From: Pseudochrobactrum asaccharolyticum
Lineage (GTDB): Bacteria; Pseudomonadota; Alphaproteobacteria; Rhizobiales; Rhizobiaceae
DNA length: 43,507 bases
Reading direction: 5' to 3'
NCBI RefSeq assembly: GCF_003314995.1
Contig: NZ_QNRH01000015.1
Location: forward strand, 1-43,507
This document shows positions 1 through 43,507 of this stretch, piece after piece; the stretch's first letter is position 1, and each line of letters begins with the position of its first letter. The notes below the pieces were generated by a model that worked only from the letters and a program-made list of their open reading frames with translations, ran no database searches and had not been told where the DNA came from. The position numbers and the translations under genes are program-made.

Positions 1-51
1 GCAATAAAAATGGCTCTAGAAAAACGGGCCGCTTAAGGCCAATAGTATAAC

Positions 52-882
52 CTAAGACTCTCCTGAAAAATGGAGGAGCATTGGGGCCCAGGTCAATCGC
101 CACCCCTTCCCTACACGATGAGTACTGTGTATTTCAAAATACCAATTTAAAAATCTATTGCTATATTTTCGTAATGGTCGCTTTATTTCTCTAATAATTC
201 GCTCGCCAATCCCAATTTGAATTTTATTGCGTCTCCTTTCTTCGACCTCCATCGAATGCCATTCACTACGCTCAACATCTATAATACTGCCATCAGTTTT
301 TTGCTTACAAAGAGCCGGAAAAATTTGGTAAACACAAAAATTACTCAGCTCGCCCTCACATCCGGAAAATAGATAATTGTCGATTGGGATTTCAGGTTTT
401 TTTAAAATATTTATAATATTACTGGCAGCTTTCTTTGATATAATATACCCAGCTGTACCTAAGTGAATTGATTTTAATTTTCCAATTTTAAAATCAAAAT
501 CCGTTAAATTCACAACTTCATCTAATTTAATTTTTTTCTTTTCATCTTTAGTCTCTATTTTAATTATATCAGCATCACCAGGTATCCATTCAATACTACT
601 AAGAAAATGTGAAGCCGATTTAGATAAGATAATATCATCTTCGAAAATCGCAGCATAATCCTCATCCCCCGCCGCGATTAATTCAAAGCACCGTATGTGA
701 CTATAAAAACAACCGACCTCTGGCGGCGTTATAAGATAGCTCCAATTCCGTAGAGTTTTAGCATACTCTTTACCATCCACCGCTCTAACCCGAACGAAAT
801 CTAAGTTATTATGCTTAAAAACCTCAACAATGTCCTGTAAACGGTCTGCACAACGATCTAGATTAATAACGTATGATTTCAT
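52..882 (-). CDS. GT25-family glycosyltransferase (LPS/surface glycan)
   Basis: 276 residues. It starts MKSYVINLDR, the typical first strand of family 25 (LOS/LPS) glycosyltransferases, and carries the acidic metal-binding motif EDD (in AAIFEDDIIL, near residue 80). A conserved GTAGYIIS segment follows near residue 142. These enzymes add a hexose to lipopolysaccharide or lipooligosaccharide in the cytoplasm. It is clearly paralogous to the prophage gene at 14005-14766: both share the INLDR start, the FVRV.A.DG segment, the GC..SHI segment and the IIREI.RP tail. The last 30 or so residues have no counterpart there. It may therefore be a relic of phage-borne glycan modification rather than a core LPS gene. 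The acceptor cannot be predicted. Confidence 0.85.
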   Translation of the reverse strand: MKSYVINLDRCADRLQDIVEVFKHNNLDFVRVRAVDGKEYAKTLRNWSYLITPPEVGCFYSHIRCFELIAAGDEDYAAIFEDDIILSKSASHFLSSIEWIPGDADIIKIETKDEKKKIKLDEVVNLTDFDFKIGKLKSIHLGTAGYIISKKAASNIINILKKPEIPIDNYLFSGCEGELSNFCVYQIFPALCKQKTDGSIIDVERSEWHSMEVEERRRNKIQIGIGERIIREIKRPLRKYSNRFLNWYFEIHSTHRVGKGWRLTWAPMLLHFSGES

Positions 883-937
883 AATACTCCTGACTTAAAT
901 CATTGCGCCCGATAGAGCTCCATAAAAGCAGAGTAAA

Positions 938-957
938 CTAGTCACATTATTGACTAG
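938..957. repeat. perfect inverted repeat CTAGTCA-6-TGACTAG
   Basis: A 7-bp perfect inverted repeat with a 6-nt AT-only loop apart from its first C. It lies about 55 bp upstream of the GT25 start. It could be an operator for that gene or a weak hairpin. No T-run follows. Confidence 0.35.
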
Positions 958-1383
958 CCCTCAATCTAAATTAAGTATCAAATAATATTATTATATTTAA
1001 ATTTGTCATAAATGCGCCAGAATTTCATCAACCTCATTAAATTAAATATAAAATACAAAACAAGTATATTAAAATAAATATACTTTTTAAATTATACAAA
1101 AATGTTAATTTTAGAAGTAAATTATAAAATAACTATAGTAATTTTATTCAAACAATAAAAATTATATATTTTTTGCAAATTTATTTACACCAAACATCAT
1201 CCAAAACTGATCAAACGAATAAAATTATAAATAAAAATCGGCAGTGAATAACAATAAAAACAAAAAACTTTAATAATATTTAACATTAACGATTAATTTT
1301 AAACATAATTCAACAACAAACAAGACTTTAAAAAAATTAGCAATATAATAAAATAGAAAACAACTATAAAACAAGAGGCACCA
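958..1383. other. very AT-rich intergenic stretch
   Basis: No gene is visible. From about 1000 to 1380 the sequence is overwhelmingly A and T, with long A and T runs, unlike the coding regions around it. It lies between the divergent GT25 gene and the small gene at 1384. This type of DNA is usual for horizontally acquired islands and is a preferred target of alphaproteobacterial Ros/MucR-type silencers. That role is inferred, not shown. Confidence 0.4.
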
Positions 1384-1566
1384 ATGAATTGCATACCTCA
1401 CAATGACTTTGCTGCAGGATTTATTGCAGGGTGGCAGACCGTTAACGGGCGAAATTCTTCTATCCCCCCAATTCCAGCGAAACCATACGTACCTGAATTC
1501 AAAACACCATTTCTTGTTGGGATAGAACTTGGTTTGGAAAAAGCGCTGGGCTTTCGAGTAGCCTAG
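1384..1566 (+). CDS. small conserved-looking protein, 60 aa
   Basis: Starts at ATG 1384 with an AGAGGC ribosome site 6-8 nt upstream. The sequence has the pattern FAAGFIAGWQ..NG near the N terminus, a PPIPAKP stretch, and TPFLVGIELGLEKAL near the C terminus. This resembles small proteins found in rhizobial phages and islands whose function is unknown. It has no signal peptide and no clear membrane segment. A longer reading frame lies on the opposite strand over the same DNA but has no ribosome site, so this strand is preferred. Confidence 0.5.
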   Translation: MNCIPHNDFAAGFIAGWQTVNGRNSSIPPIPAKPYVPEFKTPFLVGIELGLEKALGFRVA

Positions 1567-1910
1567 CCCCTCACCAGATAAAATACTGCTCACTTTTCCT
1601 TTTGTCACAGTCGCTAACTGTAGCTTCATGTTCGCGACAACGGATATTCACTGCATCCTAAAACGCCTTAAATCTGAAAAATTTCAATAACCACTGACAG
1701 CTACTACAGGCCGACGGAAATAAAAAAGGCAGAAACAAAAATTGCGCCAACCTTTCCGCTCATCAATAAATCACCAGTGTCAGAACATTCGCACTGAAAA
1801 ATAAAATCAATGAAGACATTTGTGAATACAGCAAGAGATGGAATATTTATGTGTGTTTATTATTAAATATAGATTGAAACTGTATTTAAACATATTAGTA
1901 ATCACAATAA
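1567..1910. other. intergenic, no gene seen
   Basis: About 340 nt between the small 60-aa gene and the end of the lipocalin pseudogene. No reading frame with a credible ribosome site was found on either strand. Confidence 0.4.
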
Positions 1911-2436
1911 CTATTGAGGCACCAATTTTAGTTTCTGAAAATCTATACCAAGATCGTCGGCAATTTTGATAGTCCACATTTTTTTCTGATACCACAGAGG
2001 TACGGCATATTACCCCAAAATATTTTGTGCTGAAGCCAACAATAATTGCCCAACTTTAACCTGCATCAATCGCTACGATATTATATCCGCCATAAAACAG
2101 ACCAAAGAAAGATATCTTCAGAGCGCTAACGTCTTTTTCCGCACGAATACAGCAGTTCCGGATACACACATATATCTGCCCGATATCTCATCAACACCAG
2201 CATTCAAAACATACACTGTGTCGTCACTATTGAGCGTATATTCTGCCGTCGTTTTAAACAGGCCTTTTTCAAACCGGTTATCTATCCGGCAGCCTCAAAC
2301 CACTTCCCCAAATAGCGATCAAGCTCAAAACCGCCTACCAGCACAATATCATCCGGAATTGTCAAATTAGCAGATATGTATAATTTATAACCTGCAGCCA
2401 AGGCTGCAGCTAGTAGCAATATTTTTTAACACTCAT
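1911..2436 (-). pseudogene. blc: lipocalin (Blc-type) pseudogene with several frameshifts
   Basis: An AGGAG ribosome site precedes the ATG at 2436. The three frames of this strand together spell out a bacterial lipocalin: an N-terminal hydrophobic segment, then GGFELDRYLGKWFEAA (the lipocalin G-x-W motif), RIDNRFEKGLFKTTAEYTL, VSGTAVFVRKK, LKISFFGLFYGGYNIVAID, WAIIVGFSTKYFGVICRT and finally IADDLGIDFQKLKLVPQ before TAG at 1911. Reading requires at least four frame changes. The first is the loss of one A in the A6 run right after the fifth codon; the second is near the RIDN segment; the third precedes LKISFF; the last two lie around ID/WAII and before TIKIAD. Length (about 175 codons) matches intact Blc. 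Intact Blc is an outer-membrane lipid carrier; this copy cannot make it. Confidence 0.85.
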
Positions 2437-2678
2437 AACAGACTCCTGTCAGGTATATTATAAACGCCAAGAGGCTTTGATCGTTCCGAAATCAATACAG
2501 CCGAAGAAAACCAAACTCGACGACAGATCTCCCAATAAATCAATAAAAACAGTCACTTGAGATCAAGAAAATTCATCAATTTCATTCATAATCTCAATCA
2601 TTTAAATTCATTTGCAATAAATTGAATTCCTTTTATTCAGTAATAATCCTGACGTTTTTATATAGAGAAAATCTTTCT
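2437..2678. other. intergenic, no gene seen
   Basis: About 240 nt between the lipocalin pseudogene start and the next small gene. It should contain divergent promoters, but no convincing -35/-10 pair was recognised. Confidence 0.3.
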
Positions 2679-2864
2679 ATGCGCTTCCGCTACGACATGA
2701 AAAAGCTTCCAACCGGTTCATGGTGCGTCTACGACATCATTACAGGGGCTATTGCAAAACATAATGGCAAAGAAGTTATCGGACTTAATATTGTAGAAAC
2801 CGATAATATGGTTGATCATTTAAATATGATTTATCAGAACGATTTTTCCAGAACCCTGCACTAG
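2679..2864 (+). CDS. small hypothetical protein, 61 aa
   Basis: Begins MRFRYDMKKLPTGSW at ATG 2679; an upstream in-frame ATG at 2622 would add a poorly coding N terminus. The body reads like a small rhizobial protein with a W-CVYDIITG segment, NGKEVIGLNI and a final acidic helix. It has no membrane segment or catalytic motif. It is followed by the lipoprotein gene about 150 nt downstream on the same strand. Function unknown. Confidence 0.55.
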   Translation: MRFRYDMKKLPTGSWCVYDIITGAIAKHNGKEVIGLNIVETDNMVDHLNMIYQNDFSRTLH

Positions 2865-3014
2865 CATTCTGTTTAGCATCAGGATTCCCCTGATTAAAAT
2901 GCCATTATTTTATCAAAAAGGCTCAATATAACATGACGATAAAAGTCATATTATATTGACTTTATCAAAATTATTTCCCACAAAGCCCCTGCTTCACATC
3001 TAACGGGCGAACTG

Positions 3015-3332
3015 ATGGCTATTTACAGGGTAACCTTACTACTTATCTTGATCATAATGGCTGGGTGTACTTCCACAGAGATGGAAAAAGACGCAAAATT
3101 TTCAACACCAAGAATTCCGCTCAGTGACGGAACTCTCTTCACACAGAGAGTGACACCTAGCTCTTCCTGTCGTCAAAAATGGAGCGAAATAAAACGTGTA
3201 CAAAAGATTGTAACGCAGGAGGGCTTTGTCACGCGCGGAAAAGGTGAAGTGCTGGTATTCAGCTATCAGGTCAAACTGATGGAGGATTTTACTAGAACCT
3301 GCAAAGCATTCATTATGCGGAACAGCCACTAA
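3015..3332 (+). CDS. small lipoprotein, 105 aa
   Basis: A short basic start, a hydrophobic stretch (LLLILIIMAGC) and a lipobox with Cys at residue 18 mark a type II signal peptide, so the mature protein should be lipid-anchored in the envelope. The mature part has two further cysteines (in SSSCRQKW and FTRTCKAF) that could pair. It contains VTRGKGEVLVFSYQVKL, a short beta-rich segment. No family was recognised. A C9A8 tract begins 4 nt after the stop codon. Confidence 0.65.
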   Translation: MAIYRVTLLLILIIMAGCTSTEMEKDAKFSTPRIPLSDGTLFTQRVTPSSSCRQKWSEIKRVQKIVTQEGFVTRGKGEVLVFSYQVKLMEDFTRTCKAFIMRNSH

Positions 3333-3335
3333 AAT

Positions 3336-3352
3336 CCCCCCCCCAAAAAAAA
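3336..3352. repeat. homopolymer pair C9 then A8
   Basis: Nine C followed directly by eight A, located between the stop of the lipoprotein and the start of the small membrane protein at 3366. Such tracts are prone to slippage in replication and sequencing. It is outside the reading frames, so variation would change spacing or transcription rather than protein sequence. Confidence 0.6.
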
Positions 3353-3365
3353 CAGAAAGCTCTGC

Positions 3366-3530
3366 ATGTCAGCAAAAGGTTTCGTTCTAGGAGCAATAAT
3401 AGGCATCGGTGTTGGAGCAGCCCTTATAACATCCAGCCCGAAAACCCCTATTATTGGTATTACCACGGCGATAGCTTTTACAATTTTATTCGGGTTATTA
3501 TTTTCAAAAATAGACAAAAAATACAAATAA
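3366..3530 (+). CDS. small two-helix membrane protein, 54 aa
   Basis: ATG at 3366 to TAA at 3530. The translation starts MSAKGFVLGAIIGIGVGAAL and continues with a second hydrophobic helix (GITTAIAFTILFGLLF) before a basic tail (SKIDKKYK). This gives a Gly-rich first helix and a second helix, with Lys at the C terminus predicted inside. It is 33 nt downstream of the lipoprotein stop and probably in the same transcript. Ribosome site is weak (AGAAAG). No family recognised. Confidence 0.55.
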   Translation: MSAKGFVLGAIIGIGVGAALITSSPKTPIIGITTAIAFTILFGLLFSKIDKKYK

Positions 3531-3787
3531 AAACAATGTACTAATTTATTTTTATAAAACCGGAAATTGCTCATGAATCTGGGACTCTAATTACATGAAG
3601 CTGTTTAGTACATCATCCTATAGAGCCTCAGAATATTAAGTGCTAACGACAAACATGCATTTATCAATTTTGAGCCACAGAGCTATCAAAAACTTTTTTT
3701 AACAACGCTTTATAAAATATCTTATTCAAATTTAATAATTTAAAGCTATTTAAAAAAATAAAGAGAAAAATCATTGAGGACAAGGTT
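3531..3787. promoter_or_regulatory. intergenic region ahead of the GntR gene
   Basis: About 250 nt, AT-rich near its 3' end. It contains a GAGGA ribosome site at 3775-3779 for the TTG start at 3788. No clear -35/-10 pair was fixed. Confidence 0.3.
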
Positions 3788-4510
3788 TTGCATCGCGAAA
3801 AATTTTCAAAGGTTGACTGTGCTTACGAGACTTTAAAAAATGATATTTTACACATCAAAATTGCCCCTGATTTTCCTTTGAAAATAAATTGGCTACAAGA
3901 GACATATGGCTTTGGATCAACGCCGCTTCGTGAAGCCTTATCCCGCCTCGAAGGTGACTACTTAGTAAAGTTAATCCCAAACAAAGGTTATTACACAGCC
4001 CCGGTTTCCATTGAAGAATTAATGGAACTCTACAGAAGCAGAAGAATATTCAAGCTACAATTGTTAAAAGAAGCGATGCTATTTGGTGATAATAATTGGG
4101 AATCCGAAATCGTTCGCACCCATTATCTTTTAGCAAAGCAAACTTCACCATCCGAAGGCAAGTGCTCCTATGAAGATTATATTGCATGGACGCAGGCACA
4201 TGATGCTTTTGATAACGCCTTAATCTCAGCCCACCGCTCTCCTTGGGCGAGCCACTTTCACATCATGGCGACCAACCATATACGACGTCAGGGCCGTGCT
4301 TTCAGAATTTTGATGCCTAATTTTGAAGATCAGAAGTTTTCAACCGGAACGATACAGTCCCCAACCTTACGTGCTCTGTATGCTACGGATCGATATACAG
4401 ATTTAAGAAATGCTGTATTAAACCGTAATTTTGAACAAACAGAGATTTTAGTAAACAAGCACCTTGATATGGTTATGGCGACATATAATGAGCTACACAA
4501 CAAAAATTAA
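3788..4510 (+). CDS. GntR-family (FadR/FCD type) transcriptional regulator
   Basis: 240 residues with a TTG start chosen because GAGGA sits 8 nt upstream. Residues 8-75 form the winged helix-turn-helix: YETLKNDILHIKIAPDFPL, then STPLREALSRLEGDYLVKL and the wing NKGYYTAPVS. The rest is all-helical as in FCD ligand-binding domains, with HDAFDNALISAH and HFHIMATNHIRRQGRAF containing His and Asp residues in the usual metal/ligand region. FCD regulators respond to small carboxylic acids; the ligand here is not known. No metabolic partner gene lies next to it. A bidirectional terminator follows at 4709. Confidence 0.85.
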   Translation: MHREKFSKVDCAYETLKNDILHIKIAPDFPLKINWLQETYGFGSTPLREALSRLEGDYLVKLIPNKGYYTAPVSIEELMELYRSRRIFKLQLLKEAMLFGDNNWESEIVRTHYLLAKQTSPSEGKCSYEDYIAWTQAHDAFDNALISAHRSPWASHFHIMATNHIRRQGRAFRILMPNFEDQKFSTGTIQSPTLRALYATDRYTDLRNAVLNRNFEQTEILVNKHLDMVMATYNELHNKN

Positions 4511-4833
4511 ATTGCTCTTTTATGGCTTTAAAACGCATTTTTTTAAATATTATGAAGTTGAAAAATTACTTTTAATTTCCTAATGAAGGATAGTTATCAT
4601 TAATGAGGCTGAATTGATAAAGAATTATACGGATTTTTTGATTGTAATTATTTAACATTAGGTTATATTTCTTACGCATTATTAAACTATTTTAATTTTT
4701 ATTTTATCAAAACCCGCTTCAGCGAGTTTTATTACATATGAAAATTAAAAAAATAATACCTAAGCAATCATCCATCTCCTCTCCGCTCACCGAAAAAACT
4801 CTACGAACAAACACAGCCCTTTTAGATGAGGGC
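4511..4833. other. convergent intergenic region
   Basis: About 320 nt between the GntR stop and the end of the small minus-strand membrane gene. It is AT-rich and holds the hairpin at 4709-4730. A weak second hairpin (GCCCT-8-AGGGC) lies at 4816-4833. Confidence 0.4.
4709..4730. terminator. bidirectional hairpin terminator
   Basis: AAAACCCGCT-TC-AGCGAGTTTT: a 10-bp stem with one mismatch, with A-run on one side and T-run on the other. It works sequence-wise for both the GntR transcript and the opposing small membrane gene. Confidence 0.6.
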
Positions 4834-4950
4834 TTATTTCGATCTTCGCCGCTTTCGCAATTGCCAAGCCAAAAATACAATCAGGACAATTGCTATCGTG
4901 ACCACTGCCACAGAACTATTATAAATGGATATATATTCATAAACAGCCAT
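4834..4950 (-). CDS. small single-pass membrane protein, 38 aa
   Basis: ATG at 4950 preceded by a near-perfect AGGAGGTG ribosome site 4-5 nt away, which argues strongly that this very short frame is translated. It reads MAVYEYISIYNSS, then a hydrophobic helix VAVVTIAIVLIVFLAW, then the very basic tail QLRKRRRSK. The charge pattern predicts N-out/C-in topology. It resembles in design the small membrane peptides that modulate larger transporters or oxidases, but no family is recognised. A frame on the other strand over the same DNA has no ribosome site. Confidence 0.7.
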   Translation of the reverse strand: MAVYEYISIYNSSVAVVTIAIVLIVFLAWQLRKRRRSK

Positions 4951-5095
4951 ACTGCACCTCCTGTATAAGAAACAGGCAATGCGCTTTTTTGTTCCTTTCC
5001 AGCTTCAAAGCCACCATGAAACCATTGCGAATCCTTAATAATCGGCGCTTAGATACTCAGGTTCTTGATTATTTGTATGATTTCAGGGTGCATTG

Positions 5096-5713
5096 ATGAA
5101 AATATGGGGTCGCATTAACTCAACCAATGTTCGCAAGGTACTTTGGTGTGCGGAAGAGCTCAACCTTACTTATGAAACCATTCCGGCAGGCGGTGAGTTT
5201 GGACTTGTAAATGAAGCAGCATATCTGGCGAAGAATCCCAACGGGCGTATACCGTGCCTTGAGGATGAAGGATTTGTACTTTGGGAATCGAATGTGATTG
5301 TACGCTATCTGGCTGAGAAATATGGCCTAACACCTTTCATACCATCAGATATCCAGTCTAGATATGCTGCTGAAAAATGGATGGACTGGACATCATTTTC
5401 CTTTGGGTTGCCTTTCAGAAATTTATTCTGGAATTTGGTCCGGCATACCCCTGAACAGCGTAATGAAAATGAAGTTATATTGGGCATCAAGCACTGCACA
5501 CCTTTGATGGCAATGGCAAATGCAGAGCTGAAAAAAACACCTTATTTATCCGGTAATCATCTAGGTATTGGTGATATACCTTTAGGATGTATCGCTTACT
5601 CTTGGTTCTCGTTCCCAATTGAGCGGCCATCTATGCCTGCGCTGGAGGATTGGTATGAAAGACTGAAATCCCGTCCGGCCTACCAAAAAGGCGTCATGTC
5701 TCCACTTACCTGA
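5096..5713 (+). CDS. glutathione S-transferase
   Basis: 205 residues, the usual GST length. The thioredoxin-like N domain (residues 1-78) has the INSTNVRKVLWCAEEL start with a Ser that fits the catalytic position of theta/beta-like classes, the cis-Pro segment NPNGRIPCLED, and the ESNVIVRYLAEKYG glutathione-contact motif. The helical C domain carries YLSGNHLGIGDIPLGC, the N-capping box of GSTs. It conjugates or reduces electrophiles with glutathione in the cytoplasm. ATG 5096 is preferred over the TTG one codon earlier because CAGGG lies upstream. A strong hairpin follows the stop. Confidence 0.88.
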   Translation: MKIWGRINSTNVRKVLWCAEELNLTYETIPAGGEFGLVNEAAYLAKNPNGRIPCLEDEGFVLWESNVIVRYLAEKYGLTPFIPSDIQSRYAAEKWMDWTSFSFGLPFRNLFWNLVRHTPEQRNENEVILGIKHCTPLMAMANAELKKTPYLSGNHLGIGDIPLGCIAYSWFSFPIERPSMPALEDWYERLKSRPAYQKGVMSPLT

Positions 5714-5715
5714 AT

Positions 5716-5749
5716 ATGATGAAGCCCCGTATATGCGGGGCTTCATCAT
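5716..5749. terminator. strong hairpin after the GST gene
   Basis: A perfect 14-bp stem (ATGATGAAGCCCCG and its complement) around a 6-nt loop, overlapping the first bases after the GST stop. It has no long T-run but is long enough to stop transcription. Confidence 0.75.
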
Positions 5750-5785
5750 GTTGGGTCATGCTAAATCTCAACTATCCTGATTAAC

Positions 5786-6175
5786 TCAGTGCTGATTTTT
5801 AAATTGTGTAATAGCAATCTCTGCATTGAACGCTACATCCTCAAGTCTGGTAATTTTGCGCGCTGTATATGATGTCAAAATAGCTGCACCGACTGAAAAC
5901 AGACCACACAACATTAAGACTATTGGTACAACATACCAACGCAACCAATTTGATCCGCCTGCGAACCAACCTATCGCACTTGCTATCAGAACAATGCAAA
6001 TCATTCCGAGATTACGTCGCTGCACTCTTTCTACGAATGTTATAAGAGCAGCTTTGTCCTGTTTAAGCTTAACCAAATTCTGGCGTAGTTGCACAACATC
6101 TTGTTCAAGCTGACCAAGGTGAGCTTCATGAATTTCAGTGTTCAACAAAAAACATCCCGCCATCTTAACCGGCAT
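5786..6175 (-). CDS. membrane protein with N-terminal coiled coil, 129 aa
   Basis: Residues 12-50 form an amphipathic coiled coil (LGQLEQDVVQLRQNLVKLKQD). Two membrane helices follow: GMICIVLIASAIGWFAGG and YVVPIVLMLCGLFSVGAAI. The protein then ends with a short cytoplasmic helix. No enzymatic motif. It is a lone gene between the GST and SDR genes. Start chosen at 6175; a second ATG at 6163 is possible and neither has a good ribosome site. Confidence 0.55.
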   Translation of the reverse strand: MPVKMAGCFLLNTEIHEAHLGQLEQDVVQLRQNLVKLKQDKAALITFVERVQRRNLGMICIVLIASAIGWFAGGSNWLRWYVVPIVLMLCGLFSVGAAILTSYTARKITRLEDVAFNAEIAITQFKNQH

Positions 6176-6293
6176 ATTACAACACGCTTACTAGCCGATA
6201 GGTATATTTCTCTCATTGAGTAAGCACATTATTATAATCAATGAGCGATAACAAATTTCACAAAAGCACGTAAATTTAAAGACTTGAACAGCT

Positions 6294-7046
6294 TTATAAT
6301 TTCACTGCTGAATTTCCTCCGTCAGCAAACAATGCGGAACCGGCAACAAAACTTGCCATCGGACTTGCCAAAAACAGAGCCGCTTTTGCTATTTCTTCAG
6401 GTTGCGCAATGCGTTTCATAGCATGCAAGCCGGCTGCCCATTCTTTCTGAGCCGAATCCCCTGCCATAGCCGTGTCAGTACCACCAGCCATCAAGGCATT
6501 CGCCCGTATTCCTTGTGCTGCATAATCAGCCGTAACCCCTTTCACTAATCCCATCAAAGCGGACTTGGCAGCAGCATAAACACCCATACCGGGCAGCCCC
6601 ACACTTGTACCTACAAAACTGGATGTGAAAACGATTGAGCCTCCTCCTCGCTTCAGCATAGCTGGAATTTGACTGCGCGCCCCCAGGAATGCAGATGTCA
6701 AAGTCGCAGCAACGGTATCCTCCCACTCCAGATACGCAACGTCCGCAAGTGGCTTAACAGGACCGATAGTGGCAGCATTATTAAAAGCGATATCAACACC
6801 GCCAAAAACCTTTTCAGCCTCGCGGACAAGTCTTTCGTGTGTTGTCATCAATTTGACATCGCCGGAAATTGTGCTGACCTGCCCACCCGCAAAACGGATT
6901 TCTTCAGCAACTTCCTGCAAACCCTTTTCACCTCTGGCATTTAATACAACGGCTGCACCTTCTGCGCTAAACAGCAAAGCTGCCGCACGGCCAATCCCCG
7001 ATGATGCGCCTGTAATAATCGCAACCTTATTTTCCAGCATTCTCAT
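6294..7046 (-). CDS. short-chain dehydrogenase/reductase (SDR)
   Basis: 250 residues from ATG 7046, preceded by GGAGA 7-8 nt away. A longer frame to 7097 has no ribosome site. Classical SDR motifs are all present: TGASSGIG (12-19) for cofactor binding, NNAA (89-92), active-site Ser in FTSS (142-143) and the catalytic YAAAK (Tyr157, Lys161). The residue after the second beta strand (N-A-R at 36-38) favours NADP(H). The C terminus has the AKAALFLASPMASFVAGSALFADGG pattern split over two strands, typical of 3-oxoacyl-ACP-reductase-like SDRs. The substrate is unknown. Confidence 0.88.
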   Translation of the reverse strand: MRMLENKVAIITGASSGIGRAAALLFSAEGAAVVLNARGEKGLQEVAEEIRFAGGQVSTISGDVKLMTTHERLVREAEKVFGGVDIAFNNAATIGPVKPLADVAYLEWEDTVAATLTSAFLGARSQIPAMLKRGGGSIVFTSSFVGTSVGLPGMGVYAAAKSALMGLVKGVTADYAAQGIRANALMAGGTDTAMAGDSAQKEWAAGLHAMKRIAQPEEIAKAALFLASPMASFVAGSALFADGGNSAVKL

Positions 7047-7419
7047 GACGTTTCTCCAATCAAAGAAAACAGCCATAAGAATTCCCGAACTACCCAACTA
7101 TGCATTTCTTACGATCAAATTTTAAATGCCTTCCCGGGATAAAAACAGTTTTGAAAATGAAAGCGCAAACGCAGTTATCACATATTTCCTCGCAGGCGGA
7201 GGCTTGTAACTACATTATATGTCTAAGAAACAGGCAGAACTATATAAAGTTCAAATTGAATACACCTCTCTCCATTCTAAAAAATGGAGAGAAGCCCATA
7301 TAAATAAATTTAAATCATAGCGTAACGGTTCTACGCTCTCAAAATATCAAGCAGAATATAATTATCACTGCCATACCAGTAAACTGCTCTCGATCTATGT
7401 CAGGACTTACAGCAAGATC
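7047..7419. other. intergenic region with one strong hairpin
   Basis: About 370 nt with no credible gene on either strand. It contains the inverted repeat at 7267-7292. Confidence 0.4.
7267..7292. terminator. 10-bp inverted repeat, possible terminator
   Basis: TCTCTCCATT-CTAAAA-AATGGAGAGA, a perfect 10-bp stem. It lies downstream of the secreted-protein gene on the minus strand only in the sense of being upstream of SDR, so it may instead be a regulatory hairpin. No clear T-run. Confidence 0.4.
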
Positions 7420-8022
7420 TTACTGTCCAAAAGATAGTCCGTTTGAATAACCTTCCATCTCACTTGCTAACACCCAACCTTGAGGGCAACCAGCATAACC
7501 TTTGTGGTTGTCAGCCTTACAATTGGCCATAGTAGCCTGATATTCTTCTGCAAGAGGCTGAGGCTTTTTACACAATTCTTCGCCTTTACATTCCGGCCCG
7601 TAATCCATCGGAAGCGCCATGACGTAATATACCATGTCAGTCGCATTCACTTGCGCAACTGCCTGAATACAAACCAACTGATTAGGTGCTAATGCGCCGT
7701 TTGTTTTGCCGTCAGAACCCGTTGTAGCCACACCTTTTCTTAAAGAAACCGGCTTGTCATTTATCCGGCCATAGTAAGCTGCATTTACGCAACTTCCGTA
7801 GATCCGTACATTATAGTAATCGCCGCTTTCGATTTCGCCGGCAGTGCAATTCTCACTTTTATTCTTATCGCAAGTGATACCTGCAGCACTTTGTAACTCC
7901 GCGTGCTGTTCAGCAGTTAAATCACCGGAACCCGAAGAAGCTGCTAAAACCGGAGACAATGGTAATGATGCCATGCTCAGGGCAATCGTAAATCCGCACA
8001 ATGTTTTTTTAAGACTGATCAT
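7420..8022 (-). CDS. secreted Cys-containing protein, 200 aa
   Basis: A classic Sec signal peptide: MISLKKTLCGF, a hydrophobic core and a cleavage site after SPVLA (about residue 27). The mature protein is rich in cysteines, including ITCDKNKSENC, GSCVNA, LVCIQ, ECKGEELC, ANCKADN and AGCPQGW, so disulfides in the periplasm or outside are likely. No domain was recognised. The gene has only a weak ribosome site. It stands alone between hairpin 7267-7292 and the Nudix gene. Confidence 0.65.
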   Translation of the reverse strand: MISLKKTLCGFTIALSMASLPLSPVLAASSGSGDLTAEQHAELQSAAGITCDKNKSENCTAGEIESGDYYNVRIYGSCVNAAYYGRINDKPVSLRKGVATTGSDGKTNGALAPNQLVCIQAVAQVNATDMVYYVMALPMDYGPECKGEELCKKPQPLAEEYQATMANCKADNHKGYAGCPQGWVLASEMEGYSNGLSFGQ

Positions 8023-8276
8023 CGGGAGGTTCCAAAGTTTTTATTCAGCTTTCGCGATATACGGATAAATTGCCACCTAAGGTCACAATATTACGCATGA
8101 GAGAAAAACTTCTAACCCCAAAAACCAACTCAGGAAAGAGCTAAAAGCCACCTTGTAACACTGAACGGACCTGGCAGAAGCTTGCCTTAGATAGGCAGAA
8201 CAACCAAAGCAAACATGCATCCGGACACCATTGTCGCGAATAATCTTCATCTCTGTAGATGAACATATTGAGCACT
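8023..8276. other. intergenic, no gene seen
   Basis: About 250 nt upstream of the secreted-protein gene. It should contain that gene's promoter, which was not resolved. Confidence 0.3.
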
Positions 8277-8720
8277 TTATACCCAGCCAAACTCAGAATA
8301 ATTTACCCCTTGTTTAATCAAATCCAGTGCCTGTCTCACATATGGAATGAGATTATCCGGCAGAGTATTAACCTCGCACCACAACACCTGAGTATGTTTA
8401 TCAGGTTCACAAATGTGAGGTTCCCCATGCCAGCTTTCAACAACGAAAAAATGCCCCATCCATGTGGCTGATCCGGTTTTGCAATGCATCGTGTGGGTAT
8501 GAATGGCATCGTGAGGGTGAACAATGGTGCCAACCTCCTCCAACGTCTCTCGTATCGCAGCAGTCTTAATAGTCTCACCAGCATCCAGCGCACCGGCAGG
8601 AACGCTAAACTGTCCATCCATCCAGCCCGTAGCCATACGCTGAAGTAAAAGAACTCGCTCACCTTTACGCAAAATCACAAATACTGCCGCAGACTGCATA
8701 TGCCTTTCACGATTGCTCAT
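8277..8720 (-). CDS. Nudix hydrolase
   Basis: 147 residues from ATG 8720; a TTG at 8753 would extend it but fits worse. The full Nudix box is present: Gly43, Glu49, then Arg57-Glu58-Thr-Leu-Glu61-Glu62-x-Gly64, which binds the metal and cleaves nucleoside-diphosphate-linked substrates. The N-terminal strand (AAVFVILRKGERVLLLQR) and WMDGQFSVPAG are typical of MutT/NTP-pyrophosphohydrolase-like members. The C-terminal part has an HTHTMHC stretch and VLWCEVNTLPDNLIPYVRQAL, found in a subgroup annotated only as Nudix. Exact substrate unknown. Confidence 0.88.
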   Translation of the reverse strand: MSNRERHMQSAAVFVILRKGERVLLLQRMATGWMDGQFSVPAGALDAGETIKTAAIRETLEEVGTIVHPHDAIHTHTMHCKTGSATWMGHFFVVESWHGEPHICEPDKHTQVLWCEVNTLPDNLIPYVRQALDLIKQGVNYSEFGWV

Positions 8721-9871
8721 CTCATCAGCCCTTTTGAAGTAGAATCGACCCAATGATCAGCTTGGCATAAACCTCACAAAATAAGAACAAAATTAGAACG
8801 AAACTATCCACTCGATACAATCAAAACCACACTCCAAGAAGACGTGCTGTCACAACCTCGGGTTTGGCATTCTCACAAATTCTGGTACATTACAGAGATT
8901 AAAGCAGGTAAAACCAACCGCGCAGAGACCATTTCTAAAAACATTGAGAGACTTATTCTCATGAACTCTAAAAGACCATCCAGCTGTTGCTCCAACAGCT
9001 GCCGTTGACCCGATATAGTATGCGCTGGCTGTCAGCACATGCGTGGCAATATCTCGACACTCAAAACCCCAAGACTCTCAGTTCACCGTGGAATCTCCGA
9101 CAACCTTTTGGCACTGAGAGCTTTTGAAATTGGTTTCGTGATCGTTGCAACGATACACAAATCAAAAAGAGCGCTCATGACATAAGAAAGCTCTCACCAA
9201 CCCCTGCACCAGAAGCAGCCACTCATGGGCTCATAACATAATACGGATGACCGCATGTTAAACGGGCAGAACTGTGCACGAAAGATACAGATCAAGTGAG
9301 ACTCGGCATTAAGTCTTCACGCCCTGTTGCTGATCAAATTGGGAACGAATTATCCCGCACCTCAACTAATAGTGCGGGTAAAACGCTAAAAAATAAAATA
9401 ATTCAAATATTTGAAAATTGGATGGAGGCCTCGCCCGAAGCAGACTTTTACACGCCGATCAATGCTTTAAGTCATGGTGTGGCAGTTTTTACGCTCATAA
9501 AATATCAATGACTTACAAGAAGTGGTGCCACACCTAAAAAGAGGCCGTATGCACGTGGCCATATAGCGGCTGTATGAAATGTCAGGCTTTGTCGGAGGGT
9601 GCAGTCGGGGGCAGAGATATACCGTCGCGCTTCATGGCGATAATGTGTGGAGAAGATAACGGTATGAAGAGACTGTCTTGAATATGGATCTGCGCAATGA
9701 GCGATAATACCACGCCATGATGAAGCAGGCACGCCAACGCGACGCATTGAAAAATTAGGAAAGTCTTTGTGAAGTTCAATACATGTGTTGCAGTATTACT
9801 ACAGACATTCACATCAAAAAAAGTAGATTAGCTGCATCGGCGGATAGGCGCCACTATAGTTTGGAAAATCC
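8721..9871. other. 1.1 kb without a confident gene
   Basis: Several short frames (8850-9038 minus, 9296-9511 plus, 9582-9812 minus) have no good ribosome site and no recognised family. The minus frame ending at 8850 is open for about 20 codons beyond its first start codon and reads smoothly through SAYYIGSTAAVGATAGW, so it could be a gene remnant. A perfect inverted repeat CAGCTGTTG-3-CAACAGCTG lies at 8981-9001 inside that frame. The stretch looks like decayed sequence. The last 60 nt should hold the promoter for the outer-membrane gene. Confidence 0.4.
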
Positions 9872-10549
9872 ATGAGAATCAAATTTATTTTACTTGCTTC
9901 AGTCGTAGCACTTTCGGGAATCTCCGCAGCTAATGCCGCTGATGCAATCCAGTATCAAGAACCTGCTCCAGCTATAGCTGCCCCGTCATTTTCTTGGACT
10001 GGTGGATATGCTGGCGCCCAAATTGGTTATGGCTGGGGTGATTCAGACTATACCTATCTATTTACTGATGGCGAATTGAAACCGAACGGTTTTCTTGGTG
10101 GCATCTATGCTGGCTACAACTTTGCTTTAGAGAACAGCGTTGTTCTAGGTATTGATGCTGACATCACTTATAGTAACATTAAAAAAGACCACACCATCTC
10201 GTCGGCTGAGTACGAAACTGAATTGCTTTGGTCTGGTGCAGTGCGCGCTCGCGCGGGATATGCAATTGACCGTTTTCTCCCTTATCTCGCTGGCGGTGTA
10301 GCCTTCGGTCAGGTGAAAAATTCCTACGGCCTGCCAGCTATCAACAAAACTTTTTCCGACAAAGAAACCCTTACTGGTTGGACAATCGGAGCTGGTCTTG
10401 ACTATGCAGCCACTGATAACCTGATCCTTCGTTTTGAATACCGTTACACAGATTATGGTAGCAAAGATTTTGACTTTGGCGGAACTGAAGGTGTTTCTTA
10501 TAAGTTAAAAACAAATGATATCCGCGTTGGAATTGCCTACAAATTCTAA
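9872..10549 (+). CDS. Omp25/Omp31-family outer-membrane beta-barrel protein
   Basis: 225 residues. A Sec signal peptide (MRIKFILLASVVALSG to ANAA) is followed by the family pattern: SWTGGYAGAQIGYGWG near the mature N terminus, GGIYAGYNF, VLGIDADITYS, AVRARAGYAIDRFLPYLAGGVAFG, LTGWTIGAGLDYAATDNLILRFEYRYTDYG, and the terminal strand IRVGIAYKF with C-terminal Phe required for BAM assembly. This is the Omp25/31 and Ropb-type surface protein family of Brucella and relatives. A GGAAAA site lies just upstream and a strong terminator just downstream, so it is monocistronic. Confidence 0.92.
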   Translation: MRIKFILLASVVALSGISAANAADAIQYQEPAPAIAAPSFSWTGGYAGAQIGYGWGDSDYTYLFTDGELKPNGFLGGIYAGYNFALENSVVLGIDADITYSNIKKDHTISSAEYETELLWSGAVRARAGYAIDRFLPYLAGGVAFGQVKNSYGLPAINKTFSDKETLTGWTIGAGLDYAATDNLILRFEYRYTDYGSKDFDFGGTEGVSYKLKTNDIRVGIAYKF

Positions 10550-10570
10550 GCTACGCATATAATATAATCG

Positions 10571-10601
10571 CAGCCGCCTAATCTCTAGGCGGCTGTTTTT
10601 T
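10571..10601 (+). terminator. Rho-independent terminator of the Omp gene
   Basis: CAGCCGCCTA-ATCTC-TAGGCGGCTG followed by six T: a perfect 10-bp GC-rich stem and U-run. The T-run also encodes the stop codon of the minus-strand remnant at 10600-10743. Confidence 0.93.
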
Positions 10602-10743
10602 ATTTTTTATTTTGTGCCAAAGCAGCCAGAACCCGATCAAGACGATAGTTTGTCTCCCTGGCGTCGTCCCGCGCTCTTTTGATGCTCTCATGCAGAGCAT
10701 AATCACTGGCCTTAATAGAAGCTGCGAGAGTACGGATTACCAT
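10600..10743 (-). pseudogene. 47-codon remnant of the phage small coiled-coil membrane gene
   Basis: The frame from ATG 10743 reads MVIRTLAASIKASDYALHES and ends RLDRVLAALAQNKK. It matches the prophage protein at 12252-12551 at both ends (RSLAASIKAGDDALHERI and KETNKRLDQVLAVLAQDNK) but lacks that protein's membrane helix and about 25 central residues. It is therefore a deleted copy lying outside the main prophage block. A GGAG lies only 2 nt from the ATG. It may be a relic of an earlier phage or of a duplication at the prophage edge. Confidence 0.75.
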
Positions 10744-10805
10744 CTCTCCAGCCCAATCCTAACCGCAACTTAAAATTGATTATAAATAAAATTAAAAACT
10801 AATGA

Positions 10806-10835
10806 TTGACAAAAAATATTAATAGTCCATATTTG
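10806..10835 (+). promoter_or_regulatory. promoter for the cold-shock gene
   Basis: TTGACA at 10806-10811, a spacer of 17-18, then ATATTT/TATTTG at 10829-10835. This predicts a leader of about 135 nt before the start codon, as is usual for cspA-type mRNAs whose leader folds differently at low temperature. Confidence 0.5.
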
Positions 10836-10977
10836 TGTTATCGATATTTGCTTGTTTAGCTTTGCTTTCTGCGCCCCATTGGCGCCTTTGACGAATCTTC
10901 CTTTCAAAAAAATCGCTATCACTCTCATCGCGTATTTCCGCGTGAGTTTTCTATTCTTGCTATGAAAAGGGTTCGTT

Positions 10978-11187
10978 ATGACCACTGGCACAGTTAAATG
11001 GTTTAATTCTACAAAAGGCTTCGGCTTCATTCAGCCTGATGAAGGCAGCGCAGATGTGTTCGTTCACATTTCAGCCGTTGAACGTGCTGGTATGCGTGAA
11101 CTCGCAGAAGGCCAGAAAATCGGTTACGATTTAGAGCGCGATAACCGCTCGGGCAAAATGTCAGCCACCAATCTTCAGGCTGTATAA
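10978..11187 (+). CDS. cspA: cold-shock protein (CspA family)
   Basis: 69 residues, the standard CSD length. RNP1 (KGFGFIQ) and RNP2 (VFVHISAV) RNA-binding motifs are intact, after the TGTVKWFN start. It is a single-stranded nucleic-acid chaperone in the cytoplasm. The long leader and the AAGGG ribosome site fit regulated cold-shock expression. A terminator follows at 11249. cspA-type symbol is a family name; which paralogue this is cannot be told. Confidence 0.93.
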
Positions 11188-11248
11188 TTTGGTATAACTC
11201 GACTTTGACCACGGATGTACTGGCATTGTTGAAAACATTACCGCGAGA

Positions 11249-11276
11249 GGTCAGACAATTTGTCTGGCCTTTTTTA
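11249..11276 (+). terminator. Rho-independent terminator after the cold-shock gene
   Basis: GGTCAGACA-ATT-TGTCTGGCC followed by T7 (one G-T wobble in a 9-bp stem). Confidence 0.88.
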
Positions 11277-11302
11277 TTTCTCACTTCAAGATTGGCTACC
11301 AG

Positions 11303-11530
11303 ATGAAATCTATGCACAGCTTATTGCGTCAAGATGCAGAAATTGCTTTTGACAAGACACAGATTCAAAACAACGTGCATAACCGTGTCCTTCATGAAAT
11401 CGAAGAAAATGTGAAACTTCGAGATGAAAAAAACGCTCGATTAAAAGCACAAAGACTTGCTCAAGCAGCAATCACACCGCCTTCAAAAACAAAGAAATCA
11501 AAACCAAAGAGCAGCATTAAGGCACATTAA
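11303..11530 (+). CDS. small basic protein, 75 aa
   Basis: Follows the cold-shock terminator by about 27 nt. It is helical in the first half (FDKTQIQNNVHNRVLHEIEE) and has a Lys-rich tail (KTKKSKPKSSIKAH) that could bind nucleic acid. No family recognised. Its last 14 nt overlap the end of the convergent small phage gene at 11517, so this point is close to the prophage's left limit. Confidence 0.5.
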   Translation: MKSMHSLLRQDAEIAFDKTQIQNNVHNRVLHEIEENVKLRDEKNARLKAQRLAQAAITPPSKTKKSKPKSSIKAH

Positions 11531-11657
11531 ACCCGCCCTTAATCATGAAGCTGACAACGCCAAGGATCAACGCGCTGATAATCAGCCAGACCACCTTCGC
11601 CAGAGTATCGCTTACACCGGATATTTTCTTTTCCAGATCGTTAAACCATAACAACAT
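11517..11657 (-). CDS. small membrane protein, XhlA/holin-like, 46 aa
   Basis: Reads MLLWFNDLEKKISGVSDTLA followed by one hydrophobic helix (VVWLIISALILGVVSFMI) and ends KGGFNVP. A short amphipathic N-terminal helix before one membrane segment is the layout of XhlA-type proteins that accompany phage lysis genes. It lies at the far end of the lysis cluster. The ribosome site is poor. Its stop overlaps the 3' end of the convergent small basic gene by 14 nt. Function in lysis is an inference from position. Confidence 0.55.
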   Translation of the reverse strand: MLLWFNDLEKKISGVSDTLAKVVWLIISALILGVVSFMIKGGFNVP

Positions 11658-11660
11658 ATG

Positions 11661-12242
11661 TCAATTAACAGCTAAAATCGATGCAACAGCAGAAAGCGCA
11701 TGAGTTTTTTTAATTGCAAAAATTGCAAAAAGTAACGGAGGGCAAACATCAACAAGAAGAAATGTTATCATCTTCAGAGATATAAAAGCCTGATCTAGCT
11801 TGGTTTTTATTGAATCAATCCAGTCTTTACGCTCTCTATATTCAATACCAGGTGGTATAATTTTACTTTCTTCCTTGGTAAAGTAATCTGGATCATCTAC
11901 TCGCTTTTTCAAGTCTTCGAGCAAGAGCTTATAGTTTTGAATTCTGAATTCGATTGCCTCGAACACCTTACTTTCTACTACTTTTAATATAAAAATATAG
12001 AGAAAATAAAAAACTGCCAATCCACATAGGCCAAGAGATAATTCCTTATCAAATTTTGCCTCTAAACCGAATATATTGATAGTTTGTCCTGATATCTGAA
12101 AAGAATGAAGAATTATCAAAAACAGACTGGTCACCATTAATGCCTTCCGGCTTTTTATGATGTCTTCATGATCCATTAGTGCGTACATATTATCCCTTGC
12201 ATCTAACATTACCGATATTGATGTTTGTGACAAAATTCGCAT
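11661..12242 (-). CDS. multi-pass membrane protein of the lysis region, 193 aa
   Basis: Three hydrophobic segments are clear: LMVTSLFLIILHSF (about 36-50), LGLCGLAVFYFLYIFIL (about 72-90) and MITFLLVDVCPPLLFAIFAI (about 158-180). Between the second and third lies a long charged cytoplasmic-type loop (ESKVFEAIEFRIQ to ERKDWIDSIKTKL). No family recognised. It follows the coiled-coil membrane gene by 9 nt, so both are probably co-transcribed. It may be an accessory (superinfection exclusion type) membrane protein, but nothing in the sequence proves this. Confidence 0.6.
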   Translation of the reverse strand: MRILSQTSISVMLDARDNMYALMDHEDIIKSRKALMVTSLFLIILHSFQISGQTINIFGLEAKFDKELSLGLCGLAVFYFLYIFILKVVESKVFEAIEFRIQNYKLLLEDLKKRVDDPDYFTKEESKIIPPGIEYRERKDWIDSIKTKLDQAFISLKMITFLLVDVCPPLLFAIFAIKKTHALSAVASILAVN

Positions 12243-12251
12243 GGATTGTCA

Positions 12252-12551
12252 TCATTTGTTATCCTGAGCCAACACGGCAAGTACTTGATCCAAGCGCTTA
12301 TTTGTTTCCTTGGCACTATCACGCGTTTCATCCTTTAATTCCTTCATACCATCTCGTAACTGGTTCACATGCCCATCGAGATCAACACGGCGCACGTAAT
12401 CATCTCGTGTCCTGTTGATCCGCTCGTGCAAAGCATCATCACCGGCTTTGATGGACGCGGCAAGAGACCGGAATGAAGCAATAAGCGCAATGATAAATGA
12501 GACCACCATAGAGGCCGATATCCCGATTAACCATTTAATATCCTCTCCCAT
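12252..12551 (-). CDS. small membrane-anchored coiled-coil phage protein, 99 aa
   Basis: Starts MGEDIKWLIGISASMVVSFI with one membrane helix (residues 6-27) followed by a long charged helix with HERINRTRDDYVRRVD and KETNKRLDQVLAVLAQ. Start at 12551 overlaps the o-spanin stop by one base (TGATG), so it is translationally coupled; two earlier codons (12560) are possible. Layout fits small phage holin-associated or antiholin-like membrane proteins. A deleted copy exists at 10600-10743. Confidence 0.6.
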   Translation of the reverse strand: MGEDIKWLIGISASMVVSFIIALIASFRSLAASIKAGDDALHERINRTRDDYVRRVDLDGHVNQLRDGMKELKDETRDSAKETNKRLDQVLAVLAQDNK

Positions 12552-12769
12552 CACCAGCACCCCTGCCGTTTTCCATTTTGGTCATTACCTTCCACCCTCT
12601 CAGCAGCCTGCCGATCAGCTTTTGTCAGAGCCACCAGCCCAGCGGCTGAAAGATCATTCTTGCGCCAGCCCGCGCAGTTGCTCGCACTCTCCAACTGTGC
12701 GCACCCCGCGACGGCGAAGAGACTGAATACAAAAATCATAGTCCGAAAGATTGCGTGTTTTCGCATCAT
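12551..12769 (-). CDS. outer-membrane spanin lipoprotein (Rz1-like)
   Basis: 72 residues with a type II signal peptide: IFRTMIFVFSLFAVAGC, Cys at residue 23 being the lipidation site. More than half of the gene lies inside the i-spanin gene in another frame, the hallmark arrangement of Rz/Rz1 pairs. The mature part is small (about 50 residues). It would sit in the outer membrane and join the i-spanin to fuse the two membranes at the last step of lysis. A GAGGG site precedes the start; the second Met (12766) is equally possible. Confidence 0.8.
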   Translation of the reverse strand: MMRKHAIFRTMIFVFSLFAVAGCAQLESASNCAGWRKNDLSAAGLVALTKADRQAAERVEGNDQNGKRQGCW

Positions 12770-12923
12770 CCCTCACCCTCTCCCGCTCAGTACGGATATC
12801 GCTTTGTAATTGCTGAATTGCGCCCTCTTGGCGCTGCTTATACTTGCCTAACTGAAATGCACCGGTGAGAGCCGCAGCCCCCACCAGCAGCAAGCCAGCG
12901 ATGATTTTGAGCCGCCCCATCAT
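12654..12923 (-). CDS. inner-membrane spanin (Rz-like)
   Basis: 89 residues: an N-terminal signal anchor (LKIIAGLLLVGAAALTGAF) followed by a Gln/Arg-rich coiled-coil region (KQRQEGAIQQLQSDIRTERERV) that would extend into the periplasm. Starts at ATG 12923, sharing one base with the endolysin stop. The o-spanin frame begins inside it. Together they form the spanin complex acting after holin and endolysin. Confidence 0.8.
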   Translation of the reverse strand: MMGRLKIIAGLLLVGAAALTGAFQLGKYKQRQEGAIQQLQSDIRTERERVRDDAKTRNLSDYDFCIQSLRRRGVRTVGECEQLRGLAQE

Positions 12924-13723
12924 CAGAGTGCCTCAACCAGTTCGGTGATTTTGTCTCTCACCTGCTGCATGGTGACGATGGAATAGATTGAGATGCCGAT
13001 GATACTGAGAACAATCACCATCTGCACACGCCAATCAAATGCCCCCATCAGGGCTGCAGGCGACATGGTGCCGATATAGCCCCACAACCACGCCCGTTTT
13101 GATTTCCAGACAGGTTTAGGCTTTTCAGGCTCAGGCGTCAGGTTTTCCGTTTCCGGCTTTTCAGGAACCGGTAATTCATTGCCCGCAGCTTTTATCTTGC
13201 GCAAAACCGCCTCAATCACTTCCGGCTCAACCAGAGCCTTATTGAGCGCATCACCGTCATAATAGGACTGGCCGCGCTTGAGCTGTCCGTGCGCGCCTTT
13301 CGTCGCGGCAAGCACCGGAAACGAAGCCCATTCCATAGCCAACCGTTTGGCAAACTCTGGCATGGTGATTTTGCCAGCCATGAAATCTTCATAGCCACGG
13401 CGCTTAAGCAGGTGATAGCCGAGGCGATCTTGCAGATCGGGATCAAACATCTGCTTGCCGGACAAACGCAGCTCCCGCGCCAAATCCTGCAAGGTTTTGC
13501 GCATAAACTGATAACCACCAGAGGCAGAGGATTTAAACCGCCGCGTGAAATCGGCCTGCGCATCCACCAATTCACCAATCGTCATAGACGTGATCGGCTT
13601 TGGCAGCTTGTTCTGGTTGTGACCATAGATGACATCATAAGACGCGCGATCAACCCGCCCAACCTCAATCTTACGAATGAAGTCAAGCAGGATCGCCGCG
13701 CCGTTTGGCACGGTTTTATCCAT
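12923..13723 (-). CDS. endolysin (lysozyme-like) with two C-terminal membrane helices
   Basis: 266 residues from ATG 13723, preceded by AGGA. The catalytic domain (about 10-165) has Glu20 in FIRKIEVGR, SYDVIYGHN (28-36), and SSASGGYQFM (65-74). This combination resembles lambda R/GH104-type muralytic enzymes, with Glu as the acid. A Pro/Glu linker (EKPETENLTPEPEKPKP) leads to two hydrophobic segments at about 211-229 and 233-251. The order catalytic domain then C-terminal anchors is unusual; it may tether the enzyme or supply a holin-like activity. It precedes the spanins with coupled stop/start. Confidence 0.82.
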   Translation of the reverse strand: MDKTVPNGAAILLDFIRKIEVGRVDRASYDVIYGHNQNKLPKPITSMTIGELVDAQADFTRRFKSSASGGYQFMRKTLQDLARELRLSGKQMFDPDLQDRLGYHLLKRRGYEDFMAGKITMPEFAKRLAMEWASFPVLAATKGAHGQLKRGQSYYDGDALNKALVEPEVIEAVLRKIKAAGNELPVPEKPETENLTPEPEKPKPVWKSKRAWLWGYIGTMSPAALMGAFDWRVQMVIVLSIIGISIYSIVTMQQVRDKITELVEAL

Positions 13724-13764
13724 TTGTGATTTTCCTATGAAAAAGCCTTGTCGATTATATACAA

Positions 13765-13866
13765 TCAACTAACGGCAACAAAAACCGCCACAGCGGTGGA
13801 GAAGAGAAAAGGCGATAGCCAGACATAAGCGGCCTGATTGCGCAAAAAATTGATGTAGACATGCAT
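13765..13866 (-). CDS. possible very small membrane protein, 33 aa
   Basis: Reads MHVYINFLRNQAAYVWLSPF and then one hydrophobic stretch (LFSTAVAVFVAVS). It lies 42 nt before the endolysin start, where a small holin would be expected, but no good ribosome site is seen. It may be a holin remnant or chance. Confidence 0.3.
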   Translation of the reverse strand: MHVYINFLRNQAAYVWLSPFLFSTAVAVFVAVS

Positions 13867-13960
13867 CTACAGCACGGCCGATATAACCGATATTAAGACT
13901 GGTTTAATTACCTCTGGGAATTAGATAATCGACTTAGATGCAATACATGGAATAAAAATA

Positions 13961-13978
13961 AACCGCCTTATGGCGGCT
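13961..13978 (-). terminator. terminator of the GT25 gene (minus strand)
   Basis: Read on the minus strand: AGCCGCC-ATAA-GGCGGTT followed by TATTTTTATT. It lies 27 nt after the GT25 stop at 14005 and separates the glycosyltransferase block from the lysis genes. Confidence 0.7.
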
Positions 13979-14004
13979 ATTCAGTTTCTGGGTCTGAATG
14001 ATTT

Positions 14005-14766
14005 TTATTCTTTCAATTCAATATACATTGAATTCTTCTTATATTGATATCTTTTATAGGGACGCAAAATCTCTCTTATTATGCGCCTCCAAATTGATAT
14101 ATTTTTTTTAATATTAACTGCTCCCACACTCCAAGAGTGGCTTTTCTCCCAGATAGCATGATCATGATTTATTGTGCTATCTATGCCTGATTGGCAGCAT
14201 AAGGCTGGAATCGTCTGATAAACTATAAAATCATTCAAGAAGCCGCCATTCAAGCAGAAAAGCGCAACATCAATCGGCTTATCATATCCACCCAACAAAG
14301 TTAAAAGCCTTTGCGCCGCCGTCTTCGTGATTATAAAACCTGCCGCCCCCAAATGGTCAGACCTAAGCCTGCCATAACTAACCTCACCTTGCTTAGGAGA
14401 GATAATTTTCTCAACATGCACATGCATACCACAAGTCTCAAACTTAATGACATCTGCCTTTTTGGGTAGCCATGTTGTATCAGTCAAGTATCTGCCTGCA
14501 TCGCTAGAAAAAATCAGATCATCTTCAAGTACAATCCCATACTCATCATTGCCGTTTGCTATCATTGTCAAGCAGTGTATATGGCTCATAAGGCAACCGA
14601 ACTCAGCCGGCCTCAGAGAATATTCCCACTTCTTAACACTTGCCGCATAAGCCATACCATCAAATGCAGGAACACGGACAAAAGAAAGCCCCATTTCATT
14701 TAACTTTGCCGACATGAGCTTTAACCGATCAGGCCGCCTGTCTAAGTTAATGAGATATGCTTTCAT
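14005..14766 (-). CDS. prophage GT25-family glycosyltransferase
   Basis: 253 residues. N-terminal MKAYLINLDRRPDRL and acidic motif in YGIVLEDDLIFS are diagnostic for family 25; LGAAGFIIT and IWRRIIREILRPY follow as in the paralogue at 52-882. Position between tail-fibre and lysis genes marks it as a lysogenic-conversion gene that could alter the host's LPS or other surface glycan and so block superinfection. The upstream GT32 gene ends 57 nt earlier, so the two are probably one unit. Confidence 0.85.
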   Translation of the reverse strand: MKAYLINLDRRPDRLKLMSAKLNEMGLSFVRVPAFDGMAYAASVKKWEYSLRPAEFGCLMSHIHCLTMIANGNDEYGIVLEDDLIFSSDAGRYLTDTTWLPKKADVIKFETCGMHVHVEKIISPKQGEVSYGRLRSDHLGAAGFIITKTAAQRLLTLLGGYDKPIDVALFCLNGGFLNDFIVYQTIPALCCQSGIDSTINHDHAIWEKSHSWSVGAVNIKKNISIWRRIIREILRPYKRYQYKKNSMYIELKE

Positions 14767-14823
14767 TATTTGCCCTATAAATTTCTATACTAAAAGAGAT
14801 TGATACGGATACCACCTCATTTT

Positions 14824-15573
14824 TTATGACGTAACAATCTCGTATAAAGGAGTGTTTGGCGTGATATTTTTGATTTTAAGCCCAGAATTATAAAGGTGAA
14901 ACCCTTCCGTTTGCGAGGTAATCAAATCGCCAACTGTTAACCCCTCTGCGAGAAGCAAATTTGATAAAGCGCCAAACATGGGAAAATACCTCTGAATTGG
15001 CGCAGCGTGATCAATAAGGCCAAGCCGCTTAACATGATATGTTAACAGATCAGGCCCGATTACTCCCCAATCTTGATCTGCAATATGCTTCCCTCGACCA
15101 ATCATTTTTTTAAACCTCATCTTGCGCTGCTTTTTCGCAGGCAACCAAGGGGGGATAAAATAATTATCTTCCGATGCACTTAATATTGATTTCAACAGAT
15201 CACTTTTCTGAGGGAACTTAATGATTGCATTATTTAGACGAATATTGCTTTCCCAAGAAAAAATATATTCACGATCAGTAAATGGCTTTACGCAAAATAC
15301 ATCACAATCAACATACAACCCCATACCTTCGCGTTGGATCCGATATCTGTAGACATCAGAGGCAATTGAAAGGCTCCCCGTTTCTTTATGCGAAAATACT
15401 TCATTCTCGCTCATTAATTTGCTGGCATCAAAGAGCCGAACACCAGCCGGAGTATCCTCGGGTTTTCCATAGGCATGCAGTACAACATCATGGCCGTGTC
15501 GCAGAAAAGAGCGTAAACATGCGGCATGCACAGGCCCTAATTTTTTACCAATCCAAACTGTATTTACTAACAT
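14824..15573 (-). CDS. DXD-type sugar transferase (GT32/Gly_transf_sug)
   Basis: 249 residues from ATG 15573; a GTG at 15606 is the alternative. Family pattern: NTVWIGKKLGPVHAACLRSF at the N terminus, ASDVYRYRIQREGMGLYVDCDVFC with the DXD metal/nucleotide-sugar site (near residue 97), and HIADQDWGVIGPDLLTYHV near residue 165. Enzymes of this group transfer a hexose from a UDP- or GDP-sugar onto a surface glycan. It diverges from the GT2 gene at 15772. Together the three would build or modify an oligosaccharide. Confidence 0.85.
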   Translation of the reverse strand: MLVNTVWIGKKLGPVHAACLRSFLRHGHDVVLHAYGKPEDTPAGVRLFDASKLMSENEVFSHKETGSLSIASDVYRYRIQREGMGLYVDCDVFCVKPFTDREYIFSWESNIRLNNAIIKFPQKSDLLKSILSASEDNYFIPPWLPAKKQRKMRFKKMIGRGKHIADQDWGVIGPDLLTYHVKRLGLIDHAAPIQRYFPMFGALSNLLLAEGLTVGDLITSQTEGFHLYNSGLKIKNITPNTPLYEIVTS

Positions 15574-15771
15574 GCTTAAAACCTTGAACCCATCATGCTC
15601 TTTCACTAGCCTTCTTTATGTAATATGCAAGAGCCTTTCCGCCGCGAATTAATGTTAAATACAAAATATTGCATTTTAAAACACCCGCATAAGCGGGGCA
15701 AAAGAGCGCGAAGTAGTGACTTATACTTTTACAGCATATACAGGATTGGCCACTCTATAAGCGAGGAATCA

Positions 15772-16802
15772 ATGCCAAAAGACTGTGCAAAAAACATCAA
15801 ACTTAGCATCCTTATACCTGCATACAACGTTGAAAAATATATTGAAGAATGCTTAAATAGTGTCAATCTTCAAATAACAGATGATTGCGAAGTCATATTG
15901 TACGATGATTCATCAACTGATGAGACATTGTCATTAATCGAGAAACATCCGATCACGGAAAATAAAAATTTTAAGCTTATCAAAGGCGACGTCAATAAAG
16001 GTTTAAGCTATGCTAGAAATACTCTTAAAAGCTTATCTTCAGGCGATTATATATGGTTTTTAGACTCAGATGATATAATTTTAAATGGTTCAGTAGAAAA
16101 AATATTTTTTACTTTTAACAGCCATGATGTTGATATGATATTATTCAATTGTTTAAGGTGGTTCGAACTACTAAGCACCGACGGAACTCCAATAGGATAT
16201 GAAGTTAAAACTTATCACAAACCAGCCGGTTATTACTCAACCGATAGTGCAAGTATTTTTTGTGATATTTTAAAAAATGGAAATCTTCACGTTCCATTAA
16301 AAATATTCCATAAAAATTTATTTATTGAAGGCACTGAATTTCCTGTTGGACGAATATTTGAAGATATCAATATTACTCCTCTACTAGCATCGCTATCAAA
16401 AAAATAGCGTACATTGATGAGCCGCTTTACGCATATCGCCAGCGTACTGGCAGCATCACATCTAGTATAAAACCAGAGCTTGAGGTCGAACCCTTGCGTT
16501 CTACCAATAACCTGAGAAAAAGATACGAAACCATCCACGGCCCATTATGCAAAAAATCAAATACAGCTGTAGCTTACCTTGCTGCTGTACAAGCCCGCGC
16601 GGCAATAAAAGGTATACTCAAGGACGGAAAACAAGAAAACACACCAATGCTACTAAAGGAAGTACTCACCGTATTTAAAGAAACACACAAGCTCAGCCTC
16701 TTATCTCTTACGTATATCGCATTAAATAATGGCGGCGTAAGTTTTTGCTACCAATTTTTGAGGCGCATATTACAGGCCAAAATAAAATCTAGAAAAACAT
16801 GA
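15772..16802 (+). CDS. GT2-family glycosyltransferase split by a -1 shift at A7
   Basis: Start ATG 15772 with GAGGAA upstream. The first frame (15772-16407) has the GT2 domain: IKLSILIPAYNVEKYIEECL, VILYDDSSTDETL and the catalytic DXD-like FLDSDD. It stops at TAG 16405, right after seven A. The -1 frame continues without a break: KKIAYIDEPLYAYRQRTGSI, the conserved end of the GT2 domain, to TGA at 16802. Total would be 343 residues. In the zero frame the site is A_AAA_AAA then TAG, an efficient slippery heptamer. Thus it is either expressed by frameshift or slippage, is phase-variable, or is a mutant gene. A sequencing error cannot be excluded. It is divergent from the other two transferases. 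Confidence 0.82.
16398..16404 (+). other. A7 slippery heptamer in the GT2 gene
   Basis: A_AAA_AAA in the zero frame, followed at once by the TAG stop. Slipping back one base joins the two halves of the glycosyltransferase exactly. Confidence 0.7.
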
Positions 16803-16825
16803 GCCGGTACTATTGATCTTAAGCA

Positions 16826-17287
16826 TCAACGCACCTTCCAAGCTGCATCAATTTCAGCAGGTGATTTATCAAACATAGCGCCGATCATATCGACATACGG
16901 GTCTGTTCGGCTGATATAGGTAGAAACTTCCCACGCATTGAGCGCCTTTTGACGCTCAATATCAAAGGGGATTTCATTGATTTTTGCAGCCACCATATGC
17001 GGGAAAATACCCATATCGGTTAGGATATCACGAAACTCACGCGGGGTTTTATCCGGCATTTGTGCACGCAGTTCTTCCGCCGTTGGTTCGGGTGGAGGGA
17101 TATATGGCAGGATTTCAGGATTATTGTCTGCAATCCATTGTGTGATGATTGGTGTTAATGGGCTGTAGATGTCAGAGGCTCGGTAAGCGTAAACAGAACG
17201 AATACGTCCTTCTGGTCCTGTATAATCCATATCGAATACAAGTACATTATCAACATCAGCGCGTACTGAAAAAACTTTATTAATCAT
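16826..17287 (-). CDS. tail-fibre-associated protein (assembly-like), 153 aa
   Basis: Starts at ATG 17287, sharing one base with the stop of the tail-fibre gene (TAATG) and with GAGGG upstream; an earlier start would overlap that gene. It contains a proline-rich hinge PYIPPPEPTAEELRAQ in the middle, as in small tail-fibre chaperone or cap proteins, and a helical C terminus. No exact family is assigned. It is the last gene of the tail module before the glycosyltransferase block. Confidence 0.6.
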   Translation of the reverse strand: MINKVFSVRADVDNVLVFDMDYTGPEGRIRSVYAYRASDIYSPLTPIITQWIADNNPEILPYIPPPEPTAEELRAQMPDKTPREFRDILTDMGIFPHMVAAKINEIPFDIERQKALNAWEVSTYISRTDPYVDMIGAMFDKSPAEIDAAWKVR

Positions 17288-18723
17288 TATCTTACCCTCT
17301 GAATAAAACATCCCCACTGAGTTGTAGATACAATCGACTGTCCAATACCTACCCACACACCAGTCAAAAGAGCTCCAGAGCCGAAATTTGCAACCACCCT
17401 TTTACTGGTGTGAAGCCTAGGTACAATTATCTCGTTAAGTAGAGGAACAGTGCTCTCGGTGGTGTGACAACTTAAGATAGCGCCGATTGGGTAGTTAACC
17501 TCATCAGGATCACTGCCAGCATAAAACCCAGCCTTCGCATTAATCTCAGCTATTACGTTTTTATCGCCAACCCATAAATCACCTTGGGTGACAATATCGC
17601 CCTCGGCTTGGATGTAGCCTGTCGCGTCGATATTTCCCGTTACTGTCCCACCGGATTTATCAAATTTTTCAGCCAAAGCATCAGCAATAGCTCCAGTCTC
17701 AGTCATCTGTGCTTCGGACTTGTTGGCGACGTTGCCAAGGTCAACCGCAGAGCTATCCATTGTAGCCAGAGTACCATCTCCGCGCACATATTCCGCAGTC
17801 GTGCCAGACGGAGATGCAAACGCACCTATGTTTGTTCTGGCCTGCATCTTTTGAGGCTCGGTTAATGTCTGCGGCTCATACTGGACAGAGTGTAGAACAT
17901 CACCAGCGGCAGCTTCTGCGCGATCAGCTTCGCTTTCGGCTCTGTCGGCCTGCTGCGTTGCTTGTGTCGCTGATTGAGCCGCCGATAGAGCAGAGGCTGG
18001 ATCATTCATAATCCGATAGCGTCCGTCACTTTCGCGGGTCAGCATTACGCGACCTTGCCATTCACCGGCTGCAAGCGGATTGCCTGCCGCATTGAGAACA
18101 ACACCCTGACCAAGTCCTGTCACGCTAAGGGTTACGCTCCCCGTATTCGGCGATGCCACATCAATATAAAACACCAATGGAGAAGCCGGATTGACGCCGG
18201 TTCCTACCACCGCTGTCGGCGTATTAACGCCACCGCCCGCAATAGTCAATTTCGCAATTGTATCCGGCATTGTGCGGCCAAACACCCAACCGGCACCGTC
18301 ATTTGTATAATAGCCATCCCTAAGAGGATCAGGGTCATTAAGCACGATACCAGCCGATGGAAACGACAACGGCAGATAGGCGACAAGTGCCGCATAGGTC
18401 TGGAAATAGACCACGCCGGAATTGAGATATTGCGCAAGGCTATCAATATCATATTCCGCTGCCGTTCCGATTGGCACAAACGGCCACGTGCGTTCTTGAT
18501 TGCCAAACTCTGCCTTTATCGTATAAGCGCCGCCTGCAACGAAAAACAACACTTGCCCGTTTTCATCGGCATTAAACGGGTTGGCTTTGGGTGCAGAGCC
18601 GTCACGGGCACTATAGAGCTTTGCCAATGCCCCCGTTGACGTGTTGCGGACGGTGATCTTTGCCATAGGGACAACAGCGCCGTTACCGTCCTGAATAACG
18701 CTGTGCCATGCTGAGTATTCCAT
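17287..18723 (-). CDS. tail fibre protein
   Basis: 478 residues. The N-terminal part (about 1-90: DGNGAVVPMAKITVRNTSTG, FVAGGAYTIKAEFG) resembles phage baseplate-attached fibre start domains. A short Ala/Glu/Asp helix (ATQQADRAESEADRAEAAAG, about 250-270) is a trimeric coiled coil. The distal part repeats GTVTGNIDATGYI and ends with a beta-rich receptor-facing domain. It is expected to recognise the host surface. The neighbouring sugar transferases could change that receptor. Confidence 0.8.
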   Translation of the reverse strand: MEYSAWHSVIQDGNGAVVPMAKITVRNTSTGALAKLYSARDGSAPKANPFNADENGQVLFFVAGGAYTIKAEFGNQERTWPFVPIGTAAEYDIDSLAQYLNSGVVYFQTYAALVAYLPLSFPSAGIVLNDPDPLRDGYYTNDGAGWVFGRTMPDTIAKLTIAGGGVNTPTAVVGTGVNPASPLVFYIDVASPNTGSVTLSVTGLGQGVVLNAAGNPLAAGEWQGRVMLTRESDGRYRIMNDPASALSAAQSATQATQQADRAESEADRAEAAAGDVLHSVQYEPQTLTEPQKMQARTNIGAFASPSGTTAEYVRGDGTLATMDSSAVDLGNVANKSEAQMTETGAIADALAEKFDKSGGTVTGNIDATGYIQAEGDIVTQGDLWVGDKNVIAEINAKAGFYAGSDPDEVNYPIGAILSCHTTESTVPLLNEIIVPRLHTSKRVVANFGSGALLTGVWVGIGQSIVSTTQWGCFIQRVR

Positions 18724-18732
18724 ATTTATACC

Positions 18733-20964
18733 TCAGTTTATGCGTGGGCCTCGGACATCGCCTTGGCCGTTTGTGAATGTTAGAAATGAAAAACCATCAA
18801 TTGCAGCACCGGCAGCCCCGCCATTTGACCAGCTATTACCGAGGCCATGCTTGCCGGGCTGACCTGCTGCACCACCATATGCACCATCGTTACCGCCGCC
18901 ATTGCCCGCCCCCGGTCTTTCAGGTGTGCCCGCAGCACCATCGCCCTGCCCAGTGCCCCCAAGCCCTGCAGAAAACCCCTGCCCGCCTCCACCACCACCG
19001 CCATATTTCCAAGTGCCGGAACCGCCACCACCGCCGCCGCCCCAAATCTGGTTTGACTGCTCAATCATGACAGGTCTGCGTGTATAAAAAGCCGTTCCGC
19101 CTGCCTGACCATGTGTGGCGTGCCCATCATTGCCAGCGCCATTGCCACCATTGCCGCCGCGCCCTTGAATACGACCGCGGATAAAGAGTTTCAGAGGAAT
19201 ATCGGAAGGCCAGTCACCAACAATAAAGGCAGCCCGACCGAAAATCTGACTGCCTACTTTTGCACCTTCATTAATGATGCAGATTATTTCATCTTCCGGC
19301 TTCGGTGGCGGATAAAGCCGGTCGTAAGCCTGCCGCCAGTTGAAGTTATAAACGTCACCGTCAATGGTAATTGTTCGGTCATTCAGATCATCCTCAGAGA
19401 AGTCCAGAAAGCGCATTTCAAGAGCGCTCACGTCAAAACCTTCCGCCTTCGGCACGACTTTTGTTACCTGAACCGGAACAAGATCAGGCGCACCGGTTGC
19501 GTCCTGCAGAATGCGCGATGAAACCAGATAGCCATCGCCTGCCATTGGCGGGATTGTATCGACACCTCTAAATGTTCTGAACTGAAACTCCCGTGGCGGG
19601 TTTACGAACCGGCCAAGCAGAATTTCATTGATACGCTTGGCAACCGGACGGCCGAATGCTGGTATCCATGAGGCATGAAGCGTCTTGATAATATCGCTGC
19701 CGTAATTGGTTTCTTCCTCAAGGTTCACATCCATCTGCAAGGAATGGTAGCTCGTTGGCTCCGTATCCCGCTCCAACGGGCTACGCTTCCCGTAATAAGT
19801 CATCACCTGAGAAAGACGCGTATCCGGCTTCTCCGTTTGTTTAAAGCTGCCTTTGAGCGTGTTCATATCATCATAAACACGAGCGTCAGTATCAATCGCC
19901 CGGATAACTTTAAGACGGATCAGCTTTGTATTCTCATCCCACCACACCATAAGTCCGGCCTGCTGAATAAGCTCCGATATGGCCTTAGACACGCCCATAG
20001 GCTCTGCAATGATGCGGAAATACCGCCGCCGTAAGAATGTTGCGGTTTCAACGCGCCAGTCATCAATCGGGATATATTCAGTCGTTATCTTGGCATATGA
20101 AACGAGCAGATCGCGAATAATGTCTGCAGGGTCTATACCGTCATAGACTTGGCAGACTTGCACACGATCTTGCGATTTGTGCGCGACATTGACCGAGCCT
20201 TCAACACCGCGCTCCACTGTGAACACATCGCCGGAACGGGTGAACGTGCAAATCTCCTTACCACCGATATTGATATGTCCACTTTCAGGATATTCGAGAT
20301 TACCCGCACCTGTCGGCCCGATAGTGAATGTCGTTTGCGTGGCATTGATATCTGATAAAAGATAACCACGCGATGCGATTGGCACCTTCACACGGGCATC
20401 GTCTGCCAGTTTCAAAACATCTTTGGCTGTAATGTTAAAACGTCCATCCAGTGTCGGCCCATTGAAATTATCAATGATGAAGTGGCGCACTTCCATTGCA
20501 TCAATCGACTGCCCGACCTGCCCCTGTATCCATCGCATAGGGCGACCACGCAAATAGCGTTGACGTGCCGAGAACTTGCCCCAAAATGTGCCTTGGTCGT
20601 ATGGGTTATAGTCACGCTGAGCATGATATTTATCAAAGCCAAGACCGGTATCAGACCACAAAAAATCCGACATCGTGACGGACAGGCTTGCTCTGCGGCC
20701 AAGATTTTCACCAATCGACACCTCACCGGCAGAATAGGATACGCTCTCAACACAGGGCGCCGTAACTTCAATGCCAGATGATTGAAGATAAGAAGCCCCG
20801 ACTGCAAAGCGAAGCGTGACAGACTGCGCCTTAAAGCTCGTTCGTGCCTGACAAGTCGATTTTGTGTTGAAACACGGGCTTGAGCCGGTCGCGCCACAAG
20901 GCAGCACTCCATGATTGAGACTGCAATATTCAATATCAATCTCAATAAATTCGAGACGCTGCAT
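18733..20964 (-). CDS. tail tip / host-specificity protein with glycine-rich adhesin end
   Basis: 743 residues. It starts with a Cys-containing segment and a beta-rich tail-tip body (residues 1-560) with GQVGQSIDAMEVRHFIIDNF and RGYLLSDINATQTTF. From about 600 onward it becomes very glycine-rich, with runs of six or more Gly, as in GNGGNGAGNDGH and WGGGGGGGSGTWKYGGGG. Such glycine islands form the receptor-binding surfaces of T-even gp38-type adhesins. It lies between the distal tail protein and the fibre, as expected for the tip. The GC-rich repeats cause long spurious frames on the other strand. Confidence 0.8.
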   Translation of the reverse strand: MQRLEFIEIDIEYCSLNHGVLPCGATGSSPCFNTKSTCQARTSFKAQSVTLRFAVGASYLQSSGIEVTAPCVESVSYSAGEVSIGENLGRRASLSVTMSDFLWSDTGLGFDKYHAQRDYNPYDQGTFWGKFSARQRYLRGRPMRWIQGQVGQSIDAMEVRHFIIDNFNGPTLDGRFNITAKDVLKLADDARVKVPIASRGYLLSDINATQTTFTIGPTGAGNLEYPESGHINIGGKEICTFTRSGDVFTVERGVEGSVNVAHKSQDRVQVCQVYDGIDPADIIRDLLVSYAKITTEYIPIDDWRVETATFLRRRYFRIIAEPMGVSKAISELIQQAGLMVWWDENTKLIRLKVIRAIDTDARVYDDMNTLKGSFKQTEKPDTRLSQVMTYYGKRSPLERDTEPTSYHSLQMDVNLEEETNYGSDIIKTLHASWIPAFGRPVAKRINEILLGRFVNPPREFQFRTFRGVDTIPPMAGDGYLVSSRILQDATGAPDLVPVQVTKVVPKAEGFDVSALEMRFLDFSEDDLNDRTITIDGDVYNFNWRQAYDRLYPPPKPEDEIICIINEGAKVGSQIFGRAAFIVGDWPSDIPLKLFIRGRIQGRGGNGGNGAGNDGHATHGQAGGTAFYTRRPVMIEQSNQIWGGGGGGGSGTWKYGGGGGGGQGFSAGLGGTGQGDGAAGTPERPGAGNGGGNDGAYGGAAGQPGKHGLGNSWSNGGAAGAAIDGFSFLTFTNGQGDVRGPRIN

Positions 20965-20971
20965 TTAACAC

Positions 20972-21796
20972 CTATGCGATTGTCGATATATCCAGTGTGA
21001 AATTCACCTGAATGCCGCCGGCATAATGTGCAGCATCAGGATTAATGTCGGTGTTGAGCCAGCCGAACCCGACTTCATCCGGGTAAAGTTTTGGAAGCCA
21101 TGAAAAGAAGAACGGCTGCGTCAGTGAAGTTTTGGCAAAATCGCCAAACTCGCGTTTGAACCAACTGTAATCAACCATTTCAAAGGTATAAGACACGTTT
21201 TTGGACTGGTCAGTGATGATACGGCCAAGGAAATCCCCGCTCTCTGCGCGCCCTGTTGTAACCTCTGTTTTATAGGCAAAATGCAGCGGAACCACTTCCT
21301 GAGCGATGCCACGCTGCATAACCGTGAGCTTGCCAACATAGAGAATGGCAACCTGTGGCGGCGCTTCCTGCGGTTTCAGCTTCACACGGATGCGCGTGGG
21401 GTAAATCTCATCAAAGCGGATAATGACCGGTTCATCGGAGCCAAGATATTGCCCATTGATAAGCTCAACATATCCGTCATTTTCCAAACCAGAAATAAGT
21501 GCTTCAACACTGATCTCGCAGAATGTGCTGCCGAGATTGTGGCGGGCTACAGCGATGTAATCAATCGGTGCACTACCGCCTAATTCCACATCAACGGTCT
21601 GTTCATCCAGTGAGGTTGAGCGCCATGACAAGGCAGTATTGGTGTTGCCCAGATTGCTTGCCGGAAAGAGTGGATTTTCAAACTGGGCGACAACATTCCC
21701 GCGGGTCACATAGTTGCGCCATGCAAACCACGGCTTGCCACTTGTGCCGGACTGCGCCGAAGCGACAACCATGTTTTGCGATATGATGATGGTCAT
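20972..21796 (-). CDS. distal tail / baseplate hub-like protein
   Basis: 274 residues, preceded by AGGAGAG. It contains ASNLGNTNTALSWRSTS and VELGGSAPIDYIAVARHNLG, features of small beta-sandwich proteins at the tail end, plus TTGRAESGDFLGRIITD and a hydrophobic C terminus. It lies directly upstream of the tail-tip gene (7-nt gap) and downstream of the tape measure, the normal place for a Dit-like protein. It should connect tail tube and tip. Confidence 0.7.
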   Translation of the reverse strand: MTIIISQNMVVASAQSGTSGKPWFAWRNYVTRGNVVAQFENPLFPASNLGNTNTALSWRSTSLDEQTVDVELGGSAPIDYIAVARHNLGSTFCEISVEALISGLENDGYVELINGQYLGSDEPVIIRFDEIYPTRIRVKLKPQEAPPQVAILYVGKLTVMQRGIAQEVVPLHFAYKTEVTTGRAESGDFLGRIITDQSKNVSYTFEMVDYSWFKREFGDFAKTSLTQPFFFSWLPKLYPDEVGFGWLNTDINPDAAHYAGGIQVNFTLDISTIA

Positions 21797-21860
21797 GTTT
21801 GATGTTCTCTCCTTAAGCGCATGCCGTGCACTTAATTAACAGCGTTGGTTAAGCTCAACC

Positions 21861-21889
21861 TTGCGTGATTATCTCTTTTACGCTATATA
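21861..21889 (+). promoter_or_regulatory. promoter of toxin-antitoxin pair 1, predicted leaderless
   Basis: TTGCGT at 21861-21866, exactly 17 nt, TATATA at 21884-21889. Transcription should start about 7 nt later, at the A of the ATG at 21896. No Shine-Dalgarno sequence precedes that ATG, which agrees with a leaderless mRNA. Confidence 0.6.
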
Positions 21890-21895
21890 GCACAT

Positions 21896-22222
21896 ATGCG
21901 ATGGACAGTAGAAACACTTGACGAAAATGTAGACGCCGAAATTGAGGCGCTACCTGCTGGCCTACAGGCTCGACTTATCCGTTTAATGGAAATGGTCGAA
22001 GCAGTCGGCCTTGAGCAGTTGCATGAACCTCATGTGAAGCATCTAGACGGAAAGCTCTGGGAGCTTCGCGCTAAAGCGTCAGAAGGTATTGCTCGCGGGT
22101 TATATGTTACAGTCACGGGTCGCCGTGTTGTTGTCCTTCACGTATTTATTAAAAAATCGCAGAAGACGCCTAAAAGCGCCTTGGATATAGCGAAACAGCG
22201 AATGAAGCAGGTAAAGCCATGA
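21896..22222 (+). CDS. RelE/HigB-like toxin (phage-type, Gp49 family)
   Basis: 108 residues. It begins MRWTVETLDENVDAEIEALPAG and has the core strand-turn pattern KHLDGKLWELRAKASEGIARGLYVTVTGRRVVVLHVFIKKSQKTP divided over its beta sheet. This fits the HigB/RelE-like family encoded next to Xre antitoxins (toxin first). Such toxins cleave mRNA on the ribosome. Its end overlaps the antitoxin start by 4 nt (ATGA). It interrupts the late operon on the opposite strand. Confidence 0.82.
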   Translation: MRWTVETLDENVDAEIEALPAGLQARLIRLMEMVEAVGLEQLHEPHVKHLDGKLWELRAKASEGIARGLYVTVTGRRVVVLHVFIKKSQKTPKSALDIAKQRMKQVKP

Positions 22223-22497
22223 CCAAGATTGCAGAACTCAAAAAACGCCTGATGCAAAATCCTGAATTCCAGCAGGAATATGAAAAGGCAGATGCAGAAT
22301 TTGCCATTATCGAAGCCCTTGTGAAGGCCAGAACAAAAGCAAGAATGTCACAAGCTGATGTTGCCAAGACCATAGGCACAACACAATCAGCTATTGCGCG
22401 TCTTGAAGGTGGCGGTGTTTCTCCTTCGCTTTCAACCTTGCGTCGCTATGCAGAGGCTACAGGCTCTAAGCTTGAAATTAATTTGGTTCACCTATGA
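22219..22497 (+). CDS. Xre-family (HigA-like) antitoxin
   Basis: 92 residues. A clear Cro/C1-type helix-turn-helix is present (RMSQADVAKTIGTTQSAIAR then LEGGGVSPSLSTLRRYAEA, about 40-80). The N-terminal helix would hold the toxin. The ATGA overlap with the toxin gene means coupled translation. It should repress the promoter at 21861-21889. Confidence 0.82.
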   Translation: MTKIAELKKRLMQNPEFQQEYEKADAEFAIIEALVKARTKARMSQADVAKTIGTTQSAIARLEGGGVSPSLSTLRRYAEATGSKLEINLVHL

Positions 22498-22678
22498 GCC
22501 GATCCAGAAAGAAAACGTCTATATGCAGAATGACTACCGCAGATAGCGATAAAAAATTCAAATCAACCGAACATCGTCGCGAGCGGTAAGCAGTTTCTGC
22601 CGCTCTAAACACCGAGCAAGCGATGCCTCATGAGCGCCAATTTGGCGACCCATAGAAATCTGAAAAAGACGGCAAGCA
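22498..22678. other. intergenic between two accessory genes
   Basis: 180 nt without a gene that can be supported. It occupies the position where the N-terminal half of the paralogue at 31680 would lie if the gene at 22679 were complete, but no similarity is visible. Confidence 0.3.
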
Positions 22679-22948
22679 ATGGGTATGGATTGCATAAGTG
22701 CAGACGGCGGCCTAACTGCTGAATTAGGTTTTGTGACCATTAAAATCCACGAAGACACAATCAAACAGTTGTTGCTTGATGCTGTTGATGCATCATCAGA
22801 AGAGCCATCTATAAAGGAACTTCTAAAAGCAAAAATTAAATCGGGAACTGTCGAAATGCTGTCACGATTGTTAACGGAAGATCTGAGAAAGGGTCTATCT
22901 CAGATGCCGAACGCAGCCCTGTGGCTTCGTACACAACTTGGCCTTTGA
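22679..22948 (+). pseudogene. N-terminally truncated copy of the protein at 31680-32165
   Basis: 89 codons. The text MDCISADGGLTAELGFVTIK and HEDTIKQLLLDAVD aligns with MDFIADDGGLSAILGVVTVK and HEDTIRQLVIDKIQ of the 31680 gene, and the rest aligns to the end (LRTQLGL vs LTDMLG). The N-terminal winged-helix half (about 70 residues) is missing and an in-frame stop lies just upstream. No ribosome site. Either a fragment or a small protein in its own right. Confidence 0.65.
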
Positions 22949-23139
22949 TTACAGCGACAAAGAACAATCTATTCCTTCCTGTTAAATACCCTTCCAGCTA
23001 ATCACGTGTCCGTCTTTCTGAACATCGTTGATTTTCTCAATCAGGCGGATCACCGTTCGAGGTTGCGGGTTCTAGTTGCATTCAATGGTTAAACGTGGTT
23101 CGCATGCATGTTTTTGAAAACAAACAGCGAGGCGGTAAA

Positions 23140-23394
23140 GTGAAAGAAGCAATAGAGCAGTTAATTACCAATGATATGGCAATCATATCGGCAACCGTAG
23201 ATAGCACAACGCTACTCATCCAATCCCTTGTTGATGCGAAGGTTCTAACGAAAGAGCAAGCAGCCGCGTCATTGCATGGTATTGCCGACCACATGCATAA
23301 ATTAAGTCAAAACCCGAACATCCCTGATCAAAAGAAAGTTTTAACAATTATTTCGGATCGCTATCGAGAAAAGGCGAACGCATTTATTAAGTAA
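23140..23394 (+). CDS. small helical protein, 84 aa
   Basis: GTG start at 23140 is chosen because GAGG lies 7 nt before it; an upstream GTG at 23095 has none. The body is helical: KEAIEQLITNDMAIISATVD, LIQSLVDAKVLTKEQAAASL, IADHMHKLSQ and ISDRYREKANAF. No motif. It is a lone plus-strand accessory gene just downstream of the tape measure gene's end (on the other strand). Function unknown. Confidence 0.55.
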   Translation: MKEAIEQLITNDMAIISATVDSTTLLIQSLVDAKVLTKEQAAASLHGIADHMHKLSQNPNIPDQKKVLTIISDRYREKANAFIK

Positions 23395-23463
23395 CTGCAA
23401 TATCGATGCGCTTCATACCGTATCTCACAGCTAAATATGATTACGGTATTAAGTTTTTCATAC

Positions 23464-26244
23464 TCACGTCACCTTCACATCAAGAACATACCCATCCTTC
23501 ATCATTTCGTTCATTTTTCCAAAAAGTTTTGCAACAGCCTCAGTTGAATGCATTTCGCCACCATGCAAGGTGATCTGCGCCATTTGCCTGAGTGGTGCCT
23601 TTTCCCGTGGTGCTGCGGCTTGGGTGGTGCCGGCACTACCGCCCCCGCCACTTGCCGATAACTTCGATCCGGACTTAATGGCCGCAACCAAGGACATACC
23701 CTTTGCCAACACAGTAGCCATAGCCGCAAGGTTTTGCGGAAAACCTAACTTCAGCGCCTCTGCTGCGCCGACATAGGTGCTAATCAAAGCAGATGCGGCA
23801 CCGAAAATACGCTGTGCCTTGAGCATTTTTTCATTATTCGATCCAACTACACTAGCCATTGCCCCCATAACATCACCAATGCCACCAAGGGCATCAGCAT
23901 AGGCCATCATTCGCAGGTCGCGCATTTTCTGCTCATGCTCTGCAGTTATTTGCTCACGCCACCTATTATATTCTTCCTCTGTTATTTTCTTCTGCTCTAG
24001 GAAGTTTTTAAGCATCTCAAGCTGTCGTTCATATTCAGATATTTGGCGCTCTTCCTCAGTCAATGCGCGCTCAAATGCTTTCTCCTGAATCTGATCCTTG
24101 AACATTTCATACTCTTCTTCAGTCATCTTTTTGTTATCAAGATACCATTTGAGAGTTTCCATATCCTTGGCGTACGCTTCAATCTTGGCTTCCATCTCGG
24201 ATTGCAGGCCAGACTTCAAAGCCTCAAGGCGAGACTTCATTTCATCGGCGATTTTATCGGCTTCGCTAGTGCCGGAGCCGCCACCGGAGCTGCCTCGGCC
24301 TCCTCCTGATGCAGGAAGATTTAACTCTGGCACTTTTGTTGGTTTTGTCCAGCCTTCAGGAAGTTGTGGCCCTTGCTGCTCGCCCCATCCTTCAGGCAAG
24401 TTAGGGCCAAACTGAGCGAGAGCGGCTATTTCGCCCCGAGCGGCGGCAGCGTTTTTAGCAAGATTCTGTAGTTCTGCAATCCAGCCAGCAAATGACGGGT
24501 TGGTAGCCGCTAATTTATCAAGAGCAGAGGTAAGCTCCTCAGCAGATATTTCCCCGCCCTTAAATCGATGAATTAGCTCCCCAGCTTCTTTATACGCTCC
24601 GCTCATAGCGGTCTTGATATTGATAAGGCCGCGACCGGCGGCGTTGTAAGCCTCCTCAAGATCGGCCATGAGAATAGCTTGACGGCGAGTAGCGGCCTCA
24701 AGGGCAACTATTTTTTGTGCTTCTGTGGCTGCTGCACCGAGATCGTAGAGTGACCGTGCTGCTGCCTCAATTCCGCCTGTTGCTCCCTGACTATTGTCGC
24801 CGGCAATCTTTATTGCCTCAGCATAGTATCTTGCAGAGTCTGCACTTTCGCGTGCCCTCTGGTTAAAGGCGTAAACAGCAAGCCCAAGAGCACCAATGAT
24901 CACACCAACAGGCCCGCCCATAGCAGTGAAGGCACTATTCAAAAGCCCTATAGACCCACGAAGGGTGTTAATTGCTAATGTGCTGGCTGCGGCTGTCGTT
25001 GTTAACCCTGCGATAGATGCGGCCGCATTAAAAGATGCCGCTGCTGTAGCCCCCAAAGAGAGCACTAGGTTAACGCCGAATGCAGTGGCGAGGGTGCCCA
25101 CAACATACGCAGCTTCTGGTAGATATACGGCCATATCAGAGAACACACCAACAAGGTCAGTAACAGCCTGAATGGTGGATCTCAACACAGATTCTAATCC
25201 GGCCTCACCAAGGGCAATTATCAACCCCTCCGCTGCGGATGAGAGGTTGTTAAAATCTCCCTGCAAGTTATCGCGCATAGTGTCAGCCATACGCTTGGCT
25301 TCGCCGTTAACGTCTCGCAACTGCGTACTTAACTCGCCTAATCGGCTTGATGCTCCGGCCATGGCGAGACCAGCACTGGCAGCCTCTCGACCAAACAGCA
25401 TCATTGCAGCTTCTGCGTTTAGACCCCGCTCCTGCAACAGCTTGAAGATGTCCGCCAGCGACTTTGTTTGCGGGTTGACATCCTTCATTGTCAAGCCCAT
25501 TGCCTTTAGTGCCACCTCCCCTTCCTTGGAAGGCTTTACCAGAGAGGCAAGAACAGCGCGCAGACCTGTGCCAGCCTGTGATCCCTGAATACCAGCATCA
25601 GACATAACGCCAATAGCGGCGGCGGTATCCCCCATAGAGATACCAAGCGAATGAGCCACAGGAGCGGCATACTTCATTGCATCGCCAAGTTGCAGCACAT
25701 CAGTATTCGCTCGTGTCGATGCCGCAGCAAGAATATCAGCGGCTTCACCAGCCTGATTAGCGCTTAAACCAAAGCCTGACATAATATTGCTGGATATGTC
25801 AGCAGCTTCTGCAAGCCCCATAGACGATGCAGTCGCAAGATCGAGTACATCAGGAATTGCGGCTATCGAGTCCTTTGCCTGAAAGCCAGCCATACCAAGA
25901 AACTTAAGAGCATCGGCAGCTTGCGACGCGCTATATTCCGTAGTCGATCCAAGCTCTTTGGCTACATCGCGCAGAGCAATCATTTCATCGGCATTGGCGC
26001 GGGTGATCGCTTTAACGGCAGACATTGAATGCTCAAAGCCTGCAATTGTTGTAGCAACCCTATCCATTGTGAAGGCTGTAGCAGCAAACGCAGCAAGTCC
26101 AGATGCCAACTTGCCAAACGAGCCGGTAAGGCTATCTGTAGCGCTCTCTGTGCGCTTTGACTGACCCTCAATGCTTTTTAGCTTGCTGTCAGCAGCCTCA
26201 GCGCCGTCTAATTTAACACTGATATTTAAAATAGCGGTACTCAT
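23464..26244 (-). CDS. tape measure protein (TP901-type)
   Basis: 926 residues from ATG 26244, preceded by GAGGT. N-terminal 1-340 is the PhageMin_Tail/TP901 core: AFTMDRVATTIAGFEHSMSA, AKELGSTTEYSASQAADAL, MKYAAPVAHSLGISMGDTAA and MLFGREAASAGLAM. Hydrophobic segments lie at about 375-410 and 445-458. A coiled coil at about 670-785 contains an internal repeat (LKWYLDNKKMTEEEY and LKNFLEQKKITEEEY). It ends with a conserved GEMHSTEAVAKLFGKMNEMM tail. By the usual rule of about 0.15 nm per residue the tail would be near 140 nm, an estimate. Confidence 0.93.
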   Translation of the reverse strand: MSTAILNISVKLDGAEAADSKLKSIEGQSKRTESATDSLTGSFGKLASGLAAFAATAFTMDRVATTIAGFEHSMSAVKAITRANADEMIALRDVAKELGSTTEYSASQAADALKFLGMAGFQAKDSIAAIPDVLDLATASSMGLAEAADISSNIMSGFGLSANQAGEAADILAAASTRANTDVLQLGDAMKYAAPVAHSLGISMGDTAAAIGVMSDAGIQGSQAGTGLRAVLASLVKPSKEGEVALKAMGLTMKDVNPQTKSLADIFKLLQERGLNAEAAMMLFGREAASAGLAMAGASSRLGELSTQLRDVNGEAKRMADTMRDNLQGDFNNLSSAAEGLIIALGEAGLESVLRSTIQAVTDLVGVFSDMAVYLPEAAYVVGTLATAFGVNLVLSLGATAAASFNAAASIAGLTTTAAASTLAINTLRGSIGLLNSAFTAMGGPVGVIIGALGLAVYAFNQRARESADSARYYAEAIKIAGDNSQGATGGIEAAARSLYDLGAAATEAQKIVALEAATRRQAILMADLEEAYNAAGRGLINIKTAMSGAYKEAGELIHRFKGGEISAEELTSALDKLAATNPSFAGWIAELQNLAKNAAAARGEIAALAQFGPNLPEGWGEQQGPQLPEGWTKPTKVPELNLPASGGGRGSSGGGSGTSEADKIADEMKSRLEALKSGLQSEMEAKIEAYAKDMETLKWYLDNKKMTEEEYEMFKDQIQEKAFERALTEEERQISEYERQLEMLKNFLEQKKITEEEYNRWREQITAEHEQKMRDLRMMAYADALGGIGDVMGAMASVVGSNNEKMLKAQRIFGAASALISTYVGAAEALKLGFPQNLAAMATVLAKGMSLVAAIKSGSKLSASGGGGSAGTTQAAAPREKAPLRQMAQITLHGGEMHSTEAVAKLFGKMNEMMKDGYVLDVKVT

Positions 26245-26258
26245 AGCGACCTCATGCT

Positions 26259-27049
26259 TCACCGGCCACGCATTCTTGCCGCCGCTTCATTGTGCCTGTC
26301 TATTCGGGCTTGATTGTCTCTAATCTCCCCTCGGAAAGAGGAAATGTAAGCTTCATCCATCGCTTTCAGGATTTTGAATTCAAACGGCTTCATGCCCCGA
26401 CCAGTCAGCCGAGACCATGCATCATAATCAGCAACAGATATGCGCTTGTCAGCTTCCTGCCTCATGTTGGACAGGTCGAAAAACCACTCCCAAAGGTAGC
26501 TGCCCGCTAAAGGGATAACGATGTGCGGCGACGGCTCGTCAACGCGTGCGTAACGCTGCCGTCGCGTCTCACCGTTATGATCCGGCGTGTCGTATCGAAT
26601 ATGATCACGAACCGCCGTGCACAGATCATCCTTTAGCGTTTCATAAAATTTGAGATTTTACTGACCTGTGCGTCCAACTGTTTCTGGATCCAGTCTTTTG
26701 AAAGCAACTTCATCTTATTCTCAAGGGTAAGAGCAGGCTCATCTTCATCGCCATCCTCAAGAACATTGCCGTTAAAATCCCAACCGACAATCGCCGCCGC
26801 AATGCGCTCACGCGCAACCTGCATGCCGATAGTCAGGCGCTCATTCCCTGCGATTTTCTGGCTAATGTCCGGCTGTAGAAGGTGCTCACGGAACACACTA
26901 ACTGCAACATCGGACTCAATCGAAACCAAATCAAAGAAAACACCAAGGCCTGTGCCATTAGCAGGATTTTTAAGCTCGTACCGGATCGGCGTGTTGTAAT
27001 CGACCAAGCCAAGAATTGAGCGCTTAGTTGAGGTTTTGTTTTTAGGCAT
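26259..27049 (-). CDS. tail assembly chaperone G-T fusion made by -1 frameshift
   Basis: G (26633-27049) is read to A_AAT_TTT at 26645-26651, then a slip of one base back joins an open frame that runs without a stop to 26259. Total 263 residues (135 plus 128). The T part includes CTAVRDHIRYDTPDHNGETR, VIPLAGSYLWEWFFDLSNMR and DYDAWSRLTGRGMKPFEF; the WFFDLS motif is common in T domains of tail chaperones. This is the same logic as lambda G/GT, with the tape measure protein starting 14 nt downstream. An independent ATG at 26465 exists but leaves out the conserved part. Confidence 0.85.
26633..27049 (-). CDS. tail assembly chaperone G
   Basis: 138 residues. Begins MPKNKTSTKRSILGLVDYNT and has VFFDLVSIESDVAVSVFREH, ERIAAAIVGWDFNGNV and the terminal ..VSKISNFMKR. 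Ends at TAA 26633, 10 nt after the slippery site. It binds the tape measure protein during tail assembly and does not stay in the virion (lambda G paradigm). It follows a minus-strand terminator at 27061-27090, so it starts a new transcript or is reached by antitermination. Confidence 0.8.
   Translation of the reverse strand: MPKNKTSTKRSILGLVDYNTPIRYELKNPANGTGLGVFFDLVSIESDVAVSVFREHLLQPDISQKIAGNERLTIGMQVARERIAAAIVGWDFNGNVLEDGDEDEPALTLENKMKLLSKDWIQKQLDAQVSKISNFMKR
26645..26651 (-). other. -1 frameshift site A_AAT_TTT of the tail chaperone
   Basis: On the minus strand the codons are TCA-AAT-TTT-ATG; slipping AAT-TTT back one base reads AAA-TTT and continues TAT-GAA-ACG. This is a legal X_XXY_YYZ heptamer in exactly the right place. 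Confidence 0.8.
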
Positions 27050-27060
27050 TTTCTGTCCTT

Positions 27061-27090
27061 TAAAAAAGAAAAGCCCCGCATGAGCGAGGC
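27061..27090 (-). terminator. minus-strand terminator ahead of the chaperone gene
   Basis: Read on the minus strand: GCCTCGC-TCAT-GCGGGGC then TTTTCTTTTTT, a 7-bp stem with one mismatch. It should end transcripts from the accessory block. Confidence 0.7.
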
Positions 27091-27177
27091 TGTGTAAGGT
27101 TACGCAATATCCGTAACCACCTAATCGTAAATTAACTTCTCCATGTGATGTTCTGTATAAAATTTATGGAGATTAGA

Positions 27178-27414
27178 ATGGTAAAACCTAGTAAAATAGA
27201 AAAAATTAAGGCCACCTCAGCAATGTATGCAAACATGAGTGTCGTTCTTTTTGCAGGCGCAATTTTTAGCATTTTATTGCAGAGTGTAAAAGGGGCTAAT
27301 CTTGATTTTGCTGTGGCTATTATCACTGCGGGAGTGTTTATTGGCTTTAGTATTTTTAGTAAATCTCACTCCCTCAAGGAACTTGAAAAGCTTGATACTC
27401 TAACGGAGGAATGA
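27178..27414 (+). CDS. small two-helix membrane protein, 78 aa
   Basis: ATG 27178 has GGAG 9 nt upstream. Two hydrophobic helices (SVVLFAGAIFSILLQS and FAVAIITAGVFIGFSIF) join a basic N terminus (KPSKIEKIKATS) to a charged tail. The charges place both ends in the cytoplasm. It sits in its own plus-strand cassette with a terminator. Possible superinfection or toxin-linked role, unproven. Confidence 0.6.
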   Translation: MVKPSKIEKIKATSAMYANMSVVLFAGAIFSILLQSVKGANLDFAVAIITAGVFIGFSIFSKSHSLKELEKLDTLTEE

Positions 27415-27415
27415 A

Positions 27416-27440
27416 AAGGCGGCCTGAGCCGCCTTCTTTT
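27416..27440. terminator. repeated hairpin terminator, copy 1
   Basis: AAGGCGGC-CTGA-GCCGCCTT followed by CTTTT, with A's before it, so it can work on both strands. The same 27 bases occur again at 28644-28670. Confidence 0.85.
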
Positions 27441-27465
27441 ATTATGCAATTATCGCTAGTGCAGC

Positions 27466-27852
27466 TTACTCACTAAGAGCCTTTAGTGTTTTGACCAACG
27501 CATGGAGGTGTATACCAACCATAGATTCTATGGTCTTAGAAAACTCCAAGAACTCCTGCGCTACATCTCTGGGAAGAGTGCATATCTTTCTTGGCTTTAA
27601 TCTTTCAAGCTCGGCTTTTGATTTTTGAATAACTGTTGGGCAGCTAAAAACGGTTCGGCCTGATCTCGACTCTTTCATTTCTGGTATTCGCTGGCAATCA
27701 ATAGCGAAATGATCCTCATATTCCCCCTCTGAATTCAGGAACATAAAGCCATATTTTGAATTTCCGCCATTGAAGACGAAACAAAAGTGAAATTTTGCTT
27801 TCCCCGCCACCGCGCTTTCAAAGAGCACGATGTCCCCCACTTCAAAATCCAT
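27466..27852 (-). CDS. probable toxin of a Panacea-type pair (SH3-barrel-like)
   Basis: 128 residues. It starts MDFEVGDIVLFESAVAG, a GDIV strand that resembles the start of MazF/PemK-type barrels, and continues CFVFNGGNSKYGFMFLNSEG. RTVFSCPTVIQKSKAELERLKPRKICTL resembles the second half of such toxins. It begins 3 nt after the DUF4065 gene, typical toxin-partner spacing. Activity is inferred from context; an RNase is the main candidate. Confidence 0.6.
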   Translation of the reverse strand: MDFEVGDIVLFESAVAGKAKFHFCFVFNGGNSKYGFMFLNSEGEYEDHFAIDCQRIPEMKESRSGRTVFSCPTVIQKSKAELERLKPRKICTLPRDVAQEFLEFSKTIESMVGIHLHALVKTLKALSE

Positions 27853-27855
27853 ATC

Positions 27856-28437
27856 TTACAATCCAGATATGTCTTGAAGTTCACGCGCTTTATCGAAGTT
27901 CGGGACTTCAAATAACAACCCTAAACTCATCGGGTATTGTTTACGGTCACCATCATCCTCCCAAGCGTCTACATAAGCAGGGTCTTCATGAGTGAGCCGT
28001 CTAATTTGACCAAACCCCAAGCTTTTGACAGTAATTGCCGCTTCGTTTAGCGCCTTCTTGTCACTCAATGAAAGATGATCATCCACCCACGAGACATCAC
28101 TATTTGAGTATATAAAAAGACCACGCTCACCTTTTTCCATATCCCAAGGCAATTCATCAAGATTATACATTCGCATAGTATGCGCGTTACGTTTTAGAAT
28201 ATCGTAAGCTACCGTAGGCACTGGCCCATGATACATAGCAACATAATTATCAGATGATATTAGCCGACCATATCTGTTAAGGTGAGCTCGATCGGCCAGA
28301 AACATAGTTTTTACTATATCATATTGCGTAACGACATGATTATTCTCGCTAGCAGCTTTTATAATATAGCTGATAGCTGCAATAATTTTGTCTATGTTTG
28401 GCACAAGGTTAGCTATCTCAGCCTTTTTGCGTTCCAT
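27856..28437 (-). CDS. DUF4065/Panacea-domain antitoxin (SocA-like)
   Basis: 193 residues. The Panacea (DUF4065) core is clear: IIAAISYIIKAASENN, QYDIVKTMFLADRAHLNRYG (about 38-57), NYVAMYHGPVPTVAYDILK (about 64-82) and LSDKKALNEAAITVKSLGF. These domains act as antitoxins for diverse toxins. The gene order antitoxin then toxin and the strong upstream promoter support this. The C-terminal tail (from about 150) probably contacts the partner. Confidence 0.82.
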   Translation of the reverse strand: MERKKAEIANLVPNIDKIIAAISYIIKAASENNHVVTQYDIVKTMFLADRAHLNRYGRLISSDNYVAMYHGPVPTVAYDILKRNAHTMRMYNLDELPWDMEKGERGLFIYSNSDVSWVDDHLSLSDKKALNEAAITVKSLGFGQIRRLTHEDPAYVDAWEDDGDRKQYPMSLGLLFEVPNFDKARELQDISGL

Positions 28438-28474
28438 CTGATTCTTGCCCCGCGTTTGAGGACGCCTTACTACA

Positions 28475-28504
28475 AATTTACAGATTATTAAAGATAACTG
28501 TCAA
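28475..28504 (-). promoter_or_regulatory. promoter of the Panacea pair
   Basis: Minus-strand TTGACA at 28499-28504 (consensus), spacer 17-18, GTAAAT/TAAATT at 28475-28481. Predicted start about 30 nt before the antitoxin ATG at 28437. Confidence 0.55.
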
Positions 28505-28577
28505 TCTGGTTAATTTGATGACGCCCTGCAACCTTCATAAGTGATCGGTCGATCACATCCAACTCATGCCCTGTCAT
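28488..28577 (-). CDS. possible tiny protein, 29 aa
   Basis: MTGHELDVIDRSLMKVAGRH and a short tail, with GAGGGG just before the ATG at 28577. It overlaps the -35 of the Panacea promoter. It looks like the N-terminal part of a longer lost protein or a real leader peptide. Contains the near-palindrome at 28541-28556. Confidence 0.3.
   Translation of the reverse strand: MTGHELDVIDRSLMKVAGRHQINQIDSYL
28541..28556. repeat. near-palindrome GTGATCG-GT-CGATCAC
   Basis: A 7-bp inverted repeat spaced by two bases, about 40 bp upstream of the Panacea promoter -35. Could be an operator. Confidence 0.35.
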
Positions 28578-28645
28578 TGCCCCCTCGGCATTTCCATCAC
28601 TACTAGTAAAGTACATTTATGCAGTTATGCCGCGATCCTAACAAA

Positions 28646-28670
28646 AAGGCGGCCTGAGCCGCCTTCTTTT
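28646..28670. terminator. repeated hairpin terminator, copy 2
   Basis: Identical to the hairpin at 27416-27440. It ends the antirepressor transcript on the minus strand. Confidence 0.85.
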
Positions 28671-28707
28671 GTCATTGCTAAATCACAGTAGTTGGACAAA
28701 GCCATCA

Positions 28708-28926
28708 TTATCGCTGCCGGATAAGCCCGCATCTTACTTTGTGGTCAAGAAAAGAATCCCAATGACCACCATGCAGCTTTTGCATTGCTTCGCAGAGCTT
28801 TGCAGCATGGTATTCGCAGAGTTCTTCAAGTGTCATGGCCTGACTTGACGCTGCAAGCGCCAAAGCAGGGGCAGCAATGACAGCACCTGCAACCGGTGCA
28901 GCACAGAGGAAAGAGCGACGGTTCAT
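28708..28926 (-). CDS. small protein with a Tat-type signal, 72 aa
   Basis: Starts MNRRSFLCAAPVAGAVIAAP, a twin-arginine (NRRSFL) signal with a hydrophobic core ending near ALALAAS, followed by a 45-residue mature part (EELCEYHAAKLCEAMQKLHGGH and a C-terminal CGLIRQR) with three Cys. Its ATG overlaps the antirepressor stop (ATGA), so the two are translationally coupled. It should be exported folded. Such a partner for an antirepressor is unusual. Confidence 0.65.
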   Translation of the reverse strand: MNRRSFLCAAPVAGAVIAAPALALAASSQAMTLEELCEYHAAKLCEAMQKLHGGHWDSFLDHKVRCGLIRQR

Positions 28927-29660
28927 GCTGCGCCCCTCATTCTTAGGTCATCAGGGACGCGTTCATTAAGGTATTTCAGCCCTTTAGGAGTGATAAACGC
29001 CTGCGGCCGCACCTTATCATCGATCAGAGTAGTCTTTACTTCAAAGATGCCCATCTGGATGAACTGAACACGCGCCACCAGATTGCCGCCCTGATAAAAC
29101 AGATAATGCTCTTTCAGCCAACGGATGAATAGGTTTGGCCGGCAATTAAGTGCCCGCGCTGCATTTTGAAGGCCATAAAGACCGTCAGCGTTCATGAACT
29201 GATCGAAGAACTGAGTTTTCGGCTTATCCGCTTCAATGCGACCCTCAAGCTCGATAACCTTCTCGCTGTACGTAAGAAGTAAACCCCGCATAGCAGCCGG
29301 ATTATTAAGAACTGCAACCGGATCAACTGCATTTTTGGCTCGGCGCTCACATTCGATGAAATACTGACGAGCCTGCTTGCCCTTTTCGTTGCGCTCTACC
29401 ATGGCAAGCTCTTTCGCCATATCCAACGAGATATGGTATTCGCGGCTCGGTCGGCCACCGGATGTAGTTTTACTCAATTCCGAGTAAAAGTCCTTTCCTT
29501 CCTCAAATTCGTATTCCGTGATCCTGCGAGAGACCCAATCATTGAAGCGAACACCAAGTTCAAGAAATGAGTGTAACTCACGAGCATTAACCGTCTGGAT
29601 TGTTTCTGATCCGATAGTCCCTTCCATAACGGCAGGGAATGCAGTATTGTTATTTGGCAT
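28923..29660 (-). CDS. ant: AntA/AntB-domain antirepressor
   Basis: 245 residues from ATG 29660, with GAGGT upstream. N-terminal AntA domain: ETIQTVNARELHSFLELGVR, FNDWVSRRITEYEFEEGKDF and GGRPSREYHISLDMAKELAM. C-terminal KilA-C/ANT-like domain: QFFDQFMNADGLYGLQNAAR and FIRWLKEHYLFYQGGNLVAR. Antirepressors bind and inactivate phage repressors to force lytic growth. It sits downstream of an Arc-like gene, as ant does in P22. Confidence 0.88.
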   Translation of the reverse strand: MPNNNTAFPAVMEGTIGSETIQTVNARELHSFLELGVRFNDWVSRRITEYEFEEGKDFYSELSKTTSGGRPSREYHISLDMAKELAMVERNEKGKQARQYFIECERRAKNAVDPVAVLNNPAAMRGLLLTYSEKVIELEGRIEADKPKTQFFDQFMNADGLYGLQNAARALNCRPNLFIRWLKEHYLFYQGGNLVARVQFIQMGIFEVKTTLIDDKVRPQAFITPKGLKYLNERVPDDLRMRGAA

Positions 29661-29699
29661 TTGATACCTCATCGTTTCAATTGTTATGAAAAAGCTGGA

Positions 29700-29879
29700 T
29701 TATGCTGTGGTAGGCGATCCGGCTTTTTCGTTTTCTATGGCTTCAAGACCCTTCTCGACCAAGTCTCGAACAGCTGCGGCTCTCGCCCCGATTCTCTGCT
29801 CAAAGCGATAATCATCAATCTTTTTTATCAAAGATGGCTCCCACATGATGGGAACACGCTCAGTCTTAGCTTCCGACAA
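29700..29879 (-). CDS. ribbon-helix-helix regulator, Arc-like position, 59 aa
   Basis: TTG start at 29879 with AGGAG 7 nt upstream. Reads MSEAKTERVPIMWEPSLIKK, then IDDYRFEQRIGARAAAVRDL and VEKGLEAIE: a short strand followed by two helices, an RHH fold. It lies 39 nt ahead of the antirepressor gene in the same operon, as arc before ant in P22. It should bind the three operators and repress its own operon. Confidence 0.75.
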   Translation of the reverse strand: MSEAKTERVPIMWEPSLIKKIDDYRFEQRIGARAAAVRDLVEKGLEAIENEKAGSPTTA

Positions 29880-29908
29880 GTATAACTCCTTTCATTGCTT
29901 ATCTTATT

Positions 29909-29991
29909 AATATGGCCTAGTGCCATATTGTCGTCAAGCCAATATATGGCCTAAGGCCAATATTTATTTATGGCACTAGGCCACATATAAT
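29909..29991. promoter_or_regulatory. divergent control region: three operators and two promoters
   Basis: Three similar palindromes: TATGGCCTAGTGCCATA (29911-29927), TATGGCCTAAGGCCAATA (29945-29962) and TATGGCACTAGGCCACATA (29969-29987). The third is nearly the inverse of the first. Centres are 34 and 24 bp apart. Minus-strand promoter: TTGACG at 29932-29937, 17 nt, CATATT at 29909-29914, with operator 1 in its spacer. Plus-strand promoter: TATAAT at 29986-29991 with a weak -35 near 29963; operator 3 covers its spacer. The plus-strand ATG (29998) is 7 nt after TATAAT with no Shine-Dalgarno, so that mRNA is likely leaderless. Confidence 0.8.
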
Positions 29992-29997
29992 GCTGAC

Positions 29998-30342
29998 ATG
30001 ACACAGGACACGCCAAGCCGCTCTTTAGATAAAGTAATCGTACGCCTACCGGACGGTATGCGTGACCGCATCCGTGAGGCTGCGGAAAATAATAACCGAT
30101 CAATGAATGCTGAGATTGTATCCCGTCTTGAGGCTTCGTTCGGGATGGACATCCCCTTGGTTCAAGGTACAGTAAATACCGTTCAAGGGTTTCAAGCGAT
30201 TGCACAGCAACTCGTTACCTTAACTCAAAATCCTCAATTTCAAGCATTCATAAAAGGCATAGATCAGCCCTCATCAAAAGAGATTGAACACTTACCTAAA
30301 GATGAAAAGCAGCCAAGTTCTCCCACCAAGGCCGACGAATGA
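29998..30342 (+). CDS. Arc/Mnt-family repressor, 114 aa
   Basis: The N terminus has the Arc signature: KVIVRLPDGMRDRIREAAEN (strand plus first helix, 12-31) then NRSMNAEIVSRLEASFG. A C-terminal extension (about 50-114) could tetramerise, as in Mnt. It is divergent from the other RHH and antirepressor genes, exactly the position of mnt in P22. Likely keeps the antirepressor off in lysogens. It starts a three-gene operon joined by ATGA overlaps. Confidence 0.82.
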   Translation: MTQDTPSRSLDKVIVRLPDGMRDRIREAAENNNRSMNAEIVSRLEASFGMDIPLVQGTVNTVQGFQAIAQQLVTLTQNPQFQAFIKGIDQPSSKEIEHLPKDEKQPSSPTKADE

Positions 30343-30560
30343 GCCTGATTCACAACGAGCGCATTAAACTACTGGCGACTTACCTAAACGGCGTAGGCAT
30401 TGCCATTTTTGCCGTCGGTGGTTTTGCGCCAATAATATCAAGCCTTTACAACCAAACAGGGCCAACGCTGATATTAATGCTTGTCAGCCTTGTTTGTTTT
30501 TTGGTGTCCGCTGTATTACATTATGCAGCGAGCAATGTTCTTAAGAGGTTGAAGCCATGA
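30339..30560 (+). CDS. small membrane protein, 73 aa
   Basis: Start overlaps the repressor stop (ATGA). Two hydrophobic helices: NGVGIAIFAVGGFAPIISSL and LILMLVSLVCFLVSAVLHYA, then a basic tail (NVLKRLKP). Coupled to a repressor and to a smaller membrane peptide. Function unknown; a role in immunity or exclusion is possible. Confidence 0.65.
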   Translation: MSLIHNERIKLLATYLNGVGIAIFAVGGFAPIISSLYNQTGPTLILMLVSLVCFLVSAVLHYAASNVLKRLKP

Positions 30561-30652
30561 CAACACTGGAAATCCTATCCCTGCTGATCATGCCTGCTGC
30601 TGGCCTTATCCTTGCAGGTGCAGCCGTCTACTTCGCTAATCACATACGATAA
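30557..30652 (+). CDS. tiny membrane protein, 31 aa
   Basis: Starts in an ATGA overlap with the previous stop. Reads MTTLEILSLLIMPAAGLILA then GAAVYFANHIR, one membrane helix. The overlap arrangement supports real translation. Confidence 0.55.
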   Translation: MTTLEILSLLIMPAAGLILAGAAVYFANHIR

Positions 30653-30706
30653 TTGCCACATTTTGCACGTCCTCAAATTGAGGGCGTACCTTACCAACGA
30701 CAAAGA

Positions 30707-30730
30707 CCCCGCCTAGCGGGGTTTTATTTT
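30707..30730 (+). terminator. terminator of the Mnt-like operon
   Basis: CCCCGC-CTA-GCGGGG followed by TTTTATTTTT. Copies of the same stem occur at 31597 and 32412. Confidence 0.92.
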
Positions 30731-30799
30731 TATAACCTGTGAATCACTCAGGTTTGCATCACTGCGATGCACATCCTCAATTTGAGAATGAATAATTAT

Positions 30800-30850
30800 T
30801 TCCCATTTTGGGAATTATCACTTGTTCCCAAAATGGGAATACGCTATATA
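30800..30850 (+). promoter_or_regulatory. operators and promoter of toxin-antitoxin pair 2
   Basis: Two 15-bp palindromes, TTCCCATTTTGGGAA (30800-30814) and TTCCCAAAATGGGAA (30825-30839), centres 25 bp apart. Promoter TTGTTC at 30822-30827, 17 nt, TATATA at 30845-30850; operator 2 lies on the -35 and spacer. Predicted start is at or next to the ATG 30856, which has no Shine-Dalgarno, so the mRNA should be leaderless. Confidence 0.8.
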
Positions 30851-30855
30851 AAGTC

Positions 30856-31149
30856 ATGCAGATCATAGCCAAAAAAGCACTCAAAGATTTCTGGGTTAAA
30901 CACAATCAAGCTGAGGCACCTTTAACGGCTTGGTATCTAGCAGTAAGCAAGGCCGAATGGTCTGGCCCACAGGATATCAAGGCTATGTTTGGCTCCGCAG
31001 ACTTTGTTGGCGACAATCGCGTTATTTTTGACATCGGCGGCAACAAGTACCGCATCGTTGTACATGTGGCTTACAAATTTCACCGTGTTCTCATCAAATT
31101 TGTCGGAACACATAAAGAGTATGACAAAATCAATCCGGAGAAGGTGTGA
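30856..31149 (+). CDS. higB: HigB-type toxin
   Basis: 97 residues. HigB_toxin pattern: MQIIAKKALKDFWVKHNQAE, LTAWYLAVSKAEWSGPQDIK and the later beta strands VIFDIGGNKYRIVVHVAY and VLIKFVGTHKEYDKI. HigB cleaves mRNA in ribosomes. Start at 30856 rather than 30808 because the family begins MQII and the promoter/operator fit. Followed by the antitoxin with a 1-nt overlap (TGATG). Confidence 0.9.
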   Translation: MQIIAKKALKDFWVKHNQAEAPLTAWYLAVSKAEWSGPQDIKAMFGSADFVGDNRVIFDIGGNKYRIVVHVAYKFHRVLIKFVGTHKEYDKINPEKV

Positions 31150-31556
31150 TGGAAAATATTCGTCCTATTAAAACCGAAGCCGACTATGATTGGGCTATTG
31201 TCGAAATTACCAAATACTTCGAGAATGAACCAGAAGTAGGCTCCCCTGATGGCGACCGCTTCGATGTCCTCGCTACTCTCATTGAAGCATATGAGGATAA
31301 GCACTACCCTATTACGACACCCGACCCTATCGAAGCCATTCAGGCGCACATGAATATGGCAGGATACAAGCAGGCCGCCCTTGCTGATGTAATCGGATCA
31401 CGCTCTCGAGCTTCCGAAGTTCTGAGCAAAAAGCGCCAGCTTACTATGGATATGGCATTCAAGCTCAACAGAGACTGGCACATTCCTGCAGAGGTTCTCA
31501 TACAGCCGTATCATTTGGTGAATGATGACCAGAGAGACAAAGCCAGCGCAACCTAA
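31149..31556 (+). CDS. higA: HigA-type antitoxin
   Basis: 135 residues. N-terminal half is the acidic HigA-type helix bundle (ENIRPIKTEADYDWAIVEI), C-terminal half a helix-turn-helix (AALADVIGSRSRASEVLSKK). Reads YKQAALADVIGSRSR as recognition region. GAGAAGG upstream and the overlap with HigB support ATG 31149. It should bind the two palindromes at 30800-30839. Confidence 0.88.
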   Translation: MENIRPIKTEADYDWAIVEITKYFENEPEVGSPDGDRFDVLATLIEAYEDKHYPITTPDPIEAIQAHMNMAGYKQAALADVIGSRSRASEVLSKKRQLTMDMAFKLNRDWHIPAEVLIQPYHLVNDDQRDKASAT

Positions 31557-31596
31557 CGTTGAAACTCCACATCCATCTCATATCAAGGAAGACTAG

Positions 31597-31616
31597 CCCC
31601 GCATAGCGGGGTTTTA
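31597..31616 (+). terminator. terminator of toxin-antitoxin pair 2
   Basis: CCCCGC-ATA-GCGGGG followed by TTTTATT. Confidence 0.9.
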
Positions 31617-31679
31617 TTCGGCTCGACTCTCTTGCACGACTCTGGTTTGTTTTCTTGCTTAAACAAACGGGGGTTTTTT

Positions 31680-32165
31680 ATGGGTGAGTTACTGGATCGT
31701 GGGTTCCAACGCCAAATTCTAATAGCTTTGCAAAGCGCCTACCCGCGCTCCGTTAAACCTACCGAAATGTTTGGGGAACAAGCCGACAATCGGCTTCTTG
31801 TTAATCTAGCTTATCTAGATGAGCATGATCTAATTGACCTCACGCTATCTACATTCATGGATGGAGAAATTACCCTAGATGCTGCGAAGATTACAGCAGC
31901 AGGTATGGACTTCATCGCTGATGACGGTGGACTCTCTGCTATTCTGGGGGTCGTAACGGTAAAACTTCATGAAGATACTATCCGGCAACTTGTGATAGAC
32001 AAAATTCAGAAGGCGGATGGCGACCAATCTGTAAAATCAGCTCTCATCGACAAAGTGAAAAGCCTCCCTGCTGAGGCACTCGGCAAATTGGCCGTAGATG
32101 GACTTGGCACTGCAATTTCAAAGGCGCCCGACGCCCTCAACTTCCTCACTGATATGCTCGGGTAG
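31680..32165 (+). CDS. phage accessory protein, winged-helix-like N half, 161 aa
   Basis: From ATG 31680: MGELLDRGFQRQILIALQSA, LLVNLAYLDEHDLIDLTLS and ITAAGMDFIADDGG resemble a winged helix. The second half, a helical domain, is shared with the truncated gene at 22679-22948. Preceded by a G-rich site. Its 3' end overlaps the minus-strand gene at 32118 by 48 nt. Role unknown; DNA binding is a guess. Confidence 0.6.
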   Translation: MGELLDRGFQRQILIALQSAYPRSVKPTEMFGEQADNRLLVNLAYLDEHDLIDLTLSTFMDGEITLDAAKITAAGMDFIADDGGLSAILGVVTVKLHEDTIRQLVIDKIQKADGDQSVKSALIDKVKSLPAEALGKLAVDGLGTAISKAPDALNFLTDMLG

Positions 32166-32357
32166 TTCCTTGGATGCTTTGATAAACTCGGCATCGTTGA
32201 TCGGTCGTCCCGCCCTGTGCCGCTTTATCATTTTAATGGCATCGCCCAATTCCATGTTGGCTGAAAGGACGATGTACCAACTTCCATCTGATGCCTGTAT
32301 TGGGCCGCCCGGAATCTGACCTTTAGGGATGGCAATTAGATCAAAATGTTCTTTCAT
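32118..32357 (-). CDS. small protein, 79 aa
   Basis: AGGAG lies about 8 nt before ATG 32357, so it is translated. It starts MKEHFDLIAIPKGQIPGGPI and has SDGSWYIVLSANMELGDAIK then RHRAGRPINDAEFIKASKEL. No family recognised. It lies just downstream of the tail tube gene and may be the last gene of that run. Confidence 0.6.
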   Translation of the reverse strand: MKEHFDLIAIPKGQIPGGPIQASDGSWYIVLSANMELGDAIKMIKRHRAGRPINDAEFIKASKELPEHISEEVEGVGRL

Positions 32358-32411
32358 TAAGCATCTCCTGACAGTTATTTACCGCCTACCCCTGCCTGTC
32401 TCGAAGGCATG

Positions 32412-32432
32412 CCCCGCATAGCGGGGTTTTAT
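32412..32432 (+). terminator. plus-strand terminator, third copy
   Basis: CCCCGC-ATA-GCGGGG then TTTTATTT. It would stop plus-strand transcripts from 31680 just before the tail tube gene. Confidence 0.85.
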
Positions 32433-32900
32433 TTAGGTTGCAGGAACTTCAACACAGCGCTGCTGGAAGCCGCATGTCCATGTGCGTGTCGGGAAATCTT
32501 CTGGGCCTCCACCGGCAATCAATGGGCCAACAATAATGCCGCGATCATAAATCGTTGTACCGGTTCCGCCTGTCGTGAGCTGGTCATTCCATACCCGTTT
32601 GAATGCGTAGTTCATATTGGTCAACGCAAGATCACTCATAAGCTCTTGGCCTGCGTCGCCGGTTTTCAGCTTACAGGTCAATGTGAAATCGCCTGCATTG
32701 GAGATACCCTTGCCTTTCTGCGTGAACTCTGTGTCCATTGTATCAAGACCGACAATGTTTGTATTCGTGCCAGACTCACCGACCTCAGACACAAGCGAAA
32801 CTTTCACCCAGTCAGTGAGCGCCTCGAACTCTATCAGCGCCATATCCTGTGGTTGCGGGGTTTTACTGACATAAAAAGTCATGCCTTTATTTGTTGCCAT
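32433..32900 (-). CDS. major tail tube protein
   Basis: 155 residues. Pattern of siphovirus tail tube proteins: N-terminal MATNKGMTFYVSKTPQPQDM, a central TEFTQKGKGISNAGDFTLTC, FKRVWNDQLTTGGTGTTIYD and a final beta strand TWTCGFQQRCVEV. It follows the tail terminator gene and precedes the accessory block and chaperones, the right order. Forms stacked hexameric rings around the tape measure. Confidence 0.82.
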   Translation of the reverse strand: MATNKGMTFYVSKTPQPQDMALIEFEALTDWVKVSLVSEVGESGTNTNIVGLDTMDTEFTQKGKGISNAGDFTLTCKLKTGDAGQELMSDLALTNMNYAFKRVWNDQLTTGGTGTTIYDRGIIVGPLIAGGGPEDFPTRTWTCGFQQRCVEVPAT

Positions 32901-32926
32901 AACGGAAACCTCTATAAAAGTTGATG

Positions 32927-33352
32927 TTACTGATCAGCCTGCCAGTAGATCGAAACCGGCAGCGTGACTTGAGAAGGCTCGGAAAAGATCGTGCCTATTT
33001 CGGGTATATGAGTAATGCGAACTTGGGCAGCCCCGTGCCAAAGCGTGAGATCAGCGGGGAAATGCTCGACCAGCTTTTCACCAAGCGCGAGATAATCGCC
33101 CTCTGACTTAATCCAATCGGCTTGTGTGGGAATATGGGTGATTGTGCATTGCAGAATGCCTTTGTGCAGGCTGACATTGCCCTCGCCCATCGTTAAGCGC
33201 TGCGGCTTATTGCGGTACAAGTTCACCCGAATGAACGGCTCCCTACCCCCATTTTGAGGCGAGTAACGCTTAAGCTGGTAGACGACTGGAATTTCAGTAT
33301 TTAGCAGTGATAGCCGTGTGTAGAGTGCGGCCATAATGTCTTTGTAAATCAT
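32927..33352 (-). CDS. tail terminator / tail completion protein
   Basis: 141 residues: MIYKDIMAALYTRLSLLNTE, PFIRVNLYRNKPQRLTMGEG, CTITHIPTQADWIKSEGDYL and VTLPVSIYWQADQ. Fits the gpU-like/DUF4128-type family that caps the tail. Overlaps the previous stop by one base. Confidence 0.75.
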   Translation of the reverse strand: MIYKDIMAALYTRLSLLNTEIPVVYQLKRYSPQNGGREPFIRVNLYRNKPQRLTMGEGNVSLHKGILQCTITHIPTQADWIKSEGDYLALGEKLVEHFPADLTLWHGAAQVRITHIPEIGTIFSEPSQVTLPVSIYWQADQ

Positions 33353-33762
33353 CAGACTGCACCCGCCTTTCTAAAGGCTTGCTCGACATAAGTGTTCCAA
33401 TTTTGCGCGGCACCACGCACCCAGAACCGGCCAGACTGGTTGTAGAGCCTGCCGAGGCTGTCCATATCTTCAAACCCGTATTCGAGGCGCATGGCGTAGG
33501 AAGCTGTGAAACTCAGATAAACCGTGTCGGATAACTTGATGCTTGCCACCGCACCCGATATCCCGTCGAGGCCGATACCCGTATCACCTATCCTCGGCAG
33601 CGTATTGAGCGTGATCTGAAAGCTATTGCGCAGAAATCCGGTATCGACCGGCGAGGTCTTCACAATATCCTCTGCCATAAACTGCACACTGGTCTGGAAC
33701 ACAGCGAGAATAAGCTTCATCACATCCTGATGAAACGCGCCGACCTGTCTTGCGAAGTTCAT
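33352..33762 (-). CDS. HK97 gp10-like neck/tail protein
   Basis: 136 residues. SVQFMAEDIVKTSPVDTGFL then RNSFQITLNT is the gp10 signature, and the C-terminal YAMRLEYGFEDMDSLGRLYN also fits. Acts in head-tail joining. Starts inside the end of the gp7-like gene (ATGA overlap). Confidence 0.8.
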   Translation of the reverse strand: MNFARQVGAFHQDVMKLILAVFQTSVQFMAEDIVKTSPVDTGFLRNSFQITLNTLPRIGDTGIGLDGISGAVASIKLSDTVYLSFTASYAMRLEYGFEDMDSLGRLYNQSGRFWVRGAAQNWNTYVEQAFRKAGAV

Positions 33763-34814
33763 CGGTCTTTCCTCGCAAAGAAATTGAGGCGCACGAAATA
33801 AGTACAGCGGCAGTTGATTGTTTGGCTTGCTCCTGCTCCTAAGCTGTTATCCATCGGATATTGCATCTGCGTGCCGTCCGGCATGGTGAAAGGCGTGTCC
33901 ATGCCAACCACTGAAACACCGTTCATATGAGCATGCTGATCGCGTGTGCGGCTGTCAGTCGTGGCAATCCAGACCTTTTCCGCTTGATCCGGATCGACAC
34001 CGGCCTGTTCTGCAGCCTGATAACCGGCTTCCATACGGGCAGAGTTCAAAGCCTCCATAACTTCGGTCTGGCCGATGGTGTTTGCGCGTGTGATCAACAA
34101 CCGCTCGGAGTACCGCAGCGTCAGTTTGTTGATCTGGGCTTGCGATAGTTCAATCTCACCTCGCATGGCCTTCATTACTGTTCCATCAAACCGCTTATCG
34201 CGGCGCGTTCGGGTTAGATAATTTGCCAATGCCTGCGGATTACCAGCTGATAATTCAGCTCTCGCACGTTGGACATATTCGGCCTGATTGCGGTTGAGTA
34301 CCAGTGCACCGCCTACCCGCTTGCGCTGCGCCGGATCGTAAACCCCGATCAGTTCTTGGGCGACCTGTCGTGGGTTGCGTCCTGCCTTCAATCCTGCGGC
34401 CAAGGTTGCCCGTGTAGCGGCTTCGGCCTCTTTAGTGAAATCCTGTATCAATCCGCTCAAATAGCCACTCAGACGGCGCTCTGCGCGAAGATTACGGGCA
34501 TTAAACTGGAAGTTGACTTTGAAGCCGCGCGCATCACGAACAAGCGGCAACATCGCCATAGCCGCAGTGCCGGATGCTGCATAGGCCACTGCCATCGCAT
34601 CACCCAACGCATTGAACGAACCGGCCTGAATGCCGATAGACCGGAGAACATCGCGGACACTTCCCGTCTCAATCGCTTTCATCAGTCTGGTAAAATCAGC
34701 ATCACGAATAATCTGATCTGCTACAGCGAGAAAGGCATCACGCACAACCGGCTCAAACCGCGCTGTCAGTGCATCAAGCTGTCGGCGCTGCTTTGCGGAT
34801 AGCCGATATGTCAT
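33759..34814 (-). CDS. SPP1 gp7-like minor head protein
   Basis: 351 residues. N terminus is a long helical region (MTYRLSAKQRRQLDALTARF); the conserved end has LLITRANTIGQTEVMEALNS, WIATTDSRTRDQHAHMNGVS and TINCRCTYF (Asn334-Cys-Arg-Cys). These mark the phage head morphogenesis (Mu F/SPP1 gp7) family. Unusually it lies after the connector genes instead of next to the portal. Confidence 0.85.
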   Translation of the reverse strand: MTYRLSAKQRRQLDALTARFEPVVRDAFLAVADQIIRDADFTRLMKAIETGSVRDVLRSIGIQAGSFNALGDAMAVAYAASGTAAMAMLPLVRDARGFKVNFQFNARNLRAERRLSGYLSGLIQDFTKEAEAATRATLAAGLKAGRNPRQVAQELIGVYDPAQRKRVGGALVLNRNQAEYVQRARAELSAGNPQALANYLTRTRRDKRFDGTVMKAMRGEIELSQAQINKLTLRYSERLLITRANTIGQTEVMEALNSARMEAGYQAAEQAGVDPDQAEKVWIATTDSRTRDQHAHMNGVSVVGMDTPFTMPDGTQMQYPMDNSLGAGASQTINCRCTYFVRLNFFARKDR

Positions 34815-34817
34815 GAA

Positions 34818-35225
34818 TTACGCCTTAGCTGCGAATGAGTAATAGACCGGCGTTCCGGCAGGGTTGAGATCACGCGAGCCGATTACAACCAGTTCCTCAC
34901 CGCTCACCTTGATGATGTCGGTCGGTTGCGGCTGGATACGATCTGCTCCCTTACCGCTGATTTTCTTCATCTGCACAGCCATGTAGCCAAATCTGGCTAG
35001 CTGCATGGTGAAGTTGCCTTCAAACTTAAGGTCGAAATTGTCAGCCTTGCCAGCGCTGACCGGCAGCATGGCAACTGTGACCTCATAAGTTGACTGAGTG
35101 CCGGCCGATGATTGCCAATCACTCGGATCGCCTGTCTCAATGCGTGAAAGCTCAGCTTTTGCCCCAAACTCAGCCAAAAGCTCAAGCGCAGTATCGCGCA
35201 TCATCCCATAGTCAAATGCTGCCAT
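34818..35225 (-). CDS. neck/head-completion protein, 135 aa
   Basis: From ATG 35225 with AGGTG upstream: MAAFDYGMMRDTALELLAEF, QSTYEVTVAMLPVSAGKADN, DRIQPQPTDIIKVSGEELVV and a final YYSFAAKA. Fits small stopper-type head completion proteins by size and location; exact family not assigned. Next gene starts 4 nt later. Confidence 0.6.
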   Translation of the reverse strand: MAAFDYGMMRDTALELLAEFGAKAELSRIETGDPSDWQSSAGTQSTYEVTVAMLPVSAGKADNFDLKFEGNFTMQLARFGYMAVQMKKISGKGADRIQPQPTDIIKVSGEELVVIGSRDLNPAGTPVYYSFAAKA

Positions 35226-35226
35226 A

Positions 35227-35637
35227 TTACACCTGTGATATAGAGCCAAATACTGCTGTTCCGGATTGATCTGAGTGGATTAGGCCAGATAAGAGGTTTT
35301 CGATTACCGCACGCCCTTGATCGTCGTTCGTTTCTGACAGGGACATGAAGGCCAATTCGCAAACAGAGGCGACGATTTTCTCAGGAATTTCATTGTCGGG
35401 AAAAAAACGTCCCTGAAACTTTGCCCGTTTGCGCGGCCATGCAAGTGGTTGCCCGAAGGTTGCAGTCTCACCGATAAAGCGAGGGCTATAAGTTGTGTCC
35501 AGAAACTCACTAGCGCGGCACAGAGCTTGCTCAATGATGCTGTCGGTGTATTCGCCTGCATGATGTCCAGCGGCATCACAGTGGGCGGCAAACTGATCAG
35601 CATTGGCATAGCTGATTATTGACGGAGTAATCGGCAT
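35227..35637 (-). CDS. head-tail connector, second copy (DnaT_2-like)
   Basis: 136 residues from ATG 35637. TTYSPRFIGETATFGQPLAW and FFPDNEIPEKIVASVCELAF match the upstream gene (AVYGDRFIGRVVTFDQERAW and AIPDNVVPQAVIYASFEAAY). Tandem duplicate. Family often labelled DnaT-like, but the place in the gene order points to a connector. Confidence 0.72.
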   Translation of the reverse strand: MPITPSIISYANADQFAAHCDAAGHHAGEYTDSIIEQALCRASEFLDTTYSPRFIGETATFGQPLAWPRKRAKFQGRFFPDNEIPEKIVASVCELAFMSLSETNDDQGRAVIENLLSGLIHSDQSGTAVFGSISQV

Positions 35638-35638
35638 A

Positions 35639-36127
35639 TCAGCCCACCGATCTGACCAGTAGGCCGTTAGATGTTTCATTACGAAGATATGGCGCAAGCA
35701 TCCCATCAACCGTGGATATGAGCGGCGTTAAGAAAGATGCCGTTCCATCGCTCTGCGCACCTGAATACTGAACTTCAAGCTCACCAACCTTCTTGCGCAC
35801 GACCGCGCCAGATGCAGAGCCAATGGCATTCAAACCACCTTGATTTCGCGCTTCTTGATAGGCAGCCTCAAACGAGGCGTAGATAACCGCCTGCGGCACT
35901 ACATTGTCGGGAATAGCCGTTCCGCGCAGGGATGCACCAGTACGCGGCCAAGCCCGTTCCTGATCAAATGTCACAACGCGCCCGATAAACCGATCACCAT
36001 ATACAGCATCGACATACTGACTGCCTCGCTGACGCAGAACAGCGGGGGCCGGTGCATCCGAAGTCAGTGTATAGCCGTTATCAGCCAACCATCGCTGAAA
36101 CTGTTCGTCTGTACCGTAACCCGCCAT
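35639..36127 (-). CDS. head-tail connector, first copy (DnaT_2-like)
   Basis: 162 residues: MAGYGTDEQFQRWLADNGYT, VYGDRFIGRVVTF and GEVQYSG-like GELEVQYSGAQSDG. Duplicate of the next gene, with a longer C terminus. Starts 5 nt after the HeH gene's stop. Confidence 0.72.
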   Translation of the reverse strand: MAGYGTDEQFQRWLADNGYTLTSDAPAPAVLRQRGSQYVDAVYGDRFIGRVVTFDQERAWPRTGASLRGTAIPDNVVPQAVIYASFEAAYQEARNQGGLNAIGSASGAVVRKKVGELEVQYSGAQSDGTASFLTPLISTVDGMLAPYLRNETSNGLLVRSVG

Positions 36128-36132
36128 ATCCG

Positions 36133-36393
36133 TTATTCCGCCAGTTTCGCGTCGATGAGTTCTTGCAGTTTTTCGTTTGAGATGTTTTTTGCATACTCAA
36201 CGCCAAGCTCATCGGCCTGCTTTTTCAGTTCATCACGGTTCGCAGTAATGGCAGCCTTGCCATCATCATCGCCCTGAATGATTTCATAACGCCCTTCCCA
36301 TCCCTTCGGCTCAGATTTGAGCGTCAGTTCGGTGCCGACTTCAATTTCACCGGATGCACCGTAAATGCCCGGCTTCGTGATTTTCACACGCAT
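36133..36393 (-). CDS. HeH/LEM-domain small protein
   Basis: 86 residues. A beta-rich N half (KITKPGIYGASGEIEVGTEL) and a helix-extended-helix C end (ELKKQADELGVEYAKNISNE, KLQELIDAKLAE). Proteins of this kind are common right after phage capsid genes. Role unclear. Confidence 0.72.
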   Translation of the reverse strand: MRVKITKPGIYGASGEIEVGTELTLKSEPKGWEGRYEIIQGDDDGKAAITANRDELKKQADELGVEYAKNISNEKLQELIDAKLAE

Positions 36394-36410
36394 GAGAATA
36401 CCCTTTCCAA

Positions 36411-36437
36411 ATGAAAAGCCCGGCGCTTTGGCCGGGC
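36411..36437 (-). terminator. terminator after the capsid gene
   Basis: On the minus strand GCCCGGC-CAAAGC-GCCGGGC followed by TTTTC. 7-bp perfect stem. Probably lowers expression of downstream genes relative to the capsid gene. Confidence 0.8.
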
Positions 36438-36444
36438 AGTTTCA

Positions 36445-37488
36445 TCAATTGACCTGTGTGGAATAGAAGACACCGGACTTACCGTTAAAGTCGGCACGGA
36501 TTTCCAAGCCCATCGCCCCCATGACCAAGAACTGGTAGTTGTCTGACGGGTTCAAGCGAACCTTGGCCGTGGTGTTCACCGCCATACCGATCAACGGACG
36601 AATGTATTCAGCATCAGGCACGAAACCGAAGAATTCGTTTCCTTTCAGCTCAAAAGTCACCACGATTTTGTTAATCCGGCGATTGGTCAGCAAATACGAC
36701 AGTAGCGTACCACCCTTGAAGCCAGTCGAACCGGAATATGACTTGTCAAAGTTGCGGCCAATCTCCGGCGAGATATACAGATTGACCTTGCCAGTGATCA
36801 GGTTGGCATCCAGCATCGCGCCGAGCGTCTGCGTGATGAAGGTATCAACCTCATCAGAACCGGCAGTGGTCAGATCAATATTAGCCCCACCCGCAGCAGA
36901 ACCGAGATTGATAGCCTTGGAGTATGGTGAGGTACGGATACCGTAAGCGGTGTAGCCACTCACAGCGATTGTGGAATCGCCATCCAGAGCATACCGTGCC
37001 ATATCACGGCGGATTTTAGCGGTATGTGCTTCCTGATCATCCGACAGAGCATCAAAATTTTCAGACTGCAGGGTGTTCCACTCGCGCCATTCGCGGCCAT
37101 AAGCGGTCGAGAAGATTGGCACCGGTGTACCGCGATAGTCATAGGTGACTTTATCGACCGGCGTTGGCACCTGACCGGACAGAGAGCGGGTAACCGCACC
37201 GGCATCCGAAGATACGCGGTTCAAATGCACCAGCTTGCCGATATTAACCGCTTTTGCTAACGGCATGAGATCAGCCATATAAGCCTGACCTTCATCGTTA
37301 CGCATCACGCGACGGGTAATCCCATCCAGTTCGAGCCATGCATCGCGCGGCAAGATAGCAGCCTGATTACGGACTGATGCAAGTTGATCTTCGGCATTGT
37401 GGAACCATTCACGATCTGCCGATACTTCATTCCACCAGTCAGCGTGAACTCGTGAACTGTTGAGAAGCTGAGAAGAAAAATAGCGCAT
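36445..37488 (-). CDS. major capsid protein
   Basis: 347 residues. MRYFSSQLLNSSRVHADWWN start, then a long N-arm region, YDYRGTPVPIFSTAYGREWR, NLYISPEIGRNFDKSYSGST, FELKGNEFFGFVPDAEYIRP and the terminal NSTQVN-type strand. Follows the decoration gene in the standard order. HK97-fold assumed from family and position. Confidence 0.87.
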   Translation of the reverse strand: MRYFSSQLLNSSRVHADWWNEVSADREWFHNAEDQLASVRNQAAILPRDAWLELDGITRRVMRNDEGQAYMADLMPLAKAVNIGKLVHLNRVSSDAGAVTRSLSGQVPTPVDKVTYDYRGTPVPIFSTAYGREWREWNTLQSENFDALSDDQEAHTAKIRRDMARYALDGDSTIAVSGYTAYGIRTSPYSKAINLGSAAGGANIDLTTAGSDEVDTFITQTLGAMLDANLITGKVNLYISPEIGRNFDKSYSGSTGFKGGTLLSYLLTNRRINKIVVTFELKGNEFFGFVPDAEYIRPLIGMAVNTTAKVRLNPSDNYQFLVMGAMGLEIRADFNGKSGVFYSTQVN

Positions 37489-37502
37489 GTGGCGAAGCTC
37501 CC

Positions 37503-37955
37503 TTATGCTGCTGCCAGATGGCTCTTGGCTGCACGCACGCGCACAAGCTGATCCGATCCGGTTGTATTGTTGAATGCTTCTTCCGCAGTTGCGATGATAC
37601 GATCACCGGCAGCAGCCAGCACAAAGCGTCCTGTTGCGTTTGTGGTCAGTTTTGCGCCCTTGGTGATATTCTGACCGGTTGGCACGCGGACATTGAAAAG
37701 CTGTGCATCCAGCATTTCCATGCCGATCATGCGATCTCCGGCTTTCCATTCATCATCAACGCCGTTCAGCGTCAGATAATTGTCCTGAGCGATGAAAACT
37801 GCGTCATTGATCGAAGCGCCCGCGATTGCAAAACCGCCTGTTGCATTGAACACCACAGCAAGCCCCGGCAAAGTCGCAGCGGCGGCAATACTTTCATGTA
37901 CCTGTGGTGTTGCCTCAGTGAATGGGCCTGCAAAAATCTTGTTATACCGAGCCAT
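37503..37955 (-). CDS. capsid decoration-like protein (DUF2190)
   Basis: 150 residues rich in Ala, Thr and Gly: MARYNKIFAGPFTEATPQVH, AGASINDAVFIAQDNYLTLN, PTGQNITKGAKLTTNATGRF and IATAEEAFNNTTGSDQLVRV. This beta-rich pattern is usual for DUF2190-type head proteins between protease/scaffold and capsid. Confidence 0.75.
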   Translation of the reverse strand: MARYNKIFAGPFTEATPQVHESIAAAATLPGLAVVFNATGGFAIAGASINDAVFIAQDNYLTLNGVDDEWKAGDRMIGMEMLDAQLFNVRVPTGQNITKGAKLTTNATGRFVLAAAGDRIIATAEEAFNNTTGSDQLVRVRAAKSHLAAA

Positions 37956-37957
37956 AC

Positions 37958-38317
37958 TTATTCTCCTTCCGGAACTTTAAAGCCCTGCTTTTCAGCATTT
38001 GGCTTGTACTGACTGTTGAGCGGCGCGGCCTTGCCCGGCTCTGCTTTGGGAGCCAGTTCTTTGAGGGCTTCAATACTCAGGCTGTTTGCCACGGCTTCTG
38101 TCAGCAGATTGGCCTTAACCACCTTTTCAACCAGACCAGCCTTTTCGGCATCGTCCTTGGCCTTCTGGTTTTCCAGTGCCGTATTTTGTGCATCGACCAA
38201 TGGTTTAACGGCATTTGCCACCGCATCACCTACGGTAGTGCCAATATTGGCAAGCCCTTCCGAGAGGGTTTCAACCTTCGCGGAAAGTGCGTCAAACTGC
38301 TCTTTAGAGACAGACAT
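37958..38317 (-). CDS. nested scaffold protein from an internal start
   Basis: 119 residues beginning MSVSKEQFDALSAKVETLSE at codon 253 of the protease gene. AAGGAAG lies 5 nt before this in-frame ATG. Same design as lambda C/Nu3, where protease and scaffold share the 3' end of one gene. Predicted coiled coil followed by a C-terminal capsid-binding tail. Confidence 0.65.
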   Translation of the reverse strand: MSVSKEQFDALSAKVETLSEGLANIGTTVGDAVANAVKPLVDAQNTALENQKAKDDAEKAGLVEKVVKANLLTEAVANSLSIEALKELAPKAEPGKAAPLNSQYKPNAEKQGFKVPEGE

Positions 38318-39073
38318 GTCGTCTTCCTTTCTGTTTGTAGAGGGTTCCCGCTCAGTAAAGCCAAAGGCTTCCATGATGACGGATTTCATACGATCCAGAA
38401 CTGTCGCCTTTTGGCGGCGTTCCAATGCACGGGCGAGTGAATCCACTGCCCAATCGAGTTCAATGTCGGCCTGATCGACGGCAGAGTTGATAACTTCGAT
38501 TTCCTGCGCTTCACCATTGGAGTTAACGAGCATTCCAACGCCTTGCTCAGGTGTGGCGGCGCCTTGTTCCCCAAGTAGGATTGCATCATGATCAAATACG
38601 ATTTCTCGGGCGATATGCTTGTAATCAACATCACCGTTTGCAACTTCCAGCATTGCCAAAAGGCCGGTAGATGTATGAACCGCCTCACCTTTATCGATAG
38701 CACTCAGAACAGCTTTCCCGCCCTCTGAGCGGTTCGCCATTTCAACGTCGATCACCTTATCGAGCAGCACACGGCCATTCTCACGGCGCACATTTTCATT
38801 CCACGCCCCTATCCAAGAAAGGTTGATACCTTCTGGATCACGTGCGGAAACAAACTTACCGTTAATGGTAGGGTGACCGAGTGGTGCAGGAGTGCGCTCA
38901 AGACCGCCAAAGCTCTTCTCGATTTCCTCTGCCGGATACATGATGTTATTCATCACGATATTGTCCGGCAGGGTTGCTGACGGCACGATCACAACATCAC
39001 GACCGTTCCTTTTCTCACGTCTAATCGCACCGGCGTTAGCCAGTGTGCGGATATTCACCCGAACTGTCTTCAT
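37958..39073 (-). CDS. prohead protease (DUF2213) fused to scaffold
   Basis: 371 residues. N domain (1-200) is DUF2213-like: ARDPEGINLSWIGAWNENVR, VHTSTGLLAMLEVANGDVDY, HIAREIVFDHDAILLGEQGA. The His and Ser in VHTSTG and HPTI are candidate catalytic residues. The C part from about 253 is a coiled-coil scaffold (KVETLSEGLANIGTT). An internal start with its own AGGAAG site makes the scaffold alone (see next entry). Confidence 0.82.
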   Translation of the reverse strand: MKTVRVNIRTLANAGAIRREKRNGRDVVIVPSATLPDNIVMNNIMYPAEEIEKSFGGLERTPAPLGHPTINGKFVSARDPEGINLSWIGAWNENVRRENGRVLLDKVIDVEMANRSEGGKAVLSAIDKGEAVHTSTGLLAMLEVANGDVDYKHIAREIVFDHDAILLGEQGAATPEQGVGMLVNSNGEAQEIEVINSAVDQADIELDWAVDSLARALERRQKATVLDRMKSVIMEAFGFTEREPSTNRKEDDMSVSKEQFDALSAKVETLSEGLANIGTTVGDAVANAVKPLVDAQNTALENQKAKDDAEKAGLVEKVVKANLLTEAVANSLSIEALKELAPKAEPGKAAPLNSQYKPNAEKQGFKVPEGE

Positions 39074-39076
39074 TGA

Positions 39077-40471
39077 TTAGTCCTCGATTTCAGGATCAGC
39101 AGGCGGGACAACTATCGGAGGCGTGTCAAACTCATCGTTGTCATTGCCGTCAATACGATCAGGGTAGCGCTGATCATCATTCAGTGGCTCTTTGCCCAGC
39201 ACTTCACGCATTTCGTCACCGGTAAACACCAGTTCGCCAATTCCCTGCATTTTCTGGTTTGTGTCAGCCATCCTGGTCACACGGTCGATCTTTTCAGTCA
39301 TCGACACCTCGGTCAGATCAGACCAATCAAGATACCAATCGCGTTCTGGTAGGATACGAAACCGTTCAAGGCGGCTCACAAGCTCCATGATGTTCGGGCG
39401 AACCGTATTATTGCGCCTCGCCATGTTGGTCTGTGACCACTCAGTCGCGTCCTCTGTGCTGGCACGCTCGCCGGTCTGCGATCCAACAAGAATTTTAACC
39501 GGCATGGTGATAGAGGCGGCAAAGGATTGCAGCGCGATTGCAAAGAAATGCTCAGGGCTTGGTAGCGTCACACTCAGGCTTTTAGCTTGCATGCCTTGGA
39601 TCATCAGGAGCTTGTCAAAGCCTTTCTGCCAATCCTCGACCTGCTCATTCATGCGGTCTACCAGTTCCTCGACTGGTACGCCCATTGCCCGAGCCATTTC
39701 GTCAATTTTGGCTTCCGGATCAACTTCAAGCACCGGTGCGGATTTGGCATTCTTCCAGAAACCTTCACCGCCTGCACCACTGATCTTTTCCAGCGTCATC
39801 AGATCATTGTAGCCCGGCTCAAGCAGCGACTTGCAATCAAATGTGCCATCCCGTGACCAGATGATCACGCGATCCGGATGCAGCATAAAGCTGCGTGGTT
39901 GACGGACGTCATCACCGACACTTGCCTCATTGAACTGGAACATAAGCGGCTGGCCGTAGGCTTCGCTCTTTTCGTCTGTCTCCCATTGAGAGACTTGGAG
40001 TTGCCCTTCCCATGCCGGAATGATTTCAACCAAGCCAAGCAGGCCACCTGAAACCGTATCAACAGGCTCGGAGAACATCTTATTATCAGCCAGCCGCAGA
40101 ATAACCCCAGAATAAGAACCAACCATTGAGCGCCGATCAGCCTCTGCTAGTCTTGACCAGATCCGCAGGTCTTCAAATCGTTGCCGAATTTCTCCCTCAG
40201 CTTTCGTCTCTTTAGTATGCGCACCCTGTGTACCGTCACGCTGTTGCTCCTGCAGAAACGGAACATCCTGCCATGTTTTCAGAATGGTTTTATCAACGGC
40301 AGCTGCTGCAATGCCATTGCGGGTATACATGGCATAGAGCATGTCGAAGGTGACTTTATCCGGATAGCCGAAGTCCCTGTAGTGATTATGTTTGGCCGTC
40401 ATAAAATATCCGGGAAACATCACATCAAGCCGCCGTGCCGCAGCATTAGCCAAGGCTTTTAATGCGCTCAT
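39077..40471 (-). CDS. portal protein (HI1409/DUF1073-like)
   Basis: 464 residues. GYFMTAKHNHYRDFGYPDKV, LYAMYTRNGIAAAAVDKTIL and FAASITMPVKILVGSQTGER (about 310-345) fit the DUF1073-type portal. It lies between TerL and the protease. Starts with ATGA overlap with the TerL stop. Forms the 12-fold ring for DNA entry and tail joining. Confidence 0.85.
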   Translation of the reverse strand: MSALKALANAAARRLDVMFPGYFMTAKHNHYRDFGYPDKVTFDMLYAMYTRNGIAAAAVDKTILKTWQDVPFLQEQQRDGTQGAHTKETKAEGEIRQRFEDLRIWSRLAEADRRSMVGSYSGVILRLADNKMFSEPVDTVSGGLLGLVEIIPAWEGQLQVSQWETDEKSEAYGQPLMFQFNEASVGDDVRQPRSFMLHPDRVIIWSRDGTFDCKSLLEPGYNDLMTLEKISGAGGEGFWKNAKSAPVLEVDPEAKIDEMARAMGVPVEELVDRMNEQVEDWQKGFDKLLMIQGMQAKSLSVTLPSPEHFFAIALQSFAASITMPVKILVGSQTGERASTEDATEWSQTNMARRNNTVRPNIMELVSRLERFRILPERDWYLDWSDLTEVSMTEKIDRVTRMADTNQKMQGIGELVFTGDEMREVLGKEPLNDDQRYPDRIDGNDNDEFDTPPIVVPPADPEIED

Positions 40472-41862
40472 CGGTGCCTCTTACTTAAGAACATGCCCGC
40501 CGTCGGGGCTTTATCACGTGGTGCAAATGCCATAACGAAAGCATCTGCCTTGTTGGGTGATGGCACATCGCGTTTATCGAGGTCTTTTTTGCTCTCGACC
40601 TTGGAACGCCCTGCATTGTCAAAATCTTTGCGTGGTGTTGAAAGCTCATCAATCAAGCCGTCCAAATGCTCACACTCGCTCGAGATGGCGATTAGATCAT
40701 CTTCATCAAAGACTTCGCCCTTGGTGACTGCATTAAATGTGTTGCGAAACCGCTTTGAGACGCTCCACCATGTCTGTGCTTTCAGGTTGGCGTAGAAATC
40801 TTTGTTCTTCGGCGATTTCGGATCATTCGGGTCAACCTGTCGTTCTGGGTTAAGAACCGCAGCGCCAGCATTGAACCGGAAATACTCAATCTTCACATTG
40901 TGATCGACATTAAGGGCTTGGAATTGAGCGCCAGCAAAGGCACCCACCCCGATACTGTCATAATCAATCTCTGCGTCGAGTTCTCTTGCTAGCGCATGAA
41001 CACGGCCAGCGGATTTGAGAAGCTCGTCCTCTCGCGCCTTCCATTCATCCACATGCGTTGCAAGAAAGCCGTGTGCGGCCACAGTCGCGCATTTATCATT
41101 CCCGCTGTCAGCAACGTCGAAGCCGATACGCTTCACGCCCTTGGGCTGAATGCCGAGCTTCTTATGAGCATCAACCGCAGCCAGCACCCAAGACCGTTTA
41201 ATAATAACAGCCTCATCATCCTCTAATGGCTCACCCAGATAGATATGCCGGAACTCATCTTCATCCTCGTTGCGCTTGGCATCGATGACCTTGAGAATGG
41301 TTGTCGATAAAAACGGGTTCTCATTGAAATTGATATGCCGCTTGATCGTATCGGGCGGGGTATTGCGCACGAAACGCTTATAGACAAAATCAGTGGTCAG
41401 CCTTGGATTGAAGATAATCCAGAACTGAGAGCCTTCCTTACGAAGTGTTGGCTCAAGAATGTCCCACTGCTCCTGCGTGAGGTTATGTGCTTCCTCAATC
41501 CAGCATATGTCGATGCTTTCCAGCGATTTGATTTCATCGATATGGCGCCACAACCCATAGAACATGAACTCCGCACCGGTCACTTTATGCCGGATGGTGT
41601 TCTCAGTGATGATGAACTGATTAGTCAGACCAAAACGGCTGATCTGAATTTTGAGAAGCGTATAGACACTCTCTGCAATTTTGTTCTGAAACTGGCGGGC
41701 ACACAGAACACGGATATTACACTGTGTTGCCAGATACACCGCAAACCCCGCGGCATCCCATGATTTAGAGCTGGATCGACCACCATAGAGAACACGGTTG
41801 CGTGCCGGCGTAAGCCAGAAATCACGAAGTGCCGGATTGAGGGTTGGCGTAGAAGTCTGCAA
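40468..41862 (-). CDS. terL: terminase large subunit
   Basis: 464 residues. Walker A-like GGRSSSKS (27-34), Walker B ICWIEE (119-124), and a nuclease domain with IGFDVADSGNDK and AEIDYDSIGVGAF supplying acidic metal ligands. ATP-driven packaging motor and DNA-cutting enzyme. TTG start at 41862 overlaps the TerS gene by 41 nt; a later start is possible. Confidence 0.92.
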   Translation of the reverse strand: MQTSTPTLNPALRDFWLTPARNRVLYGGRSSSKSWDAAGFAVYLATQCNIRVLCARQFQNKIAESVYTLLKIQISRFGLTNQFIITENTIRHKVTGAEFMFYGLWRHIDEIKSLESIDICWIEEAHNLTQEQWDILEPTLRKEGSQFWIIFNPRLTTDFVYKRFVRNTPPDTIKRHINFNENPFLSTTILKVIDAKRNEDEDEFRHIYLGEPLEDDEAVIIKRSWVLAAVDAHKKLGIQPKGVKRIGFDVADSGNDKCATVAAHGFLATHVDEWKAREDELLKSAGRVHALARELDAEIDYDSIGVGAFAGAQFQALNVDHNVKIEYFRFNAGAAVLNPERQVDPNDPKSPKNKDFYANLKAQTWWSVSKRFRNTFNAVTKGEVFDEDDLIAISSECEHLDGLIDELSTPRKDFDNAGRSKVESKKDLDKRDVPSPNKADAFVMAFAPRDKAPTAGMFLSKRHR

Positions 41863-42262
41863 GTGTTTTAACCTCTATCGGCTTACCATCCTTGCCGGTG
41901 TGTTCATTCACGATCTTGTCTGCCCAATCGTCTTGATAAAGGTTCTTCATGGCGAAGATGATTGCCGCCGTGTTGCCGGAACCGGTTACTGCCTGATTAG
42001 CCAGCCGCCTTTCCCAGACACCTTGCCCTTTAACACGCCCTTTTTTTATAGCGTCGGAAAACTCTGAATGAGTATTAGCCCATTCATAGACAGTATCACG
42101 ACAAACGCCGATCTCCCCTGCCCATGACGCAAGCGTAAAGCCCTCGCCAAGATGCGAGATTACATCATTCACATATGCGGCTTTGTAGAGCGTTGGGCGC
42201 CCGCCTGCGTTGCGATCTGTTCTATCCGCTATCTGCTTTATACGGTCAGGCGAAATCCCCAT
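41822..42262 (-). CDS. terS: terminase small subunit
   Basis: 146 residues from ATG 42262 (a GTG one codon before is possible). Helix-turn-helix: ASWAGEIGVCRDTVYEWANT, then AIKKGRVKGQGVWERRLANQ and the KNLYQDDWADKI tail for the large subunit. Recognises the packaging site on phage DNA. Confidence 0.85.
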   Translation of the reverse strand: MGISPDRIKQIADRTDRNAGGRPTLYKAAYVNDVISHLGEGFTLASWAGEIGVCRDTVYEWANTHSEFSDAIKKGRVKGQGVWERRLANQAVTGSGNTAAIIFAMKNLYQDDWADKIVNEHTGKDGKPIEVKTLADFYANPQSGTS

Positions 42263-42378
42263 CACTCACCCCTTACAGCAGCAGCGACCATTACAAGCCC
42301 TGCGGATATCGCCCAGATTAAAATGATCATGCCGATAAAGTGCCAGAATGATTGAAAGGTGAATTCAAGAAAGGGCAT
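42262..42378 (-). CDS. small membrane protein at the packaging end, 38 aa
   Basis: MPFLEFTFQSFWHFIGMIIL and then one membrane helix ending AAAVRGE. AAGGA lies 7-8 nt before ATG 42378; the stop shares one base with the TerS start. First gene of the late run. Function unknown. Confidence 0.65.
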   Translation of the reverse strand: MPFLEFTFQSFWHFIGMIILIWAISAGLVMVAAAVRGE

Positions 42379-42464
42379 GAGTTATCCTTTTCTCATCGAG
42401 AAAATCCCTCTTGCTTTGATGCTAGAGTCAAGTTTCAATACCGCAAATCATAGAGGGAACGAAA

Positions 42465-42872
42465 ATGAAGTTGTTTACTTTGATGGCCCTGGGCGCAGTT
42501 GTCTTCGCACTACCATCTTACGCATCAATTGACTGCGATAAAGCAGAAGACCAAGCAACGATGACCAAATGCGCTAACGATGAATTGGCTAAAGCGGATA
42601 AACAGCTCAATGCAAACTACAAGAAAATAGAAAGTCGTTTGGCTGACGATGAAGATACCAAAAAATTATTGATTACCTCACAGCGCCTTTGGATGAAGTT
42701 TAGAGATGCCGAATGTAACTTTGCAACGTCAACAATAGCTGGAGGAAGTCTGCACCCAATGATGGTTGCCATGTGCAGATCTCAATTAACCTCAGATCGC
42801 AACAAGCAATTATCTAATTATTTAAATTGCGAAGAAGGCGACCTCACCTGCCCAGTGCCGTCTGGCGAATAA
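42465..42872 (+). CDS. LprI-like periplasmic protein (DUF1311)
   Basis: 135 residues. Sec signal peptide ending near PSYA, then CDKAEDQATMTKCANDELAK, NANYKKIESRLADDED and LLITSQRLWMKFRDAECNF, which are the LprI (lysozyme-inhibitor-like) domain. Several Cys for disulfides. GAGGG upstream. It is the first gene beyond the phage on this side. Confidence 0.85.
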   Translation: MKLFTLMALGAVVFALPSYASIDCDKAEDQATMTKCANDELAKADKQLNANYKKIESRLADDEDTKKLLITSQRLWMKFRDAECNFATSTIAGGSLHPMMVAMCRSQLTSDRNKQLSNYLNCEEGDLTCPVPSGE

Positions 42873-43055
42873 CAAGGAGTGAAATCTCCCACATCAATCC
42901 CCTCTCCTGAGGAGATAGAAATGAGCACCCGCGCCGAACTGTGAGGAACGGCAGCATAACCCGGCCATTTGGAGGAACTTCGCCTACTCCCATTTTGGAA
43001 CATATGTTGTCGTTCAACGTTTTCATCCTCAAGTGATAGTTGCAAGAGGTAAAGT
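42873..43055 (+). promoter_or_regulatory. structured leader of the mgtC gene with a 7-codon uORF
   Basis: 183 nt. A perfect palindrome TCTCCTGAGGAGA (42903-42915) holds the GAGGAG ribosome site of a tiny frame at 42921-42944 (MSTRAEL then TGA). GGAG at 42876 can pair with CTCC at 42886, and GGAGG at 42971 with CTCC at 42987. Alternating GGAG/CTCC segments allow mutually exclusive hairpins. No match to M-box or yybP-ykoY consensus was recognised. Confidence 0.55.
42921..42944 (+). CDS. possible leader peptide MSTRAEL
   Basis: Seven codons with an excellent GAGGAG site 6 nt upstream, ending 111 nt before mgtC. Stalling on it could open or close the downstream hairpins. Confidence 0.4.
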   Translation: MSTRAEL

Positions 43056-43507
43056 ATGGAAACATTTCAAGCCGCGCTTACGTCAACTCTGAGCGCCGAC
43101 AATTTTAATGTATGGCCGCATATTATCGCTCTGGCTGCAGCATATATTTTAGCTTTACCTATAGGGTGGCACCGTGAGCGAGAGGAACGAAGTGCCGGAC
43201 TTCGAACATTTCCTTTAGTCGCAGTAGCTAGCTGCGGTTTTGTTCAAGCAACCGAGGGAATTGCAAATGGCAATCCTGAAGCCCAAGCAAGGATTATTGA
43301 AGGGGTCATTACCGGTATGGGCTTTATTGGTGGCGGTGCTATTCTGCGATTAAGCACTTCAGTTAAAGGCACTGCAACAGCTGCGAGTCTATGGGCAACT
43401 GGCGCAATTGGCATTGCATGTGCCATGGGAACTTTTGATGTTGCGATAATAATCGTGATTTTTGCCCTGCTCACTTTGTGGATGTTCTCTAACGGAAAAT
43501 CTCACAC
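43056..43507 (+). CDS. mgtC: MgtC-family membrane protein (5' part only)
   Basis: 150 codons before the window ends, so the C terminus is missing. AGAGG lies about 8 nt before the ATG. IIALAAAYILALPIGWHRER, AGLRTFPLVAVASCGF, GMGFIGGGAILRLSTSVKGT and ASLWATGAIGIACAMG are the MgtC/SapB core with four membrane helices. MgtC proteins help survival in low magnesium and inside phagocytes. The long leader fits regulated expression. Confidence 0.9.
   Translation, partial: METFQAALTSTLSADNFNVWPHIIALAAAYILALPIGWHREREERSAGLRTFPLVAVASCGFVQATEGIANGNPEAQARIIEGVITGMGFIGGGAILRLSTSVKGTATAASLWATGAIGIACAMGTFDVAIIIVIFALLTLWMFSNGKSH

What the first reader, a model, noticed from the sequence alone, without database searches (positions are those of the whole stretch)
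28923..30652. P22 immI-like antirepressor switch with three operators in an alphaproteobacterial prophage
Seen: a minus-strand RHH gene followed by an AntA-domain antirepressor, facing a plus-strand Arc-family gene, with three related TATGGC-type palindromes between them that sit on both promoters. Known: in phage P22, Arc and Mnt (both RHH) control ant from such a divergent locus placed among late genes. Here it is also among late genes (between tail tube and tail chaperone). Inference: this is an independently assembled immI with two small coupled membrane proteins and a Tat-exported partner added.
Basis: partly seen in the sequence, partly recalled or inferred. Interest (0 to 1): 0.82.

Follow-up and report, generated by a model that had tools for sequence, protein, structure and literature searches.

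The report
Antirepressor switch with hidden antisense RNA
A prophage in this bacterium carries a small genetic switch, built like the one in the classic Salmonella phage P22, in which two tiny repressors and probably a short antisense RNA hold back an antirepressor gene; comparison with many other phages suggests that this whole circuit is a widespread, exchangeable cassette rather than a peculiarity of P22.

Summary
A minus-strand operon (small repressor RHH1, AntA+KilAC antirepressor, Tat-signal protein) faces a plus-strand Arc-family gene (RHH2). Between them lie three TGGC-N5-GCCA palindromes, the only three in the window, placed on both promoters. The layout equals P22 immI, inside a tail operon.

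Three corrections. (1) Not independently assembled: 173 distinct divergent RHH cassettes were collected; among 107 downstream proteins scanned are AntA, Rha, Bro-N, KilA-N, ORF6N and P22-type antirepressors. (2) The palindromes look like RHH2 sites: operator sequence follows RHH2's beta-strand contacts, not RHH1's, and fits AmrZ; the signal is lost among very distant RHH2s. (3) A third arm was missed: a junction hairpin faces the antisense strand, as in P22's sar RNA. In held-out cassettes the antisense U-tract wins 65 to 9 (ordinary gene ends 75 to 85), and strong antisense promoters in the first ant codons occur in 26 of 71, against 8 of 204 control genes of the same loci.

In this window the antisense promoter is weak, so its sar-like RNA is probable, not shown. 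No binding or expression was measured.

The parts
28708..28926 (-). small Tat-signal-like protein (MNRRSFL...), ATGA overlap with the ant stop
   Evidence: ORF; phrog_32610 E=1.5e-6; MNRRSF-type ORFs near the cassette in L007, L011, similar ones in L274, L342; a longer one in L513
28923..29672 (-). antirepressor ant, AntA + KilAC; likely true start 29660 behind GAGG
   Evidence: PF08346 2.9e-27, PF03374 1.1e-17; phrog_63 4.6e-49; start read
29622..29650 (+). candidate antisense promoter TTCCAT-17-TATTGT inside the first ant codons (weak, score 5.5)
   Evidence: the same pair can be read at the same place in L007 and L089 (sequences)
29657..29738 (+). candidate sar-like antisense RNA covering the ant ribosome-binding site; two hairpins
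   Evidence: fold z=-5.1; 5' hairpin z=-3.0; weak model hit 29662-29735 (E=0.24)
29688..29729 (.). terminator-like hairpin straddling the RHH1 stop; antisense U-tract 6 of 9, sense 3 of 9
29700..29879 (-). RHH1, 59-aa repressor in the Arc position; not of the Arc family
   Evidence: phrog_4738 2.5e-10; no Pfam
29909..29937 (-). RHH1/ant promoter TTGACG-17-CATATT overlapped by operator O1
29913..29925 (.). operator O1 TGGCCTAGTGCCA
29947..29959 (.). operator O2 TGGCCTAAGGCCA
29971..29983 (.). operator O3 TGGCACTAGGCCA
29963..29991 (+). RHH2 promoter TTTATT-17-TATAAT, ending 6 nt before the ATG: nearly leaderless mRNA
29998..30342 (+). RHH2, Arc-family repressor in the Mnt position, beta-strand K-V-I-V-R
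   Evidence: PF03869 3.8e-14; AmrZ 3qoq E=9.1e-11, Arc 1baz E=0.0029
30339..30560 (+). 73-aa putative membrane protein, ATGA-coupled to RHH2
   Evidence: ORF; hydropathy; no family above cut-off
30557..30652 (+). 31-aa putative single-span membrane peptide, ATGA-coupled
   Evidence: sequence; hydropathy
30707..30727 (+). terminator after the RHH2 operon

Best explanation
This is an immI-type 'ant moron' of the P22 kind. RHH2 (Mnt position) is made from an almost leaderless promoter. It binds O1-O3 through its K-I-R beta-strand residues, shuts the divergent RHH1-ant promoter and limits its own synthesis. RHH1 (Arc position), translated first on the ant mRNA, damps that mRNA as Arc does. A short antisense RNA, started at the first ant codons and ended at the RHH1/ant junction hairpin, pairs with the ant ribosome-binding site. 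Loss of repression lets Ant disable a lysogeny repressor and favours lysis. Shown in sequence: genes, operators, promoter overlap, the hairpin and its direction, and conservation of the design in relatives. Inferred: binding, transcription of the RNA in this phage, the role of RHH1 and the target of Ant.
For: P22 layout. Operators clustered in both promoters. RHH2 contacts and operators: [KR].[IV] has >=2 TGGC..GCCA palindromes in 17 of 28, others 0 of 145 (p=1.5e-16; grouping chosen); operator nearest neighbours share RHH2 contacts in 56 of 100 (permutation mean 5.6) and RHH1 contacts in 12; where the two differ, 43 of 70 agree with RHH2 and 1 with RHH1. With neighbours of >=60% RHH2 helix identity excluded: 27 of 100, mean 5.7, maximum 15. 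AmrZ K18/V20/R22 read 5'-GGC, site TGGCAAAACGCC (PMC3325190 passages). Hairpin direction: set 1 70 vs 13 (n=91), held-out 65 vs 9 (n=81); ordinary gene ends 75 vs 85 (n=196). Strong antisense promoter, held-out: 14 of 32 with and 12 of 39 without hairpin; controls 3 of 279 and 8 of 204. 5' hairpin z<-1 in 36 of 40 vs 32 of 200. Rfam sar: 1 of 20 loci at gathering, 5 of 10 at E<=1, each within the predicted RNA. Model R1 ranks P22 sar first.
Against: The window's own antisense promoter is weak (5.5); the best-scoring antisense site there (9.9) lies too close to the hairpin to make a sar-like RNA. R1 finds the window junction only third among window hits, E=0.24, and it also hits a P22 late terminator nearly as well as sar. 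R1 was trained on loci that match Rfam sar (L218, L364, L378 among them). Rfam sar does not match the window. P22's own 5' hairpin has z only -0.7 in my test. The contact-operator link vanishes when only RHH2s below 50% helix identity are compared (5 of 100, mean 5.8), so shared descent of RHH2 with its operators is not excluded. RHH1 has no Pfam or PDB match, its profile comparison with RHH2 is not significant, and its AlphaFold monomer is one helix. I did not identify a lysogeny repressor, so Ant's target is unknown.
Confidence: 0.8

Rival explanations
1. The junction hairpin is an ordinary attenuator on the sense mRNA that lowers ant relative to RHH1; there is no antisense RNA in this phage.
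For: The window stem has U residues on both sides (6 and 3 of 9); its antisense promoter is weak.
Against: Across cassettes the U-tract is on the antisense side, 70 vs 13 and 65 vs 9; sense-side terminators (stem>=20, U>=5) are 7 of 91 and 4 of 81 against 37 and 34 antisense, while at ordinary gene ends they are 16 against 15 of 196.
Confidence: 0.2
2. Both RHH proteins share the three palindromes.
For: In 53 of 173 cassettes RHH1 and RHH2 carry the same contact code (alignment gaps counted as letters), about 9 expected.
Against: Window RHH1 (R-V-P-I-M) differs from RHH2; where the two differ, operators agree with RHH2 in 43 of 70 cassettes and with RHH1 in 1 (without gapped codes 36 and 1).
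Confidence: 0.15
3. The circuit is a toxin-antitoxin or host-gene regulator and Ant is not an antirepressor in practice.
For: KilA-type domains are named for host killing (recalled); TA-like genes (HigB, SocA/Panacea) sit beside it.
Against: Antirepressor-type families lead the list of families among 107 downstream proteins, and the layout is immI.
Confidence: 0.07

Closest known systems
Salmonella phage P22 immI (mnt, arc, sar, ant), the 'ant moron'
   Same: Divergent RHH gene facing a small RHH gene plus ant; operators in the divergent gap; junction hairpin at the arc stop, on the antisense strand; inserted in the late operon; extra genes after mnt
   Different: Ant is AntA+KilAC (P22 Ant is of the P22_AR type, recalled); three copies of one operator instead of one Arc and one Mnt site; RHH1 is not of the Arc family; Tat-like and small membrane proteins added; antisense RNA not recognised by Rfam
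AmrZ of Pseudomonas aeruginosa
   Same: RHH2 is closest by sequence in the PDB to AmrZ; same beta-strand code (K, V/I, R) and GGC-N5-GCC site geometry
   Different: AmrZ is a chromosomal regulator, not a phage immunity protein
P1/P7 immI (c4 antisense RNA, Ant)
   Same: An antirepressor held by an antisense RNA (c4 passage in PMC12197685); P1 Ant1 is of the AntA/KilAC kind (recalled)
   Different: No RHH repressors there, and c4 is made from the sense strand upstream of ant (both recalled); no C4 match in the window at gathering

Membership tests
P22-type immI cassette | Divergent RHH gene facing small RHH gene + antirepressor operon | tested here: met
   (RHH nature of RHH1 likely, not proven)
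P22-type immI cassette | Operators overlapping both divergent promoters | tested here: met
   (sequence only)
P22-type immI cassette | Antisense RNA sar at the arc-ant junction | tested here: inconclusive
   hairpin and two-hairpin fold met; promoter weak; model hit E=0.24
P22-type immI cassette | Position among late genes | tested here: met
   phrog_158 and phrog_313 neighbours
P22-type immI cassette | Both repressors of the Arc family PF03869 (as recalled for P22) | tested here: not met
   RHH2 yes; RHH1 no Pfam match listed up to E=10. So it works like immI but is a variant with a replaced Arc
P22-type immI cassette | Ant inactivates a phage repressor | not testable with these tools
   no binding partner data
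Rfam sar RNA RF00262 | Gathering score 43 bits | tested here: not met
   no window hit at gathering, nor at E<=5 in 28600-31000; not filed as RF00262
Arc family PF03869 (RHH2) | Pfam gathering score | tested here: met
   52.7 bits vs 20.4
AntA/KilAC antirepressor | Pfam gathering scores of both domains | tested here: met
   95.5 vs 27 and 64.8 vs 25.3 bits

The most novel reading that the evidence does not exclude
P22 immI is one instance of a very widespread, mosaic regulatory cassette of proteobacterial phages. It couples an Mnt-type RHH repressor, whose variable beta-strand residues specify its operator in a readable code, a second exchangeable RHH repressor, and a structurally conserved but mostly sequence-unrecognisable sar-type antisense RNA (about 75 nt, two hairpins) to interchangeable antirepressors (AntA, Rha, Bro-N, KilA-N, ORF6N, P22_AR). 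Antisense control of the antirepressor would then be a general rule in these phages.
Probability: 0.7. Interest if true: 0.78.

Novelty: new variant of a known kind. Interest (0 to 1): 0.67.

Why it matters
P22 immI is a textbook case studied in P22-like phages. If the cassette is general, well over a hundred antirepressor-type operons seen here alone have a predictable three-layer control (two RHH proteins and an antisense RNA), operators may be predicted from a few residues of RHH2, and cross-talk between prophages becomes predictable: the second prophage of this host has nearly the same operators and RHH2 domain, so the two should regulate each other.

Tried and rejected
Rfam on the window at gathering and on 28600-31000 at E<=5: no sar. 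RHH1 against PDB, RHH2 profile and Pfam: nothing significant; AlphaFold of RHH1 gave one helix, pLDDT 76, pTM 0.40, so no fold search was run. AntA itself is rare in the host's order: 3 of 397 genomes, own included, and 23 of 398 in the phylum. A profile of RHH1 was too diverse to scan with. Small membrane genes after RHH2 are not a general rule: 16 of the 58 cassettes with a detected next ORF (of 173) have a predicted membrane span. Tat-type proteins within 1.8 kb of RHH1: 5 of 173 by a script that is too strict, since it missed those of L007 and L011. Late-gene neighbours: of four relatives whose flanks were scanned (L086, L087, L007, L089), only L086 showed tail genes.

Weak points. RHH1/RHH2 were told apart by length. 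Selection rules (stem>=20, antisense U>=5; promoter >=7.5 at +4..+14) were set on set 1 and frozen for the held-out set; the RHH profile was trained on set 1, and the held-out queries were RHH2s of set 1. The operator code was noticed and then tested on the same 173 cassettes. The sigma-70 matrix was typed from recall. RNA lengths are conditional on hairpin and promoter position. The anti-Shine-Dalgarno bases are only mildly more unpaired than the rest of the 5' part (0.59 vs 0.47, 34 RNAs). P22 itself fails the U>=5 rule, with 3 and 3, because the stem finder runs into the tract. Dropped rows: L273 (96 of 97); one set-1 cluster (91 of 92); 18 cassettes without a downstream ORF; 22 of 173 without one; 107 of 151 downstream proteins, picked by hand, sent to Pfam; 40 of 42 RNAs; 39 of 42 in the model.
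Full report
OBSERVATION. The window is IMG/VR contig IMGVR_UViG_2770939620_000003. On the minus strand lie RHH1 (29700-29879, TTG start, AAAGGAG) and ant (28923-29672), then a small Tat-signal-like ORF overlapping the ant stop. On the plus strand lies RHH2 (29998-30342), followed by a 73-aa and a 31-aa ORF with membrane-type hydropathy, each joined by an ATGA overlap. Ant has an AntA domain and a KilAC domain. RHH2 is an Arc-family protein, nearest in the PDB to AmrZ. RHH1 matches a PHROG called transcriptional repressor. The three palindromes read TGGCCTAGTGCCA, TGGCCTAAGGCCA and TGGCACTAGGCCA and are the only TGGC-N5-GCCA sites in 43.5 kb. O1 overlaps the RHH1/ant promoter and O3 lies in the spacer of the RHH2 promoter. 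The RHH2 -10 box ends 6 nt before its ATG, so its mRNA is probably almost leaderless. The neighbours are tail genes. In a Bartonella MAG (L086) a major tail protein and a tail tube gene precede the cassette too; the flanks of L087, L007 and L089 gave no tail match.

COMPARISON WITH P22. In the annotated P22 record mnt (-) faces arc-ant (+). The sar antisense RNA runs from the ant start back to the arc stop, where its terminator lies, and its promoter is inside the first ant codons. PMC2629481 (passages) calls this region the 'ant moron' and describes how it varies among P22-like phages. PMC11016777 (passages) summarises the roles of Mnt, Arc, sar and Ant.

RELATIVES. Of 159 loci found through ant, 42 have any RHH hit and 28 (24 distinct) hold a divergent RHH pair; in a few (e.g. 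L010, L044, L081) the pair is not directly beside the matched ant. Named contigs among the 28 are Bartonella, Brevundimonas, Pararhizobium, Pseudochrobactrum, Laribacter, Aquitalea, Falsiroseomonas, Duganella and Sedimenticola. A scan with an RHH2 profile and genome loci raised this to 97 unique pairs; two more scans brought it to 173 clusters below 80% identity. Of the 159 new loci of those two scans 127 hold a pair. The median spacing between the two RHH domain starts is 163 nt. Of 151 downstream proteins, 107 were scanned: KilAC 34, Rha 24, Bro-N 23, AntA 15, KilA-N 9, ORF6N 8, P22_AR_N 5, with a few unrelated families once each (a protein can count in two families, and how many match none was not shown). 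So P22 immI looks like one member of a mosaic family and 'independently assembled' is not supported. Exchange is visible: L007 (second prophage of the same host) shares operators and the RHH2 N-domain but has another RHH2 C-terminus. L007, L011 and L089 share one identical 42-nt junction hairpin (two changes in the window), yet L011 and L089 have Arc-type RHH1, and L011's ant matches only residues 105-249 of the window's, its N-terminus being of another kind.

WHO READS THE OPERATORS. In RHH proteins three beta-strand residues contact bases (as in AmrZ). In 346 aligned RHH domains the third is Arg in 339; the first two vary. Cassettes whose RHH2 carries [KR] and [IV] there have two or more TGGC..GCCA palindromes in 17 of 28 cases, the others in 0 of 145 (p=1.5e-16; the grouping was chosen). 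In the 100 cassettes with clear repeated sites, the operator nearest neighbour shares RHH2 contacts in 56 (2000 permutations: mean 5.6, maximum 18) and RHH1 contacts in 12 (mean 3.4, maximum 12). In the 70 with different contacts in the two proteins, the neighbour's RHH2 agrees with the cassette's RHH2 in 43 and with its RHH1 in 1. RHH1 lies as near the operators as RHH2 but is less conserved (median helix identity 0.30 against 0.52), so descent had to be tested. With neighbours of 60% or more RHH2 helix identity excluded, the RHH2 count is still 27 of 100 (mean 5.7, maximum 15). Below 50% it is 5 of 100, no better than chance. The code is thus supported at middle distances and open at large ones. 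The window's RHH2 (K-V-I-V-R) fits it, and an experiment agrees: AmrZ K18, V20 and R22 read 5'-GGC half-sites in TGGCAAAACGCC (PMC3325190, passages), the GGC-N5-GCC geometry of O1-O3.

A THIRD ARM. At the RHH1/ant junction the window has a 42-nt inverted repeat (29688-29729). In 96 cassettes the stem beats all of 20 shuffles in 48; the U-tract is richer on the antisense side in 73 and on the sense side in 15 (8 ties), while at the RHH2 end the split is 43 to 33. With related cassettes collapsed it is 70 to 13 of 91, and in 81 held-out clusters, with frozen rules, 65 to 9 (p=1.4e-11). At 196 ordinary gene ends of the held-out loci it is 75 to 85. A sigma-70 matrix scores the antisense strand above the sense strand in 37 of 40 cassettes with a good hairpin. 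A strong antisense promoter at ant positions +4 to +14 occurs in 14 of 31 with hairpin and, held out, in 14 of 32 with and 12 of 39 without, against 3 of 279 control genes of set 1 and 8 of 204 of the held-out loci. Where both elements are clear (42 cassettes, chosen for that), the predicted RNA has a median of 75 nt and two hairpins in 39. The 5' hairpin is more stable than shuffles (mean z -2.05, 36 of 40 below -1; controls 0.06, 32 of 200), though P22's own scores only -0.7 there. P22 sar is 70 nt in the record and folds into two hairpins likewise. Other checks: Rfam sar matched 1 of 20 loci at gathering (L364) and 5 of 10 at E<=1 (L378 and L218 at about 2e-4 to 3e-4, L398, L461, L374 at 0.14-0.66, L461 in part only), each within the predicted RNA. 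A covariance model from 39 predicted RNAs, without P22, the window, L007, L011 and L089 but with the sar-like L218, L364 and L378, finds P22 sar first (32.4 bits), a P22 late terminator second (30.5 bits, so it is not very specific), then the junctions of L089, L011 and L007.

THE WINDOW ITSELF. Its predicted RNA (29657-29738) folds into two hairpins (z -5.1; 5' hairpin z -3.0, reached by 8 of 500 shuffles), with most of the bases complementary to the ant Shine-Dalgarno (CCUC) in the 5' loop. The antisense promoter TTCCAT-17-TATTGT scores only 5.5 (best sites of control genes average 4.1), and the model hit is weak (E=0.24, third among window hits). The sar-like RNA of this phage is therefore probable, not shown; I put it at about 0.6.

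KNOWN OR NEW. Seven searches of the paper library (up to 20 titles listed each) brought sar work on P22 and P22-like phages. A 2025 review (PMC12197685, passages) lists sar for P22; a 2026 paper (PMC13397905, passages) says it is described in a number of phage genomes. I saw no paper that extends it to AntA, Rha or Bro-N cassettes or gives the operator code; subscription journals are mostly not held. Verdict: a real immI-type switch, a variant of a known kind, and a door to a probably general rule.

Noticed in passing
window 27416-27440 and 28646-28670: Two identical 25-nt terminators (AAGGCGGCCTGAGCCGCCTTCTTTT) flank a SocA/Panacea-domain gene (27856-28437) and its 128-aa neighbour (27466-27852), as if the pair had moved in as one unit.
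   Followed up: partly
window 30707-30727, 31597-31617, 32412-32432: Three near-identical terminators (CCCCGCNTAGCGGGGTTTTAT) in the tail-gene gap; a possible recombination seam between inserted units.
   Followed up: partly
window 30856-31556: A HigB-type toxin (PF09907, 2.4e-31) and an HTH protein with a weak HigA match sit beside the switch.
   Followed up: no
L007 3378-4753 (G000:C10): A second prophage of the same host has nearly the same operators and RHH2 DNA-binding domain but another RHH2 C-terminus; the two prophages should cross-regulate.
   Followed up: partly
L513 2291-3725: A cassette whose two arms both match phrog_4738 or the window's RHH1, with a junction inverted repeat, is followed by a Tat-signal-like protein in place of an antirepressor.
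   Followed up: partly
L155 2834-2916: A C4 antisense RNA (Rfam, 75 bits) lies inside the predicted downstream ORF (2350-2973) of a cassette that also has the predicted sar-like RNA: two antisense controls in one locus.
   Followed up: no
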